Source: Candidatus Poribacteria bacterium
GTDB taxonomy: Bacteria; Poribacteria; WGA-4E; GCA-2687025
Length of the DNA stretch: 64,000 nucleotides
Assembly: GCA_028818695.1 (NCBI GenBank)
Contig: JAPPNK010000025.1
Location: forward strand, 1 to 64,000
Direction of reading: 5' to 3'
Both the position numbers and the translations under genes were made by a program. Under the pieces are notes generated by a model that saw only the letters and a list, made by a program, of their open reading frames with translations, did no database searches and was not told the DNA's origin. Positions 1-64,000 of this stretch are shown here, piece after piece; the stretch's first letter is position 1; each line of letters opens with the position of its first letter.

Positions 1-1559
1 AAGATATGCAGCGGCGAGCCTGTTTGGACATCCCAGAGCCGCGCCGTCTCGTCGGCGGAGGCGGTCGCAAGCGTCTGTCCATCCGGCGAGAACTGCGCTG
101 TCCAAACAACATCGGTATGTCCCTCAAACGCCGCTATGAGGCGCGCTGATTGGACATCCCATATCTGCGCTGTCTTGTCGCTGCAGGCGAGAGCGAGAAA
201 ATTGCCCTCCGGCGAAAAAACAGCGGAATAAACGGCATCCGCATTCGTCTCCATTACGGACCTTTCTTGGAGCGATTGGACATCCCATATGCGCGCCTTG
301 CCGCCTTTGCCGGCGGCAGCGACCGTTTTGCCGTCAGGAGAGAACGCCGCGCTGTAAACGGCGCCTTTATGACCATGGAGCGTCCTCGGATGGGCGCCTG
401 TTAGGACATTCCACAACTTGGCGGTTCCGTCGAAGCTTGCGCTCACAAGAGTCTGTCCATCAGGAGAAAACGCAACGCATGTTACATTGCCTGTGTGGCC
501 GCGCATGGCGATCAGCTGAGCGCGCGTTTGGACATCCCAGAGCCGAATCGCGTTGTCCCAATGCCCAGTTGCGATCGTTCGGCTGTCGGGCGAAAACGCG
601 GCGGACTCAACATGCGAGGTGTGACCTTCGATGGCTTGGCGGACGGCGCCGGTTCTGGCGTCCCACATGAGCAGGCGCCCGTCTTTCCGCCCTCCGCCGC
701 TGGCAATTGTTCTGCCGTCGGGGGAATAGACAGCGCAGTCGATGTCGCCTACATATCCGATGAGCCGCTGCCGCAACTGTCCGGAGCGTACATTCCAGAT
801 GCGCGCTGTTTTGTCAAAACTGCCGCTCACAAGCGTTTCTCCCGAAGGGGAGAAGTGGACAGACATGACGCGGGCGGAATGTCCTTTGAGCGTCGCTTTG
901 CATCTGCCTGTTTGGACATCCCAGAGCCGCGCCGTTGCGTCGTCGCTGCCGGTCGCAAGCGTCAGGCCGTCAGGGGAGAAGGCGGCGCATGTGACCGCGT
1001 CTTCGTGTCCAATGAGGGTCGTTTTCTGTTTATAGTCGGACTTCACATCCCAGAGGCGCGCCGCGCGGTCTCCGCTTCCGCTGGCGAGCAGCGCGCCGTC
1101 GGGAGAGTAGGCGACGCAATAGACGATGTCGGTATGACCTTCAAGGGTGTGGACGAGCTGTCCGCTTCGCGCGTCCCATATCCGCGCGGTATGATCATAG
1201 CATGCGCCGGCGACGAATCTTCCGTCCGGCGAATAAGCGGCGTAGATCAGCGAATCGGGCGACTCCTCAAACGTCGTTATCATCTCGCCTGTATAGGCGT
1301 CCCACAGCTCGGGTTCGTCTGGGCCGGCGAGTACGAGCGTTCTCCCGTCCGGCGCAAAGGAGGCGGCGAGCGCAGACCTGTTCAGCAAGTTCCGTTCAGC
1401 GTATGTCTTCGCGTCGTAGATCCATGCGCCGGCGTCGGCGCAGACCGCCATCAGCTCCCCGTCGGGAGAGTAGGCGATGTCGGAGAGCCACCCTTTGCCG
1501 AGACGCGCGGCGGCGCCTTCCGGCAGGTTCCATTGCGAATAAGCGTCCGTTCTAGGCAC
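1..1559 (-). CDS. WD40-repeat protein, array copy 1 (runs off the left edge)
   Basis: This is the last visible member of a tandem array of WD40 genes read leftwards. The frame is open from a GTG at 1559 to base 1, at least 519 codons, and the C-terminus lies outside the window. GTG is chosen because it gives the same N-terminal segment as the sister genes (NLPEGAxARLGKGW followed by a first blade ending IYDAKTY), with AAGGG a few bases upstream. About 12 blades with the signature FSPDGxTLAxxxxDxTxRLWDVQTG are visible. There is no signal peptide or membrane segment, so it is probably cytoplasmic. WD40 propellers are protein-interaction scaffolds with no catalytic residues. It starts 15 bp after the stop of copy 2. 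Its N-terminal blade is the most diverged of the five (IYDAKTYAERNLL against LYDAKTYAELSLL), which suggests it is an older copy. Confidence 0.9.
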   Translation of the reverse strand, partial: MPRTDAYSQWNLPEGAAARLGKGWLSDIAYSPDGELMAVCADAGAWIYDAKTYAERNLLNRSALAASFAPDGRTLVLAGPDEPELWDAYTGEMITTFEESPDSLIYAAYSPDGRFVAGACYDHTARIWDARSGQLVHTLEGHTDIVYCVAYSPDGALLASGSGDRAARLWDVKSDYKQKTTLIGHEDAVTCAAFSPDGLTLATGSDDATARLWDVQTGRCKATLKGHSARVMSVHFSPSGETLVSGSFDKTARIWNVRSGQLRQRLIGYVGDIDCAVYSPDGRTIASGGGRKDGRLLMWDARTGAVRQAIEGHTSHVESAAFSPDSRTIATGHWDNAIRLWDVQTRAQLIAMRGHTGNVTCVAFSPDGQTLVSASFDGTAKLWNVLTGAHPRTLHGHKGAVYSAAFSPDGKTVAAAGKGGKARIWDVQSLQERSVMETNADAVYSAVFSPEGNFLALACSDKTAQIWDVQSARLIAAFEGHTDVVWTAQFSPDGQTLATASADETARLWDVQTGSPLHI

Positions 1560-1574
1560 ACGCCGCCCTTCAAT

Positions 1575-3379
1575 TTACCTGTGGATTGACCATAGCAGTA
1601 CGGTTCCGTCGTGGCAATCGCTGGCGAGCGTTTGTCCATCGGGGGAGAAAGCGAGATCGTTCACATCGTCAGAATGCCCCTCCAGCGTCATGACGGATTT
1701 GCCCGTATGGACATCCAACACCCGAACGACCTTGTCGTCGCCAATCGCGATGAGTCCTCCATCCGGCGCAAACGCTGCGCAGTAGAGCAGCTCGTCGGCG
1801 AAACCTTCAAAGCGCCTGACGATCTGACGCTTTCGAACATCCCATAAACATGCGGCGCGTTCGGTACCGACAACGGCAAGCAGCCGTCCGTCCGGCGACA
1901 ATGCCGCTCGAAACACACGCTCCATTTCCTTGCTTTTCAACGCCGCAATTTGGGAGCCGCTAGGGACATCCCAAAGAAGGACGCCCTCGCAGGACGCGGA
2001 GAGGAGCGTTTGTCCGTCCGGCAAATAGACGGCGCTGGACACGGAGCCGTCATGTCCTTTGAGCGTTTTTTGATGCCGCCCCGTTTGGACATCCCATAGT
2101 CTAACGGTATGATCAGAGCTGGCGGTGGCGACCGTCTTTCCGCTTGGGGAAAACGCGACGTCGTTAACGAACCCGTCATGTCCTTCAATACAGCTTTTTG
2201 CCGCCCTGTTTGGACATCCCAGAGCCGCGCGGTTTGATCGTAGCTCGCGCTGGCGAGCGTTTTGCCGTCTGGAGAAAACGCGGCGCGCTCCAGATCTCGC
2301 TTGTGACCAAGCAGCGTTTTTTGAAGCGAGCGCGATTGGACATCCCACAGCCGAATCGCGTCGTCCCAATGTCCAGAAGCGATGAGCTTGCCGTCCGGCG
2401 AATAGGCGAGCGCATCCACTGTCGCCGTATGTTCTTCGATGACGCGCTTCTCGGAGAACATATGCGCGTCCCAGACGCGGAGCGTTCCGCCGTACCGCGA
2501 CCCGCCCGTGACGATCATCCGTCCGTCCGGCGAATAGACGGCGGAGCCGATGGCATGGCCATGTCCATTCAGCTGGCGCCGCAGCTGTCCCGTATGGACG
2601 TTCCAGATGTGCGCTGCTTGATTGCCATAGCGGGAGGAAACGATGTATCTGCCGTCCGGCGAATAGGCGATGGAGGTAACGGAGTCGCTAGGTCCTTCCA
2701 TGTCCACTTTCAGCTGTCCTGTTTGGACATCCCAAAGACGCACAGTTTCGTCGTCTTCGCCGCTGGCGAGCGTTTTGCCGTCGGGAGAAAAGGCGAGGCA
2801 ATAAACATCATCGCTCTCTGAATCGATCTTTTTCAGGAGATCCCCTGTTTCGGCGTCCCAGAGATGGATCGCCCCGTCGCCGCCGTTGCTTGCGAGCATG
2901 CGGCTGTTCGGAGAAAAGGCGAGAGCGACGGCGCTATAGTCTTTGCCTCGTTTCAGCTCCGCGAACGGTTTGCCGAATCGAGTGTCCGCTAACATGACAG
3001 CGCTTTCCATGCCGACGGCGATCGTCCTTCCGTTCGGCGAATAGGCAACGCTGTAAGCGCGGCGTCCGACTTCAAACTCGGTTTGAATCCCGCCTGTTTG
3101 GACATTCCAGATTCGCGCCGTTTCGCTGCGGTGATACGCGGCGGCGATCGTCTTTCCGTTGGGCGCAAACGCCGCGGCTATAGGGCGCTCGCCATGAACG
3201 TTCAGCAGAGCCGTTTCGGCGAATGTCTTGCCGTCGTAGAGCCATATCCCAGGGCCGGCGCAGACCGCCAAGAGCTCCCCGTCCGTCGAATAGACGATGT
3301 CGGAGATCCAGCCCTTGCCGAGGCGGGCGACAGCGCCTTCGGGCAGGTTCCAGCGGGTGTAAGCGGACGTGTTGTTCAT
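1575..3379 (-). pseudogene. WD40-repeat protein, array copy 2, broken by a one-base frameshift
   Basis: The start at 3379 (MNNTSAYTRWNLPEG) has the AAGAAGGGAC ribosome binding site shared by the array, and the TAA stop is at 1575. The span is 1805 bp, one base short of a whole number of codons. Reading from the start gives about nine good WD40 blades, then the frame fails after WDVQTGRQKAVLK at about 2181-2186. The next frame resumes immediately with GHDGFVNDVAFSP and runs through five more blades to LLWSIHR. Copy 3 has AAAGGACAT at the same place where this copy has GAAGGACAT, so a single-base deletion explains the break. It is either a real pseudogene or frameshift-expressed, or a sequencing error in the A/G run. 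Restored, it would encode about 601 residues and 14 blades, like its neighbours. Confidence 0.88.
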
Positions 3380-3398
3380 GCGCCTCGTCCCTTCTTGT

Positions 3399-5210
3399 TT
3401 ATTCAGCGGTTGACCAGAGCAGAATGGTTCCATCATGTCCAGCGCTGGCGATGATCTTGCCGTCCGAGGAAAACTCGACCTCGTACACATAGCTTCCATG
3501 CTCAAGCGCCGCTTTAGAGGCGCCTGTTTGGACATCCCAAAGCCGTACGGTTTTGTCATTTCCGCCGCTGGCGAGAGTTTGTCCATCCGGCGAAAATGCC
3601 GCGGCAATGACGCCGTCCTCAAGATGCCCTTCTAAGATTTTCACAAGCGCGCGCTTTCGAACATCCCATAGACACACGCCGCACCCATATCCGACAGCGG
3701 CGAGAAGATGTCCGTTCGGCGAAAAAACGACGCGAAGCGCATTCTCCATTTCTTTGCGTTTCAACGCCGCTATTTCGGAACGGCTTGGAATGTCCCAAAG
3801 ACGGACGGTTCCGTTGGAACCGGCGGTAGCGAGCGTTTGCCCGTCCGGCGAATAGGCTGCGCAATGGACTCTGTCGGCGCGTCCAATGAGAGTCGCTTGA
3901 CGCCGACCGGTTTGGACATTCCATATGCGAACGGTACCGTCATCGCCGGCGGAGGCGAGCGTCTGTCCGCTTGGGGAAAACGCAACGCTGTAGACGAAAC
4001 TTTCATGTCCTTTCAGAACAGCTTTTTGCCGTCCTGTTTGGACATCCCACAGCCTAACCGTCGCGTCGTAGCTGGCGCTGGCGATGGTCTGCCCATCCGG
4101 CGAATAAGCGACGCTGCCGATGTCGCCGGTGTGGCCGCGCAGAGTTTTAAAATGAGCGCCCGTTTGGACATCCCAAAGCCGTATCCGTATCGCGTCGTCA
4201 TAATGCCCGGAAGCGATCGTCCCAGCGTTGGAACGCGCGTCGGGAGAAAAGGCAAGCCCGTCAATCATCGGCGTATGTCCTTCGATGGTTTGGCGCACAG
4301 CTCCTGTTTGCGCGTCCCAGCATCGCAGCGTTCCGTCGCCGAGCTTTCCGCCGGTAACGATGGTTCGTCCATCCGGCGAATAGACGGCGCAATCGATGCC
4401 CCCGATGTGTCCAATCAGCTGCTGCCGATGCTGGCCTGTTTGCGCGTCCCAGATGCGCGCCGTTCTATCTGCGCTGGCGCTGACAAGCCGCTTCCCATCA
4501 GGAGAAAAGGCGACCGAATGGATCGATTCGGTATGCCCCTTGAGCGTTTCTCTGCACTGACCCGTTTTGACGTCCCATAGTCTGACCGTCTCGTCGCTGC
4601 TGCCGCTGGCGAGCGTTTTTCCGTCCGGCGAGTATGCTGCGCAGGTCGCATAGGCGTCGTGTCCTTTGAGCGTCTTAAGGCGTTCCCCCGTTTCAGCGTC
4701 CCATATCCGTACGGCCCTGTCGGCGCTGTCGCAGGCAAGCGTCCGGCTGTCTGGAGAAAAAGCGAGCGCGTCCACAGACTCTTCGCCTTTCAGCGCCGTA
4801 AATGTCTTTCCAAATCGGACATCCAATAGCAAGACATCCTCTTCTCTGCCAACAGCAAGCGTCTTTCCGTTGGGCGAAAACACAACGCTCCGGCTGTCGC
4901 CGGTCTCTTCAAACTCGGTTCGAATCTCGCCTGTTCGGACATCCCACAGCCGCGCCGCGCCTTCATAGGCGGCGGCAAGCGTCTTTCCGTTGGGCGAAAA
5001 CGCCGCAGCTTCAGCGCCTTCGCCGTGGACGCTCAGCAAGGACAATTCGGCGTAGGTCTTCGCGTCGTAAAGCCATATCCCAGGGCCCGCGCAGACCGCC
5101 AAAAGCTTCCTGTCGGGAGAATAGGCGATGTCAGAAATCCAGCCCTTGCCGAGACGGGCGACAGCGCCTTCGGGGAGGTTCCAGCGGGTGTAAGCGGGCG
5201 TGTTGTTCAT
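3399..5210 (-). CDS. 14-blade WD40-repeat protein, array copy 3
   Basis: A complete 603-residue protein. After the conserved N-terminus (MNNTPAYTRWNLPEGAVARL) I count 14 WD40 repeats, from ISDIAYSPD to the last one ending ILLWSTAE. This is enough for two seven-bladed propellers. Blade 8 carries an insertion (SPDARSNAGTIASGHYDD and a doubled IRIRLWD). No signal peptide or transmembrane helix is seen, and no enzymatic domain is fused. The ribosome binding site AAGAAGGGACGAGGCGC precedes ATG. Spacing to its neighbours is 19 and 17 bp, so it is very likely co-transcribed with the rest of the array and with the ECF sigma gene upstream at 8916-9473. The molecular role is unknown; a scaffold or sensor partner for the sigma factor is an inference from position. 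Confidence 0.93.
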   Translation of the reverse strand: MNNTPAYTRWNLPEGAVARLGKGWISDIAYSPDRKLLAVCAGPGIWLYDAKTYAELSLLSVHGEGAEAAAFSPNGKTLAAAYEGAARLWDVRTGEIRTEFEETGDSRSVVFSPNGKTLAVGREEDVLLLDVRFGKTFTALKGEESVDALAFSPDSRTLACDSADRAVRIWDAETGERLKTLKGHDAYATCAAYSPDGKTLASGSSDETVRLWDVKTGQCRETLKGHTESIHSVAFSPDGKRLVSASADRTARIWDAQTGQHRQQLIGHIGGIDCAVYSPDGRTIVTGGKLGDGTLRCWDAQTGAVRQTIEGHTPMIDGLAFSPDARSNAGTIASGHYDDAIRIRLWDVQTGAHFKTLRGHTGDIGSVAYSPDGQTIASASYDATVRLWDVQTGRQKAVLKGHESFVYSVAFSPSGQTLASAGDDGTVRIWNVQTGRRQATLIGRADRVHCAAYSPDGQTLATAGSNGTVRLWDIPSRSEIAALKRKEMENALRVVFSPNGHLLAAVGYGCGVCLWDVRKRALVKILEGHLEDGVIAAAFSPDGQTLASGGNDKTVRLWDVQTGASKAALEHGSYVYEVEFSSDGKIIASAGHDGTILLWSTAE

Positions 5211-5227
5211 GCGCCTCGTCCCTTCTT

Positions 5228-7018
5228 TTATTCAGCGGTTGACCAGAGCAGGACGGTTCCGTCGTCGCTTCCGCTGGCTAATGTTTTTCCATCCGGCGAA
5301 AACGCAAGACCGCTCACCACAAACGAATGCCCTCCCAGCTCCCTTTTGAGTTGACCTGTTTGGACATTCCAAAGCCGGACGATTTTATCTACGCCTCCCG
5401 TGGCAAGCGTCTTTCCGTCCGGCGAAAACGCGGCGCAATAAACATAATAACTGGGATGCCTGAATGTTCTATAAAGGTCGCGCGTTTGAACATCCCATAG
5501 GCAGACGTCGTTGCCCGGCCCGACGCCGGCAATCAGGCGGCCGTCCGGCGAAAAGAAAGCTTGACGCATGAATTCAACTTGCTCGTTCTGCAGCGTCGCA
5601 ATTTGGGCGCCGGTTGGAATGTCCCACAGCATAACGGTCCCGTCTTCAGACGCGCTGGCGAGCGTCCGACCGTCCGGCGAGAACGCCGCATCGTTGACCT
5701 CGTCCGTGTGTCCAATGAACGCCGCCGTCTGCTGTCCGGTTTGTATATTCCATAAGCGCGCGGAATGATCGCGGCCGGCGGTTGCGGCCGTTTCTCCATC
5801 CTGCGAGAACGCGATGCCGAGAACGCCGTCCTCATGTCCATATAAAACGCTCTTTTCCTGCCCGGTTTGGACATCCCAGAGTCTCGCAGTTTTGTCGTCG
5901 GAGGCGCTGGCGACGGTTTGTCCATTCGGCGAATAGGCGACGCTGTTCACGGCGCCGCTGTGACCGCGCAAAATGTCCAACGGAACGCGCGATTGAGTAT
6001 CCCACAGGCGCACCGCGGCGTCCCAATACCCGATTGCGAGCGTTTGTCCATCCGGCGAAAAGGCAAGCCCGCTAACAGCGTCGGCATGCCCTTTGATCGT
6101 TTGGCGTTCGGCTCCTGTTTGCGCGTCCCAAAGCCTGACAGCGTCGTCGGAGCCTGTCCCGCCTGAGGCGATCGTTTGTCCATCCGGCGAATAGACGGCA
6201 AACTCGATATGATCCGTATGCCCGATGAGCCGCTTTTGACATTTGCCAGTATGGGCGTTCCAGATGCGCGCTGTCGTGTCAAAGCTGGCGGTGACGATGT
6301 TCTGTCCGTCTGGCGAATAGGCGACCGACATCACAAAGTCGGTATGCCCTTTGAGTTCGCCGACGCGCCGGCCTGTTTGGACATCCCACAGCAGAACCGT
6401 CTTGCCGCCGCTGGCGAGCGTCCGGCCGTCCGGCGAAAAGGCGACCGACGCGGCGCGGCTCTCCTGTCTTAACTCCGCTTTCAGTTGGGCTGTTTGGACA
6501 TCCCACAGCCGGACGATTTTATCGTCGCTTCCGCTGGCGAGCGTTCGGCCGTCCGGTGAAAAGGCGACCGCATCCACATCGTATTTTATCTTTTTCAATT
6601 CAGCGATCAATTTGCCTGATTGAACATCCAGCAGCCTGACGCTGCCATGCATGCCAAGAGCGATCGTCTTTCCGTCCGGCGAAAAGGCGGCGCTGCGAGC
6701 GTTACAGGCGTTTTCAAACGCATCTAAGATCTCTCCTGTTTGAACATCCCATAACCGCGCCATGCTGTGATCATATGCGGCGGCGATCGTCTTTCCGTTA
6801 GGAGAAAACGCGGCGGCTTTGGCTTCCTCGCTGCGTATGCTCAACAGCGCGGTTTCAGCGCAGGTCTTCGCGTCGTAGAGCCATATTCCCGTCCCGGCGC
6901 AGACCGCCAAGAGCTCCCCGTCCGGCGAATAGACGATGTCGGAGATCCAGCCCTTGCCGAGACGGGCGACAGCGCCTTTGGGGAGGTTCCAGCGGGTGTA
7001 AGCGGGCGTGTTGTTCAT
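5228..7018 (-). CDS. 14-blade WD40-repeat protein, array copy 4
   Basis: A complete 596-residue paralogue with the same plan: MNNTPAYTRWNLPKGAVARL, then about 14 WD40 repeats ending GTVLLWSTAE. Typical blades read SVAYSPDGQ..TASxDxTARIWN. One blade (SRAASVAFSPDGRTLASGG then KTVLLWDVQTG) is shortened by several residues. The last blade and the stop region at 5228-5310 are nearly identical in DNA to copy 5 at 7038-7110, and the start regions of copies 3, 4 and 5 are also near-identical. The interior is more diverged, a pattern expected from recent duplication or gene conversion. No targeting signal is visible. Confidence 0.93.
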   Translation of the reverse strand: MNNTPAYTRWNLPKGAVARLGKGWISDIVYSPDGELLAVCAGTGIWLYDAKTCAETALLSIRSEEAKAAAFSPNGKTIAAAYDHSMARLWDVQTGEILDAFENACNARSAAFSPDGKTIALGMHGSVRLLDVQSGKLIAELKKIKYDVDAVAFSPDGRTLASGSDDKIVRLWDVQTAQLKAELRQESRAASVAFSPDGRTLASGGKTVLLWDVQTGRRVGELKGHTDFVMSVAYSPDGQNIVTASFDTTARIWNAHTGKCQKRLIGHTDHIEFAVYSPDGQTIASGGTGSDDAVRLWDAQTGAERQTIKGHADAVSGLAFSPDGQTLAIGYWDAAVRLWDTQSRVPLDILRGHSGAVNSVAYSPNGQTVASASDDKTARLWDVQTGQEKSVLYGHEDGVLGIAFSQDGETAATAGRDHSARLWNIQTGQQTAAFIGHTDEVNDAAFSPDGRTLASASEDGTVMLWDIPTGAQIATLQNEQVEFMRQAFFSPDGRLIAGVGPGNDVCLWDVQTRDLYRTFRHPSYYVYCAAFSPDGKTLATGGVDKIVRLWNVQTGQLKRELGGHSFVVSGLAFSPDGKTLASGSDDGTVLLWSTAE

Positions 7019-7037
7019 GCGCCTCGTCTCTTCTTGT

Positions 7038-8831
7038 TTATTCTGCGGTTGACCAGAGCAGGACGGTTCCGTCGTCGCTTCCGCTGGCTAATGTTTTTCC
7101 ATCCGGCGAAAACGAAACCTCAAAGACAACGCTTGAATGCCCTGTCAGAACCGCTATAGACTCGCCTGTTTGGACATCCCATAAGCGAACGGTTTTATCT
7201 ATGCCTCCGCTGGCAATCGTATGTCCATCTGGAGAGTAGGCGGCGCTAAAGATGTACTCGCCGGTATGTCCTTCAAAGGTCTTGTGAAGCTGGCGCTTGC
7301 GAACATCCCATAGGCAGACGACGTTTCCGTACCCGACGCCGGCAAGCAGACGTCCATTTGGCGAAAAGACGATCTGATACACCATCTTTAGTTGGTCGCT
7401 TTTCAACTCTGCGGCGGGAGCGCCGGTTGGAACGTCCCACAGCCGTATGGTTCCATCGTCGCATGCGCTGGCGAGCGTCTGTCCATTCGGGGCGTACGCG
7501 ACATAGCTGACCTCCTCGGCATGTCCAACCAGCTTTGTTTTCTCCCGTCCTGTTTGGACATCCCATATTCGGATTGTTTTGTCGAAGCCGGCGGTTGCGA
7601 TCGTTTTTCCGCTTGGGTTGAATGCGACTCCAAAAACGACATCTTCATGTCCTTTAAGAACCTTTTTTTGCCTCCCTGTTTGGACATCCCAGAGCCTGGC
7701 GGTGTCGTCGTCGGATGCGCTGGCGACGGTCTGTCCATCCGGCGAATAGGCGAGGCAATTCACGTCTTCTTTGTGTCCGCGCATCGTTTTCAAGTGAGCG
7801 CATGTTTGGACATCCCAGAGCCGAATCGCGTCGTCCCGATGTCCAGTAGCGAGCGTTTTGCCGTCGGGAGAAAAGGCGAGGCCGTCCACAACAGCTGTGT
7901 GTCCTGCCGCGGTTTGGCGGACGGCTCCTGTCTGGACATCCCAGAACCGCAGCGTTCCGTCGTCTCCTTTTCCGCCTGTGACGATCGTCTTGCCGTCCGG
8001 CGAATAGACGGCGCAATCGATGCCGCCGACATGTCCAATCAGCTGTCGGCTGAGCCGACCGTACTGGGCGTCCCAGATGCGCGCTGTCCTGTCTCCGCAG
8101 GCGGCAAGCAGTCCCCTTCCGTCCGGCGAGCAGGCGACCGAAGAGATTCTCCCAGTATTTCCCTTCAACTCCGCTTGGAGACGCCCGGTATGGACATCCC
8201 AGAGCCGGAACTTTTCGCCGCCGCTGAGTAACATATTGCCGTCGTCGAAAAAGGCAATGCATCTCGCCTCATCGTTCTCATGGGCGATTTTCTTGAGACG
8301 CTCCCCTGTTTCAGCGTCCCAGAGCCGCATCGTTTTATCATCTCCGCCGCTGGCGAGCAGGCCGTCCGGCGAAAAGGCGACCGCATGGACTTCGCCCCGA
8401 TGCCCTTCCAGCGTTGTGAACGCCTCGCCGTGCCGGGCGTCCAACAGGTGAATCGTCCTGCCGGCGCCGAAGGCGATCGTCTTGCCGTCCCGCGAGTATG
8501 CGGCGCATCGCGCATCGAAAATCTCTTCAGCTTCGGCTTGAATTTCTCCCGTCCGAGCGTTCCATATCCGCGCCGTTCCCGCCGAATGCGCCGCGGCGAG
8601 CGCGTTGCCGGCGGGCGAAAATACGGCGGCGCGCGCGCCCTCGCCGGGGACGCTCAGCAGGGACAACTCGGCGCATGTCTTCGCGTCGTAGAGCCATATG
8701 CCTGGACCTGCGCAGACCGCTAAAAGCTCCCCGTCCGGCGAATAGGCGATGTCAGAAATCCAGCCCTTGCCGAGGCGGGCGACGGCGCCTTCGGGGAGGT
8801 TCCAATGCGCGTATGCGGGCGTTTTGTTCAT
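7038..8831 (-). CDS. 14-blade WD40-repeat protein, array copy 5 (sigma-proximal)
   Basis: A complete 597-residue protein, first in the array and 84 bp downstream of the ECF sigma gene. The N-terminus is MNKTPAYAHWNLPEGAVARL, then about 14 WD40 repeats ending GTVLLWSTAE. One repeat has lost two residues (FSPDGLLASGGDDKTMRLWD), and another has a degenerate core (CIAFFDDGNMLLSGGEKFRLWD). AAGGAAGCGGTGA precedes the ATG. It is predicted to be cytoplasmic, with no fused catalytic domain. Known: ECF sigma factors joined to or next to WD40 domains occur in Planctomycetes and similar phyla, where the propeller is suspected to serve in signal perception. A role in controlling the adjacent sigma factor is inferred only. 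Confidence 0.93.
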   Translation of the reverse strand: MNKTPAYAHWNLPEGAVARLGKGWISDIAYSPDGELLAVCAGPGIWLYDAKTCAELSLLSVPGEGARAAVFSPAGNALAAAHSAGTARIWNARTGEIQAEAEEIFDARCAAYSRDGKTIAFGAGRTIHLLDARHGEAFTTLEGHRGEVHAVAFSPDGLLASGGDDKTMRLWDAETGERLKKIAHENDEARCIAFFDDGNMLLSGGEKFRLWDVHTGRLQAELKGNTGRISSVACSPDGRGLLAACGDRTARIWDAQYGRLSRQLIGHVGGIDCAVYSPDGKTIVTGGKGDDGTLRFWDVQTGAVRQTAAGHTAVVDGLAFSPDGKTLATGHRDDAIRLWDVQTCAHLKTMRGHKEDVNCLAYSPDGQTVASASDDDTARLWDVQTGRQKKVLKGHEDVVFGVAFNPSGKTIATAGFDKTIRIWDVQTGREKTKLVGHAEEVSYVAYAPNGQTLASACDDGTIRLWDVPTGAPAAELKSDQLKMVYQIVFSPNGRLLAGVGYGNVVCLWDVRKRQLHKTFEGHTGEYIFSAAYSPDGHTIASGGIDKTVRLWDVQTGESIAVLTGHSSVVFEVSFSPDGKTLASGSDDGTVLLWSTAE

Positions 8832-8915
8832 TCACCGCTTCCTTTTCACAAGCGGACAAGCGCCAACGCCGCCGCTTCCGTTGTAAAATACACCGCCGGG
8901 CGCCGAATCCGCAAC

Positions 8916-9473
8916 CTAATACCCTCTCTTTTTCAAACGCTCTTGCGCCAATTTCCGCGCCCGCCTCAAGCGAGACTGCGCTGTCTGCGGCTCCACATTT
9001 ATCGCGCGCGCCATCGCCCTGGTCGACAAGCCCTCCGCTCGAAGGCGCAGCGCCTCCTCGTAGATGCGCGGCAGCTCCTTCACAACCTGCTCCGCCTCTT
9101 TCGCCAGCTCCTTCTCCAGCAGGTTCTCCAGCGCCGTATTCGCCGCTTGCGCGTCCTGTTTGCTTCGCAAGCTGAGCCGTTCTCTTCGCTGCCGCTCCGC
9201 GCGGGCGCGCCGCCAGTCGTCCACAAGCAGATTGCGCGCGATTGTCATGCATCGGCGCGCCCATCTGTCGTCATCCTCCAAATGCTCGGGCCGGGACGCC
9301 CAAGCGCGCATGAGCGTCTCCTGATACAGATCTTCGACGCGATGCTCATCAGGAACTCGACGGGCAAAGTAATGCAGCAGCGCCTCGCCTCGTTCGCGTA
9401 TTTTACGTTCAAAGTCGCGCTGCGCTTCTTCAAGAGACGGCGCCTCGATGGAGCGCGGTTTCGCAGCCAGCAT
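8916..9473 (-). CDS. ECF-type RNA polymerase sigma factor
   Basis: 185 residues, normal for an extracytoplasmic-function sigma-70 factor. Region 2 is at about residues 30-95 (RVEDLYQETLMRAWASR, then RWARRCMTIARNLLVDDWRR) and contacts core polymerase and the -10 element. Region 4 is at about 125-180 (LPRIYEEALRLRAEGLSTRAMARA, then TAQSRLRRARKLAQERL), the helix-turn-helix that reads the -35. The linker (about 96-124) is charged. No anti-sigma factor gene is present; instead at least five WD40 genes follow in the same direction. The start at 9473 is supported by AGGAGG five bases upstream. A 23-bp palindrome at 9486-9508 lies just upstream of that site. It probably controls the array or a cell-envelope response, but the target promoters are unknown. 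Confidence 0.92.
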   Translation of the reverse strand: MLAAKPRSIEAPSLEEAQRDFERKIRERGEALLHYFARRVPDEHRVEDLYQETLMRAWASRPEHLEDDDRWARRCMTIARNLLVDDWRRARAERQRRERLSLRSKQDAQAANTALENLLEKELAKEAEQVVKELPRIYEEALRLRAEGLSTRAMARAINVEPQTAQSRLRRARKLAQERLKKRGY

Positions 9474-9485
9474 GGCATCCTCCTG

Positions 9486-9508
9486 TTTTACAAATTATTT
9501 TTGTAAAA
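9486..9508. promoter_or_regulatory. Perfect palindrome upstream of the sigma gene, candidate operator
   Basis: TTTTACAAA-TTATT-TTTGTAAAA: two perfect 9-base arms around a 5-base centre, AT-rich in a GC-rich region. It ends 12 bases before the sigma start and abuts its AGGAGG. It overlaps the expected transcription start of the weak promoter at 9510-9538. An operator for a dimeric repressor, or an mRNA hairpin gating the ribosome binding site, would both fit. No second copy was noticed in the window. Confidence 0.6.
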
Positions 9509-9509
9509 C

Positions 9510-9538
9510 CGTATGCGTCGTTTGACGCGGAATGACAA
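9510..9538 (-). promoter_or_regulatory. Possible sigma-70 promoter of the sigma/WD40 operon
   Basis: On the minus strand TTGTCA (9538-9533) is followed after 17 bases by CATACG (9515-9510). The -35 is good and the -10 is weak. A small hairpin GCGTC-GTTT-GACGC lies in the spacer. The palindrome at 9486-9508 begins two bases downstream of the -10, a classic repressor position. Confidence 0.4.
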
Positions 9539-9547
9539 GGGGAAATG

Positions 9548-9713
9548 CTGACCTTAAGGCTCTAGTTGGAAATTGGAAGGAATAATCGCTCTATTTATGG
9601 GAAAAGGCGTCGCCAACCAGGCCGTCATTCCCGCGCAAGCGGGAATCCAGAGGCGTCGCCGAAACCGTCCGCGTTCGCCAGGCGGAATGTCCCAACTAAA
9701 GCGCTAAGGTCAG
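9548..9713. repeat. MITE-like dispersed element, copy 1 (166 bp)
   Basis: The ends are inverted repeats: CTGACCTTA at 9548 and its complement ending at 9713, each followed inwards by AGTTGG(G)A. The centre holds the hairpin ATTCCCGC-GCAA-GCGGGAAT (9627-9646) and the flank CCAGAGGCG that recurs in other copies. The element carries ATCGCTCTATTTAT, also found in the copies at 20.4 kb and 44.9 kb. No open reading frame is supported. Together with the palindrome and two promoters it fills the 302-bp gap between the sigma gene and gyrB. Confidence 0.8.
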
Positions 9714-9723
9714 TTATTGGGGC

Positions 9724-12993
<3,270 letters not shown>

Positions 12994-13093
12994 CGCATCG
13001 CCTTTCTATTAGCTTTTAATCGAATCCGCCGCATGGAGCGTCTGCAACGGAATTATACCTCATGCGGCGCTATGTTAAAAACTGAATGCTCCA

Positions 13094-13114
13094 GACCTTA
13101 GCGTTTTAATTGAG
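13094..13114. repeat. Isolated half of the dispersed element's terminal repeat (degenerate)
   Basis: GACCTTAGCG followed by TTTTAATTGAG resembles the right-end repeat of copy 1 (TGACCTTAGCGCTTTAGTTGGG on its minus strand). No partner end or hairpin is evident. It lies in the 169-bp gap between the protease and YCF48-like genes, where I see nothing else. Confidence 0.35.
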
Positions 13115-13162
13115 GCGCGCCGCGCAGGAATGGCGGTCGGATGCGCGGCGCCTTTTCTCAGA

Positions 13163-15133
13163 TTACAGGCATGATGCGCTCTCATGCGGGACATTTATTT
13201 TTTTTGGTTCTGGAGCATACCGCAGGATCGTTCCCCATTGTCCGACGATCCAGCCGTTGTGCCAGTCGGCGAAATCGATGCCTGTTAGGTCCACATCGAC
13301 TCTGCTTTCCCGTTTGCGCCAACCGATTCCGCCGTCCGTCGTCTGCAGAATCAGCCCGCCGCCGCCGACCGCCCATCCGTTTCGTTCGTCTAAAAAGGCG
13401 ATGTCGTAGAGCGGGACGTCAACGCCCGTCTTCTGCTCTGTCCATGTCTGTCCGCCGTCTTGCGTCGCGAAGATTCTGCCTTCGGCTGAACACGTCCATC
13501 CGTTTTGCTCATCATGAAAATAGACGCTCATCAGCCACACATCGGAGCCGATCTGCTCCGATTGGCGCGTCCATGTAACGCCGCCGTCGCTTGAGCGTAT
13601 CGCGGCTCCCTCTTTTCCCACCGCCCAGCCGACCTTCGAATTCACAAAATGGACGGCAAACAGTTCTCGCTCGACAGGCGTCTTCGATTCTGTCCAATCA
13701 GCGCCTCCGTTTGTCGTCCGGTAAACCGTGCCTGCGACGCCGACCGCCCATCCGTTTCGCTTGTCCGTGAAGTAGATGTCCAACAGGTCGATGTTGCCGG
13801 GCGTCTCCTGTTTCGTCCATGTTTCGCCGCCGTCTTTGGTGTGGACGATGACGCCAAACTCTGCCGCCGCCCATCCATGCCGTTCATCTATAAAATGCGC
13901 TGAGCTGAAACATTCGTCGGTGGAGCTGTCCTGCGCCGTCCAGTTGAGTCCGCCGTCGGAGGTGCGCAGGGCTTCGCCTCTGTCGCCGACCGCCCAGCCG
14001 ACCTTCGGGCTGGCGAAGCAGACGCCGTAGAGCAGCCCCGCCGTTGTAGATTGCGCCGCCCATTTATTTCCGCCGTCGTTGGTGGCGTAAATGGCGCCCC
14101 CTTCGCCCGCGACCCATCCGCTCTTCGCGTCGACAAATTCAATGGCGAGGAAAACGGGATGCGCCCCCCGCTTTCCCGTGCGGCCGCCCAGCATGTGAGT
14201 CCAAACGCGCCCTCCATCCTCCGACTTCAGCGCCGCGCCCAGATCGCCCGCGACCCATAGCCTGTTCGGCGGCTCCATGTGCAGATCGTACAGCATGTAA
14301 CTGTGAAGCGGCTCGTCGCCGGGGCGGCGTTTCTGCCCGTAGATCTGAAAATGCCGCTCGTTGGAGCCGTCGGTCATATGCCGCCATGTCTCGCCCCCGT
14401 TCTCTGTCGCTAGGATCGTCCGCCGGTCGCCGACCGCAAAGCCCCTCCGCGCGTCAAAAAAACGGATGCGCTTCAACTCGGCGCCGCCGATGGAATCGGG
14501 CGTCTGCTGTTGGACCCATGTTTCTCCCCCGTCGTCTGTGCGGAAGATGCGCCCGAGCCAGCCGGCGGCCCATCCCCTCTGCGCGTCGATAAAATGAACC
14601 GCCCGCAGCGACGCTTGTCCCAGCCCCTCTCCCGCAGGTTCCCAATCGATCCCTTCGTTCAAGGAGCGGAACGCGGCTCCGCGGTCCCCGACGATCCAAA
14701 CGGCTCCATGTCCGACAAAGATGTCGTAAAAGATGTTGGCGCTGTTCAGGTCAAGGCGCGTCCATGTCGCTCCTCCGTCGCGCGTCCCGACAACGATTCC
14801 CTCTTCCCCGACGATCCATCCAACCTTTTCGTTTTGAAAGGCGGCGCGGCGCAGCGGTCCTTGCGCATCCGCATGTTGAGGCGTCCATTCCGCTCCGCCG
14901 TTTGATGTATGCGCGATAAGAGCTTTCTGCGCCCCTTCCGTACTTCCGACAGCCCATCCGGTCTGCGCGTTCACAAACTCCAGATCGTAAAATGTGCCGC
15001 GCCATTTCCCCTGGCGCGCGATCTCCCATCTGCCGAGAGGCATTTTTTTAGGCTCTTTCGGTCCGCAGCCCGTCAGGGCCAGAACGCTCAGCGCCAGCGT
15101 CCAAGCCGCCAGACAGCGCGCCCTTTTACGCAT
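13163..15133 (-). CDS. YCF48/BNR-type beta-propeller lipoprotein
   Basis: 656 residues with a lipoprotein signal (MRKRARCLAAWTLALSV, lipobox LTGC), so it is anchored outside the cytoplasmic membrane. About 13 repeats of the pattern GWAVG..G.I..T.DGGxTW cover the mature chain, enough for two propellers. This is the YCF48-like/BNR pattern. In cyanobacteria single-propeller YCF48 assists photosystem II assembly. In other bacteria long tandem versions are common and uncharacterised, so no photosynthetic role is implied. It begins 13 bp after the stop of the sensor kinase gene, with AAAGGAGGG before the ATG. Co-transcription is almost certain, suggesting the propeller feeds the kinase's external sensor or acts in the same envelope process. 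Confidence 0.88.
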   Translation of the reverse strand: MRKRARCLAAWTLALSVLALTGCGPKEPKKMPLGRWEIARQGKWRGTFYDLEFVNAQTGWAVGSTEGAQKALIAHTSNGGAEWTPQHADAQGPLRRAAFQNEKVGWIVGEEGIVVGTRDGGATWTRLDLNSANIFYDIFVGHGAVWIVGDRGAAFRSLNEGIDWEPAGEGLGQASLRAVHFIDAQRGWAAGWLGRIFRTDDGGETWVQQQTPDSIGGAELKRIRFFDARRGFAVGDRRTILATENGGETWRHMTDGSNERHFQIYGQKRRPGDEPLHSYMLYDLHMEPPNRLWVAGDLGAALKSEDGGRVWTHMLGGRTGKRGAHPVFLAIEFVDAKSGWVAGEGGAIYATNDGGNKWAAQSTTAGLLYGVCFASPKVGWAVGDRGEALRTSDGGLNWTAQDSSTDECFSSAHFIDERHGWAAAEFGVIVHTKDGGETWTKQETPGNIDLLDIYFTDKRNGWAVGVAGTVYRTTNGGADWTESKTPVERELFAVHFVNSKVGWAVGKEGAAIRSSDGGVTWTRQSEQIGSDVWLMSVYFHDEQNGWTCSAEGRIFATQDGGQTWTEQKTGVDVPLYDIAFLDERNGWAVGGGGLILQTTDGGIGWRKRESRVDVDLTGIDFADWHNGWIVGQWGTILRYAPEPKKINVPHESASCL

Positions 15134-15146
15134 GCGGCTCCCTCCT

Positions 15147-17693
15147 TTAGATCAATTTGTCGGTGAACTGGATCGTTTCGCCCGCCTCGTCTATCGGTAT
15201 TCGAAAGGCAAATTCGCTCCCTTTGCCGAGAGCGCTTTCGACCCATATTTCGCCTCCGTGCGCCTGAATGATGCTGCGCGCGATGGCGAGTCCTAAACCG
15301 GTTCCGCCCTGCTTGCGCGTTTGAAGATTGGACGCTTGACGGAACTTGTCGAAAATCATCTCCTGGTCGTTTGGCGCGATGCCAGGGCCAGTGTCCTTGA
15401 CGCTCAACCAGAGATAGCCGCCCTCTCGTCCGACGCGCGTCTCAACCCTTCCATCGTCCGGGGTGAACTTGACAGCGTTGCCGAGAAGATTCGTCACCGC
15501 CTGCCCGATGCGCTCCGCATCGCCTGTCGCAAGCGGAAGTCCAGGTTCCGCTTCAAACGAAAGATGGATGCGTTTCTCGGCGGCTTGGGGGCTGATTTCA
15601 TCCATGCGCATTTTTCCGATCTCCGCGAGGTCTAGCGGCTCCAACTTCAACTCGATGCGCCCCGATTCGATGCGCGAAAGGTCTAGCAGGTCGCTGATCA
15701 AACCGGACAACCTGATAGCCTGACGTTCAACACGCTCCAGTTTGTCGCGCATCACCTCTGGCATTGCTCCTGTTTTTCCGTCTAAAATGAGCCGCGTGTA
15801 GCCGTAAATGGAGGTGAGCGGCGTGCGCAGCTCATGCGAGACCAGCGCGACAAACTCGGACTTCATCTGGTCAATCTCTTTTTCGCGGGTGATGTCGTCC
15901 AGCACATACACCGTCCCCGTCGGCGCCCCGTCTGTGTAGTAAACCGGCCCGCGCACCACTTTGAGCGCGATTTTTTGCTTGTTGCGTTCGATCTCCACCT
16001 CGTAGGCGTTCACCCGATGGCTCAGCGGGCGCATCCTGTCGGACGGGAAGAGGCGCTCCAGCAGCTGCGGGTCCAGCGCCTCGTCGACCGTCTTGCCGAC
16101 CGCGTCCGACGGCAAATTCAAGAGAGCCTCCGCCGCCGGGTTCAGCAGCACAATGCGCCGCTCTAGGTCTAAATGGACGATCCCTTCGGCGATGCCGTTC
16201 AAGACCGAGTTTAGCTTCCGCTCTTCTTGGCGGATTCGCGCCAGGGCGTCCTGCAGCGTCTGCGTCATGGCGTTGAATTCTTCGCCCAGTATCCCGATCT
16301 CGTTCTGGCTCGTGATCGGTATCGCCTGCTGGTAATTTCCGAGGCGGATGGTGTGCGCGGCGTCGGTGATTTGGCGTATCGGGCGTACGATTCGGCGCAC
16401 AAAGAGAAACGAAATGATGCCGAAGACGACCGCCGCTAAGCCGACCGTCCACAGGATGCGCTCCCAGAGCATCTGCTCAGAGATGAAGGCGACCGTCGTC
16501 GGCTCCGAAACGAGAGCCGACCAGAACGGTATCGGTCCGACAAAATTGTCACGCGCCCAGACGCGCTCCACATTGTTGCTGTCCGGCTCAATACTATAGA
16601 GCGGGGCGTCGGGTCTGTTGGCGAGGGTCGTCGCGTCTTCTGCCGCTTTTGAAAAGGTCTGCCCCATTTTTCGAATGGAGACCATGACGCCCAGCGGCGG
16701 ATTCGGGGAGTTGGACAGCCTTTCAAACACCATGTCTGCAAATTCAGCCGCTGTCAAACCCTCCACCGCATACTCTTCTTCGCCCAGGTCGGGATGCGCA
16801 AATTTGCCGAGAGAAATGCGCTTGCTGATCATAAAGCTTTTCACAGCGCCGCTTCGCCCCGGCTCCAGCTCCACCCAAACATTGTCCTCGTTTTCAAGCC
16901 GATCCCATTCTGGCTCCGAAGAGCTCGCCAGATACGCATAGTGGTTGTCAGGACCGTGCAGATCGCGCCCTAAAATTTCAATGACGCGCGGTTCCTCCTT
17001 CTGGGCGCCGGCTCCGCTTAGATTGTTCAGCTCCGGAAAGGAAAGCGTTAAACGCATCGCGCCTACAGGCTTGCTGCTGCGGTTGGAGTTCTCGCGTATC
17101 GGCACGGCAAGGCGCGCGACGACCGATTCATGTTTGTTATGAAAACCTGTCTTGCCGATATACGGCCTGTTGTTTTGAACCGTCTCCTTCCACCAGATTT
17201 CGTTTAAAACGGTGGCGGGCCGCCTCTTCTCGTTGGACGCGAGCGTCAGTCCGCGGTGGTCGGCGATCGTGTAACCGACGACGCGCGAGCGCTCTCTGAC
17301 GATATTGTTGACGATAATGCCGGCGCCGCTGCCAAGAGGAGATTCTCCGCTCCCCCATGCGCCGATGATGAGCATCGTGTCAAGGTTCTGCTTGGCGATC
17401 TCTCGTACATGCTTGCCGATGGCTCCGTCCGCCTGCTGCTCCGCCCACTCCAGCTCCTCGGTCACAAGTTGGGTTGCGTTCTCTCGGACTTCTATCGCTG
17501 TTTTGCGCAGTTCCGATTTGACCGCCTTTTGAAGCGACGCGCGACTCTGCGCATACAATCCGATTCTCGGTAAAAACACCACCGCCAGAGCCGGTATCGC
17601 CGACGCTGCCACAAACATGAGCAGCAACTGACCGCTCAAGCTCCCAAACCATCGGTACTGTATGCGCCGAAGCGTTGTTTTGCGAGTTTCCAT
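15147..17693 (-). CDS. Sensor histidine kinase (Cache-like sensor, HAMP, PAS)
   Basis: 848 residues. Transmembrane helix 1 is at about 20-42. A large extracytoplasmic sensor of about 360 residues follows (Cache-like, judged by size and position only). Helix 2 is at about 405-428, then HAMP (RRIVRPIRQITDAAHTIR), a PAS domain (ILNGIAEGIVHLDLERR-like segment near 480-590) and the dimerisation/phospho-acceptor box SHELRTPLTSIYGYTR with His near 619. The ATPase boxes are N (NLLGNAVKFTPDDG, near 738), G1 (DTGPGIAPND) and G2 (GGTGLGLAIARSI, near 801). All catalytic boxes are intact. No response regulator lies nearby, so the partner is elsewhere. It sits 52 bp after rsmG and directly before the YCF48-like lipoprotein. 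Confidence 0.93.
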   Translation of the reverse strand: METRKTTLRRIQYRWFGSLSGQLLLMFVAASAIPALAVVFLPRIGLYAQSRASLQKAVKSELRKTAIEVRENATQLVTEELEWAEQQADGAIGKHVREIAKQNLDTMLIIGAWGSGESPLGSGAGIIVNNIVRERSRVVGYTIADHRGLTLASNEKRRPATVLNEIWWKETVQNNRPYIGKTGFHNKHESVVARLAVPIRENSNRSSKPVGAMRLTLSFPELNNLSGAGAQKEEPRVIEILGRDLHGPDNHYAYLASSSEPEWDRLENEDNVWVELEPGRSGAVKSFMISKRISLGKFAHPDLGEEEYAVEGLTAAEFADMVFERLSNSPNPPLGVMVSIRKMGQTFSKAAEDATTLANRPDAPLYSIEPDSNNVERVWARDNFVGPIPFWSALVSEPTTVAFISEQMLWERILWTVGLAAVVFGIISFLFVRRIVRPIRQITDAAHTIRLGNYQQAIPITSQNEIGILGEEFNAMTQTLQDALARIRQEERKLNSVLNGIAEGIVHLDLERRIVLLNPAAEALLNLPSDAVGKTVDEALDPQLLERLFPSDRMRPLSHRVNAYEVEIERNKQKIALKVVRGPVYYTDGAPTGTVYVLDDITREKEIDQMKSEFVALVSHELRTPLTSIYGYTRLILDGKTGAMPEVMRDKLERVERQAIRLSGLISDLLDLSRIESGRIELKLEPLDLAEIGKMRMDEISPQAAEKRIHLSFEAEPGLPLATGDAERIGQAVTNLLGNAVKFTPDDGRVETRVGREGGYLWLSVKDTGPGIAPNDQEMIFDKFRQASNLQTRKQGGTGLGLAIARSIIQAHGGEIWVESALGKGSEFAFRIPIDEAGETIQFTDKLI

Positions 17694-17745
17694 CGTTTTG
17701 TCCAGCGCCGAATGGTCTTCAGTTTAGCGCAAAACGCCCGCGCGC

Positions 17746-18408
17746 TCAAAACTGCGCCAGCGCAAAACGGCGCCTTGCGTCCAAACGGGCGTCTGAGCGC
17801 CATTCTACAATCCGCGCCCCGAACTCTGCCGGAAAACGCGCTAGCGCTTCCCTTTCGTCGGCGTCGTCAAACTTATGCGCCGCAAGCCATCCGCCCGACT
17901 TCAGCATCCGCCTGCTCAATCGACCCAGCCATTCCAGCGGGCTTGTATAGCGGGACAGAATCAGATCATACGCGCCTCCGTCCGCTATGGACGCGCCGAT
18001 CGTCAAGCGGGTATGCTCAACCTGAACGTTGCCGGAGCCGACCGCCGGCAGCGCCGCCATTAAAAAGGACGCCTTTTTGGACGACGACTCAAAAAGCCGA
18101 ACGCGCAGGTCCGGGCGGTACGCTGCAACCGCAAGCCCCGGAAATCCCGCCCCTGAGCCGATGTCTGCAGTCAAAGCTCCAGACGGCGCATCGACATGGT
18201 CAAGAACGGCCGCCGAGTCCAAAAAATGGCGCCGCGCGATCTCGACAGGTTCCACAATCCGCGTCAAATTGTGCGTCCGATTCCAGCGCAGCATCAGCTC
18301 CGCATGCGCCGTAAACGCGCGCGCTTGACGATCCGATAGCGGAAGAGACGCCGCCGAAAACGCCTCTCGAATCGCCTCCGCTACCGAGACCGGCGGCGCA
18401 GCCGTCAT
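17746..18408 (-). CDS. rsmG: 16S rRNA (guanine-N7) methyltransferase
   Basis: RsmG/GidB methylates G527 of 16S rRNA using S-adenosylmethionine. The 220-residue protein has the typical motifs: LMLRWNRTHNLTRI, RHFLDSAAVL, the SAM-binding loop DIGSGAGFPGLAVAAYRP, LFESSSKKASFL and LSRYTSPLEWL. It is of usual length. The start is placed at 18408 (MTAAPPVSVAEA) because this gives an ATGA overlap with the stop of the upstream M28 peptidase gene; a longer reading frame upstream lies inside that gene. Part of a recR, M28, rsmG, kinase, YCF48 gene string. Confidence 0.93.
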   Translation of the reverse strand: MTAAPPVSVAEAIREAFSAASLPLSDRQARAFTAHAELMLRWNRTHNLTRIVEPVEIARRHFLDSAAVLDHVDAPSGALTADIGSGAGFPGLAVAAYRPDLRVRLFESSSKKASFLMAALPAVGSGNVQVEHTRLTIGASIADGGAYDLILSRYTSPLEWLGRLSRRMLKSGGWLAAHKFDDADEREALARFPAEFGARIVEWRSDARLDARRRFALAQF

Positions 18409-19298
18409 GGAGGCGATACGCGCGTGAACAGATACCGCAGCGTAACATCCCCAACCGTTTTCAAACTTTGGGGGGAGCATTTGTCGGGGGTGTCCGCGAT
18501 GGTGTGCCAGTACGGGTACGAGAAGTCGATGATGTCGATCGCTGGGATGCCCGCCTTGATGAGCGGAATATGGTCGTCCAGCACCGCCGGCCCTATTTTG
18601 GTTGAGAAGGCGTCCGCGCCGATTTCATGCGCCGTTTCCCAGACGCCTTTCACCAGCTCCGGCGCCGCTTGCTGTGAAAACGGCTCTATCGGTATCGATA
18701 AATCGGCGTCGCCAACCATGTCGAGCAGAATCGCAAAGCGGGGCTTGGACGGGATCGGATTCTTGGCGTAGTGGGTGGAGCCGAGAAACATCTCCGCCGT
18801 CGTCCGCCCGTAATCTTCCCCGTCAAACAACACAATGACGACAGGGTACGGAAGCGGCGTCTCATGCAGTTGACGCGCAATCTCAAGAAGAATCGCGACG
18901 CCCGACGCGCCGTCGTTCGCCCCTAAAATGGGCGTCTTGCGGTTTGCCGGGGTCGGGTCATGCTCAGCGAATGGGCGCGTGTCCCAATGGGCGCACAGGA
19001 GAACGGGCTTCTCCCCCTCGCCGAAGACGGCAACGATGTTCCACATCTGGATCTTTTTGTGGGTGAACGGCTGAAGATAGGCGTCGTCCGCCCATTCTTT
19101 CAGTTCGTTTAAGAGATAATCGCGCCCCGCCGCATGTCCTTTTGAGCCTGGGTTGCGGGGACCAAGGTCCGTTTGCGCCGTCAAGTATGCCATTGCGCGG
19201 TCGGCGTCTATCTGCGGGATCCGCTGCGCGCGGGCGTCAAATCCCGCCCATAAAAGAAGCAGGAGAAACGCTGAAAGAATTTTCTTAAGGCACTTCAC
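18405..19298 (-). CDS. M28-family metallopeptidase / glutaminyl cyclase-like, secreted
   Basis: 297 residues with a cleavable signal peptide (KKILSAFLLLLLWAGFDARA). Zinc-site motifs of the M28/glutaminyl-peptide cyclotransferase fold are present: CAHWDTRP, GANDGASGVA (Asp ligand), FDGEDYG (catalytic Glu and Asp), DMVGDADLSI and SYPYWHTIADTPDK (His ligand). The FDGEDYG and IDIIDFSYPYWHT pattern resembles glutaminyl cyclases more than aminopeptidases, but sequence alone does not settle which. GTG start with GGAGAGCC upstream. It overlaps the end of recR by 14 bp and the start of rsmG by 4 bp. Confidence 0.85.
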   Translation of the reverse strand: MKCLKKILSAFLLLLLWAGFDARAQRIPQIDADRAMAYLTAQTDLGPRNPGSKGHAAGRDYLLNELKEWADDAYLQPFTHKKIQMWNIVAVFGEGEKPVLLCAHWDTRPFAEHDPTPANRKTPILGANDGASGVAILLEIARQLHETPLPYPVVIVLFDGEDYGRTTAEMFLGSTHYAKNPIPSKPRFAILLDMVGDADLSIPIEPFSQQAAPELVKGVWETAHEIGADAFSTKIGPAVLDDHIPLIKAGIPAIDIIDFSYPYWHTIADTPDKCSPQSLKTVGDVTLRYLFTRVSPP

Positions 19299-19893
19299 TG
19301 CGGCTCTCCAAGGCGCGGTTCAGCGTCACCTCGTCCACATAATCGAGCTCGCTGCCGATCGGGATGCCGTATGCGATCTGCGTCACGCGCGCGGGCAACG
19401 GCTCCAGCTGGCGCGACAGGTAGGTGACGGTTGCGTTGCCCTCTACGCTCGGATTCAGCGCCAGGATCACCTCCGCCGTCTGCTCTTTCTCCACACGCGA
19501 CAACAGCTCCGGTATGCGCAAATCGTCTGGGCGGACATGGTTCAATGCGGACAGGACGCCGCCCAGCACATGGTAAAGGCCGCGGTAGCTGCCCATGCGT
19601 TCAAAGACGGCGATGTCGTCCGGCTTCTCCACAACGCAGATGGAGCTGCGGTCGCGGTTTGGACTTTCGCAGATGCGGCACGGGTTCTGCGTCTTGTCGG
19701 TGAAGCTGCCGCAGACGCCGCACTGCGTCAGATGATCATGCGCCTCTGCAATCGTTTTGCCGAGACGGCGAATATCTTCCGCAGGCTCGCGCAGCATATG
19801 AAACGCGAGTCGCTGCGCTGTTTTTTCGCCCACGCCAGGGAGCTTGCGCAGCTCCGTCAACAAACGCGCGAGACTCTCAGGGTAGTACCGCAA
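19285..19893 (-). CDS. recR: Recombination protein RecR
   Basis: RecR acts with RecF/RecO to load RecA at gaps. 202 residues, the normal length. It contains the helix-hairpin-helix (LRKLPGVGEKTAQRLAFH), the four-cysteine zinc finger (CGVCGS, then CRIC and C in SSICVVE), the TOPRIM domain (VVEKPDDIAVFE, ILALNPSVEG) and the C-terminal ARGVPIGSELEYVD-like motif (read here as AYGIPIGSELDYVDE). TTG start with AGGAG seven bases upstream. It is first in the string that continues into the M28 peptidase and rsmG. Confidence 0.95.
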   Translation of the reverse strand: MRYYPESLARLLTELRKLPGVGEKTAQRLAFHMLREPAEDIRRLGKTIAEAHDHLTQCGVCGSFTDKTQNPCRICESPNRDRSSICVVEKPDDIAVFERMGSYRGLYHVLGGVLSALNHVRPDDLRIPELLSRVEKEQTAEVILALNPSVEGNATVTYLSRQLEPLPARVTQIAYGIPIGSELDYVDEVTLNRALESRSEVP

Positions 19894-19942
19894 CCGAACG
19901 CTCCTGAAATTGGACGGGAACCGAGGCGCCGCGTCTAGCGGC

Positions 19943-20266
19943 TCACTCGGAGCTGATCATTTCGAGATGGCGCCGCTTCATCAGCCGCGACTTGTTGCGG
20001 TTCGCCGTTCGTTTTTTGATGACGCCCTTTTTCGCCGCTTTGTCGAGAAGGCTGACGGCGCGCAGGACGCTTTCTTGGGCGTCTTCGCTCTGGGCGGCGA
20101 TGTTGAACCGCGCCTTTTTGATGGCTGTCCGCAGCGCCGACATGACGCGCCGATTTCGCAGCCGCTTCTTCTCCGCATTTGCTATAATGCTCCGCTTGAC
20201 GCGGTTTTTATAGGCGACGCGCTCTTCAGTGCTGGTGTATTTTTTTTCTGCCGCTCGTCGAGACAT
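19943..20266 (-). CDS. rpsT: 30S ribosomal protein S20
   Basis: 107 residues, very basic, all-helical S20. It binds 16S rRNA in the small subunit. Characteristic segments are RRAAEKKYTSTEER, NRVKRSIIANAEKKR, ALRTAIKKA, LLDKAAKKGVIKKRTANRNKSRL. The start at 20266 has AGGA eight bases upstream; longer in-frame reads are rejected because they would pass the promoter at 20296-20325. It is monocistronic, about 50 bp before recR. Confidence 0.94.
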   Translation of the reverse strand: MSRRAAEKKYTSTEERVAYKNRVKRSIIANAEKKRLRNRRVMSALRTAIKKARFNIAAQSEDAQESVLRAVSLLDKAAKKGVIKKRTANRNKSRLMKRRHLEMISSE

Positions 20267-20295
20267 TCGCTTATTCCTATGTAGAAGTTGTCTAA

Positions 20296-20325
20296 AGTAT
20301 AACCATGCCAACCGCCGCCTGTCAA
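20296..20325 (-). promoter_or_regulatory. rpsT promoter, near-consensus sigma-70
   Basis: Minus strand TTGACA (20325-20320), 18-base spacer, TATACT (20301-20296). Transcription would start about 20-25 bases upstream of the rpsT ATG, leaving a short leader with AGGA. The repeat element at 20339-20498 lies immediately upstream of the -35. Confidence 0.75.
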
Positions 20326-20338
20326 CAGCAAGCTTCTC

Positions 20339-20498
20339 TGACCTCATGCATAAAGTTGGGACATTTGAGCGACTGATCGCTCTATTTATAGAGAAAAGGC
20401 TCCGCCCACCAAAGCGTCATTCCCGCGAAAGCGGGAATCCAGAGGCGCCCCAGAAACCGTCCGCATCTGTCCGCCAACATGGAGGAGCGCCTGTCAAC
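20339..20498. repeat. MITE-like dispersed element, copy 2
   Basis: The left end TGACCTCATGCATAAAG-TTGGGACAT matches the ends of copies 1 and 3. Inside are ATCGCTCTATTTAT, the perfect hairpin ATTCCCGC-GAAA-GCGGGAAT (20419-20438), then CCAGAGGCGCC and GAAACCGTCCGC shared with copy 1. The right end is eroded; a remnant GTCAACTT runs into the purB stop codon. The element therefore fills the gap between rpsT and purB and supplies the purB stop context. Confidence 0.75.
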
Positions 20499-21932
20499 TT
20501 AGACGCGCAGCTCTTCTCCCTGATCAAGATCGTCGGCGCGGCTCTCAAGGATTGGGCGGATATGCTCCGACAAAAACGCCTCCGTCTGCTCCTCGGCGCG
20601 TCCGATATACGCATACGGATCCAGCGCCGCCTCTAGAGCCGCCCTGTCCAAGCCGAACGCCTTGTCTGAAGCGATGCGCTCTAACAGGTCGTTCCCTTCG
20701 CCCTGTTTGACGCGCCTGCCCGCCTCCTGCGCCGCCTCCCGCAGACGCTCATGCAGCTCCTGACGGTCGCCCCCCTGCTTCACCGCCTCCATCAATATAT
20801 TTTCCGCCGCCATGAACGGAAGCTCCTCCCGCAGACGCTTCTCGATCATCTTCTCATGGACGACAAGCCCCCGCGCCGCGTTTTGAACAAGTATCAACAC
20901 GGCGTCCGCCGCCAAAAACATCTCCGGCATGACAATGCGCTTGTTCGCCGAATCGTCCAGCGTCCGTTCAAACCATTGAGACGCCGCCGTCGCCGCCGGA
21001 CTTTGCGCCGCCGTCAAAATATACCGCGACAGAGAGCCGATGCGCTCCGAACGCATCGGATTCCGTTTATACGGCATCGCCGACGACCCGACCTGTTTTG
21101 CGCCGAAAGGCTCCTCAATCTCCTTCAGATTCTGCAACAGGCGAATGTCGCCGCTGAACTTGGACGCCGACTGCGCAATGCCGGACAGAAGAGCCGCCGT
21201 TTGCGCGTCCAGTTTGCGCGGATAGGTTTGCCCCGTCACAGGAAATGTGCGCTGAAAACCCATCTTCTCGGCGACCAGACGGTCCAGCCGCGCAACCTTT
21301 TCGCCGTCGCCTTCAAACAGCTTGAGAAAGCTTGCCTGCGTTCCTGTCGCGCCCTTCGCGCCTCTAAAGGCGAAATCGTTGAGCCGGTACTGGAGATCAT
21401 GCCAATCCATCAGCAGGTCATGGATCCACAGACAGGCGCGCTTGCCAACCGTCGTCGGCTGAGCGGGCTGATAATGCGTGAACCCAAGCGTTGGCAGCCC
21501 CTTGCGCGCTTCGGCAAACGACGCGAGCGCCGCCATCGCGTTCAGCAGCCGCTTTTCCACAATGCGCAGCGCTTCCCGCGTCTGTATCAGGTCGGCGTTG
21601 TCGCCGATGTACGCGCTCGTTGCGCCGAGATGGATCACCGCTTTCGCTTCCGCCGCAACCTCTCCGAAGGCGTGGATATGCGCCATGATGTCGTGGCGTA
21701 TCTCGCGCTCTTTTTGGGCGATGTAGTCATGGTCGATGTTCGTTATGTTGGCGCGCATCGCCTCTATCTGCGCCGCGCTGATCTGCAAGCCGAGTTCCCG
21801 CTGCGCCTCTGCGAGCGCGACCCAGAGGCGGCGGAAGATTTCGGAACGGAATTGCGCTGAAAAAATGCGGCACATCTCCGCGCTTGCGTAACGCTCCGTC
21901 AAAGGCGATCTGTAGGCGTCCCGTATGCTCAT
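20499..21932 (-). CDS. purB: Adenylosuccinate lyase
   Basis: Cleaves SAICAR to AICAR and adenylosuccinate to AMP in purine synthesis. 477 residues, the length of the longer (animal-like) class. The fumarase-superfamily signature GSSAMPYKRNPMRSE is intact, as are HLGATSAYIGDNAD and LGFTHYQPAQPTTVGKR. The start at 21932 (MSIRDAYRSPLTERY) is chosen because ATGA overlaps the stop of the HAD gene. A much longer upstream extension reads through that gene and is low-complexity, so it is rejected. Last gene of the operon that begins with the DNA methylase at 27241. Confidence 0.95.
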   Translation of the reverse strand: MSIRDAYRSPLTERYASAEMCRIFSAQFRSEIFRRLWVALAEAQRELGLQISAAQIEAMRANITNIDHDYIAQKEREIRHDIMAHIHAFGEVAAEAKAVIHLGATSAYIGDNADLIQTREALRIVEKRLLNAMAALASFAEARKGLPTLGFTHYQPAQPTTVGKRACLWIHDLLMDWHDLQYRLNDFAFRGAKGATGTQASFLKLFEGDGEKVARLDRLVAEKMGFQRTFPVTGQTYPRKLDAQTAALLSGIAQSASKFSGDIRLLQNLKEIEEPFGAKQVGSSAMPYKRNPMRSERIGSLSRYILTAAQSPAATAASQWFERTLDDSANKRIVMPEMFLAADAVLILVQNAARGLVVHEKMIEKRLREELPFMAAENILMEAVKQGGDRQELHERLREAAQEAGRRVKQGEGNDLLERIASDKAFGLDRAALEAALDPYAYIGRAEEQTEAFLSEHIRPILESRADDLDQGEELRV

Positions 21933-22633
21933 GGCAGCAGCTCCGCGATGGATCGGATGATGCGGTCGGGCTGGATTGGGCTGTTGGGCGGTAAGCCGCG
22001 TCCTGCGTTGTCTCGCCAGACGGCGTGAATGCCGAGGCGCTGCGGTCCCGCCACCTCGTTCTCTAGGCTGTCGCCGACCATCCAAGCCTCGCTTGGCTCC
22101 GCCTCTACTGCGTTCAACGCGGTTTCATACACGATCGGCTCAGGCTTCCCGACGCCGAATTCGCCCTCTATTAAAATATACTCAAAATACGGCTCCAGCT
22201 GAAAACGGTCGATCTTTCTCCGCTGATCCTTCCCGCTTCCGTTGGTCACCATCGCCAGTCGAACGCCTTTTGAGAGCAAGCGTTTCAGCGTCTCGATGGC
22301 GCCGGGGAACGGGGCGATGCCCTCCTCCCGCGTCGCTGAGAACAGATCCGCCAGCTCTACGGCAAATTTAGGATTGTCGATGCCAAGCGACTCGAACGCC
22401 TTTTTCACGACGCGGCGGCGACTTTTGGGAAAATCGAACCGGTCGGCGGGCGTCCGTTCAGGGCTGCTCCAAAACGCGTTCGCCGTCGAACGAATCGCGT
22501 CAAACAGAGTAGGCGGAGACAACGAAAGCCGCGGTCCCGCTTCAAGGCAGATCTCGCGCCAACGGTCGGCGCCAGAGTCGGAGAACCGCAAGATCGTGTC
22601 GTCCAGGTCGAACAGGATCGCCTTAGGGAGCAT
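21929..22633 (-). CDS. HAD-superfamily hydrolase (YjjG/pyrimidine-nucleotidase-like)
   Basis: 234 residues. HAD motif I is ILFDLDDTIL (Asp nucleophile and acid/base Asp), motif II is AMVTNGSG, motif III lysine is in FGVGKPEP, and motif IV is MVGDSLENEVAGP. The helical cap is between motifs I and II, making it a subfamily I phosphatase. Substrate is not evident; nucleotide or sugar phosphates are typical. The ATG at 22633 is preferred for its GGAG; an ATG at 22645 is possible. Overlaps its upstream neighbour by about 11 bp and purB by 4 bp. Confidence 0.88.
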   Translation of the reverse strand: MLPKAILFDLDDTILRFSDSGADRWREICLEAGPRLSLSPPTLFDAIRSTANAFWSSPERTPADRFDFPKSRRRVVKKAFESLGIDNPKFAVELADLFSATREEGIAPFPGAIETLKRLLSKGVRLAMVTNGSGKDQRRKIDRFQLEPYFEYILIEGEFGVGKPEPIVYETALNAVEAEPSEAWMVGDSLENEVAGPQRLGIHAVWRDNAGRGLPPNSPIQPDRIIRSIAELLP

Positions 22634-23249
22634 CGCTCTCTCCATGTTTCTGCTGAAGCCGCCTCAACTCCTTATGATACTCTGCCGGCGCGTCCATGTC
22701 GCGCAGAATGGCGTTCTCCTCCACAGGAACGCGCTGAACCCGCCCAGGCTCCGCGCGGACGAAGTCGCGCAGCGCCTGCCTTTCAGGGTTCATCGCCAGT
22801 ACCTCCTCGGCGAGGCGCATCGACATGGCGATCGGATGTCCGCGGTGCCCCTTGTATTGAGGAATCGAGACGGGCTTCGTTTTGCATCCCTCCAGCGTCT
22901 GCCGATAGACGAGCGGCGAAACGAACGGCTGATCAAGCAGCGCGAGGAGAACCGCCTCAACGCCCAGCTTCGCCGCCGCGCGCAAGCCGCATTGAACGGA
23001 AGAGAGCATGCCGAGTTTGGGTTGAGGATTCAGCGCCGCTACTACTTTTCCGCTGAACAGATCGGGGCAGGCGCGCCGTATCTCCTTTTCCCAGCAACCC
23101 AAGACGACGACGACGCGCTCAATCCCTGCCGCATGAAAGTTGCGGACGCCGCGCTCAATGACGGTCTCTCCGCCGAAGGGGAGGAGCGCCTTCGGTTTGC
23201 CCATGCGGCTTGAGGCTCCCGCCGCCAGCAACAGCCCCGCCGCGTTCAT
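22623..23249 (-). CDS. MocA/MobA-like nucleotidyltransferase
   Basis: 208 residues of the NTP_transferase_3 type. The N-terminal nucleotide-binding loop is LLLAAGASSRMGKPKALLPF; LDQPFVSP is the metal-binding region and GHRGHPIAM is typical of MocA/YgfJ proteins that cytidylate or guanylate molybdopterin. MocA is usually found with molybdoenzymes such as xanthine dehydrogenase; none is in this window, so the substrate is uncertain. ATGA overlap with the gene at 23246-24784. Confidence 0.85.
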   Translation of the reverse strand: MNAAGLLLAAGASSRMGKPKALLPFGGETVIERGVRNFHAAGIERVVVVLGCWEKEIRRACPDLFSGKVVAALNPQPKLGMLSSVQCGLRAAAKLGVEAVLLALLDQPFVSPLVYRQTLEGCKTKPVSIPQYKGHRGHPIAMSMRLAEEVLAMNPERQALRDFVRAEPGRVQRVPVEENAILRDMDAPAEYHKELRRLQQKHGESDAP

Positions 23250-24784
23250 TCCAAAATCCGCTCCGCCGATTCAGACGGCTGCAGCGTCCATTTTTCCCAG
23301 CCCGACTTTCCTAACTGCCGCCATTCTATATCAAGCCGCTTTTTTGAGCCGTTGTAAAACAGGACGGCGCCGTCCGACGCGAGCGGGAGCAAGCCGTCTG
23401 GAACTCTGCCGCCGGCAAACTCATAGCGGGGCGTTACGGCGCCGAGAATTTCGCGCGTTCCCAAGAGCAACGGTCCGTAACAGCCTGTCACGGCGCCGCA
23501 GCCCCAGTTGCGTCCATGCCCCGCCGCAACGGAGCAGACCGCGCCGCCCATGTCCGCATGCTCCCGTCCGCCGCGCAGAACCCGCCTCGCCATTGCCAGC
23601 TTGCGTCCGGCGGTCTCCAGCGCGAGACGCGCATAGATCGGCTCGCGCGTCATCTGATAAGCGAGCGCATACGCGGCGGTCGTCGGCGCCTGTAAGGGAC
23701 GCGCCGAGCCGTCCTCCCGCCACTCCGCCCAGTAGATCATGTCGCTGCGCTTTCCGACGCCCGGCTCCCGCCGTTTCCGCTCTTCTGGAAAGAGCATCGC
23801 CAGCGGCCGCGGCGGCTCTTTAGGAAAGCGCGCGATCTCCTCCAGCAGCGCCGCGTCAAGCGACCTGTCGCCAAACGCCTGGCGCGTGTAACACAACGCG
23901 GCCGCGCCAGGGTCGGCGAACGGGTCGTTCAATGTTGAGATCAACTGCGACGCGATTCGGTTCGCCGCCTGCGCAAACAGCGGCTCGCGGTTCAAGCTAA
24001 ACAGGTCTCCAAACGCATAGACGGCGCCGGACGCCAGCAGATTTTCAACGCCGCCCAACGGATCGTTCGGGATATGATGCCCCGCGGCGGCTCGGCGCGT
24101 CTGCGGGTCAAGGCTCTCCGCCGCAACAGGCTCGCCCATCTGCGTCCAGACGACAGGGATCGTATCGCATGCGGCGATGCGCTTCGCCCAGACGCGCCCG
24201 TATTTAACCGCCCAGTCCGCATACCGCTGTTGACCCGACGCGCGGTAGGCGGCGAGCGCGATATGGAGAAAACGAATGTGATCGGTGAACTCATACGCAT
24301 AGCGCGGATCGGAGCCGACATGGCGCGTTCCCAAATGAAACGAGCGGAAACAGCCTCGCCGATCATCGAACCAGTCGGGAGATTCTGGATGCCAGTTGCC
24401 GATATGCTGCGCCGCCCCTAGAAGGAGACGCTGCGCCGACTCGTCTTCGGGAAACAGGTCGATGTATCTCGGCAGAAAGAGCAGGAACGGTTCCGTCCCA
24501 TGGTGCGCCTCCGCCTTCGGTTCATACCCGTCGACGCATTCGCGTTCGACCCAGCCTTTCAGAGCCGACAGCAATTTGCGGAATTGGCGCGCCGCCGCCT
24601 CTTCGCGCGTTATGAGATGGTGTTGGAACCATGCGAGCGCGTAATTTGCTTCATCTTCTCCGCCTCCGTTCGGGCCGGGGCCGTCCATGCGCGCGCTCTG
24701 CGACAGCCAGCGCGACATCTCTTTTTTTAAAAAAATAGACGCCTCATAACAACGGCGAAGCGTCTCAACGCCCCGCTCACTCAT
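23246..24784 (-). CDS. Uncharacterised helical protein, possible six-hairpin toroid
   Basis: 512 residues. I do not recognise the family with certainty. The sequence is helix-rich with repeated Trp/Tyr/His-rich hairpins (YALAWFQHHL, EAHHGTEPFLLFLPRYI, HIGNWHPESPDWFDDRRG, FTDHIRFLHIALAAYRASG, PTTAAYALAYQMT). This pattern is seen in alpha/alpha-barrel glycosidases, lyases and epimerases. The C-terminal 80 residues look beta-rich (VTPRYEFAGGRVPDGLLP). No signal peptide. The start at 24784 gives an 8-bp overlap with the sulfatase-like gene before it; an upstream extension lies within that gene. Shared operon with a sulfatase-fold enzyme suggests carbohydrate or polyol handling, by inference only. 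Confidence 0.7.
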   Translation of the reverse strand: MSERGVETLRRCYEASIFLKKEMSRWLSQSARMDGPGPNGGGEDEANYALAWFQHHLITREEAAARQFRKLLSALKGWVERECVDGYEPKAEAHHGTEPFLLFLPRYIDLFPEDESAQRLLLGAAQHIGNWHPESPDWFDDRRGCFRSFHLGTRHVGSDPRYAYEFTDHIRFLHIALAAYRASGQQRYADWAVKYGRVWAKRIAACDTIPVVWTQMGEPVAAESLDPQTRRAAAGHHIPNDPLGGVENLLASGAVYAFGDLFSLNREPLFAQAANRIASQLISTLNDPFADPGAAALCYTRQAFGDRSLDAALLEEIARFPKEPPRPLAMLFPEERKRREPGVGKRSDMIYWAEWREDGSARPLQAPTTAAYALAYQMTREPIYARLALETAGRKLAMARRVLRGGREHADMGGAVCSVAAGHGRNWGCGAVTGCYGPLLLGTREILGAVTPRYEFAGGRVPDGLLPLASDGAVLFYNGSKKRLDIEWRQLGKSGWEKWTLQPSESAERILE

Positions 24785-26204
24785 CTTTTTGATTCCGCAC
24801 ATGAACGAAAGAGCGCATCGTGCGTCCGCGGGCGCGCTGCTTAAACTGATTGAATTGAAGCGGCATCGGTCCCGCGACCTGCTCAACCCGCTTCACCGCC
24901 TGCTGTATAATGAATGAATTGGCGCCGGCGACGTTCTCGTTTTCGTCCGGGTCGTTTTCAAGGTCGTACACGCGCGCCGTGTCGGCGTAATTGTCTGCCG
25001 TTGCGTTCATATGAACCGCCCAGCGCTCGCCGCGGACGCAGACGTTGTTGCCCCATCCCGTGACCGCATGCTTGCGCTGCCCCTTGGACGGATCCGAGAC
25101 GACCGGCCACACATCGTAGCCGTCGCATTCCTCGACGGAGACGCCCAGCAGGTTCAGCAGCGTCGGAAACATATCGTCGTTCTGCGTCCATGCGCCGCAT
25201 TCGACTCCGCGCGGGCCGTCTGGATGGCGGACGATCCAATTCAGGCGCGTGTTGTAGGGGTAGAGACGGGCTCCGCTCTTTCCAAACCTGCCCTTGTCCA
25301 GCATCTCCGTTCCATGATCTGTCACAAACATGACGATGGTGTCGTCCCATAGACGCAGGCTGTCCATCGCGTCCAGCAGATGTCCGATCCAGCGGTCGAC
25401 AAATGTGACGAAGCCGAAGTAAAGCGCCTTGACCCGCTCCTGTTCGTCGTCTGTCAAGCGCTCCATATTGCCGCGAAACGACCCTGGATAGATGTAATCT
25501 TTGAGACCGGGCTTGGACGGGAAGTAGGCGTCGGCGTATTGACGCGGCGGATCCCACAGCTCATGCGGGCTGAAGCTGTCGATCCAAAGGAAGAAGGGGG
25601 AGTTGGCGCGGTTCTGTTCAAGCCAGCTCGCCGCTGATCGGAACACCTGCGCCGCCTGCCAGTCCTCTTCGCTTGTCCGCCCTTGCGCGTTCAACAGGTA
25701 CTGCGCCAAGGTCGGGTGCTGCTGCGGCGTCGGGTTGTCTTCCGGGGTGTGCGCGCTCAAGTCGATGCCGCTCAACGGTCCGGAACGGTAAGGGTCGTTC
25801 TCCTGCCCGCGTATGAATTGCCAGCTCAAAAAGCCGCGCGTGAAGTTCATCGTCGGCTTGAACATATGGTATGTGTCGGCGACAAGGGCGGTCAGCCAGC
25901 CGTTGTCATGCAGGATTTCGGCGAGCGCGTCATGTTCGGGCGGTATGGCGTGCCATCCGCCTCCGTGCGGTTGAAGCCCCTCGTTTGGAATGTTGTGCCG
26001 CCACGGAAAAGAGCGGCGCCCTGTGAAGAGGCAGCGGCGCACCGGTATCGTCGGCTCGCCCTCTCCGAAGCAGCGGGTGAAAGAGACGCCCTCATCGCGC
26101 AGGCGGTCGATGTTGGGCGTCTTGACGAAGCTGAGCTTGCCGCCGGAGCCTCCCATGTCGGCGCGAAAAGTGTCGACGCAGATGACGACGGCGTTGGGTT
26201 TCAT
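24777..26204 (-). CDS. Sulfatase-fold hydrolase with Thr in place of the catalytic Cys/Ser
   Basis: 475 residues of the alkaline-phosphatase/sulfatase superfamily. N-terminal metal motif VVICVDTFRADMGG; the active-site segment reads TIPVRRCLFTGR at residues 52-63, aligning with the sulfatase consensus CxPSRxxLLTGR; later VTDHGTEM is a metal ligand segment; the C-terminus has the sulfatase-like DLENDPDENENVAG. Thr52 stands where Cys or Ser is needed for formylglycine. Known: Thr is the nucleophile in nucleotide pyrophosphatases/phosphodiesterases. A phosphoester substrate, or loss of sulfatase activity, is inferred. No signal peptide, so cytoplasmic. Overlaps the DNA methylase by 4 bp. Confidence 0.86.
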   Translation of the reverse strand: MKPNAVVICVDTFRADMGGSGGKLSFVKTPNIDRLRDEGVSFTRCFGEGEPTIPVRRCLFTGRRSFPWRHNIPNEGLQPHGGGWHAIPPEHDALAEILHDNGWLTALVADTYHMFKPTMNFTRGFLSWQFIRGQENDPYRSGPLSGIDLSAHTPEDNPTPQQHPTLAQYLLNAQGRTSEEDWQAAQVFRSAASWLEQNRANSPFFLWIDSFSPHELWDPPRQYADAYFPSKPGLKDYIYPGSFRGNMERLTDDEQERVKALYFGFVTFVDRWIGHLLDAMDSLRLWDDTIVMFVTDHGTEMLDKGRFGKSGARLYPYNTRLNWIVRHPDGPRGVECGAWTQNDDMFPTLLNLLGVSVEECDGYDVWPVVSDPSKGQRKHAVTGWGNNVCVRGERWAVHMNATADNYADTARVYDLENDPDENENVAGANSFIIQQAVKRVEQVAGPMPLQFNQFKQRARGRTMRSFVHVRNQKDE

Positions 26205-27241
26205 GGCGCGTCTCCATTCCGTTTTGACGGCTTCAGCGGATCGTACCTAAACTTAAAATTCATTTTGAGCTGCGGATTGTCCATGTCGATGATGGAGCGG
26301 GCGAGGGCGTATCCGAGACGGCGGCGGTATCTGCCGTCTTGACGAAGCCCCTTGAACGCCGTTAAAAATACGTCATGCGTCTTCTCGCGGAGCGTTCTTA
26401 AACGCGCGTTCAACAGGTCAATGTCCGCATTCCAAGGGACGCGGACGATCGTCAGGAACCGATCGCGCGAGCTGACGAGACGCCCCTCCAGCTCTTCAGG
26501 CGGACAGAAGCGTATGGACGCCTCAACCGTGTTGTCGATGGCGATCAAGCCCAGATTCCCGTTCGGATCGTTGAAGACGATGCGGCGGTTGCGCGACAGA
26601 GGAGGCAGGTGGGCGCGCAGTCCGCCCAGCTTGCCGAGAAAGCGGTCGTTTCGCCAGACGCGCACATCTTCCCCCGCCGACGGCGCAAAGAGCGCCAAAC
26701 CGACCGGATGATCCGTGTCCTCAAACATCTCCGACGGCTCCCCGCCGCCGTTCGATTCGGGCGGCGCAAAGGCGACAAGCGAGATGAAATCTGCCAGACG
26801 CTCCAAAAAGAGGCCGCTGCGGATAAACGCCTCCGGGATGATCGCCGCCGTCCAGCCGCAATGGGCGAGGCATTTTTCGAGCGCGTGCTTGTAAAGGTCG
26901 TTGTGCCGCGTTTCTTGGGGAAACGGAAGGCCGCGCCGCGTCGCCGAGTTGCGCGCGAGCCATGGCGGGTTTGTGACGCATGCGCCGTAACCGATCGGAA
27001 AATCCGCGAGCGTGTCGCGCCGCGCCACCCCCTCCGCGCTGGGTTGAATGTCAAAAAGCGACCAGTCCAGCCCGGCATAACCTGCCGATTCCAGCAGGCG
27101 CGGAATATCCTTCGCCCCTGCGAACGGCTCTACGACGCGCCGGCGCTCCAAATCCGCCTCCTTCGCCCATCTTTGGAACGGCTTCAACAGAAACGGGTTT
27201 CCGCGCGTGTAGTATCGTCCTCCCGCCCGTTTATGATCCAT
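26201..27241 (-). CDS. DNA adenine-type methyltransferase (gamma order), orphan
   Basis: 346 residues. Motif order is X, I, IV: RYYTRGNPFLLKPF at the N-terminus, RVVEPFAGAKDIPRLL as the SAM-binding loop (residues 35-50), and CVTNPPWLARNSATRRG with the catalytic NPPW near residue 91. NPPW/Y with this order is typical of N6-adenine methylases, often with a separate recognition domain in the C-terminal half (residues 170-346 here). No restriction enzyme adjoins it. It is the first gene of an operon of metabolic enzymes down to purB, an unusual setting. Target sequence cannot be read from the protein. Confidence 0.82.
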   Translation of the reverse strand: MDHKRAGGRYYTRGNPFLLKPFQRWAKEADLERRRVVEPFAGAKDIPRLLESAGYAGLDWSLFDIQPSAEGVARRDTLADFPIGYGACVTNPPWLARNSATRRGLPFPQETRHNDLYKHALEKCLAHCGWTAAIIPEAFIRSGLFLERLADFISLVAFAPPESNGGGEPSEMFEDTDHPVGLALFAPSAGEDVRVWRNDRFLGKLGGLRAHLPPLSRNRRIVFNDPNGNLGLIAIDNTVEASIRFCPPEELEGRLVSSRDRFLTIVRVPWNADIDLLNARLRTLREKTHDVFLTAFKGLRQDGRYRRRLGYALARSIIDMDNPQLKMNFKFRYDPLKPSKRNGDAP

Positions 27242-27264
27242 CGTTTAGGCTTCGCCCTGCGCTG

Positions 27265-28074
27265 TCATGACGTCTCCTTCGCCGGCGGGCGTTTCGGGTC
27301 GGTTAACAGAAAACGCAGCGCGCGCGTCGTCAAATTCCGCGGCGACAGACGGACGGCGAGGGCGAGAATCTTGTTGATTCTGCCGACGACAGCGACCCGT
27401 TTTCCGCGCGTCATGGCGCGGTAACCTTCTCTGGCGACGCGGGAGCTGTCCAGTATGTTCATTTTAAAAATGCGCGGCGATCCGATCTGCGCGCTTTCTA
27501 TAAAACCGGTCGCCGCGGGACCGGGGCATAGGCATGTGATCGAGACGCCGCTGTCTGCCGCCTCGTTGGCGACCGCCTGTGAAAAGGACAGCACATACGC
27601 CTTCGACGCAAAGTATGCCGCCATGAGAGGTCCAGGCTGAAACGCCGCAGTTGACGCGATATTCATGATGCGTCCGCCGCCGCGCGCCGCCATCTCCGGA
27701 AGCAGCAGGCGGGTCAGCGCGGTGAGCGAGATGATGTTCAGCTGAAGCATGCCGGCGATGCGCTCTAGGTTCGTCTCATGAAAAAAGCCGTAGCAACCGA
27801 TTCCCGCATTGTTGATGAGGGCGTCCACCTGAACCGCATTCTCTTTGAGCGCGTTGTGGAGCTCCGCCGGCGCGTTCGGCTGGGCTAGATCTTTCGGAAG
27901 AATGAGCGAATGCGCCCCATGCGCCTCTGCGAGTTCGTCCGCAAGAGCGTTTAATTTGTCTTCGCTGCGCGCCGTGAGAACGAGGCGGTATCCGTCTTGG
28001 GCGAACAGGCGCGCCAGCTCCATGCCGATGCCGCTAGACGCGCCTGTGATCAGCGCCGTCTTATCGTTTTCCAT
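27265..28074 (-). CDS. Short-chain dehydrogenase/reductase
   Basis: 269 residues, classical SDR. NAD(P)-binding TGASSGIGMELAR near the N-terminus, NNAG motif (INNAGIGCYG), catalytic Ser (NIASTAAF) and YxxxK (YFASKAYVLSF). LTARSEDKL after the second strand suggests NADP(H) preference through the Arg. The C-terminal extension after PGPAATGFIE is like the DltE/YqjQ-type SDRs. Start at 28074 has GGAGAG upstream. Substrate unknown. Divergent from the sigma-factor gene at 28296. Confidence 0.9.
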   Translation of the reverse strand: MENDKTALITGASSGIGMELARLFAQDGYRLVLTARSEDKLNALADELAEAHGAHSLILPKDLAQPNAPAELHNALKENAVQVDALINNAGIGCYGFFHETNLERIAGMLQLNIISLTALTRLLLPEMAARGGGRIMNIASTAAFQPGPLMAAYFASKAYVLSFSQAVANEAADSGVSITCLCPGPAATGFIESAQIGSPRIFKMNILDSSRVAREGYRAMTRGKRVAVVGRINKILALAVRLSPRNLTTRALRFLLTDPKRPPAKETS

Positions 28075-28137
28075 ACGATGCTCTCCGCTCTTGGCGTTAA
28101 GCGTCGCACAGACTCGGCGGCCGCGCAAGGCGCGCTC

Positions 28138-28178
28138 CCGATCTCATGCCTAAAGTTGGGACATCATCGCGAAAGAAC
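28138..28178. repeat. Half element: terminal repeat plus CATCGCGAAAGAAC flank
   Basis: CCGATCTCATGCCTAAAG-TTGGGACAT (27 bases) is the left-end repeat of the dispersed family. It is followed by CATCGCGAAAGAAC, which recurs after the repeat at 36.2 kb and so defines a second subtype. It lies in the divergent gap between the SDR and the ECF sigma gene. The gap also has a TAAAAT -10-like hexamer at 28249-28254. Confidence 0.65.
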
Positions 28179-28295
28179 CGTTGCGCCGCCCGTCGTCAAT
28201 CCGATTTGTCTAACTCCAGGGAGCGGTCCAAAAAATGCAAAATAGCGGTAAAATATCCCATCCCCGATCATCATATCAGGGAAAGGGAGGCGTGT

Positions 28296-30008
28296 ATGGC
28301 AAACGAACGCGATCGGTTCCAATTCGACGAGGCGGCTCTCGGTCAAATTGAGAACATACGCCGCATCGGGCTGCGGAGGCTGCGCAACAGGAACGAGATC
28401 GACGATTTTGTTCAAGAAACGCTGCTGCGGGCGTTCTCAAAGCGGAGCCAGCTGCGCGACGAGGCGAAGTTTGAAGCATGGATCGCCGCCATCGCCCGCA
28501 ATCTCGCGCGAGAATGGAACCGCGCCTACTGCCGCAGAAAACGCGCCGAGGCGGCCGGCAGAACGACAGAAGCGGTCGACTCAAGAAACCCGCTGGACGC
28601 CCTTGAAAAGGCGGAGGAGCGGGAGCTTCTGAAACAAGCGGTGGCGCGCCTGAACGAGAGCGACCGGGAGATCCTACGCGCCCGATATGTGGACGACGCA
28701 TCCTACGCCGAGCTGCAGGAGCGTTACGGCTTGTCCTATTCGGCGGTCGGGCTGCGCCTTCACCGCGCGAAAAGGCGGCTGCGCAAGATCTATATGTCGA
28801 TCGCCGCCGCGCTCTCCCTTTTCTTTGGAAGTTTCAAACAAACGGCATGGGGAGGAGCGGTACTGCTCATGAATAAAACGAAGGTTGCGGTTGGAATCGC
28901 AGCGGTTTTCGGGGTCGCGGCAACAACTGGAGTTGTTGTTGTGAAAAAACATGCCTCGATTCCGCCGTCAGATTCATTGAAAACCCATCAACAAGCGTCA
29001 ACGCCTTCCAGCGCAACATCGGAGGCGGCAATGGATGAGAACGGGCATAAGGAGACAGCAATGGACGACAATGGGCATGAGAAGACGGGCGCTGCGGCAA
29101 CGCCTCTTCCTCATCGGGTTTATGTTCCGAAAGCCGATGAGCCGCTTGCTTACCGCCTATTTTGGCAGGAGGTCGGGGAGCGGCTGACCGTGGAAGAGAT
29201 GCAAAGCGACCCTGAACGCGCCAAGGAAACGCTGCGCGCCATCGCCGAAAAGCATGCGGACGGCAACGCGGACGCGGAAACATACTTTTTTCTCGACGCC
29301 GAATGGAAGTTGAAGGAAAAGTCCCGCCGCTTTATTTCAAGTGATAAATATCGACTGTGGCTTGAAGCAAAGAAAAACCTATACGGTCTAGACAAGTCGG
29401 AAGACGCCGATCTAGTCCATATCTATTTGTCAGATCGATATGCGAGCGACACGGAAAAGATTGACTTCTATACAAAGCCGCTTGACGACTGGGTGCGTTG
29501 GATACGAGAAAATGCGCCCTCTGAATGGGATGCCGTTGAGGAGGCATACAGCGACAATCAGTGGAAGTTTCTGGACGCGGAGCCTGGGGCGATAGACGGT
29601 CCTCCCCGTTACACCTATGAAAATTTTCCAACGGTCGAACAGCGGGCGCGCGCCTACTATATAGCTTTCTTTGAGGCTGTTGCGCTGCTGCCGGACGACG
29701 CCGCAGCGTTCACGGTTTATTTTGGCTCCGCTTCCCCGGCGTCCGAAGAACGCCATAAAATAGAGGATGCGAATCCGCGCCAAGACGCGCCTCCTCCGCC
29801 TTCTCCCTCAAAAGAGCGTCAGGCTGCTTCAGACGAAGCTGCCGCCGTTGAAGCCGCATTTGAGCAGGCGGTACAAGATTCGATACGGCGATACGGTCCT
29901 GAAGAAGGGCTTCGGCGCTTGATCGTGTCAGATCATGACTGGATAGAGCGGATTGGACGCTTGCAAGAGCGTCGGCAAGAAGAAACGCCTCCGCCGCCTG
30001 AGGATTGA
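28296..30008 (+). CDS. ECF sigma factor fused to a membrane segment and C-terminal domain
   Basis: 570 residues. The first about 170 are a complete ECF sigma factor: region 2 (NEIDDFVQETLLRAFSKRSQ, WIAAIARNLAREWNR) and region 4 (LNESDREILRARYVDDASYAEL, GLSYSAVGLRLHRAKRRLRK). Then come two hydrophobic stretches, SIAAALSLFFGSF near 170 and VGIAAVFGVAATTGVVVV near 199-216. About 350 hydrophilic residues follow, Ala/Pro/Glu-rich in parts and without a domain I know. The second stretch would put the tail outside the membrane, tethering the sigma part. Start at 28296 is supported by AAAGGGAGG. An internal ATG at 28870, just before the second hydrophobic stretch, has GGGGAGGAGC upstream and may start a separate membrane protein. 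Confidence 0.88.
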   Translation: MANERDRFQFDEAALGQIENIRRIGLRRLRNRNEIDDFVQETLLRAFSKRSQLRDEAKFEAWIAAIARNLAREWNRAYCRRKRAEAAGRTTEAVDSRNPLDALEKAEERELLKQAVARLNESDREILRARYVDDASYAELQERYGLSYSAVGLRLHRAKRRLRKIYMSIAAALSLFFGSFKQTAWGGAVLLMNKTKVAVGIAAVFGVAATTGVVVVKKHASIPPSDSLKTHQQASTPSSATSEAAMDENGHKETAMDDNGHEKTGAAATPLPHRVYVPKADEPLAYRLFWQEVGERLTVEEMQSDPERAKETLRAIAEKHADGNADAETYFFLDAEWKLKEKSRRFISSDKYRLWLEAKKNLYGLDKSEDADLVHIYLSDRYASDTEKIDFYTKPLDDWVRWIRENAPSEWDAVEEAYSDNQWKFLDAEPGAIDGPPRYTYENFPTVEQRARAYYIAFFEAVALLPDDAAAFTVYFGSASPASEERHKIEDANPRQDAPPPPSPSKERQAASDEAAAVEAAFEQAVQDSIRRYGPEEGLRRLIVSDHDWIERIGRLQERRQEETPPPPED

Positions 30009-30112
30009 ACTGCATGAGGGCTGACGATCCTCCGCGCGCCGCGCTCCTTGATTCCTAGCCGCCCCTGTGTTACGCTAGCTGCGCCTTAACATCTAAAAGC
30101 GGGAGCGGATTC

Positions 30113-31465
30113 TTGAGCCATCGAAGCGTTCTTTTCATCATCGCGGACGACTGGAGCCGACTCAGCCGAGCCTACGGCGACCCGATCATCCAGACGCCCA
30201 ACATTGACGCGCTGACGGAGCGGGGCGTCCTGTTCGACTACGCTTTCTGCACAAGCCCCTCCTGCGCCGTCAGCCGCGCCTGCATCCTCACCGGACAGCA
30301 CAGCCACACGCACGGGCAGTACGGCCATTCGCACGGCATACACGGCTTCCGCACGCATACAGGCTCCCAGTCGATCCCAAAAATCCTGCGCGCTCAAGAC
30401 TTTGCGACCGCATGCATTGGCAAAAAGCATGTCGATCCGCCGTCCGTCTATCCGTTTGCGTATGAGCCGGCGGTGAACGCGCGCAGCCCGCTCGACATGG
30501 CGGCGAAGGTCCGCACCTTTTTGGCGATGAACCCCGACCGCCCGTTTTACTGTCATGTCGGCTGCACATATCCGCACCGGGCGGGGCAAGGCTACGGCAA
30601 CGAGCAGGTTCAGCCGGGCATTCAGCGCGTCCAGTACGACCCCGCCGACGTCCCTGTTCCAAACTTCCTGCCGGACAACGCGGCGACGCGGCGCGACCTG
30701 GCAGAGTACTACGAAAGCGTCTCGCGCTACGATCAGGTCGTCGGCGCCGTTCTAGAGGCGCTTGAAGAATCGGGGCGCGCGGACGAAACGCTCGTCTTTG
30801 TAACGACCGACCATGCGATGCCGTTCCCCGGCGCGAAGGCGTCCAGTTTCGACAGCGGACACCGCTGCCCGCTGATTGTCAGCAGCCCAGAGCAGGCGCG
30901 GCGCGGCATCGTTAATAAGGCGCTCATGAACTGGGTCGATTTCTGTCCGACGATCTTGGACTGGTGCGGCGCGGACTATCCAGACAGCGCGGCTCCTCTC
31001 CCAGGACGCTCGCTCCTGCCGATACTAGAAGACGACTCGGACCGCCCAGGCGGAGGCGAATGGGAGGAAACCTACTTTTCGCACTGCTTCCACGAGGTGA
31101 CAAACTACTACCCGTACCGCGTCCTTCGCGGCCGCCGTTACAAACTGACGCGCAACTTGGCGAGCGGCTTGACGACGCCGCTTCCGAGCGATCTGTTCCG
31201 CTCCATCACATGGACGGCGGTGCGCAGCGAAAACATCGAAAACTTGGGAGATCGGCCGCGGCAACATTTTTTAAATCAACCGGCGGAGGCGTTATACGAC
31301 ATGGAGAACGACCCGGCGGAAGCGCGCAACCTGATTGACGAGCCGAGCCTGGCGGAGACGGTTCAGGAGATGCGCAAAAAGCTGATGGATTTCCGCATAC
31401 GGACAAAGGACCCATGGCTAGAGCAGTCGTTTCAAGAAGGGGAGCCGGGCGCGCGCGTTCGTTAG
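30113..31465 (+). CDS. Sulfatase (Cys-type, heparan N-sulfatase-like)
   Basis: 450 residues of the sulfatase family. N-terminal SVLFIIADDWSRLSRAYGD holds the metal Asp pair. The activation motif is CAVSRACILTGQ with Cys51 as the residue expected to become formylglycine; Pro of the CxPSR consensus is Val here, as in some SGSH-like enzymes. TTDHAMPFPGAK and SSFDSGHRCPLIV complete the site. The C-terminus carries ALYDMENDPAEARNL. No signal peptide is visible. TTG start with GGGAG seven bases before it. The plus-strand stop overlaps the convergent def gene by 4 bp. Likely desulfates sugars from sulfated polymers. Confidence 0.9.
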   Translation: MSHRSVLFIIADDWSRLSRAYGDPIIQTPNIDALTERGVLFDYAFCTSPSCAVSRACILTGQHSHTHGQYGHSHGIHGFRTHTGSQSIPKILRAQDFATACIGKKHVDPPSVYPFAYEPAVNARSPLDMAAKVRTFLAMNPDRPFYCHVGCTYPHRAGQGYGNEQVQPGIQRVQYDPADVPVPNFLPDNAATRRDLAEYYESVSRYDQVVGAVLEALEESGRADETLVFVTTDHAMPFPGAKASSFDSGHRCPLIVSSPEQARRGIVNKALMNWVDFCPTILDWCGADYPDSAAPLPGRSLLPILEDDSDRPGGGEWEETYFSHCFHEVTNYYPYRVLRGRRYKLTRNLASGLTTPLPSDLFRSITWTAVRSENIENLGDRPRQHFLNQPAEALYDMENDPAEARNLIDEPSLAETVQEMRKKLMDFRIRTKDPWLEQSFQEGEPGARVR

Positions 31466-31989
31466 TCCGTCTCCGCTTCCTGATTGCGCATCTCGTCCAG
31501 ATAGGTGAGCGACTGCATGCTGCTCATGCGGTCTAGGTATAGGACGCCGTCCAGATGATCGATCTCATGGAGCAGGATGCGCGCGGTAAGCCCCTCGGCT
31601 TCGATGCGCCGGTCGCGGTCAAGCGGGTCTTTCGCCTCAACGACGATGCGGGCGGGCCGTTCCACCAGCCCTCGTATTTCGGGTATGGAGAGGCAGCCTT
31701 CCCAGTCTTCAAGCGTCTCTTTGGAGCGCTCCACAACCTTCGGGTTGATGAGTATGAGGAGTTCAGGCTCGGCGCGTTCGTCGGGCGGAGGAGGCGCAGC
31801 GAGAATGATGCGTTTGGATTCGCGCACCTGCGGGGCGGCAAGCCCGACGCCGTTATACTCTTCAAGCGTGTCGATCATGTCGTCAATGAGTCGGCGCGTC
31901 TGGGGCGAACGTATTTCTCGGCTCGGAACGGGCTGCGCCCGCCTCCGCAAAGCCGGATGCCCCATACGCGCGATTTTTAAGACAGCCAT
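31462..31989 (-). CDS. def: Peptide deformylase
   Basis: Removes the N-formyl group from new proteins. 175 residues with all three family motifs: GVGLAAPQV, EGCLSIPEIRG (Cys metal ligand) and LLHEIDHLDGVLY (HExxH). Start at 31989 (MAVLKIARMGHPALR) follows GGAGG at a spacing of about five. A longer frame into the divergent gene is rejected. A TATAAT box at 32006-32011 lies just upstream. Confidence 0.95.
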   Translation of the reverse strand: MAVLKIARMGHPALRRRAQPVPSREIRSPQTRRLIDDMIDTLEEYNGVGLAAPQVRESKRIILAAPPPPDERAEPELLILINPKVVERSKETLEDWEGCLSIPEIRGLVERPARIVVEAKDPLDRDRRIEAEGLTARILLHEIDHLDGVLYLDRMSSMQSLTYLDEMRNQEAETD

Positions 31990-32005
31990 CGTCTCCTCCG
32001 TCCCG

Positions 32006-32011
32006 ATTATA
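32006..32011 (-). promoter_or_regulatory. def -10 box
   Basis: TATAAT on the minus strand, 17 bases upstream of the def ATG. No clear -35 at 17 bases; TTGTTT is at a 20-base spacing. If used, the leader would be very short. The GPx lipoprotein gene diverges from the same 121-bp gap. Confidence 0.4.
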
Positions 32012-32110
32012 TTAACGCGCGGGAGTAAAAAAAACAATGAAACCTCTTGACCCCGCCGACAATAAAAGCCATCATGTTCATGGCATGGTTTGCACACAAG
32101 GAGTTTTGTT

Positions 32111-33712
32111 ATGGCGATTCGACTTGCGCTACTGGGAGCTGGCTTTGCGGCGCTCGTAGCCGGTTGCGACTTCTCATCGTCTCTGACCACGTCCGCGCCG
32201 CCGCTGTACGCGTTCAAAATGAAAAGCATTGACGGCAATGAGGTCCCGCTAAAATCGTTTCACAACCAAGCGCTCCTCATCGTCAACACAGCGTCCAAAT
32301 GCGGCTTGACGAACCAGTACGAGGCCCTGGAGGGGCTATACGAGAAATACAAGGATTACGGCTTCTCTGTCCTGGCGTTCCCGTCCAACGAATTCGGACA
32401 GCAGGAGCCAGGATCGGACGACGAGATCAAGCAATTCTGCAAAAAGAACTACGGCGTCACCTTCCCGCTCTTTTCCAAAATCGCCGTCAAAGGTGAGCGG
32501 ATCCATCCGCTTTATGCGTACCTGACGCAAGAGGTGGAAAACGAACAGCTGCGGGGCGACATCCGATGGAACTTCGATAAGTTTTTGGTGAACCGCGACG
32601 GAAAAGTGATCGCCCGCTTTGAACCGCGCGTCGCGCCTGACAGCCCAGAGCTGGTCTCACAGCTGGAGGCTGCGCTCGGTTATGAGCCGGGTCCGCCCAT
32701 CTACGGCTTCACGATGAAGACAATCAGCGGAGTCGAGAAGCCGCTCAAAGCGTACCGCAATCAGACGCTTCTCATCGTCAACACGGCGTCCAACTGCGGA
32801 CTCACCCCCCAATACGAGGGGCTGGAGGCTCTTTACAACAAATACAAAGACCACGGCTTTTCGGTTTTGGGCTTCCCTTCGAACGAATTCGGACAACAGG
32901 AACCTGGATCGGATGAGGAGATCAAGGAATTCTGCAAAAAGAACTACGGCGTCACCTTCCCGCTCTTCTCCAAAATCGCCGTCAAAGGCGAGCAGATTCA
33001 TCCGCTTTATGCGTATCTGACGCAAAAGGTGGAAAATGAACAGCTGCGGGGCGACATCCGATGGAACTTCGACAAGTTTTTGGTGAACCGCGACGGAAAG
33101 GTGATCGCCCGCTTTGCGCCGCGCGCTCAACCGGACGATAAACAGCTGGTCGTTCAGATAGAGGAGGCGCTCGGTTACGAATCTGAAGCGCCCATCTACG
33201 GCTTCACGATGAAGACGATCGGCGGGGAGGAAGCGCCGCTCGAAACATACCGCAACCAAGCGCTTCTTATCGTCAACACGGCGTCCAAATGCGGACTCAC
33301 CCCGCAATACGAAGGACTGGAAGCGCTGTATAACAAATATAAGGATCAAGGCTTTTCGGTCTTGGCGTTTCCGTCCAATGAATTCGGGCAGCAGGAGCCT
33401 GGGTCGGACGAGGAGATCAAGCAGTTCTGTAAAAAGAACTACGGCGTCACCTTCCCGCTCTTCTCCAAGATCGCCGTCAAAGGCGAGCAGATTCACCCGC
33501 TTTATGCGTATCTGACGCAAAAGGTGGAGAATGAAGCGCTGAGAGGCGACATCCGGTGGAACTTTGACAAGTTTCTGGTGAATCGAGACGGAGAAGTGAT
33601 CGCCCGCTTTGCGCCGCGCGCCAAGCCGAACAGCCCGAAGCTGGTCGCCCAGCTGGAGGCGGTTTTGGCGGACGGGACTGAAGAGAAACCTGAGCCGACA
33701 GAGACGCAGTGA
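32111..33712 (+). CDS. Lipoprotein with three tandem glutathione peroxidase domains
   Basis: 533 residues. Signal peptide with lipobox LVAGC (Cys19), so an exported lipoprotein. Three complete GPx/thioredoxin-fold domains follow, in register with a 165-residue period. The peroxidatic Cys is in NTASKCGLT at 64, in NTASNCGLT at 229 and in NTASKCGLT at 394. Each repeat also has FPSNEFGQQEPGSD (catalytic Gln), a Cys in FCKKNYGVTFPLF (110, 275, 440; the resolving position of thioredoxin-dependent GPx), and RWNFDKFLVNRDG (Trp and Asn of the tetrad). Ordinary GPx are single-domain proteins of 160-180 residues. The repeats are also highly alike in DNA. Start 32111 has AAGGAG at a spacing of seven. 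GTGA overlap with the aminotransferase gene. Confidence 0.95.
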   Translation: MAIRLALLGAGFAALVAGCDFSSSLTTSAPPLYAFKMKSIDGNEVPLKSFHNQALLIVNTASKCGLTNQYEALEGLYEKYKDYGFSVLAFPSNEFGQQEPGSDDEIKQFCKKNYGVTFPLFSKIAVKGERIHPLYAYLTQEVENEQLRGDIRWNFDKFLVNRDGKVIARFEPRVAPDSPELVSQLEAALGYEPGPPIYGFTMKTISGVEKPLKAYRNQTLLIVNTASNCGLTPQYEGLEALYNKYKDHGFSVLGFPSNEFGQQEPGSDEEIKEFCKKNYGVTFPLFSKIAVKGEQIHPLYAYLTQKVENEQLRGDIRWNFDKFLVNRDGKVIARFAPRAQPDDKQLVVQIEEALGYESEAPIYGFTMKTIGGEEAPLETYRNQALLIVNTASKCGLTPQYEGLEALYNKYKDQGFSVLAFPSNEFGQQEPGSDEEIKQFCKKNYGVTFPLFSKIAVKGEQIHPLYAYLTQKVENEALRGDIRWNFDKFLVNRDGEVIARFAPRAKPNSPKLVAQLEAVLADGTEEKPEPTETQ

Positions 33713-34890
33713 AGCTGGGAGCTTTAAACCCTCCGCAGCGTCTGTTGATGGGTCCCGGTCCGAGCGCCGTGCATCCGCGCGTCTTTGAAGCGATAGGCAA
33801 GCCCGTGCTGGGGCATCTAGATCCTGCCTTTCTTGAGATCATGGACGAGACGCGCAGCTTGCTTCAGGCCGTCTTCGGAACCGAGAACAAGCTGACGCTG
33901 CCGGTCTCTGGAACCGGCAGCTCCGGAATGGAGGCGGCGCTCGTCAACATTCTTGAGCCGGGCGACCATGCGGTCGTCTGCGTCAACGGCGCATTCGGCG
34001 GACGCATGGCGGACATCGTTGAGCGGTACGGCGCGCATGCGACTCGGGTGGACTCCCCCTGGGGCGAGATTGTTCCGCCTGAAAAAGTAGCCGACGCGCT
34101 CAACGAGACGCCCAATCCGAAGGTCGCCGCGATTGTGCATGTGGAAACATCGACAGGCGTTCTTCAGCCGTTGCGCGAGGTTGCGCGGCTGGCGCATGAG
34201 AGCGGCGCTTTGTTTTTGGTCGATGCGGTGACGTCGCTGGGCGGGGCGCCTGTCGATGTGGACGAGACCGGCATTGATGTCTGTTACAGCGCAACGCAAA
34301 AATGCTTGAGCTGCCCCCCAGGCTTGGCTCCGATCACCTTCAGCGAACGGGCGGTTGAGGCGATAGAGAATCGGCGCAGCAAGGTTGCTTCATGGTATTT
34401 GGACATGACGCTCATCTCCAAATACTGGGGGTCGGAGCGGATCTACCATCACACGGCTCCCATCTCCATGATCTATGCGCTGCGCGAAAGCTTGCGCATC
34501 GTCGTAGAGGAGAGACCTGGAGCGCGGTATGAGAGACACCGCCTGCATTCCGCCGCGCTGTGCGCCGGTCTCGAAGCGATCGGATTGACTCTCGGCGCTC
34601 AAGAAGGGTACCGCGCGCCGATGCTGAACATGGCGTTCATACCGGACGGGGTAGGGGACGCCTCCGCGCGCCGGCGTCTGCTTGATGAGTTCAACATTGA
34701 GATTGGAGGCGGGTTGGGCGCGTTCGCAGGAAAGGCATGGCGCATCGGCTTGATGGGAGAGTCATGCAGCCGCGCCAGCGTTATGCGGTGCCTAGACGGT
34801 CTTGAATCGATTTTGCGAAGCGAGGGGCTGCCGATACCGCAAGGCGCGGGGCTGTCGGCCGCAATGGAGCGGTATGAAAGCGGCAGTTGA
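33709..34890 (+). CDS. Class-V aminotransferase (alanine/serine-glyoxylate type)
   Basis: 393 residues, PLP enzyme of fold type I. LLMGPGPSAVHPRV at the N-terminus, SGTGSSGMEAAL phosphate-binding loop, VDAVTSLGGAPVDVD, and SATQKCLSCPPGLAP with the Schiff-base Lys in TQK. This set is typical of alanine-glyoxylate or serine-glyoxylate aminotransferase, which detoxify glyoxylate or feed the serine cycle. GTG start overlaps the GPx stop; its end overlaps the Fur-family start by 17 bp, so the three form an operon. Confidence 0.93.
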   Translation: MKLGALNPPQRLLMGPGPSAVHPRVFEAIGKPVLGHLDPAFLEIMDETRSLLQAVFGTENKLTLPVSGTGSSGMEAALVNILEPGDHAVVCVNGAFGGRMADIVERYGAHATRVDSPWGEIVPPEKVADALNETPNPKVAAIVHVETSTGVLQPLREVARLAHESGALFLVDAVTSLGGAPVDVDETGIDVCYSATQKCLSCPPGLAPITFSERAVEAIENRRSKVASWYLDMTLISKYWGSERIYHHTAPISMIYALRESLRIVVEERPGARYERHRLHSAALCAGLEAIGLTLGAQEGYRAPMLNMAFIPDGVGDASARRRLLDEFNIEIGGGLGAFAGKAWRIGLMGESCSRASVMRCLDGLESILRSEGLPIPQGAGLSAAMERYESGS

Positions 34891-35329
34891 ATCGGCGCAG
34901 ACGCAGCTGGTTAAATACTTGCGCGAGCGAGGCTTAAAAAGAACCGAGGAGCGCATGGCGGTTTTGCGCGAGGCGCTAGCCTTTGACGGGCATTTTGAGG
35001 CGGAAGACCTGCAGGTGGCTCTGCGGCGGGGCGGACAGCGCGTCTCCCGCGCGACGATCTACCGCACCATCAAGCTGCTGCTGGACGCCAATCTGCTGCG
35101 CCGATCCTTCTCGTCTGTCGGAAAGCAGACCTACTATGAAAACATGCTGGGCAGCCGGCAGCATGAGCATCTGATCTGCGTCCGCTGCGGCCGCGTCATT
35201 GAATTCACAAGCGACTTTTTAGAGGAAGCGTTGAAGAAAGAGGCGGCGGCGCACGGCTTCGAATTCAAACGCCTGCGCATAGAAATCTTTGGAGAGTGCT
35301 CCACCTGCTCAAGTGCTTCCCTCGACTGA
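34874..35329 (+). CDS. Fur-family metalloregulator (Fur/PerR/Zur)
   Basis: 151 residues. N-terminal winged helix (LRERGLKRTEERMAVLREAL, VSRATIYRTIKLLLDANLL), metal-binding HEHLICVRCGRVIEF, and a second cysteine pair CSTC near the C-terminus that completes the structural zinc site. Subtype cannot be fixed by sequence; being in one operon with a peroxidase makes a peroxide sensor (PerR-like) reasonable. Start at 34874 has GGAG; it overlaps the aminotransferase end. Its 3' end overlaps the convergent uppS by 21 bp. Confidence 0.92.
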   Translation: MKAAVESAQTQLVKYLRERGLKRTEERMAVLREALAFDGHFEAEDLQVALRRGGQRVSRATIYRTIKLLLDANLLRRSFSSVGKQTYYENMLGSRQHEHLICVRCGRVIEFTSDFLEEALKKEAAAHGFEFKRLRIEIFGECSTCSSASLD

Positions 35330-36124
35330 ATGAACGGCGCCAAATCGGCGGTCGCGCCCTTGGTAGGTCAAGACCGCCTCGTAAAGATCGCGCCGGCGGA
35401 AGTCGGGCCAGCAGGTTGGGGTGAAATGAAACTCGGCGTAGGCGCTTTGCCACAGCAAAAAGTTGCTTAGGCGCATCTCTCCGCTTGTGCGGATAATCAG
35501 GTCAGGGTCGGGCAGCGGCTCCGTGTCTAGCCGCCGGGCGATCGCCGCCTCGTTGATCTCTTTGGCGGAAACGCGCCCCGCTTCAACATCCCGCGCGACA
35601 GCTTGAACGGCGCGCACAATCTCCTGCCTGCCGCTGTAACTGAGCGCGAGCGTCAACGCAAGCCCGTCGTTGCCCCGCAGCCGGCGAATCGAACGGTTCA
35701 GCTCCCAGCGGACGTTGAGCGGGAGGCGCTGAAGGTCGCCGATGGCGCGCAGCGTCACGTTGTTGCGGTCAAGGCGGGGGGTCTGTTTTCGCAGCTGGCT
35801 CCGAAACAGCCCCATGAGCGCTTTCACTTCGGAGGCAGGCCGTTTCCAGTTTTCAGAGGAAAAGGCGTAAAGGGTGAGCGCTTCCGTCTGCAGCCGGCTG
35901 CTTTCATCGACCGTCTCCCAGACCGCGTCCACAGCGGCTCGGTGACCCTCAATGCGCGACAGCCCGCGCCGAGTCGCCCACCTTCCGTTCCCGTCCATGA
36001 TGATGGCGATGTGGCGCGGGACTCGCTCCAAATCGACGAGAGCTTCCATGTCGTCGTCGGAAAGATAGGAAAAATCGAGCGCTTGCTTCCGCTCTGGATG
36101 AAGGTTGGGAGTGGCTTTTAGCAA
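35309..36124 (-). CDS. uppS: Undecaprenyl diphosphate synthase
   Basis: Cis-prenyltransferase making the C55 lipid carrier for cell-wall synthesis. Motifs: HIAIIMDGNGRWA (catalytic Asp), GHRAAVDAVWE, LYAFSSENWKRP, LALSYSGRQEIVRA and the C-terminal DLIIRTSGEMRLSNFLLWQ plus AEFHFTPTCWPDF. The start is uncertain. An ATG at 36196 would lie upstream of the promoter at 36159-36187, so I prefer the TTG at 36124 (AGGA about nine bases before; 271 residues). An ATG at 36049 is also possible. Confidence 0.9.
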   Translation of the reverse strand: MLKATPNLHPERKQALDFSYLSDDDMEALVDLERVPRHIAIIMDGNGRWATRRGLSRIEGHRAAVDAVWETVDESSRLQTEALTLYAFSSENWKRPASEVKALMGLFRSQLRKQTPRLDRNNVTLRAIGDLQRLPLNVRWELNRSIRRLRGNDGLALTLALSYSGRQEIVRAVQAVARDVEAGRVSAKEINEAAIARRLDTEPLPDPDLIIRTSGEMRLSNFLLWQSAYAEFHFTPTCWPDFRRRDLYEAVLTYQGRDRRFGAVHSVEGST

Positions 36125-36158
36125 AATGCGGCGTCCTAAGAGTGTGGCGTCAATGTAA

Positions 36159-36187
36159 AGATTACCACACGCGCCCCGCTTCGACAA
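36159..36187 (-). promoter_or_regulatory. Probable uppS promoter
   Basis: Minus strand TTGTCG (36187-36182), 17-base spacer, TAATCT (36164-36159). Transcription would begin near 36152, excluding an ATG start at 36196 and favouring the TTG at 36124. Confidence 0.5.
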
Positions 36188-36191
36188 CACG

Positions 36192-36240
36192 TTCATGCAG
36201 GGCTTCCGCCTGAAGTTGGAACATCATCGCGAAAGAACGG
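36192..36240. repeat. Half element of the dispersed family, second subtype
   Basis: TTCATGCAGGGCTTCCGCCTGAAG is followed by TTGGAACAT and then CATCGCGAAAGAAC, the same internal flank as at 28138-28178. The next 60 bases (CGCCGCGCCTGTCGTCAT) also echo that copy. No hairpin or right end is seen. It separates uppS from the propeller gene. Confidence 0.55.
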
Positions 36241-36276
36241 CGGCGGTCAGCAGAAAAGTCTTCGCCGCGCCTGTCG

Positions 36277-37446
36277 TCATTTCCGCGTCAGATCGCCCAC
36301 ATCCAGAACGTACATCTGCCGCGCCCCTTCATGCGCCGAGTCGATGCACACCTTCCTTCCGTCCCGACTCCAGCGCGGATGAAGATCGCACCGTATCTCC
36401 CCTTGAAGCGCCTTCGGAGCCAAAAACCGCCCGATGTCGATCCGTCGATTCTCCGCGGGATCAAACAGCATCAACGCCCGGCGGCCGTCTTGCCCAGGGT
36501 AAGCGTCGTTCAAAATCCACCGCCCGTCCGGCGAGTATGAGCAATGCCCGTCCGCCGTCAGAACGCCCTCCCCGACAACCTCTTTTGCGTCCGACAGGTC
36601 TTCATATAAAAAGAACCGGTTGCCGATAGACGGCTCATGCGCCCACGCGAGAACATGCGCATCTCCCCGCCAGTCAAAATGGGAGGTCATTCCATGCAGG
36701 TTGAGCGGGCGGATTTCCGTCCCGTCAGGTTTTGCGGTGAATAAGCGCGTTCTCCAGGCGTTGCGCTCCTTGTTTTTCCATCGATGCAGAAAAATAAAGC
36801 GCGTTCCAGACGGGTTGAAGAGCAGGTGGTTGAACCAGTGTTCCGCCCCGCGCATGCTCTCTTCAGGTTGAATCGCGGCAATCTGCGCGAGCGAAAGGAT
36901 GAGTCGATGCTCCCCTGTGTTCAGGTCCATCCAGTAGACGCCGTCGTCGTCGGGGCAGAGGTCGCCTTCGGTCGGGTCGTCCGCGCCGAGATACCCGTAT
37001 CCAGGGCGCGTCCGCGCGACGCGCGCAAAGTTGAGCGACACCGCCTGCGCCCCGTCCCTGCTGACATTATAGACGGGCAGCGGATACTCGCGCTCTTCTC
37101 CTGTGAACAGGTCGCGCGCGGTGGAGACGAGCCGTCCATTGCGCAGGTCGTTGTGAATCAGCGCGCGGTCGGGCGTATGCCCCAGCCAGTGAAGCATCGT
37201 ACCCTGCTGCCAGTTCCACGCGCGGGTCTGGGCGAAGGGTATCCACAGGTTCCCGCTTTGAGTGTCAATGCGGCCCAGGACAGCGGTTTCGCCCGATCGG
37301 GGCGGACGGTCCATGAAGGTTGTTTGTATGCCGAGAAGGTATCTGCCTGTTTCGTCCCACGGCGTTTTGTCGTAGTAACCGAAGAAGTGGCAATGCGGTC
37401 CGCGCGTGACGGCATGCGCTTCTCGATAGGCGTTTTCTTGAGGCAC
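36277..37446 (-). CDS. TolB/oligogalacturonate-lyase-like beta-propeller protein
   Basis: 389 residues, cytoplasmic by lack of a signal. Propeller-type repeats: YDKTPWDETGRYLL, NVSRDGAQAVSLNF, LLFNPSGTRFIFLHRW, CSYSPDGRWILND, HPRWSRDGRKVCID. The pattern GPHCHFFGYYDKTPWDE with the HWFNHLLFNP block resembles the oligogalacturonate lyase/TolB-like group found with sugar-catabolic oxidoreductases. GTG start with AGGAG six bases before it. It follows a Gfo/Idh/MocA gene by 42 bp, so the two probably act together on a sugar or sugar acid. Confidence 0.8.
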   Translation of the reverse strand: MPQENAYREAHAVTRGPHCHFFGYYDKTPWDETGRYLLGIQTTFMDRPPRSGETAVLGRIDTQSGNLWIPFAQTRAWNWQQGTMLHWLGHTPDRALIHNDLRNGRLVSTARDLFTGEEREYPLPVYNVSRDGAQAVSLNFARVARTRPGYGYLGADDPTEGDLCPDDDGVYWMDLNTGEHRLILSLAQIAAIQPEESMRGAEHWFNHLLFNPSGTRFIFLHRWKNKERNAWRTRLFTAKPDGTEIRPLNLHGMTSHFDWRGDAHVLAWAHEPSIGNRFFLYEDLSDAKEVVGEGVLTADGHCSYSPDGRWILNDAYPGQDGRRALMLFDPAENRRIDIGRFLAPKALQGEIRCDLHPRWSRDGRKVCIDSAHEGARQMYVLDVGDLTRK

Positions 37447-37488
37447 CTTCTGCTCCTATTTGCGCCTTCAAGGGATGAGGCGGCGCGG

Positions 37489-38532
37489 CTAATCCAGCGG
37501 AGGCGCGACCTCCCGCCCCGTCTCCGAACTCTCCACAATCGCGTCAATCAGCTGCATCTCGCGGTACCCGTCCTCCAGATTGGCTCCGCATTCCCCGTCC
37601 GTCAACACAGCGCGCGCCCATGCGGTCAGCTCTTCGCGGTAACCGGGGCGCACAACTCCGTCCGAATAGGTGATCCCGCCGTCCCAGTGAACGATCCGCG
37701 AGTCCGCATAACCGCCCCGTCCAAGCGGTATATCTCCGCCTGAATAGCGCAGCTTCGTCCAGTTTTCCGTCTCCACCCATGCCGGCCCATCCCCGACAAT
37801 GAGAACGCGGTTGTGGTAGTCGGGCGAGCGCATGGCGATCGTCTGGCTTCCTGCGGCGCCGCTCGCGAAGCGGTAGTTGATGGCGGCGGCGTACTGCTCT
37901 CCCGCAGTTCGGCTGCGCATGACGCTCACCGCTTCTATTTCGCCCATGAAGAAGCGGGTCAAGTCCAGATGGTGGATGATATGGTCAAGCAGAAAAAAGC
38001 GGAACATGTCCGCGTCCGAATCGCGCTTCATGCCCCAGTCCATGCGCATGCCTGGTCCAGGGCAGATGTAATGCGCCTCATACACAATCGGGGCGCCGAA
38101 CGACTCTCGGCTCATGATCTCCTTCGCCATTCGGTTGGCGGGGCAATGGCGCTGGACGGTTCCCATCAACACCTTCATGCCCGACTCGCGGGCGGCGTCT
38201 CGGAACCGCTTTGCGTCGGCGGCGTTCAGCGCCGGCGGTTTCTCCGTGAAGAGATGCAAGCCCCGCTCCATCGCGGCGATGCCCGCTTCATGATGCACAA
38301 ACGGAGGCGCGGCGACCATGACGCAGTCCAGGTCTTCTTTGTCGTACATCTCAAGATAGTCGGCGTATGCGTTCTGCGCGCCCCATTTCTGCGCGGCAGC
38401 GTTCGCCCTGTCGATGTTCAGATCACAGACGGCGACCAGATCCAGCTCATTCACCAATGCCAGCGCGGGAAACAGCACGCCGCTCGGCAAGCCGCCGCAT
38501 CCCACCGCTCCAAGTTTCAACCGTTCCGCCAT
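37489..38532 (-). CDS. Gfo/Idh/MocA-family oxidoreductase
   Basis: 347 residues. N-terminal Rossmann fold (LGAVGCGGLPSGVLFPAL), EKPPALNAADAKR with the family's EKP Lys, and a C-terminal alpha/beta domain. HIIHHLDLTRFFMGEI supplies the HxxxxD-type catalytic His region. Known members oxidise or rearrange sugars and inositols with NAD(P). Start at 38532 has GGAAAGG upstream. First gene of a pair with the propeller protein. Confidence 0.9.
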   Translation of the reverse strand: MAERLKLGAVGCGGLPSGVLFPALALVNELDLVAVCDLNIDRANAAAQKWGAQNAYADYLEMYDKEDLDCVMVAAPPFVHHEAGIAAMERGLHLFTEKPPALNAADAKRFRDAARESGMKVLMGTVQRHCPANRMAKEIMSRESFGAPIVYEAHYICPGPGMRMDWGMKRDSDADMFRFFLLDHIIHHLDLTRFFMGEIEAVSVMRSRTAGEQYAAAINYRFASGAAGSQTIAMRSPDYHNRVLIVGDGPAWVETENWTKLRYSGGDIPLGRGGYADSRIVHWDGGITYSDGVVRPGYREELTAWARAVLTDGECGANLEDGYREMQLIDAIVESSETGREVAPPLD

Positions 38533-38634
38533 GTTTGCCTTTCCAGCTTCAGGTGTGTTCGACCCGTTTAACATAGCGCTTTTACGGAGGGATCGCAAAC
38601 GGCGAAATCCCCGCGCAAGAGCGCCGCCAACAAG

Positions 38635-39360
38635 CTAGCGTGGCCGTCCGCTGTTAAACGCCAGCAGCTTCGACCAGTCAATGGCTCCGTTGGACGCGCA
38701 GAAGTCCCTTGTAAATTCTTGAACATACCGATTCACTGCATGTTCCCAAGCGACGTGGTACTTTACCCTGTGTTCTTGCGTAATCTTAACCGAGATGGCG
38801 TCCATCAGCTTCAGATAGAAGTCGTCGTCGCCGGTCAGTTCTGCCCAAAATGCCTGTCCCATGCGAATGCGGTAAATGCGCTTGTCAGTTGGCTCGCCGC
38901 TTCGGCGTCCGTAGCAATGCCCCAAAAGCGGATCAAATTGCTTCTGCAGCTTCATGAGACGGCTGCGAAGCGTCCTAAACTCTTGGTCTTGTCGTTTCAC
39001 TTGGCTGCTGTTGAACGGGTTTGGGCCCGATTTGACCGCGATAGCCGTATAACGCGTGTCGGTTTCAATGGCAATATCTACGCCTTCCGTAGGGGACACG
39101 ACTCCTCCAGAGACCGCTTTCACAATCGGCTCAAAAAAGACGTTCCCAAAAATCGTTTCATCCGAAGAAGAAAGAAACGCGCGCAACAATCCTTCAACGA
39201 TTTCCGTTGCGCTCTCCACGCCTAGAGCTTTGAACATATACGGGTTCTTTTTTCGCAGCACATCTCTCAGTTTAAGCGTATCAAGACGAGATATCCGCTG
39301 CGAATAGAAGTTGCTTAGTGAATCTGCGACAAGATTTCGTAATTCATTAGGACTGGTCAT
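38635..39360 (-). CDS. PmeII-like type II restriction endonuclease
   Basis: 241 residues. The pattern LRKKNPYMFKALG, LLRAFLSSSDETIFGN, and GVDIAIETDTRYTAIAVKSGPNPFNSSQ matches the PmeII family of type II nucleases. The acidic residues and Lys of VDIAIE...AVKSG form a PD-(D/E)xK-type site. Base composition is lower in GC than the neighbours, a sign of transfer. It lies 12 bp after the methylase gene, read in the same direction: a compact M-then-R module. Recognition sequence cannot be deduced here. Confidence 0.85.
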   Translation of the reverse strand: MTSPNELRNLVADSLSNFYSQRISRLDTLKLRDVLRKKNPYMFKALGVESATEIVEGLLRAFLSSSDETIFGNVFFEPIVKAVSGGVVSPTEGVDIAIETDTRYTAIAVKSGPNPFNSSQVKRQDQEFRTLRSRLMKLQKQFDPLLGHCYGRRSGEPTDKRIYRIRMGQAFWAELTGDDDFYLKLMDAISVKITQEHRVKYHVAWEHAVNRYVQEFTRDFCASNGAIDWSKLLAFNSGRPR

Positions 39361-39372
39361 GTTTTTCTTCGA

Positions 39373-40224
39373 TTAGCGGATCTTCAGATGCAGCTGTTCA
39401 TCGTCCTTCAGCCGCTCAACGCAAAGCTTGTAATACTCTTCGTTTTGCTCAATGCCGATAAAGCGGCGGTCTAGCTGTTTGGCGGCTTGAGCGGTCGTGC
39501 CGCTGCCTAAGAACGGGTCTAACACGGTGTCGTCCGACCGCGTGAAGAGGCGTATGAACCAGGAGGGCAGCTCCAACGGAAACGCCGCGCTATGCCCTTT
39601 GTTCGTACATTCGGTCGCCATATGGAGAACGTTGGTCGGATACACCTTATCGCGCCCGACCCAGTTGGCGACGCGCTTTCCGAAGCCGCTGTCGGAGCGG
39701 GACTCGTCGCGGACGCGGTCCGTCTCGGTTAGCTTGCCGAGCCGCCGATCTGCCCAGTCGCCGACAGGTACCATCACCTCTTCTTGGTACATGTTGAATT
39801 GCCGCCGTTTTGTGAAATGGAGGCAGCGCTCCCAGGCGTCTCGGAAGCGGTTCGGCCATTTGCCAGGGTAGCAGTTTTTCTTGTGCCAACAGTACTCCTC
39901 CGTCCACAGCCACCCCTGCCGGCGCAGTGCCAAAATCAGCTCAAGCACATAGGTGTGCCGTTCGCCGTTCACCGCCAGCTCTTTGATGTTGAGTATGAAC
40001 GACCCGCGCTCGTTCAGGACGCGCCGCAGCTCCTCAGCAATCGGCAAAAACCATTCAACATATTCGTCGGGATGAATGCCGCCGTAGGACCTGCGCCGCC
40101 GGTCGGCATAAGGCGGAGAGGTCACAATCAGATGGACAGATTCGTCTGGGAGACTCGGCAAAATGCGGCGGCAGTCTCCCTCATACAGCTCTCCGCGCGC
40201 CAACTCCGTCTTCTTTGTCGTCAT
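39373..40224 (-). CDS. DNA methyltransferase of the restriction-modification pair (TSPPY type)
   Basis: 283 residues. Motif IV IVTSPPYADRRRRSYGG near residue 35 and motif I DPFLGSGTTAQAAKQ near residue 240, i.e. the beta motif order. TSPPY favours N4-cytosine methylation, though some N6-adenine enzymes also use it. CWHKKNCYPGKWPNRFRD and FPLELPSWFIRLFT are typical of this class. Transcribed first, so host DNA is protected before the nuclease is made. Start at 40224 follows AGGGCGG. Confidence 0.92.
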   Translation of the reverse strand: MTTKKTELARGELYEGDCRRILPSLPDESVHLIVTSPPYADRRRRSYGGIHPDEYVEWFLPIAEELRRVLNERGSFILNIKELAVNGERHTYVLELILALRRQGWLWTEEYCWHKKNCYPGKWPNRFRDAWERCLHFTKRRQFNMYQEEVMVPVGDWADRRLGKLTETDRVRDESRSDSGFGKRVANWVGRDKVYPTNVLHMATECTNKGHSAAFPLELPSWFIRLFTRSDDTVLDPFLGSGTTAQAAKQLDRRFIGIEQNEEYYKLCVERLKDDEQLHLKIR

Positions 40225-40292
40225 CTGCCGCCCTGCTTTCTCTTTCTTACGAACGACTCAACAGCTCCTGCGCAAGAACCGCTTTCGCCACC

Positions 40293-41015
40293 TCAATTCA
40301 AGCGGTATGCAGGCGTCCTGTTTTTCTCTTTTTCATCCGCATCTTCGTCCTCGTCGGGCTTCTCGAACTGATCCGCCTGCTCACGCGCGGCAAGAACCGC
40401 CTTGCATCGGAAATTGTACCGAGCGATCTCATCGATCTCATGGGACAAGAGGCTGGAGAGGCTGTCCATGGAGAGCAGACGCTGCTTGTCGCTGCGGCGC
40501 ATTGGAATCACGGCGGCGACGCTGTAAGCGAGGCCGGACGGCTCCATCGGCGGGACCGCGGTCGGTTTTTCCCACTCAGGGTCGATCTGCGCAGAGAGCC
40601 GCTCAAACGACGCCAGCTCGCGCCGAAGGTTGTTTGCCAGCTCGGTCGTCTCTTGGACCCTCTCCTGCCCTGTCAGTTCCGGCAGCATTTCCACGCGCGC
40701 TTTCATGAACGGACGCTCCTGCGTGATCTCCTCGATTCGAAAACGGGAGCCGCCGACGCAGAGCAGACCGTAGCGGCCGTCGTCAAACTGCTCAGAGCGT
40801 TCAATTTCAGCGACGGTGCCGATCGTATGAACTTTCGCAGGACCCCCCACCTCTTCGCCTTTTCGGATGAGAACGACTCCGAACGGCTGTTTTTTAGACA
40901 GGCATTCCCCGATCATGGAGATATAACGTTCTTCAAAAATATGAAGCGGGAGAGCCATGCCAGGGTAGAGGACGGTGTTCAATGGAAAAATGCTCATGTG
41001 CGTGATGGATTCCAT
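40293..41015 (-). CDS. LON substrate-binding-domain protein
   Basis: 240 residues consisting of the N-terminal domain of Lon protease without ATPase or protease parts. SIFPLNTVLYPGMALPLHIFEERY, GTVAEIERSEQFDDGRYGLLCVGGSRFRI and a C-terminal helical bundle are typical. Acidic tail (DEDEDADEKEKN). Standalone LON-domain proteins are widespread and poorly characterised. Start 41015 has GGGGAG seven bases before the ATG. Confidence 0.9.
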   Translation of the reverse strand: MESITHMSIFPLNTVLYPGMALPLHIFEERYISMIGECLSKKQPFGVVLIRKGEEVGGPAKVHTIGTVAEIERSEQFDDGRYGLLCVGGSRFRIEEITQERPFMKARVEMLPELTGQERVQETTELANNLRRELASFERLSAQIDPEWEKPTAVPPMEPSGLAYSVAAVIPMRRSDKQRLLSMDSLSSLLSHEIDEIARYNFRCKAVLAAREQADQFEKPDEDEDADEKEKNRTPAYRLN

Positions 41016-41174
41016 GCTAAATCTCCCCGCGTCTAACTCCTATCGCCCTGTTCATTTTACCGCGCGGCGGCGGCTCTGTCAAAGACCGAGCGGCTTAGGC
41101 GTTCTGAGCAAGCGATGAGCTTCATTTTACGCGGGGCGTCCGGCGGCTCAACCCGTCGTTCCGGCGCCTTTCTT

Positions 41175-41281
41175 CGTCGTCCCGCGCAAGCCATATCCCG
41201 TGAAGCATGTCCCCGTGAAAACGGGGAACGGGGAACGGGGAACAGGAGCGGGAATCCAGAGATCGCCCAGACAGCCTCCGC
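41175..41281. repeat. Dispersed element copy interrupted by GNRA hairpin and 7-bp tandem repeats
   Basis: GTCGTCCCGCGCAAGC (left part of the central hairpin) and GCGGGAATCCAGAGATCGCC (right part, then the shared CCTCCGC flank) are separated by about 55 bases. The insert holds a perfect hairpin CCCCGT-GAAA-ACGGGG (41211-41226) and three ACGGGGA units (41221-41241). The rest of the 391-bp gap (41016-41406) shows no gene, only the promoter at 41343-41371. Confidence 0.6.
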
Positions 41282-41342
41282 ATTTCAAAACGGCTCTAAA
41301 CCAACATCATCGCCTATAGAGACTGCCGATCAGGCGGACATG

Positions 41343-41371
41343 TTGACGCGCAGCGCTGCCCCGTCTATACT
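41343..41371 (+). promoter_or_regulatory. Strong sigma-70 promoter of the lipoprotein gene
   Basis: TTGACG (41343-41348), 17-base spacer, TATACT (41366-41371). Start of transcription near 41378, about 29 bases before the chosen ATG. Confidence 0.75.
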
Positions 41372-41406
41372 TATAGCCGCGTTGACCTTCACGCGAAAGG
41401 ATGATC

Positions 41407-42360
41407 ATGGAGATGCGAGCGCTTTCACGACAGACGCCTGTTTGGCTCTTCGCCGCTTTTTTGCTGACAGCCGCCGGGTGCGGTTCCTCTTTATACGAAT
41501 ACCAGTTTGAGCCTGACACGGACAACTCGTACGAATATTCCCTCAGCCAAGACATGAATATCGAAATGGGCTTTTTCGGAATGGAAATGGAGATGGGGCA
41601 AAAAGCGCGGCAAAAAGCGCGCGTTCAGTTCACAAAAGAGGAGGACGGCTTGACCTCCGCCGCCTACACCTTCACCGAAGCGGAAATAGAGCCGACCATC
41701 AAATCCTCCCTGCCCATTCCCGACGATATGATCAATACCGTCAAGGAAATCTACAAGGCGATGATCGGGCAGCAGTTCACGGTCGTTCTGGATGAACGCG
41801 GTCAAGCCGTTGAGCTGAAAGGCATTAAGGAGATGATGATGGAGATGATACGCTCCATGGATATGCCCGAAGAAGCGCTCGGCGCCATCGATCCACTCAT
41901 CGAATCCTCTCTCGGCGACCAGCCCATCTCCGAGATGATGTCCCAGATGTTTCCGCTCATGCCAAAAGGCGAACTGGATGTCGGCGCCGAATGGGAGTCG
42001 AACTTGAGTTTGCAGGGTTTCGCTCTCGACATTCAATGCGTCTTGACGAAACGAGAGGACGGAATGGCGCATGTCGCGGTGGAGGGCAACCTGTCCCCAG
42101 GCGAATCTCATCAGATGAACCTCCCCGGCCTCGGCAGCTTAGAAACCGAATACAAAGAACTGGAAGGTTCCTATAAGGGCGTTTACATCATTGATGAAGC
42201 GACGGGCCTCGCCGTCGATTATGCGATCGACATGACGATGAACGCCGTCCTTCAGGCGAAGATTGGAGAGGTGGAAGGAGCGCCCGCCCCGCCGACGCCG
42301 CCCATCAATATAAAGATCAGCGCCAAGACGACCGCCAGTCTCGCTGAGCAGGCGCCTTAA
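41407..42360 (+). CDS. Uncharacterised lipoprotein (DUF6263-like)
   Basis: 317 residues. Signal peptide with lipobox TAAGC. The mature part is beta-rich with the features of large secreted DUF6263-type proteins: KARVQFTKEEDGLTSAAYTF, FTVVLDERGQAVELKGIKE, LMPKGELDVGAEWESNLS, DEATGLAVDYAIDMTMNA. Met-rich segments (MNIEMGFFGMEMEMG; KEMMMEMIRSMDM). Function unknown. Of three close ATGs, 41407 has the best spacing to AAGG; 41401 and 41413 are alternatives. Confidence 0.8.
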   Translation: MEMRALSRQTPVWLFAAFLLTAAGCGSSLYEYQFEPDTDNSYEYSLSQDMNIEMGFFGMEMEMGQKARQKARVQFTKEEDGLTSAAYTFTEAEIEPTIKSSLPIPDDMINTVKEIYKAMIGQQFTVVLDERGQAVELKGIKEMMMEMIRSMDMPEEALGAIDPLIESSLGDQPISEMMSQMFPLMPKGELDVGAEWESNLSLQGFALDIQCVLTKREDGMAHVAVEGNLSPGESHQMNLPGLGSLETEYKELEGSYKGVYIIDEATGLAVDYAIDMTMNAVLQAKIGEVEGAPAPPTPPINIKISAKTTASLAEQAP

Positions 42361-42402
42361 GATTTCCGCCCGCCTGCGCGGGAAGAAGAGGGAGGACTCT
42401 GG

Positions 42403-42422
42403 ATTCCCGTTTGAGCGGGAAT
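42403..42422. repeat. Central hairpin of the dispersed element, copy 4
   Basis: ATTCCCG-TTTGAG-CGGGAAT, the ATTCCC-N8-GGGAAT pattern, here on the opposite strand and flanked by CTCTGGATT as in copy 3. It lies between the convergent ends of the lipoprotein gene and ilvN, where it might help stop transcription, though no T-run follows. Confidence 0.6.
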
Positions 42423-42462
42423 GACGGGGGATGTGCGGTCGTTATTTTGCCTGCGGTGGCGG

Positions 42463-42957
42463 TTAGTTGCTCCGCCCCCGCATGATCGCAATCTTGCCCG
42501 TCCGCGCCACATCCACAATGCCGTATGGGCGCAGCATATTGATGAGCGCCTCCAGCTTGCCTTCGTCGCCCGTCGTTTCGATGATGAGCGTCCCGGGCGC
42601 GACGTCCACGATGCGCGACCTAAAAATCTCCGCAATCTGAACAATTTCGCCCCGCCGCTCCGCCGTCGCCGCCAGCTTGATCAATACCAGCTCCCTGTCC
42701 ACATGGTTCTTGAGCGTCAGATCGGAAACGCGCACCACATCAATCAGTTTGTTCAGCTGCTTCAGCGTCTGCTCAATCACCTGCTGATCGCCGCGCGTGA
42801 CGATCGTCATGCGCGACATCTTCGGGTCTAGCGTCTCGGCGACCGTCAGGCTGTTGATGTTGAAGCCCTTTCCGCTAAACAGCCCCACGATGCGCGCCAA
42901 GACGCCGAACTGATTCTCCACCACCACTGAGATCACATGCCGGCGTTCCGACTCCAT
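42463..42957 (-). CDS. ilvN: Acetolactate synthase small (regulatory) subunit
   Basis: 164 residues. ACT domain at the N-terminus (HVISVVVENQFGVLARIVGLFSGKG, NINSLTV) and the second conserved half (ELVLIKLAA, LEALINMLRPYGIVDVARTGKIA). This subunit confers valine feedback inhibition on the catalytic subunit. Start ATG 42957 overlaps the ilvB stop as TGATG; translational coupling is expected. Confidence 0.94.
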   Translation of the reverse strand: MESERRHVISVVVENQFGVLARIVGLFSGKGFNINSLTVAETLDPKMSRMTIVTRGDQQVIEQTLKQLNKLIDVVRVSDLTLKNHVDRELVLIKLAATAERRGEIVQIAEIFRSRIVDVAPGTLIIETTGDEGKLEALINMLRPYGIVDVARTGKIAIMRGRSN

Positions 42958-44651
42958 CAAGCGATGCCTCCGATCATCTCATCCAAAGCCGCCCCGGCAG
43001 GCACCATCGGATACACATTTTCGGTTTCGTCCACGAGAACATCCAGCAGAGCCGGCCCGTCGTACGCAAACGCCTCTTCCAGCGCCGGGCGCAGCTCCTC
43101 CGGGTCTTTGACCGTCATTCCCCTGACGCCGAACGCCTCCGCCACCTTCGCAAAGTCGGGGTTGTCATGCAGATCAGACGCGCTGTACCGCTCCTCGTAC
43201 AGCAGCTCCTGCCATTGACGCACCATTCCGAGCCAGTTGTTGTTCATGACGATTGTTTTGACCGGCAGCTTGTGGGAGGCGATCGTCGTCAACTCCTGTA
43301 TGTTCATGATGATGCCGCCGTCGCCGCTGACGCACACAACCAGCGCGTCGGGATGCGCAAACTGAGCGCCCATTGCCGCAGGGAGGCCGTAGCCCATTGT
43401 CCCAAGCCCGCCGGAGTTCAGCCACCGGCGCGGCTCTATATGCTGATAATGCTGCCCGCACCACATCTGATGCTGCCCGACATCGCTCGTCAAGATCGCC
43501 TCGCCGCGCGTCAGGTTCCAGATCTCCTCAATCAGCTGCTGCGGCATGACAACGCCCGGCTTCGGCTGATACGTAAACGGATATTTCTCCTTCCACGCCC
43601 AGCACTGATTCCGCCACGGCTCAATCGATGTTTTGTCGACCAACTCCGTCAGCTTCGGCAGAATGTTTTTCACATGTCCGACGATCGGAACGTCCACATG
43701 CACATTCTTGCTGATGGCGGACGGGTCAATGTCGATATGGATGATCTTCGCAAGCGGCGCAAAACGCTCTAGGTTGCCGGTGACTCGGTCGTCAAAGCGC
43801 GCCCCGATAGCGATGATGAGATCGCACTCCTGAAAGGCGTAATTTGCGGCGCGGGAACCATGCATTCCCGGCATCTTCAGCGCGAGCGGGTCTGTTTCAG
43901 GAAACGCGCCCAAGCCCATGAGCGTCACGGTCGTCGGAATCTGCGTCTTCCACACAAGCTCGCGGAACTCGTCCGAGGCGTCGCCGAGAACGATGCCGCC
44001 GCCGCCGTACATAAACGGCCGCTCCGCCTTCATGATCAGCTCTGCCGCCTTCTGTATCTGCTTCGGATGCCCCTCCAGCTTCGGCTTATAGCCGCGTATG
44101 TCGACCGTGTCGGGCGTCGTGAATTCGGTTTCGTCGACCTGAATGTCTTTCGGGAAATCGATGACAACCGGACCCGGACGCCCCGATTCGGCGATGTGAA
44201 ACGCCTCGCGCACGATGCGGGCGACATCGTTGACATCATGTATCAGGTAGCTGTGCTTGACGATCGGGCGCGTGACGCCGATAACGTCCGTTTCTTGGAA
44301 GGCGTCGTTTCCAATCAAGCCCGACGGCACCTGTCCGCAAATCACGACCATCGGGATCGAGTCCATCTGGGCGGTGGCAATGCCGGTGACGCAGTTGGTG
44401 GCTCCCGGCCCGGAAGTGACGAGGGTGACTCCCGCCTTGCCGGTTACGCGGGCGTACCCGTCGGCGGCGTGCGTCGCGCCCTGCTCGTGGCGCGCCATGA
44501 CTAGGCGCACCGGGTCGTCTGGGTTGGCGGCGTTGAACTTGTAGAGCGCGTCAAAAATATGAAGCGCGGCGCCGCCCGAGTAGCCGAAGAGCAGGTCCAC
44601 GCCTTCGCGTTTAAGCGATTTGATCAGTATCTCGCAGCCTTTGAGTTTCAT
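42957..44651 (-). CDS. ilvB: Acetolactate synthase large (catalytic) subunit
   Basis: Makes acetolactate/acetohydroxybutyrate, first common step of branched-chain amino-acid synthesis. 564 residues. Catalytic Glu in RHEQGATHAADGYAR, FAD region (AQMDSIPMVVICGQV), thiamine-diphosphate motif GDGGIIMNIQEL ending NNNWLGMVRQWQ. Start at 44651 (MKLKGCEILIK) has GAGGA seven bases before; an upstream ATG is less likely. Promoter at 44726-44754. Confidence 0.95.
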   Translation of the reverse strand: MKLKGCEILIKSLKREGVDLLFGYSGGAALHIFDALYKFNAANPDDPVRLVMARHEQGATHAADGYARVTGKAGVTLVTSGPGATNCVTGIATAQMDSIPMVVICGQVPSGLIGNDAFQETDVIGVTRPIVKHSYLIHDVNDVARIVREAFHIAESGRPGPVVIDFPKDIQVDETEFTTPDTVDIRGYKPKLEGHPKQIQKAAELIMKAERPFMYGGGGIVLGDASDEFRELVWKTQIPTTVTLMGLGAFPETDPLALKMPGMHGSRAANYAFQECDLIIAIGARFDDRVTGNLERFAPLAKIIHIDIDPSAISKNVHVDVPIVGHVKNILPKLTELVDKTSIEPWRNQCWAWKEKYPFTYQPKPGVVMPQQLIEEIWNLTRGEAILTSDVGQHQMWCGQHYQHIEPRRWLNSGGLGTMGYGLPAAMGAQFAHPDALVVCVSGDGGIIMNIQELTTIASHKLPVKTIVMNNNWLGMVRQWQELLYEERYSASDLHDNPDFAKVAEAFGVRGMTVKDPEELRPALEEAFAYDGPALLDVLVDETENVYPMVPAGAALDEMIGGIA

Positions 44652-44725
44652 GTCAATGTCCTCACTGGAACGCATCCAAACAGGCGCATTTCATCATGTG
44701 AACGGCAGAAAAGCCGCATGCTTAG

Positions 44726-44754
44726 ATTCTATCCGAAGGAGCGCGCCGCGTCAA
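44726..44754 (-). promoter_or_regulatory. ilvBN promoter, near-consensus sigma-70
   Basis: Minus strand TTGACG (44754-44749), 17-base spacer, TAGAAT (44731-44726). It starts transcription about 70 bases upstream of ilvB; no attenuator-like leader peptide with branched-chain codons is obvious in that leader. Confidence 0.7.
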
Positions 44755-44764
44755 GACGAATGCG

Positions 44765-44942
44765 CCGACCTCGCGTCTTAAGTTGGAGCATGTCGGCATG
44801 ATGTCTTACCGCAAGGGCGGACGTCCTCTGCGGCGCCTCTGGATTCCCGCTTTCGCGGGAATGACGGCCTGGTTGGCGGCGCCTTTTTCCATAAATAGAG
44901 CGATCATTCGTTCAAATGTCCCAGCTTTACGCATGAGGTCGG
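44765..44942. repeat. MITE-like dispersed element, copy 3 (178 bp)
   Basis: Left end CCGACCTCGCGTCTTAAG-TTGGAGCAT; right end complement CCGACCTCATGCGTAAAG-CTGGGACAT, so 27-base terminal inverted repeats. The centre has the hairpin ATTCCCGC-TTTC-GCGGGAAT (44843-44862; GAAA loop on the other strand) and AATAGAGCGAT as in copies 1 and 2 but inverted. Direct repeats AATGCG flank or adjoin both ends (44759 and 44944). It occupies half of the 351-bp gap 44652-45002, which otherwise shows only the ilvB promoter and a further half copy. Confidence 0.8.
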
Positions 44943-44943
44943 G

Positions 44944-44980
44944 AATGCGCCGACCTGTCCGCTCAAGTTAGGACATTTTG
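44944..44980. repeat. Extra terminal-repeat half copy beside copy 3
   Basis: AATGCGCCGACCTGTCCG then CTCAAG-TTAGGACAT repeats the left end of copy 3 (with its AATGCG flank) immediately after its right end. It suggests a nested or tandem insertion, or an internal deletion of a neighbouring copy. Confidence 0.6.
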
Positions 44981-45002
44981 GGAAAGGCTCCGCATACGCT
45001 TC

Positions 45003-46442
45003 TCAAGCGATCAGTTCCGCAATCGCTTCTCCGCCCGTTTGGGACAGTTGTTTATACCGCCCGCCGTGAAAATAGGTCAGTTGGCTGTCGTCTAAGCCGA
45101 GCAGCCGCAGGATCGTCACATGGATGTCGCGTATCGGCCGCGCCGCTTCGACGGCTGTTTCGCCGATTTCATCCGTCGCGCCGACGACCCTGCCCGCGTT
45201 GATGCCGCCGCCCGCGAGCCACATCGCCATCGCGCTTGGGTTATGGTCGCGCCCGTATGCGACGCCGCCGCGCCGCATGCCGTTGTCGGGGCTTCGCCCA
45301 AATTCGCCGCACCAGACGATAAGCGTTTCCTCCAGCATTCCGCGCCGTTTCAGGTCCTGAATGAGCGCGGCGATCGGCTTGTCGACGCTGTGGATGAGCG
45401 CGCTGTGCGACCGCTCTAAGTAGTCATGCGAGTCCCATCCGCTTGAGTATAACTGCACAAAACGAACGCCCCGCTCAACGAGGCGGCGCGCGAGCAGGCA
45501 TTTTCGTCCGAAGGCGTCCGTCGCCTTCTCGCCGATTCCGTACATTTCGCGCGTCTTCTCATTTTCGCCGGAGATGTCCAGCGCGTCCGGCGCCTCCATC
45601 TGCATGCGAAACGCCAGCTCGTAGCTTTCCATGCGCGCGTTCAGGTCGGTCGCGTTCGGGCGATGCTCGGCGTGGCGGCTGTTCAGCTCTTTCAGCAGGT
45701 CCAGCCCGCGCCGCTGATGCTCAGGGTTGCCGCCGTCAGGGGGAGTCAGGTCTAAGATGGGCGAGCCTTTTGAGCGCAGCGGCGTCGCTTGGTAATGCGC
45801 CGGCAGAAAGCCGTTGGACCAGTTCCCGGCGCCGCCTTGCGGATGCGCGACCTCCGGGAGAACGATGAAAGCCGGCAGATTCTCGTTGAGCGTCCCCAGC
45901 CCGTAGGTCACCCAGGCGCCGACAGCCGGGTCGCCGCCGAATTTTGCCCCCGTGTTCATATGGTACAACGCGGTCGGATGATCGACCGACTCGCCTTGGC
46001 AGCCTCGGTAGAAGCAGATGTCGTCGGCGACAGCGGGGAGATGCGTGAATTGGTCGCACATGTCCGCGCCCGACCTGCCGACCTTACGGCTCTTGAACGG
46101 GCTTTGAACATAATACCGCTTGCCCTGCGCCATCGGCGAAAACGCCTTGCCGCGCCGTTCAAACTGCGTCATATGCAGCTCCGCCAGCTTCGGCTTCGGG
46201 TCGAACGTGTCGATATGGCTCGGTCCGCCCTCCATGGTGAGCCAGATGCATGCCTTCGCTTTGGCGGGAAACATGGGCGGCTTTGCGGCGAGCGGGCTGT
46301 CAATGGCGGCGGACGCTTCGCGCGTCAACAAGCTGCTGAACGCCGCGGCGCCGACGCTCGCTCCTAACCCAAAAAAGAACTCCCGGCGGCTCATCTCCCG
46401 TATGCCGTATCGGCTTAATTGCGCGTGCGTCCGATCTTTCAT
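45003..46442 (-). CDS. DUF1501 protein with twin-arginine signal
   Basis: 479 residues of the DUF1501 family (alkaline-phosphatase fold, function unproven), found in hundreds in Planctomycetes and related phyla next to PSD1 proteins. Twin-arginine signal SRREFFFGLGASVGAAAF (residues 18-35). CIWLTMEGGPSHIDTFDPKP is the family hallmark; later WCGEFGRSPDN and GRDHNPSAMAMWLAGGG complete it. Start at 46442 has GGAAGGAA. It follows its PSD1 partner by 23 bp. Confidence 0.92.
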   Translation of the reverse strand: MKDRTHAQLSRYGIREMSRREFFFGLGASVGAAAFSSLLTREASAAIDSPLAAKPPMFPAKAKACIWLTMEGGPSHIDTFDPKPKLAELHMTQFERRGKAFSPMAQGKRYYVQSPFKSRKVGRSGADMCDQFTHLPAVADDICFYRGCQGESVDHPTALYHMNTGAKFGGDPAVGAWVTYGLGTLNENLPAFIVLPEVAHPQGGAGNWSNGFLPAHYQATPLRSKGSPILDLTPPDGGNPEHQRRGLDLLKELNSRHAEHRPNATDLNARMESYELAFRMQMEAPDALDISGENEKTREMYGIGEKATDAFGRKCLLARRLVERGVRFVQLYSSGWDSHDYLERSHSALIHSVDKPIAALIQDLKRRGMLEETLIVWCGEFGRSPDNGMRRGGVAYGRDHNPSAMAMWLAGGGINAGRVVGATDEIGETAVEAARPIRDIHVTILRLLGLDDSQLTYFHGGRYKQLSQTGGEAIAELIA

Positions 46443-46465
46443 TTTGCGTTCCTTCCGATGCGCTT

Positions 46466-49198
46466 TCAATAGATATAGATAAACTCGTTCGCGTTCAGCA
46501 GCAGCAGGCACAGGTCGGCGAGCGCGCGCGTCTGCGGCGGCGCCTCCCACGGCTTCAAGTCCGCTTCATAGTTCTCGTAAATGTCCAGTCGTTCGACGTA
46601 GATAAACGGCTCGCCCGTCATCTCTTCAATCATCTCGCGCTCAATGCTGGTCGGATAGACGAACGGCGTCGGCATATGGGTTTCATGCCGTTTCTCCGCC
46701 GCCTTGAGATACCGCTCGGCGCTTTGCCGCTCTGCGGCGGTCGGGTTGCGTCCGAAGGCGCGTTGGAAGGCGCGCTCGATTCGCCCTGTCGGCTCAGACC
46801 GTTCCGTCTCGATCTGCGCCGCCATCGCGAGCGCGCGGTCCTGGCTGGAGCGGCTGTTCATGAGCGCCAGCGCCTGCGGCGTCACAATGGACGACTCGCG
46901 CGTTTCACATGCCTCGTTGACGTCCGGCTGGTTGAACGCCTCCATCCACGGGTCCGACAGCCCGCGGTAGCGGTACGCATACGCCGAGCGGCGATGCCGT
47001 TCATCGCGCGTTCTAGAGGGCTGATACGCCGGCCCGATGGAACCCATGATATGTCTCGGCACGAGCGCCGCCTCTAGATTCATCTCAGGGAAAATGGGCA
47101 GACCGCCTATCTCCAAGCGCAGCTCGCCCGACGCCTGCAGCATGCTGTCGCGCAGCTCCTCGGAGGTCAACCGCCGGGAGGCGAAACGCGCCAGCAGCTC
47201 ATTCCGCGGGTCCAGCGCCTGCGTCTCCGCCAGATCGGGGCGCGACGCGGACTGCCGATAGGTCTCGGAACTGAGAATGAGACGATGCAGCTCTTTAAAC
47301 GACCAGCCGCTATCGATGAAATACGCGGCGAGCCAGTCAAGCAGTTCGGGATGCGTAGGCTTTGCGCCGGTCGCGCCGAAGTTGTTAGAATTTGCCGCCA
47401 GCCCGCGCCCAAAATGCCACTGCCAGACGCGGTTCACAATGGATCGCGCCGCGAGCGGGTTGCCGTCGTCCGCGATCCATTCCGCCAGCGCGAGCCGCCG
47501 ACCCTTCAACCCGATCGGTATCGGCGCGGCAGGCCCCTCCGCCATTTCAATGACGCTCAACGCGCCCGGATCGACCGATTCGCCCGGCGAATGAATCGAT
47601 CCGCCGTCCAATATAAACGTATCGACAGGCTCCCCTTCGACCGACTCTGGCAGACGGATGCGCGTCGCCACATTGCCCGTCGGCGCCTTCGGCCCGTCGT
47701 ACACGCTCAACGCGATGGGGCGGTAACGATCTAACTGCCACGCCAGAATTCGAACGCGCTTGTTGAGCGCCTTGCGCGTTCCGAGGTCTTGATAGGTTAA
47801 CCCGTAGGCGAGCGGCGGTTTCTGATCTTTCGGCAGCTTCTGCCGCTCTTTGAACGGGAGATACTCCAAGCCCCGTTCCTCCATCCATTTCCGCGCCGCC
47901 TTTTCTTCTTTGGCGTTCAGGGCTGACTGCTGCGCCTTCGTTTCGCTCAACAGCGCCTCGATGCGCTGACGCCCTTCCTCAAAACGGGCGGCGTTTTCGC
48001 TTGGAAGAAACGGAACGTTCGGCTCCGCAAATTGCGCAGTCGCAAACGCCGCCTGTACCCGGTAAAAATCGCGCGTCGGGATCGGGTCTGTTTTATGGTC
48101 ATGGCAGCGGGCGCAGCGCAGCGGTATCGAAAGAAACGTCGCGCCGACGCTGTTGGTCACATCGTCCAGAAAGAACTGCCGCGTCTCCGCGCTGACGCTC
48201 ATGCCGGTCTGCTCCCATGGACCCATACGCAGAAAACCGACCGCGATCAGCGGCTCCAAACCGCCTTCGTCTAGGTTGTCGCCCGCAATCTGCTCCTTCA
48301 CAAACTGATTGTACGGCTTGTCTTCGTTGAACGCGCGGATCACATAGTCGCGGTAGCGCCATGCGTTGGGACGCTCATAGTCGTTGGAAAATCCGCCCGT
48401 GTCGGCATACCGCGCGACATCCAGCCACCGGCGCCCCCAATGCTCGCCGTATTGAGGGCTTGCCAAAAGCCGCTCCACTAGACGCATGAAGGCGTCGTCT
48501 CCGCTGTCCTTCTCAAAAGCGGCGATCTGCTCCGCCGTCGGAGGCAGCCCTGTCAGATTATACGAGACGCGCCGGATGAGGTCTCTTCGGCTGGCTGGCG
48601 GAGCCGTTTCAAGACCCTCTTCGCGCAGCTTGCGCTGTATAAAGGCGTCGATCGGATGGTCAACCCCTTCTATCTGCGGGACGGCGGGGCGCGTCAACGG
48701 CTGAAACGCCCACAGGTCGTCAGGGCGGTAAAGCCTGTATGTCCATTCGTCTGTCAGCCCGCCGCTTGTTTGTATCGGCTTTCGCCCGTGCGCGTCCGGC
48801 GGCGCGTCCCAGCTGATTGGCTGTGGCGGGTTCAGGTTCCATTCGGCGCCTTCCAGTATCCAGAGCCGTATCGCTTTGACCTGCTCGTCGGTGAGGCGGT
48901 CGTTCTCCTTGGGAGGCATGCGCCGATGCGGGTCTTGCCATTGAACGGCGCGGTAGAGCGGGCTGTTGTCGGGGTCGCCAGGCAGAACGGCAGGCTTGCC
49001 GGATTCGCCGCCGGCTGTCATCCGCGCGCGGGTGGAAAGATCGTATCCGCCGCGCAGATCGTCAGGGTCGGCTCCGTGGCATGCCATGCATTTCGCCTGC
49101 AGGACAGGATAGATGTCGCGCTTGAAACGCATCGGGTCCTTGGCGGAAAGAGACGCAAGCATGAAGACGAAACAGAACGCCGCCGCAACTTTCTTCAT
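46466..49198 (-). CDS. Planctomycete-type cytochrome c / DUF1549-DUF1553 (PSD1) protein
   Basis: 910 residues. Signal peptide (residues 1-19), then a cytochrome-c-like PSCyt1 domain with haem motif CMACH at 37-41. PSCyt2/DUF1549 follows (HPIDAFIQRKLREEGL, RRVSYNLTGLPPT, YGEHWGRRWLDVARYADT), including a second CxxCH (CARCH near 361) before DHKTDPIPTRDFY. The C-terminal DUF1553/PSD1 domain has SIVNRVWQWHFGRGL, THPELLDWLA, LILSSETYRQS. Probably exported and possibly redox-active, but no member of the family has a firm role that I know. Start 49198 has GGGAG; promoter at 49231-49259. Confidence 0.94.
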   Translation of the reverse strand: MKKVAAAFCFVFMLASLSAKDPMRFKRDIYPVLQAKCMACHGADPDDLRGGYDLSTRARMTAGGESGKPAVLPGDPDNSPLYRAVQWQDPHRRMPPKENDRLTDEQVKAIRLWILEGAEWNLNPPQPISWDAPPDAHGRKPIQTSGGLTDEWTYRLYRPDDLWAFQPLTRPAVPQIEGVDHPIDAFIQRKLREEGLETAPPASRRDLIRRVSYNLTGLPPTAEQIAAFEKDSGDDAFMRLVERLLASPQYGEHWGRRWLDVARYADTGGFSNDYERPNAWRYRDYVIRAFNEDKPYNQFVKEQIAGDNLDEGGLEPLIAVGFLRMGPWEQTGMSVSAETRQFFLDDVTNSVGATFLSIPLRCARCHDHKTDPIPTRDFYRVQAAFATAQFAEPNVPFLPSENAARFEEGRQRIEALLSETKAQQSALNAKEEKAARKWMEERGLEYLPFKERQKLPKDQKPPLAYGLTYQDLGTRKALNKRVRILAWQLDRYRPIALSVYDGPKAPTGNVATRIRLPESVEGEPVDTFILDGGSIHSPGESVDPGALSVIEMAEGPAAPIPIGLKGRRLALAEWIADDGNPLAARSIVNRVWQWHFGRGLAANSNNFGATGAKPTHPELLDWLAAYFIDSGWSFKELHRLILSSETYRQSASRPDLAETQALDPRNELLARFASRRLTSEELRDSMLQASGELRLEIGGLPIFPEMNLEAALVPRHIMGSIGPAYQPSRTRDERHRRSAYAYRYRGLSDPWMEAFNQPDVNEACETRESSIVTPQALALMNSRSSQDRALAMAAQIETERSEPTGRIERAFQRAFGRNPTAAERQSAERYLKAAEKRHETHMPTPFVYPTSIEREMIEEMTGEPFIYVERLDIYENYEADLKPWEAPPQTRALADLCLLLLNANEFIYIY

Positions 49199-49230
49199 AT
49201 AAACTCCCGCCTTTGCGCTGCTTGAAACGC

Positions 49231-49259
49231 ATTGTAAAGGCAAAGGCGGGAGGTGTCAA
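49231..49259 (-). promoter_or_regulatory. Consensus sigma-70 promoter of the PSD1/DUF1501 operon
   Basis: Minus strand TTGACA (49259-49254), 17-base spacer, TACAAT (49236-49231). Transcription start near 49224, about 26 bases before the PSD1 ATG. This is among the best promoter matches in the window. Confidence 0.8.
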
Positions 49260-49292
49260 GCGAACGGGGCGCCGTAAAAGACGCCCCTCGCG

Positions 49293-49850
49293 TCATTTTT
49301 CTTCGCCGCTCTCACCGCAAAAATAAAGATTATCGTTAAGAAAAGGAATCAATGCTAAATTTATTCCTTGGATCTGGTTTTGTAATCTGTCAATCTCGCC
49401 ATTTGTCAAAAATCCAATAGAGCCATGTTCACGCGCGTCAAAGTTATCATTGGCAAGTTCACCAATGGCGCGTCCGAACCCTTTACGGATCAAAAGGGCT
49501 TTGGATATCGCGTTGGGCAATTCATAAAGTCCGGTTGTGGCAAAACTGTCTCGATTGTGTTGATCCAAAATATAGACCACATTGGAAATAAACCGCCTAT
49601 CATGCAATTGAAGAACGCCGCCTTCAATTCCGACAAAAAATGTCGCGCCGAGGTTCTGTTGGTCATTTATTCGCTTAGCGTTCTCAGCGCGATTTTTGGC
49701 GCCTTCAAATGTCTCAGCATTAGTGGGCTGCTCTGCAACACCTGAGCCAACAAGGATACCTTCGACCTCTACATGCTCAAAAAATGTTAGAAAACTTTCC
49801 CGCACGCTCTGAATCTTCACTGGGTTTTCGGACCCAACCAATACCTTCAT
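49293..49850 (-). CDS. YjjX-type inosine/xanthosine triphosphatase
   Basis: 185 residues. MKVLVGSENPVKIQSVRESF at the N-terminus, EQPTNAETFEGAKNRAENA and FFVGIEGGV are typical of the YjjX/DUF84 non-canonical purine NTPases, which hydrolyse ITP/XTP to keep them out of nucleic acids. The gene is clearly AT-richer than its surroundings (about 42 % GC in the 3' part by eye) and uses different codons, so recent transfer is likely. Start at 49850 has AGGA six bases before it. Confidence 0.88.
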   Translation of the reverse strand: MKVLVGSENPVKIQSVRESFLTFFEHVEVEGILVGSGVAEQPTNAETFEGAKNRAENAKRINDQQNLGATFFVGIEGGVLQLHDRRFISNVVYILDQHNRDSFATTGLYELPNAISKALLIRKGFGRAIGELANDNFDAREHGSIGFLTNGEIDRLQNQIQGINLALIPFLNDNLYFCGESGEEK

Positions 49851-50095
49851 GATAAATCCTGAATTATTTCCGTCAGTTCTTTTTGGGAGCAAGAATCTGC
49901 GCATCCGCGCACGGAGCCAACGGCAATGCAACGGCTGTCAAGCAGGCGGCAAAAGAAACGCGGCGGAGCATTATTGACTCCTTAGAGAGAGGGATATTTT
50001 TAAAATGATACACTTCCTACTCCCCTCGGTCTACTTCCCCTCGATCGCAAAGCAGGTCGTCCCTACGCCGCCCAAATAGAAACCTTGTCCGCTTC

Positions 50096-50118
50096 AATGT
50101 CCCGACTTAATGGCTGAG
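50096..50118. repeat. Half copy of the dispersed element's terminal repeat
   Basis: AATGTCCCGACTTAATGGCTGAG resembles the right-end repeat (ATGTCCCAACTAAAGCGCTAAG of copy 1). No hairpin adjoins. It lies in the 272-bp gap 49851-50122 after the AT-rich NTPase gene, where I see nothing else. Confidence 0.45.
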
Positions 50119-50122
50119 CCAG

Positions 50123-51154
50123 CTAGCAGGTTGAAAGAATATCCTCCGCAAGGCTCCCGCACAGCGCCTCAAACCCTTCGCGCCGAAACCGAGACGGCGG
50201 ATCAATGATGTCGGGACGCCCGATGACCGCGTAATGATCGACCGCCGCGAATCCGCGCGTTTCCCCCCATAGCTGCGACAATGTCGGAGCGACGCCGTCC
50301 GTCAGCCGCGCATCCACCTCCACGCGCCCCTCCTTCGGCCAGATGCAGCCGTCCAAAACGGCAGAGCGCGGCGCGCCGCCTTTCGGCCATCGGGACGCAT
50401 AGTAGTCCATGAAGGCGTATAGGCTCGCCCGGCGCGGAGCGCGGACTCCCGCCGCATAGCTGATATACCGCGCGTTTGGAGCGTCCGACATCCTTGCTGA
50501 AAGGCGGCGCATGCGCTCCGAGCTCATATCCTCCAGCGCCCCGCTCAGCTTCGAAAGGCTGCGCAAATACTGCGCAACCGCCGGCAGACGCCCCTGCGGA
50601 TCCTCCGCAAGGTCTTCGAAGACGCGCAGGATGTCCCTCGGCGCGCCGTTCAGGCTCCGCTCCAGCGCATATTTCCGCGTTTCAAAAAAACGCCATGCCT
50701 GTTCAACCGCGTTCGGCTCAGCGAGCTTCAACGCCGAGCGCGAGCAGAACGCCATGAACTTGTCAAAACGAACCGCGCGTCCAAAATCTGCCAACGGCGT
50801 CCCAAAATGCGGCGCCGCAATGCAGATCACCGTCCGCAGACGCTCCTGAAGCGGAGCCGGCAGATGAACAGAAACGGCGGGCGACGCCAGCCAGCGCGCG
50901 TCCAGACCGCCCATGCTATGCCCAATCAGATGAAGCGAACGGGGAAGGGCGCGCTCCTGAGGAAACATGCGAACAATGTTGCGGCGCAGACGCTCGGCGC
51001 GCCGTTCAATCGAAGCGGCGGGGTGCGTCGGAACCGAGACAGGCTCTATGCCGCGCTTCAACAGCTCCGCCGACACCGCTCCCCAGTAGTCGAACCGAGG
51101 ACCAGAACCGGCAAAGCCCATGTAGCCTGGTATCAGGACGGCAAGATGCCTCAT
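50123..51154 (-). CDS. Alpha/beta-hydrolase, triacylglycerol-lipase-like
   Basis: 343 residues. LIPGYMGFAGSG forms the oxyanion region, LIGHSMGGLDARWL is the nucleophile elbow (Ser of GHSMG) and CIAAPHFGTPLADF follows as in bacterial lipases of the LipA/PGAP1-like type. VAPTLSQLWG and DHYAVIGRPD give the likely Asp and His. No signal peptide, so cytoplasmic. ATGA overlap with the membrane-protein gene upstream. Confidence 0.86.
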   Translation of the reverse strand: MRHLAVLIPGYMGFAGSGPRFDYWGAVSAELLKRGIEPVSVPTHPAASIERRAERLRRNIVRMFPQERALPRSLHLIGHSMGGLDARWLASPAVSVHLPAPLQERLRTVICIAAPHFGTPLADFGRAVRFDKFMAFCSRSALKLAEPNAVEQAWRFFETRKYALERSLNGAPRDILRVFEDLAEDPQGRLPAVAQYLRSLSKLSGALEDMSSERMRRLSARMSDAPNARYISYAAGVRAPRRASLYAFMDYYASRWPKGGAPRSAVLDGCIWPKEGRVEVDARLTDGVAPTLSQLWGETRGFAAVDHYAVIGRPDIIDPPSRFRREGFEALCGSLAEDILSTC

Positions 51155-52737
51155 TCTTCCGCCGAATCCTCCGTTTCTTTGTCAAACTCCTGCTTCGACT
51201 TCACGAGGTAGATGTTGTACCGCTCATTCCCGATTGCCGCCGGTCCCATGAAGGACCGCAGCAGCTCAATGCGCGGGTTTTCTTCTAAAACCTCTTCAGA
51301 CAGGCTGCCGCTAAGCGCGATGAGCGTTTCATGCTCTCTGTCGAGCGCCGTCTGGGCGACCTCCCTATTGGTAGCGCTTCGGCTGCGTTCGAGGTCCCAG
51401 CGCACGAACGAGCCGAAGCGCGTTCCGCGCGTGTAGTAAAACCGCTCATTTTGAAGAAAGCCGACGATGGCGCTGGTCGGCGCGTCCTCATGCGCGATGA
51501 TGTAGGCGTCCTGATAGCCCGCCTCGCGCAGATACTCCGCCGTTTCCTGCGCCCGCGAAAACACGACGCGGCGGTCCCAGCTGTGCGCCCGCAGCCCGCC
51601 GAACGCATGCAAGCCAAACAGCAGCGCCAATCCGACCGCCGCGGCGCGCTTCCAATGCGGATGAAAGCGCTCCAGAAAACGCGGAACCGCCAGCGGCGCG
51701 CTCCAATACCGCGCCGTCCAAGCGAGAACCGCCAGCGACAGATATAAAAACCCATGATGGCGGATGCTGCCAGGATACTTCATATAGAAAAATGTGAGAA
51801 GCCCGACCGTCGCCGTCCCGTACGCCAGAACCGCGGACGGACGCCGCCATAAACTAATCAGAAAAAGAGACGCCAAACCGACGCTGAACCAGAGCTTGTG
51901 CGCGTTGTAAAAGCCCCAGTCGTACAGCGCATGGGAACCCCATCCGTTCTCTTTCGGTACCATAAAATACGCCCAGTTGAGGCGTTCTAGTATGTTGCGC
52001 GCGCGGTTCGGATCCCAGCTGGTATGCCACCCGACCGCAAAGCCGTAATCGGGGGGCGGCTTCAGCTGAAGAACCGCCGTCAAAATGCCGACGCCGATGA
52101 GCGCGAAGCCGATCCAGACGCGCCGCCGTTCCAAAGGCTCCGCCTCGGCAATCTCGCGCCGGCGGATGAGCGCTTCCAACGTCAACCCAAACGCGAGCGC
52201 GATGACGACAATGAGCGCATGAACGCTCGTATGGCACGCCAGCAACAGCGCCGCCCCAATCCAGTGAAAATACTTGAACCGATGCTGAAACAGAGCCGCA
52301 AACGCAAACAGCAGCAGCATTCCGACGCCGTAGTTTCGGCAGACAACGGCGTACTCATACGAGGGAAAGTAGCCGAACGCGAACAAAGCCCGCGCCGCCG
52401 GATGAAACGGAGCGTACCGCGTGAAAAGAAAAACCGCCGCCGCCGCAATCGCCAGATGTAAAATCTGCATTCCGACAGGCGACCAGGAGAGGCGCGTCGC
52501 GAGCATCAGCAGGAGGTGCCACAAGCCTGGATGCCCCTCGTATTTGAGATGGCGATGAAGGTCGATCGGACCCGTGCTGTCTCGGGCGAGCAGCCACGCT
52601 TGTATTTCGTCGCGCCACATTTCATGCTGCCCTGCCGTCCATTCGACAAACAGGACGAACGCCGCTGTTACAACGACCGCAAACGGCAGTTCCCAGCGCT
52701 TGTAGGGCGCGTTTTCCCCTTGAAGCGAGCGCAGCAT
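51151..52737 (-). CDS. Multi-spanning membrane protein, GT-C glycosyltransferase-like
   Basis: 528 residues with about 9-10 hydrophobic helices between residues 18 and 370, then a soluble C-terminal domain of about 140 residues. MWRDEIQAWLLARDS in the first external loop and YEGHPGLWHLLLM recall the DE motif of GT-C (PMT/ArnT-like) transferases, which move sugars from polyprenyl phosphates. Assignment is tentative. Twelve bases after the oxidoreductase gene and overlapping the lipase gene, so one operon. Confidence 0.75.
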   Translation of the reverse strand: MLRSLQGENAPYKRWELPFAVVVTAAFVLFVEWTAGQHEMWRDEIQAWLLARDSTGPIDLHRHLKYEGHPGLWHLLLMLATRLSWSPVGMQILHLAIAAAAVFLFTRYAPFHPAARALFAFGYFPSYEYAVVCRNYGVGMLLLFAFAALFQHRFKYFHWIGAALLLACHTSVHALIVVIALAFGLTLEALIRRREIAEAEPLERRRVWIGFALIGVGILTAVLQLKPPPDYGFAVGWHTSWDPNRARNILERLNWAYFMVPKENGWGSHALYDWGFYNAHKLWFSVGLASLFLISLWRRPSAVLAYGTATVGLLTFFYMKYPGSIRHHGFLYLSLAVLAWTARYWSAPLAVPRFLERFHPHWKRAAAVGLALLFGLHAFGGLRAHSWDRRVVFSRAQETAEYLREAGYQDAYIIAHEDAPTSAIVGFLQNERFYYTRGTRFGSFVRWDLERSRSATNREVAQTALDREHETLIALSGSLSEEVLEENPRIELLRSFMGPAAIGNERYNIYLVKSKQEFDKETEDSAEE

Positions 52738-52749
52738 CTAGCGCTCCTT

Positions 52750-53811
52750 TCAGCTCTGCTCCGAGAGCGGAAGGGAGACGCGCCGCCCCTCCTGCGCCGA
52801 CCTGTAAGCCCCCAAGATCATCTCGATGCAGAGTTTGCCCTCCTGCGCGGTCGCATGCGGTTTGGACGAGTCTTTCAGATAGTCGATGAACGGGCGGGCG
52901 ACAGCGGCGATGCGCGCGCCATGGGACGCCGGGATCGGAAAGCCGAGGTCCTGCCAGCCGCGTTCCGCCTCCGCGCTGCGCCAGACCTTCAAGCCGATCG
53001 GATGCGGAAGCGAGGCGGCTGTGTTTGTCGAGGGACCGTCGTCATGGTTCTGGATCAGAACCGCCTCGTCCCCGTAAACCTCCGTTGTATTCTCTCCCGC
53101 CCAGACGACCGACGAGTTGAAAAGAACGCCCATCGCGCCGCTCTCAAAGCGGTAGATGGCGCAGCCCGTGTCGTCAGGGGCGGCGGAGCTGAGCAGGTTG
53201 TCGATCTCGGCGACGACGCTGACAGGCTTGCCCATCACCCAGAGCAGAAAATCTGCCGCATGGGAGGCGTCGTCCATCCACATACCCATGTTCTTGACAG
53301 GATCGACATGCCAGGAGGAGTGGAACGATTCATGGAAGAGCGCGGGGATGCAGTGCCGCCGGCGAATGACGCCGACCTTTCCGAGTTCTCCGTTTTGAAC
53401 CATCTCGCGTATCTTTTGGTTCATCGGATCTTGGCGCATCTGGTAAGCCATGGAGAATTGGACGCCCGCGTTTTCGACGTCGGAGATGATCTGATCGCAG
53501 TCTTCTAGGGTGAGCGCCATCGGCTTTTGAAGAAGGATATGCTTTCCCGCCCGGGCGGCGAGCCGTACCATTTCGGCGTGTCGGTAGGTTTCGATGCCGA
53601 TGATGACAGCGTCTACATCCGCGCGCTCAACCAGATCCTCCGGCGCGTCGCAAAGCGGCATGTCGTACCGCTGCGCTGCCGCCGCTCCTCGTCCGCGGTT
53701 GTCGTCCCAGCAGGCGGCTAAATGCGCGTCCTCAAAGCCGGCGATCTGCGCGCAGTAGGCGTTCACATGCCCATGCGCCAGGCTCATGATTCCGATGCCG
53801 ATCGATTTCAT
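52750..53811 (-). CDS. Gfo/Idh/MocA-family oxidoreductase
   Basis: 353 residues. GIGIMSLAHGHVNAYCAQI (Rossmann loop in which the usual GxGxxG is altered to IGIMSLAHGH), LLQKPMALTLEDC (the EKP motif reads QKP) and MWMDDASHAADFLLWVMG with the catalytic-type His. The altered loop and QKP mean cofactor binding may be non-standard. Start at 53811 has GAGGAG. The 214-bp gap upstream (53812-54025) contains degenerate GCGGGAATGAC-like repeat remnants and no gene. Confidence 0.88.
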   Translation of the reverse strand: MKSIGIGIMSLAHGHVNAYCAQIAGFEDAHLAACWDDNRGRGAAAAQRYDMPLCDAPEDLVERADVDAVIIGIETYRHAEMVRLAARAGKHILLQKPMALTLEDCDQIISDVENAGVQFSMAYQMRQDPMNQKIREMVQNGELGKVGVIRRRHCIPALFHESFHSSWHVDPVKNMGMWMDDASHAADFLLWVMGKPVSVVAEIDNLLSSAAPDDTGCAIYRFESGAMGVLFNSSVVWAGENTTEVYGDEAVLIQNHDDGPSTNTAASLPHPIGLKVWRSAEAERGWQDLGFPIPASHGARIAAVARPFIDYLKDSSKPHATAQEGKLCIEMILGAYRSAQEGRRVSLPLSEQS

Positions 53812-54025
53812 TCGTTCTCCTCTGCTATCAACCATACGCCCCACATCATAGCGCCAATGGAGGAACGGCGCCTGCAAACGAGCTAAGATTCTCGTTTTCA
53901 CGGGGCAGGCTATGAGGGCGCGGGAACGACGGAGAGGGGAGCGGGAATGACAGCAAGCAGGCGGCGGCTTTTCCGCTGATCATGGCGGATATAAGGTTGG
54001 CAGAGCGCTAAAAAAATGCCGCCGT

Positions 54026-55201
54026 CTATTGCCTCTGCCGCCGCTCTGCGTCGTCTTCAATGTCCCAAATCCGAATCTCGCCGTCGTAAAAGCCGCCTAG
54101 AGCGATCGCCTTGCCGTCTTGAGACCAAGCGCGGCAGTAGGGCTGCTCCGGCGTTATCAAAAGCGTTTGAAGACGCTTCCATGTCGCCGCGTCGAATATC
54201 ATGCTATACGGGCTGCTGACGACAAACATTTTCTTCCGGTCCGGCGAGTACACAACGTAAGAGAGATTCTTTCCTAGATATCTGACCTTTTGAAGCAGGG
54301 CGCCTGTCTTTGCGTCCCATATCGTTAAGAAGAGGTCGGCCAGGCCCTCACTGACGACGCTCTTCCCATCTTGCGAATACTCGACCCAACCAAAATCGTA
54401 CTTGCCATCTCCTTCAATCTTTTGGATCAGCGCGCCTGTTTTCAGATCCCATATCCGAATGGTTTTGTCCCAGCTTGAGCTGGCGATACTCTTTCCGTCC
54501 GGCGAATAGGCGATATGCGTTATAAGGGCGGTGTGCCCAGAGAGCGTGTGAAGCAGCGCGCCTTTGTGTGGATCCCAGACCTTGATGGAGTTGCCGGCGC
54601 CAATAGCCGCAACCGCGCCTGCAGTCAGGTTTGCGAATATGGTATACTCGGGGCCCACCTTGTTATCGCGCTGAACTCCTTTGAGCGTGTGAAGCAGCGC
54701 GCCCGTCTCAACATCCCATACGCAAAGCGAATACGTTTCATGGCCCATCCGATCGTCAACGATGGCAGCAATTTTTCGATCGTCGGGGAAAAAGCGAGGT
54801 TCGTAAAACATATCGGTGTTCGGCATCTTCAAGGTTCTGACCGCTCCGGTCGCGATATCCCAGAGACGCAACTCTCCGTAGCCGCAGACGGCGGCCGTTC
54901 GACCGTCATGCGAAACCGCCGCAATGGAGAAGTCGGGGAGGGAGGAGAAACTCTTTGTATCAAGAAGCCGTCCAGTGTAGAGGTCCCAGAGACGGACGGC
55001 GTTGTCGCCTCCGGCGCTCAAGAGCGTTTTGCCGTCCGGAAAAAAGGCGACCGTTCTAACTCCGCCTGGATGCCCCGGCAAGATTATCCTCGGTGGAACA
55101 ATCTCTTCCGCGTCCTGTTGAAGCCAAATGGCCGCTGCAACTAAAGCTACCGCCGCCGCTAACGCGATGCCGACCCAATGCCATCGCTTCGTCTTGCCCA
55201 T
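54026..55201 (-). CDS. Membrane-anchored WD40-repeat protein
   Basis: 391 residues. One N-terminal helix (VGIALAAAVALVAAAIWL, residues 10-27) acts as an uncleaved anchor, then seven to eight WD40-like repeats form one propeller: VRTVAFFPDGKTLLSAGGDNAVRLWD, ITHIAYSPDGKSIASSSWDKTIRIWD and weaker ones. The propeller would lie outside the cytoplasmic membrane. It is the last gene of the run that includes four small coiled-coil membrane proteins, which probably assemble with it. More diverged than the array at 1-8831 and not a simple copy of it. Confidence 0.88.
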   Translation of the reverse strand: MGKTKRWHWVGIALAAAVALVAAAIWLQQDAEEIVPPRIILPGHPGGVRTVAFFPDGKTLLSAGGDNAVRLWDLYTGRLLDTKSFSSLPDFSIAAVSHDGRTAAVCGYGELRLWDIATGAVRTLKMPNTDMFYEPRFFPDDRKIAAIVDDRMGHETYSLCVWDVETGALLHTLKGVQRDNKVGPEYTIFANLTAGAVAAIGAGNSIKVWDPHKGALLHTLSGHTALITHIAYSPDGKSIASSSWDKTIRIWDLKTGALIQKIEGDGKYDFGWVEYSQDGKSVVSEGLADLFLTIWDAKTGALLQKVRYLGKNLSYVVYSPDRKKMFVVSSPYSMIFDAATWKRLQTLLITPEQPYCRAWSQDGKAIALGGFYDGEIRIWDIEDDAERRQRQ

Positions 55202-55252
55202 GAACGCCCTTCCTCCGCTTCCGCTTCATCGGTCTTTTGCCGCCTCTGCCGT

Positions 55253-55510
55253 TTATTCTGTGTCAGGTTGCCGCAGCTTTTCCAGCTCTCTCTCGCGGCG
55301 GGCGTCTTCCAGCATGAGCGTCATATCGGCGTATTGCTTGTCCATGCGTTCGCGCAGCAGCGCCATCTCTTGCTTTATCTGCTCCAGCTCCGGGTCCCGC
55401 TCTTTAGCGCCATTGCGTTGGCCGACCTTGTCAACAATAACGACGCCTATCGCGCCAAAAGAGACGAGACAGATAAATAACACAATAACTTGTAATTCAA
55501 GGGGGCCCAT
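55253..55510 (-). CDS. Small membrane/coiled-coil protein, paralogue 4
   Basis: 85 residues. Transmembrane helix at about 6-26 (LQVIVLFICLVSFGAIGVVIV) and a charged coiled coil with the shared motif MDKQYADMTLMLEDARRE. The plan (N-terminal helix, coiled coil, short tail) resembles PspB, but the sequence match is not convincing. GAGAGG precedes the ATG. 51 bp before the anchored WD40 gene. Confidence 0.75.
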   Translation of the reverse strand: MGPLELQVIVLFICLVSFGAIGVVIVDKVGQRNGAKERDPELEQIKQEMALLRERMDKQYADMTLMLEDARRERELEKLRQPDTE

Positions 55511-55603
55511 CGTTATGCCTCTCTATTCGTTTCAAGCTGCCGCCCCGCCGCGCTCAACGACTCCAGTTCCGCTCATTCCCTCGTCATTTGTTCTTCTTCC
55601 TTC

Positions 55604-55921
55604 TTAAACCTCCTCAGCCTCCGTTTTCTCTAGCGCCGCCGTCTCTTTGCGCTGGTCGTCCATCAGGATCGTCAATCGGGCGTATTGTTCATCCATGCGC
55701 CGCTGCAGTTCCGCTCTTTCTTTGCGCTCCGCTTCCAGTTCCCGCTTCAGCTCCTGGATCATTTTATTCTTCCCTTCCCGCCGCGATTGAACGAGATCGC
55801 CAATAAACTTGGTCAATAGATGCAAGCCTCCGACAAGCGCGAAGACAATCAATGCGGCGAAAATGATCTTGAATTCCCACTCTTTAACAAACTTAAAATA
55901 GTCAAAGATTCGATCAAGCAT
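55604..55921 (-). CDS. Small membrane/coiled-coil protein, paralogue 3
   Basis: 105 residues. Hydrophobic helix at about 17-38 (KIIFAALIVFALVGGLHLL), then a basic stretch and a coiled coil ending in the family motif MDEQYARLTILMDDQRKE. Start has AAGGGCGG. Function unknown; belongs to the four-member tandem family. Confidence 0.75.
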   Translation of the reverse strand: MLDRIFDYFKFVKEWEFKIIFAALIVFALVGGLHLLTKFIGDLVQSRREGKNKMIQELKRELEAERKERAELQRRMDEQYARLTILMDDQRKETAALEKTEAEEV

Positions 55922-55949
55922 TCGTCCGCCCTTTCTTCTTCAGCCGCAG

Positions 55950-56257
55950 TCATTCGCGCCGCGTCTTTTTCAGTTGCAAGGTTTCCCGCTCGCGTTCGTC
56001 TTGACCGCCGGCGAGCTCGCGGGCTGCCGTCTTTTCGCTGCGCAGCTCGTCCAGCGCCAAGGTCACGTTCGCGTATTGGTCGTCAAAACGTTCGCGCAGA
56101 GTCGTTATCTCTTCCTGCATCGCCTCCAGCGTCTTCTTAAGATCGGCATTCTCCTTTTTGGATTGGAATCGGGAGCGCAGCTGTGAAAACACTATAATCC
56201 CCAAAGCCCGACGATTCCCATACCGATAATGATCAGAACAAAGAGATAACCGTTCAT
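55950..56257 (-). pseudogene. Small membrane/coiled-coil protein, paralogue 2, frameshifted
   Basis: From ATG 56257 (AAAGGCGG upstream) the frame gives MNGYLFVLIIIGMGIVGLWG, clearly like paralogue 1, then stops at TAG. The neighbouring frame supplies the coiled coil (KKENADLKKTLEAMQEE, FDDQYANVTLALDELRSEK). The switch falls at a four-G run (CCCC at 56199-56202), and 308 bp is one base short of whole codons. A one-base loss in the run, real or a sequencing error, explains it. Confidence 0.75.
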
Positions 56258-56285
56258 TTGTCCGCCTTTCCGTCTTCAACCGCAG

Positions 56286-56591
56286 TCATTCGCGCCGCGT
56301 CTCTTTCAGTTGCAAGGTTTCCCGCTTGCGTTGTTCGTTGGGAAGCTGGAGCTGCCCCGCCGTTTTCTTGCGCAGATCGTCCAGCGCCAGGGTTACATTC
56401 GCATATTGGCTGTCAAAGCGTTGGCGCAGCGCCGCCATCTCGTTCTGCATCGCCTCCAGCTCCTGTTTCAGCGCTTGATTCTCCTTTTTCCATTGGGATT
56501 TGTTGTTAAACAATTTGATCAATGCATGCCCCCAACGACTGACGATCCCCATTCCAATAATGAGTAGAACAAAGACAAAAACGTTATCCAT
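56286..56591 (-). CDS. Small membrane/coiled-coil protein, paralogue 1
   Basis: 101 residues. Helix VFVFVLLIIGMGIVSRWG at about 4-21, then coiled coil QWKKENQALKQELEAMQNEM and the motif FDSQYANVTLALDDLRKK. Ends in LQLKETRRE, as paralogue 2 ends in LQLKKTRRE. AAGGGGGAACA precedes ATG 56591. It follows the phosphodiesterase gene by 29 bp. Confidence 0.8.
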   Translation of the reverse strand: MDNVFVFVLLIIGMGIVSRWGHALIKLFNNKSQWKKENQALKQELEAMQNEMAALRQRFDSQYANVTLALDDLRKKTAGQLQLPNEQRKRETLQLKETRRE

Positions 56592-56620
56592 TGTTCCCCC
56601 TTCCTTCTGCAGCCGGCGCG

Positions 56621-58093
56621 TCAAAGATACCCCAGCTCCTCCAACCGCGCCGCGATCTTCGCCTCATCCTCTTCAGAATACGCCGCCGCTTCCGCCTCGT
56701 CCTCTTCCAGAAGGTTGGCGCCTTGAGCGTCCGCGGGCGGCTCCACGCCTAGCAGGTCTAAAACGGTCGGCGCGACATCCAGCAGGCTCATACCCAGACG
56801 CGGCGACGGCTCATGCTCCACGCCCGGACCCGCCGCAATGAAAACGCCGCGCTCCGCATGATTCGCGTCGTCCGGCCCCGTGTCGTTCTCAAACGTGAGG
56901 ACGCGCCCCGATCCGACCTGCCCGATGGAGCGCCAATGCAGCCCGCCAAACTCCGCAATCAGATCGGGCGCGGCGCCGTTCACCTGCGCATACAGGTCTT
57001 CAGGCCGGCGCACGCGCGTTCCGATCGGTTTGTCTCCATCGCCCAGCGCCTCCAGGCTCTCGATGATCTCATCCCGCAGCGTTTCGACCTGCGTCTTCGG
57101 GACGGTTCCCTGCGGCTCGCGCCCCTTGATGTTCAAGAAAATGCGCCCATAGTAGCCGCCCTCGCCCCAGACGCGCGTCTTTTCCCAGTCGATCATCGAC
57201 ATCGTCAGGCGCGTCGGCTCGGACGGAGCCTCTTTGAGCGTCAAATATCCGTTCTGGATGAACCACTCGTTCAGGCAGATTCCTCCGTCCATGCGCTTCG
57301 CCCCATGGTCGGAGGCGACAAGGACGGTCGTCTCGCTGCCAAGAACCTCCAGCAGCTGTCCGATTTCGGCGTCCATCTCGATGTAAAAATCGCGGACAAC
57401 GTTTTCATACGGGTTGCCCGGCTCATACAGCCGGTGCCGCGGATCCACATATCGCCAGAAGGCGTGGTGAAGCCTGTCGACCGCCATGACGACCATCGCA
57501 AAGAAACGCCATGGCTTCGTCTGCGCGAGTCGGCGGGCGGCGGCGAACCGCTTCCGCATCATCTCGTAGAGCTGCGTCAGGAGCGAGTCCTTCGGCTCCA
57601 TGCGGAAATTGCGGACGTCGAACACATATCCGCCGGCGGCGCGGTCGACCTCCGCGGCGAGCGAGGCGGGATGCGTGAAGACGCGGTCGGCGTCCGGCGT
57701 CAAAAAGCAGGAGACAAGATGCCCGTTCATCGGACGCGGCGGATAGCTGGGCGGAACGCCGACAACAACGCTCTGCTCCGACATGGAGCCGAGTATGTCC
57801 CACAAGGTCGGCGCCTTGATGGAACGGGACGAGGCGAACGACAAGGGGGCGTAGGAATGGTCGGCGCGGTTTCGGAAGCCGTACACGCCCAACGTTCCTG
57901 GGTCGCGGCTCGTCATCATGCACATCCAAGCGGGGACGGTGATTGGCGGCGACACGCTTTCCAGCTCGCCGCGGACGCCTCGGTCAGCCAGCGCTTTCAG
58001 GTTCGGCAAGCCGTTCAGGCTCTTGCCGAACACAAACTGCGGCGTCAAGCAGTCGATGCCGATGAGAGCGACCCGTTCCGTTTTTTTTACCAT
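56621..58093 (-). CDS. Type I phosphodiesterase/nucleotide pyrophosphatase family enzyme
   Basis: 490 residues of the alkaline-phosphatase superfamily, PF01663-like. ALIGIDCLTPQF gives the first metal Asp; PPITVPAWMCMMTS has Thr52, the nucleophile of nucleotide pyrophosphatases; VVMAVDRLHHAFW and VASDHGAKRMDGG supply the remaining metal ligands. No signal peptide; probably cytoplasmic. Acidic C-terminus. Substrate unknown. Start at 58093 overlaps the upstream dioxygenase by 7 bp; a longer start is rejected because it lies inside that gene. Confidence 0.9.
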   Translation of the reverse strand: MVKKTERVALIGIDCLTPQFVFGKSLNGLPNLKALADRGVRGELESVSPPITVPAWMCMMTSRDPGTLGVYGFRNRADHSYAPLSFASSRSIKAPTLWDILGSMSEQSVVVGVPPSYPPRPMNGHLVSCFLTPDADRVFTHPASLAAEVDRAAGGYVFDVRNFRMEPKDSLLTQLYEMMRKRFAAARRLAQTKPWRFFAMVVMAVDRLHHAFWRYVDPRHRLYEPGNPYENVVRDFYIEMDAEIGQLLEVLGSETTVLVASDHGAKRMDGGICLNEWFIQNGYLTLKEAPSEPTRLTMSMIDWEKTRVWGEGGYYGRIFLNIKGREPQGTVPKTQVETLRDEIIESLEALGDGDKPIGTRVRRPEDLYAQVNGAAPDLIAEFGGLHWRSIGQVGSGRVLTFENDTGPDDANHAERGVFIAAGPGVEHEPSPRLGMSLLDVAPTVLDLLGVEPPADAQGANLLEEDEAEAAAYSEEDEAKIAARLEELGYL

Positions 58094-58779
58094 TTCACGT
58101 TCATCGCAAAGCGGGGCTGGGAGCTGACATTCATGCTGCCGCTGTGCGCCGTGAAGATGCTGTAAAAGAGAATGTCGCCGCGCTTCGGCGTCGTTTCGAC
58201 CGGCGCGCCGATGTCCAACTTCCGAAACGCCTGCCCCAGCTGCCACATGAGCGCAAACTTCTCAGGCGCGCTGCGCGCGAGAGCCTGCGCCTTCAGATGC
58301 GACTTCGGCCAGATGAGCGTCCCCCCGCCATGCTTCGGCACATCGTTCAAAAACAGCATGGCCGCAAGGCGGCACGGCGTCGGAAAAGTCTTGAACCCAT
58401 GCTCCTTGATGGTGTGATCAAGATGGGGGCCATGGGGGCGCCATTCGTCCTGCGTCGGAAACACGTTGATGCAGTAGGCGCTGCCGGGCGGACGGTAGGA
58501 GTCCGGTTCGGGGGGCGCGTCGCCCAGCTGCGCGACAGCCGCCATCGCTTCGGGCGTGTAGCAGGCGGTCAGGTCGGGGTCTTTAAACGACTGATGCCCT
58601 CTCGGGGCGTCCGCCCAGGTCTCTGGGTTGTCAGGGTCCAGTTTCAGGTTGCGCCACATGGCGCCGTAGGCTTTGCGGGCGATCTCGTCGGGGATTAAGC
58701 CCGAGGCGAGCAGATACCCGTTCTCCAAAAAATACTCAATCTGCTCCTGCGTGAGCGGAGCCGCCGCGGTTTGATTCAT
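58087..58779 (-). CDS. Phytanoyl-CoA dioxygenase family protein (HxD intact)
   Basis: 230 residues of the PhyH Fe(II)/2-oxoglutarate oxygenase fold. HGPHLDHTIKEHG carries the iron-binding HxD (His119, Asp121), FTAHSGSMN the distal His, and QPRFAMN the 2-oxoglutarate Arg. LNDVPKHGGGTLIWPKSH is typical of the family. The substrate is not predictable; such proteins are numerous in Poribacteria-like genomes. Overlaps both neighbours by a few bases. Confidence 0.88.
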   Translation of the reverse strand: MNQTAAAPLTQEQIEYFLENGYLLASGLIPDEIARKAYGAMWRNLKLDPDNPETWADAPRGHQSFKDPDLTACYTPEAMAAVAQLGDAPPEPDSYRPPGSAYCINVFPTQDEWRPHGPHLDHTIKEHGFKTFPTPCRLAAMLFLNDVPKHGGGTLIWPKSHLKAQALARSAPEKFALMWQLGQAFRKLDIGAPVETTPKRGDILFYSIFTAHSGSMNVSSQPRFAMNVKW

Positions 58780-59492
58780 ACTCGTACCCTTTCATGATGA
58801 TTCTCGAACGTCATTTCGCATAACTCAGCAATCTCATCAATCTCAACCCCCCGCCAATTTTCCACATCCGGCCGATGCGGATCGTAAACATCGGTCAAGT
58901 CAACCCGCTTCAGTATCGGGAACATGCCGACTGCCGCCGCTCCTGTCAGCTCTTCGCCGCTTCCATCCCCAATATAGACGCATTCTTGCGGCTTCACATT
59001 CAACCGCCGACATGCCGTCTCATAGATCGCCCGCGCCGGCTTCTTGATCCGCTCCTCGCAAGAGAATATCGCCGCGTCTATATGTTTTGCTAAGGGCGAA
59101 TGGGGAAAACATTTCAGCGTGTCCGCTGCGCAATTTGTGATCATGCCGAGAAGATGTCCGCGCGATTTCAACTGCGCGAGAGCTTTCAACGTTTCAGCGT
59201 TAGGTATAAGCGACTTTTGGGTGAATCGATACCTCAGGGCGGCCGCTTGCGCAATCTGCGAGCGGTTCGCTTTCCTGTCCAAACGTCGGCATGCCTCTAC
59301 AAGGTTCTCTTCTACGGAACGGCTCGTTCCTACGGCGCGCTCATAAAACAGCCGCTTCATCGCTTCTCGGAATTCGGGATGCGGCGCATGTAAAACCGCA
59401 GCCGTTTCTTCTAAAACTTGATCATAAGCTCTGCGGCTATAGGAAGGTACCAACGTTCCGAAGAGATCGAAGATGAGCGCTTTATACCGCAT
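58776..59492 (-). CDS. HAD-superfamily hydrolase, dehalogenase-type motif
   Basis: 238 residues. Motif I is IFDLFGTLV (the second Asp of DxD is Phe, as in L-2-haloacid dehalogenase and related enzymes with DxY/F), motif II MITNCAAD, motif III lysine in EERIKKPARAIYE, motif IV YIGDGSGEELTGA. Cap C1 is helical. A phosphatase would be expected to keep the second Asp, so a different reaction is possible. Start has AGGAAAA. Confidence 0.85.
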   Translation of the reverse strand: MRYKALIFDLFGTLVPSYSRRAYDQVLEETAAVLHAPHPEFREAMKRLFYERAVGTSRSVEENLVEACRRLDRKANRSQIAQAAALRYRFTQKSLIPNAETLKALAQLKSRGHLLGMITNCAADTLKCFPHSPLAKHIDAAIFSCEERIKKPARAIYETACRRLNVKPQECVYIGDGSGEELTGAAAVGMFPILKRVDLTDVYDPHRPDVENWRGVEIDEIAELCEMTFENHHERVRV

Positions 59493-59523
59493 TTTTCCTG
59501 ATAGAAACCGTCATTTTAACCCG

Positions 59524-60282
59524 TCAAGGCGGAGCGTTCGACAGGTCCGGCTCGCGCCAGACGCCCGATGCTTCGTTGGTCAAGATCGCTCTCTGCGGCT
59601 CCGCTGCCGCCGACAACGTCCTCGGCGACGGCTTATAGCCCGGCCATACCGCCGCGTCCATCCGACCGAAGTTGACGATGACCGTCTTGCGCGTTTTCGT
59701 TGAAAGGTTCGGCAAGCCGTTATGGAGCAGCCCCTCATTGAAAAGGATCATGTCGCCCGCGCTCACATCGTCAAACGCATGCGGCTCCTGCTCCTCTGCG
59801 CCTGACCGGTGCGAACCCGGCACAACGGCGAATTCGCCCTCCCCGGGTCCGACATCGGTTAAGCAGTAAAAAACCTTCACCATCGGGCAGATGAACGCGC
59901 CCTGCGACACATGCCCGTTTGCATGGCTGCTCACGCCCCGATGCCAGTTGCCGCCGGCGTAGCCTGGATACGTATAGTACAGTTCATTGTCGATATGCCT
60001 GTAATCGGCGCCGAGAAAAGTCTCCAGATACGGCGCGGCGGCGGGATGGTTTAAAAAACAGGCGAAGCGCGGGTCCGCGTCAATGATGCGCGACACGGGG
60101 CGGTTCAGCTGATGCCGTATGCCGTCGGGGTTGTCCGCGTTCAGCGCTTCAATATCGGCAGACTCCGCCTCTCCCGTCCATCTGAGCGTTTCAGCGACCT
60201 CGCCGGGCGTCATTCCGTTTTTGAGATGCAGATAACCCAGCGCGTCAAACGGGCCGCCGATCTCTTTGCGGCGGTCGTTCAT
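59524..60282 (-). CDS. Phytanoyl-CoA dioxygenase family protein with HxG at the iron site
   Basis: 252 residues of the PhyH type. GGNWHRGVSSHANGH carries His114-x-Gly116 where the usual iron ligand is HxD. The distal His is His187 (LLHNGLPN) and the 2-oxoglutarate Arg is Arg198 (TKTRKTVIVN). LTDVGPGEGEFAVVPGSHRSG is typical. HxG/HxA occurs in Fe/2-oxoglutarate halogenases, but HxG variants are also common in this marine-type PhyH subgroup. ATGA overlap with the XylF-like gene. Confidence 0.86.
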   Translation of the reverse strand: MNDRRKEIGGPFDALGYLHLKNGMTPGEVAETLRWTGEAESADIEALNADNPDGIRHQLNRPVSRIIDADPRFACFLNHPAAAPYLETFLGADYRHIDNELYYTYPGYAGGNWHRGVSSHANGHVSQGAFICPMVKVFYCLTDVGPGEGEFAVVPGSHRSGAEEQEPHAFDDVSAGDMILFNEGLLHNGLPNLSTKTRKTVIVNFGRMDAAVWPGYKPSPRTLSAAAEPQRAILTNEASGVWREPDLSNAPP

Positions 60283-61322
60283 GGGGTCGGCCGCTCTTCT
60301 ATTGGGACATCCTGATACACATCCTCCAGCGAATGGAACCCATCCTTGACGACAACTTCGTACAGGTTGCTTTTGTCCACCTGAACAGGGTCCAGCAGGA
60401 CGGACGGCACATCGATTTTGCCGTTCGGGGTTGTCTGGCTTGTCGCGGGCTTTTCCCCCTTCGCCAGGGCGACTGCCAGCTCGGCGGCGCGCTCCGCAAG
60501 CGGCTTCAACGGCTTATACACCGTCATCGTCTGCAAACCGGCAGCGATGCGCTGACAGGCGGCAAGGTCGGCGTCCTGCCCGCTCACGGCTGTTTTCCCG
60601 GCAAGCCCCCGCGCGCGCAGAGCTTCCACCGCCCCGCCCGCCGTCCCGTCGTTCGAAGCGACGATCGCGTCGATCATGTTGCGCTGCGCCGTCAAGGCGT
60701 TCTCCACATGCCCAAGCGCCTCGCTCGGATCCCAGTTGTCCGTCCATTGGTCGCCGACGACGCGGATCGCTCCTTTATCCAGAAACGGTTTCAAAGCGCG
60801 CTCCTGCCCCGCCCGCAGCAGTTTCGCGTTGTTATCGGACGGCGAGCCGCCCAGCAAAAAGTAGTTGCCCTCCGGCACAACGCGCGTCAGATACTCCGCC
60901 TGCATATATCCGACCCGCTCGTTGTCGAAAGAGATGTACATGTCCAGATCGCAGTTTCGGATGATGCGGTCGTATGCAAGCACCGGAACATCCGCCTTTT
61001 TCGCCGCTTCCACAATTGCCGCGGCAGCCTCTCCGTCGCGCGGGATGACGACCAGCGCGTCAACGCCCTGCGCGAGCAGATTTTCCGCCTGCGAATTTTG
61101 CTTGTCGGGGCTGCCGTCCGCCGATTGGACCAGCGTCTCGCCGCCCAGCGCCTCAACGCGCGCCTTGAACAGGTCTCTGTCCCGTTTCCACCGCTCCACG
61201 CGCAGAGAATCCATCGACAAGCCGATGCGTATCTTCTCCGCTTTCTCCGCCTTCTCCGGCGAGGCGCACCCCGCCAGAAACGCGCACAGCGCCGCCGCCA
61301 TCCATATCGTTAATCGCCGCAT
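60279..61322 (-). CDS. Sugar-binding lipoprotein, XylF-like
   Basis: 347 residues. Lipobox LAGC after MRRLTIWMAAALCAF, then a periplasmic-binding fold: IGLSMDSLRVERWKRDRDLF, GVDALVVIPRDGEAA, NERVGYMQAEYL and DAIVASNDGTAGGAVEAL are those of D-xylose-binding proteins. No ABC ATPase or permease lies in the window, so it is either an orphan binding protein or uses components elsewhere. It overlaps the CsgG-like gene by 13 bp. Confidence 0.88.
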   Translation of the reverse strand: MRRLTIWMAAALCAFLAGCASPEKAEKAEKIRIGLSMDSLRVERWKRDRDLFKARVEALGGETLVQSADGSPDKQNSQAENLLAQGVDALVVIPRDGEAAAAIVEAAKKADVPVLAYDRIIRNCDLDMYISFDNERVGYMQAEYLTRVVPEGNYFLLGGSPSDNNAKLLRAGQERALKPFLDKGAIRVVGDQWTDNWDPSEALGHVENALTAQRNMIDAIVASNDGTAGGAVEALRARGLAGKTAVSGQDADLAACQRIAAGLQTMTVYKPLKPLAERAAELAVALAKGEKPATSQTTPNGKIDVPSVLLDPVQVDKSNLYEVVVKDGFHSLEDVYQDVPIEERPTP

Positions 61323-62578
61323 GTCGCCTCTCCGTTCTCTTCCTTGTCCGATTCCAGCTCCAACCTGACAATGTCGCCTCTCAACGCCTCGCCCGACACC
61401 AGAACGGCGCGCGACATTGCGGGGCGCATCGTCTCTTCGACTCGTATCGCTCCGATCTGCTTTTCGACCGCGCCGATCTTTTCGCCCGTGTCGGGGTCCA
61501 GCACCGGCTCGCCTTCTCGAAAGACGCGGAACATGTCGCCCGCTTTCACCTTGTGTTTTCCGCCTAGGTTGATGTAGATCTCTTTCTCCTGAACAAACGC
61601 GATCTTTCCGATGAGCGTCTCCCGCGCCGGCTCCTCTGCCGTCTCTTCAGGCAGCGCCGGCCCAATGCGCTCCCGCAGCTGCGCGACAGCCGAATCCAGC
61701 GTCTTCGCCGTGACGATTCCAAGCAGCGTTCGGCGGTAGTTGGGCGGCGAGCCTAGCTTTTCAGGCGCGTCCCAGCCTTTCACGCCGAATTTAACCTTGT
61801 TCAAAATGCGGTATTCCACAACAGGCGGTCGCTGTTTCGGCGCGACAGCCGCCTGAGAGCCGACCCTCGCCGACGCCCCTTGGTTGTCTAAGGAGGTTGA
61901 GAGCGGTCCCGTCTGCGCAGAGCCTATAGAATATGTCGCCGTTTCGTCAATGCGCGTGGACAGCAACTCGTCTCCCTCCGGTCCGTAGGCGGTGAAATGA
62001 AGCCGCGTCGACGCTCGATAATGCGCCGCCTCGACCCCGACCCTGCCGGTTGCCGAAATCGTCCCTCCGCCGCCCATCTGTCCGGCTGTCGTCCCGCGCA
62101 GCCTGTCCTGCTTGAACTTCTCGATCTTGCCGGTCAAGAGCGCGTCCGCGCCCAGATGCGCCGCAAGCCGTTTCCGCGCCTCCTCTTTTTTAAGATCTTT
62201 TGGATTCAGCTTGAGCTCATCCAGCGCCGCGTTCATCTCTTCTGGGGAGATCGGCTCGTATCTGTAGGCGTTCTCCAGCGTTGTCGTCAGCATGTCGCGG
62301 AAGCCTGCCGCAAGATCCCACCGCTCGCGCGCGCCGCGCGACCGTCCGAAGAGACGCTCCAACGGGCCCATCGGAATGCATCCGCACCCGCGCGGAGAAT
62401 CGAACCCGGAGCTGTCTTGAAATTCAAGGACGGCAAACCGCTTATTGAACGACTCATCCTCCGACCATGCTGTCAAAAGCGAGGCGAAGAAAAACGCGCC
62501 GACGGCAAAAAGCGCGCCTGTTCGAAAAACGCGCGCGGGATATGGGCGGGCAAATTTGAAAGAGAAAAAAAGAGGCAA
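61310..62578 (-). CDS. CsgG/FlgT-like secreted protein
   Basis: 422 residues. A signal-like hydrophobic stretch (VGAFFFASLLTAW) near residues 26-38 is not clearly cleaved. FAVLEFQD, FRDMLTTTLENAYRYEPISPEEM and LAAHLGADALLTGKIEKF are CsgG/HfaB-like. The C-terminal part (GKIAFVQEKEIYINLGGKHKVKAGDMFRV) resembles FlgT-C. CsgG forms outer-membrane export channels in curli systems, but no curlin is here. TTG start with GGAG. Role unknown. Confidence 0.78.
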   Translation of the reverse strand: MPLFFSFKFARPYPARVFRTGALFAVGAFFFASLLTAWSEDESFNKRFAVLEFQDSSGFDSPRGCGCIPMGPLERLFGRSRGARERWDLAAGFRDMLTTTLENAYRYEPISPEEMNAALDELKLNPKDLKKEEARKRLAAHLGADALLTGKIEKFKQDRLRGTTAGQMGGGGTISATGRVGVEAAHYRASTRLHFTAYGPEGDELLSTRIDETATYSIGSAQTGPLSTSLDNQGASARVGSQAAVAPKQRPPVVEYRILNKVKFGVKGWDAPEKLGSPPNYRRTLLGIVTAKTLDSAVAQLRERIGPALPEETAEEPARETLIGKIAFVQEKEIYINLGGKHKVKAGDMFRVFREGEPVLDPDTGEKIGAVEKQIGAIRVEETMRPAMSRAVLVSGEALRGDIVRLELESDKEENGEATCGD

Positions 62579-62601
62579 GGGTTGCTCCGTTCAGAGGCGC
62601 G

Positions 62602-62865
62602 TCATCCGCCGCCTATGGCAGGTATAAAATGTATCTCGCTGTCGGGCTGGACAGGTTGAATGAGACCCATCGTTTCCGTTTCGCCGTCGATAGAGGCGGC
62701 GACGCCCGGCATGATCTGCCCGTCCTGCATGAGCCGCTGCTTGACGCCCGGAAAACGCTCCTCAAGCGCTTCAATAATCAGCCGAAGCGTCGCGCCTTCC
62801 ACCTCCACCTGTTCGACGCCGCCTGTATGCCGCCGCATCAAAGGCGGTATAAACACGGTCGCCAT
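62602..62865 (-). CDS. ThiS/MoaD-like ubiquitin-fold sulfur carrier
   Basis: 87 residues with beta-grasp features and a C-terminal FIPAIGGG (the di-Gly-like tail adenylated and thiocarboxylated in MoaD and ThiS). VEGATLRLIIEALEERFPGVK and MGLIQPVQPDSEIHF match the MoaD/ThiS family. Start at 62865 has GAGGAGG. No moaE, thiG or E1-like partner in the window. First gene of the long minus-strand run. Confidence 0.87.
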   Translation of the reverse strand: MATVFIPPLMRRHTGGVEQVEVEGATLRLIIEALEERFPGVKQRLMQDGQIMPGVAASIDGETETMGLIQPVQPDSEIHFIPAIGGG

Positions 62866-63125
62866 GTCGATCCTCCTCTGCGTTTGAGCTCTGAACAATG
62901 CGCTGCACGGCATGATACTCCGCTTTGAGTCGAAGCGCAATGGAAGCGGCCATCGCCCGCCATTTTCCGCGCCGCAGAAGCTGGACGCGCCGTCTTGACG
63001 GCAGAGCGCGTTCAGGAGGTTGCGCCGCCGCGTCGTTTTGTTCATCATGACGCTCCCGCGGGAAAGCCGTCCGACGAAAACGGCTGAGCGGGCAACGCCG
63101 CTTGCGCCTAACAGAAAGAAGAAAA
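62866..63125. other. 260-bp divergent intergenic region without a gene
   Basis: It lies between the ThiS/MoaD-like gene and the FG-GAP gene. Open frames across it have no recognisable protein and no supported start. It must hold the promoters of both directions; no box stands out by eye. Confidence 0.5.
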
Positions 63126-64000
63126 ATGAGCGCCGACCGCCGCCCAGCGACGACGCGAAACGCCGCCTTGTTGACGCTCGCTGCGCTTGCATGGGCGTCC
63201 GCCGCCTCCGAGATGCGTTTTGTGGACATCGCCGAAGAGGCGGGCATACATTTCCGCCACACAGACGGCAGAACCGGCGAACGCCGCTTCATAGAGACGA
63301 TCGGCTCCGGCGCCGCCCTTTTCGATTACAACAACGACGGACGGCTCGACATCTATCTCGTCAACGCTGGCGGAGCGCCCAACCGACTCTACCGAAACGA
63401 AGGCGCGCGATTCATCGACGCGACCGACGAAACAGGAACCGGACACACAGGTTACGGCGTCGGCGTCTGCGCCGCGGATGTGAACGGCGACGGATGGCAA
63501 GACCTGTTCATCGCCAACTGCGGCGAAAACGTCCTCTACATGAACCGAAACGGAACGCATTTTGAAAATGTGACCGAAGAATCAGGCGTCGCCGACAATC
63601 GATGGAGCGCCGCAGCCGCCTTTGGAGATGTCGACAAGGACGGCGACCTTGACCTGTATGTCGCTTACTACTGCGTCTGGGACCCTGACAATCAGCCTCG
63701 ATGCGCGCAGCAGGGCGTTCCGATCTACTGCGGTCCCGAAGAGATGACCGGAGAGCCGGACAAACTTTTTTTGAACGATGGAACGGGGCGTTTTGAAGAC
63801 GCGACGGAACGCGCCGGCCTCTCCGGCGCAAGAGGGAAGGGACTCGCCGCCGTCTTCTCCGACCTAGACGGCGACGGCGATCTAGACCTCTACGTCGCCA
63901 ACGACGCGATGCCCAACTTTCTTTATATAAACGACGGAAGCGGAACATTTGAAGAGACCGCATGGATGGCGGGAACCGACGGCGACAGCGGCGGCAATCC
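63126..64000 (+). CDS. FG-GAP/VCBS (ASPIC/UnbV-type) secreted protein, C-terminus beyond window
   Basis: At least 291 residues. A signal peptide is likely (NAALLTLAALAWASAAS, residues 12-28), then repeats with calcium-binding DxDxDG loops: FDYNNDGRLDIYLVN, DVNGDGWQDLFIAN, DVDKDGDLDLYVAY, DLDGDGDLDLYVAN. These form an alpha-integrin-like propeller. RFVDIAEEAGIHFRHTDG at the mature N-terminus is the usual ASPIC/UnbV opening. The frame is open to the window edge. Confidence 0.9.
   Translation, partial: MSADRRPATTRNAALLTLAALAWASAASEMRFVDIAEEAGIHFRHTDGRTGERRFIETIGSGAALFDYNNDGRLDIYLVNAGGAPNRLYRNEGARFIDATDETGTGHTGYGVGVCAADVNGDGWQDLFIANCGENVLYMNRNGTHFENVTEESGVADNRWSAAAAFGDVDKDGDLDLYVAYYCVWDPDNQPRCAQQGVPIYCGPEEMTGEPDKLFLNDGTGRFEDATERAGLSGARGKGLAAVFSDLDGDGDLDLYVANDAMPNFLYINDGSGTFEETAWMAGTDGDSGGN

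Follow-up and report, generated by a model that had tools for sequence, protein, structure and literature searches.

ECF sigma factors carrying WD40-like C-terminal extensions are known from the Planctomycetes, where they constitute group ECF57; their sigma2 and sigma4 domains are linked by two conserved cysteines, and control by protein interaction has been proposed for the WD40 extensions (PMC8999054). Proteins in which an ECF sigma domain is coupled to WD40 repeats have also been described in Gemmataceae (PMC8567305, PMC11032199), and in Planctomycetes sigma-70 genes adjoin WD40 genes, although in the part of that article considered here these neighbourhoods are not described as an ECF gene with an array of same-length double propellers (PMC5587647). 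The abundance of WD40 proteins in Poribacteria has been reported (PMC3909097), and none of the articles searched mentions a sigma factor, WD40 repeats and Poribacteria together. The locus under study shares with ECF57 and the Gemmataceae proteins the coupling of an ECF sigma factor to WD40 repeats, and with the Planctomycetes neighbourhoods, as far as that part of the article goes, the position of a sigma gene beside a WD40 gene. However, whereas in ECF57 and Gemmataceae sigma and WD40 parts are joined, here they are separate genes, the WD40 side being a tandem array of predicted full double propellers. The first-pass annotation of this DNA had noted sigma factors joined to WD40 domains in Planctomycetes-like bacteria, which agrees with the description of ECF57 in Planctomycetes (PMC8999054); its further statement that no system of this layout had been described is too strong, considering ECF57 and, within the same part of the article, the sigma-70/WD40 neighbours (PMC8999054, PMC5587647). 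The locus is probably a variant of known ECF-WD40 coupling.

The window, meaning the whole stretch of DNA analysed, covers the leading 64 kb of contig 9 in a Candidatus Poribacteria metagenome-assembled genome (MAG; 35 contigs, 3.57 Mb, 91% complete), and relatives matched by the WD40 N-terminal sequence are, where named, nearly all Candidatus Poribacteria MAGs. On the minus strand the ECF gene is followed by five co-directional WD40 genes, with gaps of 84, 19, 17, 19 and 15 bp in this order (Table 1), so that the open reading frames, order, strand and spacing initially noticed, an ECF gene with at least five such genes behind it, are confirmed. Position 1 of the window is the contig end and WD40 copy 5 is cut there, hence the array is not extendable leftwards; contigs 25 and 34 also end in partial WD40 genes, which were considered as its continuation and ruled out, being of secreted types.

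Table 1. Features of the ECF/WD40 locus and its surroundings (window coordinates).
Feature	Position	Strand	Remarks
WD40 copy 5	3..1559	-	GTG start, truncated by contig end
WD40 copy 4	1575..3379	-	broken by a frameshift of 1 nt near 2185, through decay or an assembly error
WD40 copy 3	3399..5210	-	603 aa, 14 blades, no signal peptide
WD40 copy 2	5228..7018	-	596 aa, 14 blades, no signal peptide
WD40 copy 1	7038..8831	-	597 aa, 14 blades, no signal peptide
Spacer ECF/WD40 copy 1	8832..8915	-	84 bp, keeps ECF reading frame
ECF sigma factor gene	8916..9473	-	185 aa with sigma2 and sigma4 as its only domains, lacking a C-terminal extension
Inverted repeat	9485..9509	.	perfect 10-bp, just upstream of ECF ribosome-binding site
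MITE-like repeat	9548..9713	.	ECF/gyrB intergenic region, 22-nt terminal inverted repeats
Type IIA topoisomerase subunit B (gyrB-like)	9776..12310	+	divergent neighbour, outside the unit; named from reading the translation

The spacers between WD40 copies 1-4 are near-identical in sequence, which indicates that the duplicated unit includes a leader with a likely ribosome-binding site. No terminator-like sites were found on the coding strand in the gaps of the array, including the 84 bp between the ECF gene and WD40 copy 1, and a scan for internal promoters was not informative, as it returned 4 promoter-like sites against 3.1 expected, one of them on the minus strand at 1617-1589, ahead of WD40 copy 5. 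Read in the ECF frame, the sequence across the 84-bp spacer runs TAG, 27 open codons, TGA, ATG; an open same-frame spacer of this kind has an estimated chance probability of ~0.1 and is not relied on, though order and spacer mirror the geometry of a fused protein.

The sigma factor protein scores above the family cutoffs (TIGR02937, 47.7 bits against 42.9; sigma r2/r4_2 models PF04542, 28.5 against 24, and PF08281, 32.1 against 25.7), and with its sigma2 and sigma4 domains it classifies as an ECF factor. It ends after sigma4 and its translation holds only one Cys, so that it has neither the WD40-like C-terminal extension nor the two conserved cysteines of ECF57. An AGGAGG sequence lies upstream of its ATG. 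No anti-sigma gene was found beside it, its neighbours being the divergent gyrB-like gene and the WD40 genes; where such a gene is lacking, control of an ECF factor frequently lies with an extension. In the tree the window ECF is a long branch, its nearest relatives being stand-alone ECFs of same-family genomes at about 31-38% identity. The genome holds 26 ECF matches above cutoff, none of them on contig 32. Twelve own-genome ECFs form a clade with long C-terminal extensions, which includes the gene at window 28146-30008 and those at loci L200 and L066; four members are clustered on contig 19, and the extensions of the three members scanned matched no Pfam family.

The window WD40 copies match the Pfam WD40 family with E about 1e-120, and each of the three complete ones has 14 blade anchors, in line with the 14 repeats originally counted in the complete copies; that count does not carry over to copy 4, which is one base short in an A run near 2185, nor to copy 5, cut by the contig edge. 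The predicted model of copy 1 has 56 strands, i.e. 14 x 4, and its single-sequence fold reaches a mean pLDDT of 77, the blades being fairly confident. Its best PDB match is 2YMU (Foldseek E 6e-47, 38% identity), a highly repetitive propeller of 577 residues which falls in the same tandem-propeller size class, although the overall superposition is poor (TM 0.41); as whole-chain superpositions are poor, the position of one propeller relative to the other is unsupported and no inter-propeller geometry is claimed. The proteins had been called giant, but at about 600 aa they are ordinary for WD40 proteins of the phylum, and the N-terminus that had been called invariant is instead strongly conserved, its first 60 columns having a mean pairwise identity of about 0.86, compared with about 0.5-0.6 in the rest of the alignment. 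Between the intact copies dN/dS is 0.24-0.43, i.e. purifying selection, which indicates that they are kept by selection. Using the definitions of the top-face interaction hotspots of WD40 blades (R1, R1-2 and D-1; PMC3419727), we observed that, of the 35 blade positions, R1-2, R1 and D-1 differ most between window copies, with a pN/pS of 0.76 at the hotspots against 0.38 elsewhere; since 0.76 is below 1, no positive selection is claimed.

The window copies belong to an N-capped WD40 family typical of the phylum, in which the motif NLPEGAxARLGKG...GxWLYDAKT precedes the propeller blades and which is found in 74 of the 82 genomes of the class, many with dozens of copies. Most members have a signal peptide: among the N-capped genes scored in the fetched loci, a simple hydropathy rule, rather than a dedicated predictor, assigned one to 143 and none to 21, the latter including the array on contig 32 of the same genome. 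The window copies start directly at the N-cap and thus lack this majority form. The secreted N-capped arrays of Poribacteria resemble the window array in their N-cap (LPxGAxxRxGxG..GxWxYD), tandem copies and hotspot divergence, differing in being secreted and in having no ECF in front. Hotspot divergence was therefore rejected as a mark special to the ECF array, as secreted control arrays show the same pattern. The earlier suggestion of a signalling unit with interchangeable partners is accordingly borne out in part only: the hotspots are indeed the most diverged positions between copies, but secreted arrays behave alike.

In another Poribacteria family, an ECF sigma domain is fused ahead of the same N-capped WD40 family, and this occurs in two forms. 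In the first, a transmembrane (TM) helix at about residue 220-240 separates sigma and propeller, which would place the propeller outside. In the second, cytosolic form there is no TM helix and the sigma domains form a clade of their own, found at E < 1e-25 in 61 of the 82 class genomes but not in the window's genome; its open frames are of several lengths, those fetched of about 800-920 aa carrying WD40. The cytosolic fusions (L128, L139, L144, L242-L257) are like the window in having N-capped WD40 repeats without signal peptide and a co-directional, closely spaced order of sigma then WD40; unlike the window, their sigma is fused to WD40, and neither part falls into the clade of its counterpart in the window. 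In the 20 loci fetched for this sigma clade, the gene directly behind the fusion is signal-peptide-less in 14 of 15 scorable N-capped WD40 cases (gaps of 14-198 bp), against 17 of 44 at other WD40 positions of the same loci (p 0.0002, which is optimistic, related genomes not being independent). A similar arrangement is found in the window, where a signal-peptide-less N-capped WD40 gene lies directly downstream of the sigma gene. In a sample gathered by WD40 sequence alone, an ECF neighbour is present in 5 of 14 signal-peptide-less and in 6 of 94 secreted genes (p 0.005 by gene, 0.02 by locus). Together, these two comparisons indicate that coupling of cytosolic WD40 genes to ECFs recurs in the phylum. 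On neither side, sigma or WD40, does the lineage with this recurrent coupling come out as sister to the window's genes: the window ECF is separate from the fused-ECF clade, though on a long branch, and an HMM of that clade, which scores 42-72 bits on six other ECFs of the genome, gives no match to it, and the window WD40 copies are not kin of the ECF-paired copies in the other family. Origin of the window pair by fission of a fused gene of that family was considered and rejected: the 84-bp spacer, being in frame, would suit it, but the clades of both the sigma and the WD40 part speak against it. Some ECFs of the TM-type sigma clade (L149:3643-5979, L160:12447-15461, L124:1644-4679) have transglutaminase or BNR/sortilin-like C-termini and no WD40, which indicates that this sigma module accepts several C-terminal domains.

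We tentatively propose, giving it somewhat less than an even chance, that the window locus is a split form of the fused sigma-WD40 design, in which an ECF is controlled by a bank of diversified cytosolic propeller adaptors. A stand-alone ECF lacking an anti-sigma gene would be transcribed together with a tandem series of soluble, cytosolic WD40 proteins of 14 blades each, presumably double seven-blade propellers, which would stand in for the fused C-terminal WD40 region of the ECF-WD40 proteins of other Poribacteria. The propellers would bind the sigma factor in trans as well as cell-internal ligands or partner proteins, this binding would set when the ECF joins RNA polymerase, and tandem duplication with top-face divergence would lead to copies with different partners. 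What favours such a split form is that an ECF is fused to the same N-capped family elsewhere in Poribacteria; that signal-peptide-less WD40 genes favour ECF neighbours and the window copies have no signal peptides; that there is no adjacent anti-sigma gene and the gaps are short and near-identical, with no terminator-like site on the coding strand; and that the copies are under purifying selection with the three hotspots most diverged. Directly supported are the order of the genes, their domains, the absence of signal peptides, the paralogy of the copies, the purifying selection on them, the divergence of their hotspots and the fused homologous architecture elsewhere; co-transcription, physical contact, regulation and functional equivalence to the fused form are what we infer for the locus. 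ECF-WD40 coupling in its cytosolic, membrane-spanning and apparently split forms offers a concrete, testable output, transcription, for at least part of the WD40 expansion of Poribacteria, and comparing these forms as a natural series could show how sigma factors come under the control of a propeller.

The main alternative, doubtful but a serious possibility, is chance adjacency, by which an unrelated stand-alone ECF lies upstream of a lineage-specific WD40 array, the latter being an orphan adaptor family with a role of its own. The genome has about 20 other loci with two or more adjacent WD40 genes, and of these about 21 arrays only that of the window has an adjoining ECF gene; ECF genes occur in just two more of the own-genome WD40 loci that were fetched, in one case kilobases from the WD40 genes and in the other on the opposite strand. 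In the WD40 tree the window array and the array on contig 32 fall into one clade (100/100) and, within it, into a separate subclade each (98/93 and 93/83), which points to one founder followed by tandem growth in place; this sister array has no ECF and sits behind a Clp-type AAA gene, and broken copies are present in both. The first-pass annotation had proposed to look for the ECF/WD40 order in other genomes and had named a lack of conservation among relatives as speaking against its reading. Among the nearest relatives this is what was observed: no such order was found upstream of the gyrB-like gene in five same-family genomes, where its homologues are 64-73% identical, nor any WD40 genes around the nearest ECF homologues of same-family genomes. 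On a wider scale its idea gains support, other Poribacteria fusing an ECF to the same WD40 family and having signal-peptide-less WD40 genes directly behind the cytosolic fusions. About 40 other places in the genome match the MITE-like repeat between the ECF and gyrB-like genes, mostly at 82-95% identity, and a repeated element of this kind is in keeping with local rearrangement. From 26 ECF genes in a total of about 3,300 and from about 20 arrays, we estimate a chance probability of ~0.1 for a single contact between an ECF and an array somewhere in the genome, so that a single locus by itself proves nothing. This probability, the ECF-less sister array and other arrays of the genome and the lack of conservation in same-family genomes weigh against the split form, as do the position of the window ECF outside the fused-ECF clade, the separate kinship of the WD40 copies and a hotspot pattern that is not ECF-specific. 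Chance adjacency in turn is at odds with the recurrence of ECF-WD40 coupling in the phylum, specifically with signal-peptide-less copies, and with an ECF and array on the same strand, 84 bp apart and with no terminator-like site between them.

It is unlikely that the ECF is a transcriptional driver only, one which autoregulates its operon and switches on WD40 scaffolds acting elsewhere, with no contact between sigma and propeller. The operon-like layout fits this, as does the inverted repeat immediately ahead of the ECF gene, a candidate operator or hairpin; yet direct contact is what the fused forms of relatives speak for, nothing pointed to an ECF-type promoter at the array, and a search of the genome for further copies of the repeat returned none, this being a single site, hence no regulon is visible. 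Very improbable is that the array belongs to a repertoire for conflict or self-recognition, whose diversified propellers would sense foreign or internal molecules and act through swappable effectors, the ECF being one of them: cytosolic relatives fused to DarT, with a NADAR-DarT1 antitoxin gene behind and bSEFIR or Schlafen AlbA_2 genes adjoining, and the broken copies in both arrays would suit it, but the window WD40 proteins have no effector domain, neither they nor the window ECF matched a specific defence model (one HEAT-ARM_XIII match over the WD40 repeats is taken as generic WD40 overlap), and the DarT-linked copies are not sister to those of the window.

Returning to these relatives, cytosolic N-capped WD40 proteins of other Poribacteria (L100:6912-9140, L146:9986-12184, L087:9971-12523) end in a DarT ADP-ribosyltransferase domain, recognized by Pfam in L100 and L087 and in L146 by 89% identity to L100. 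Behind each of their genes lies a NADAR-DarT1 antitoxin gene, recognized by Pfam in L087 and by a similar N-terminus in L100 and L146, and the pair may represent a WD40-sensor form of DarT1/NADAR. The DarT fusion of cytosolic family members fits a broader idea, which we regard as rather unlikely, namely that cytosolic N-capped double propellers would be a general plug-in sensor, feeding one ECF from a tandem bank with diversified top faces in the window and being fused to ECF or DarT elsewhere; in such a case, new inputs would be gained by gene duplication with the output unchanged. The genes upstream of the two 89%-identical WD40-DarT proteins, at L100:5602-6840 and L146:8719-9909, differ, being of the bSEFIR/TIR type in one genome and of the Schlafen AlbA_2 type in the other.
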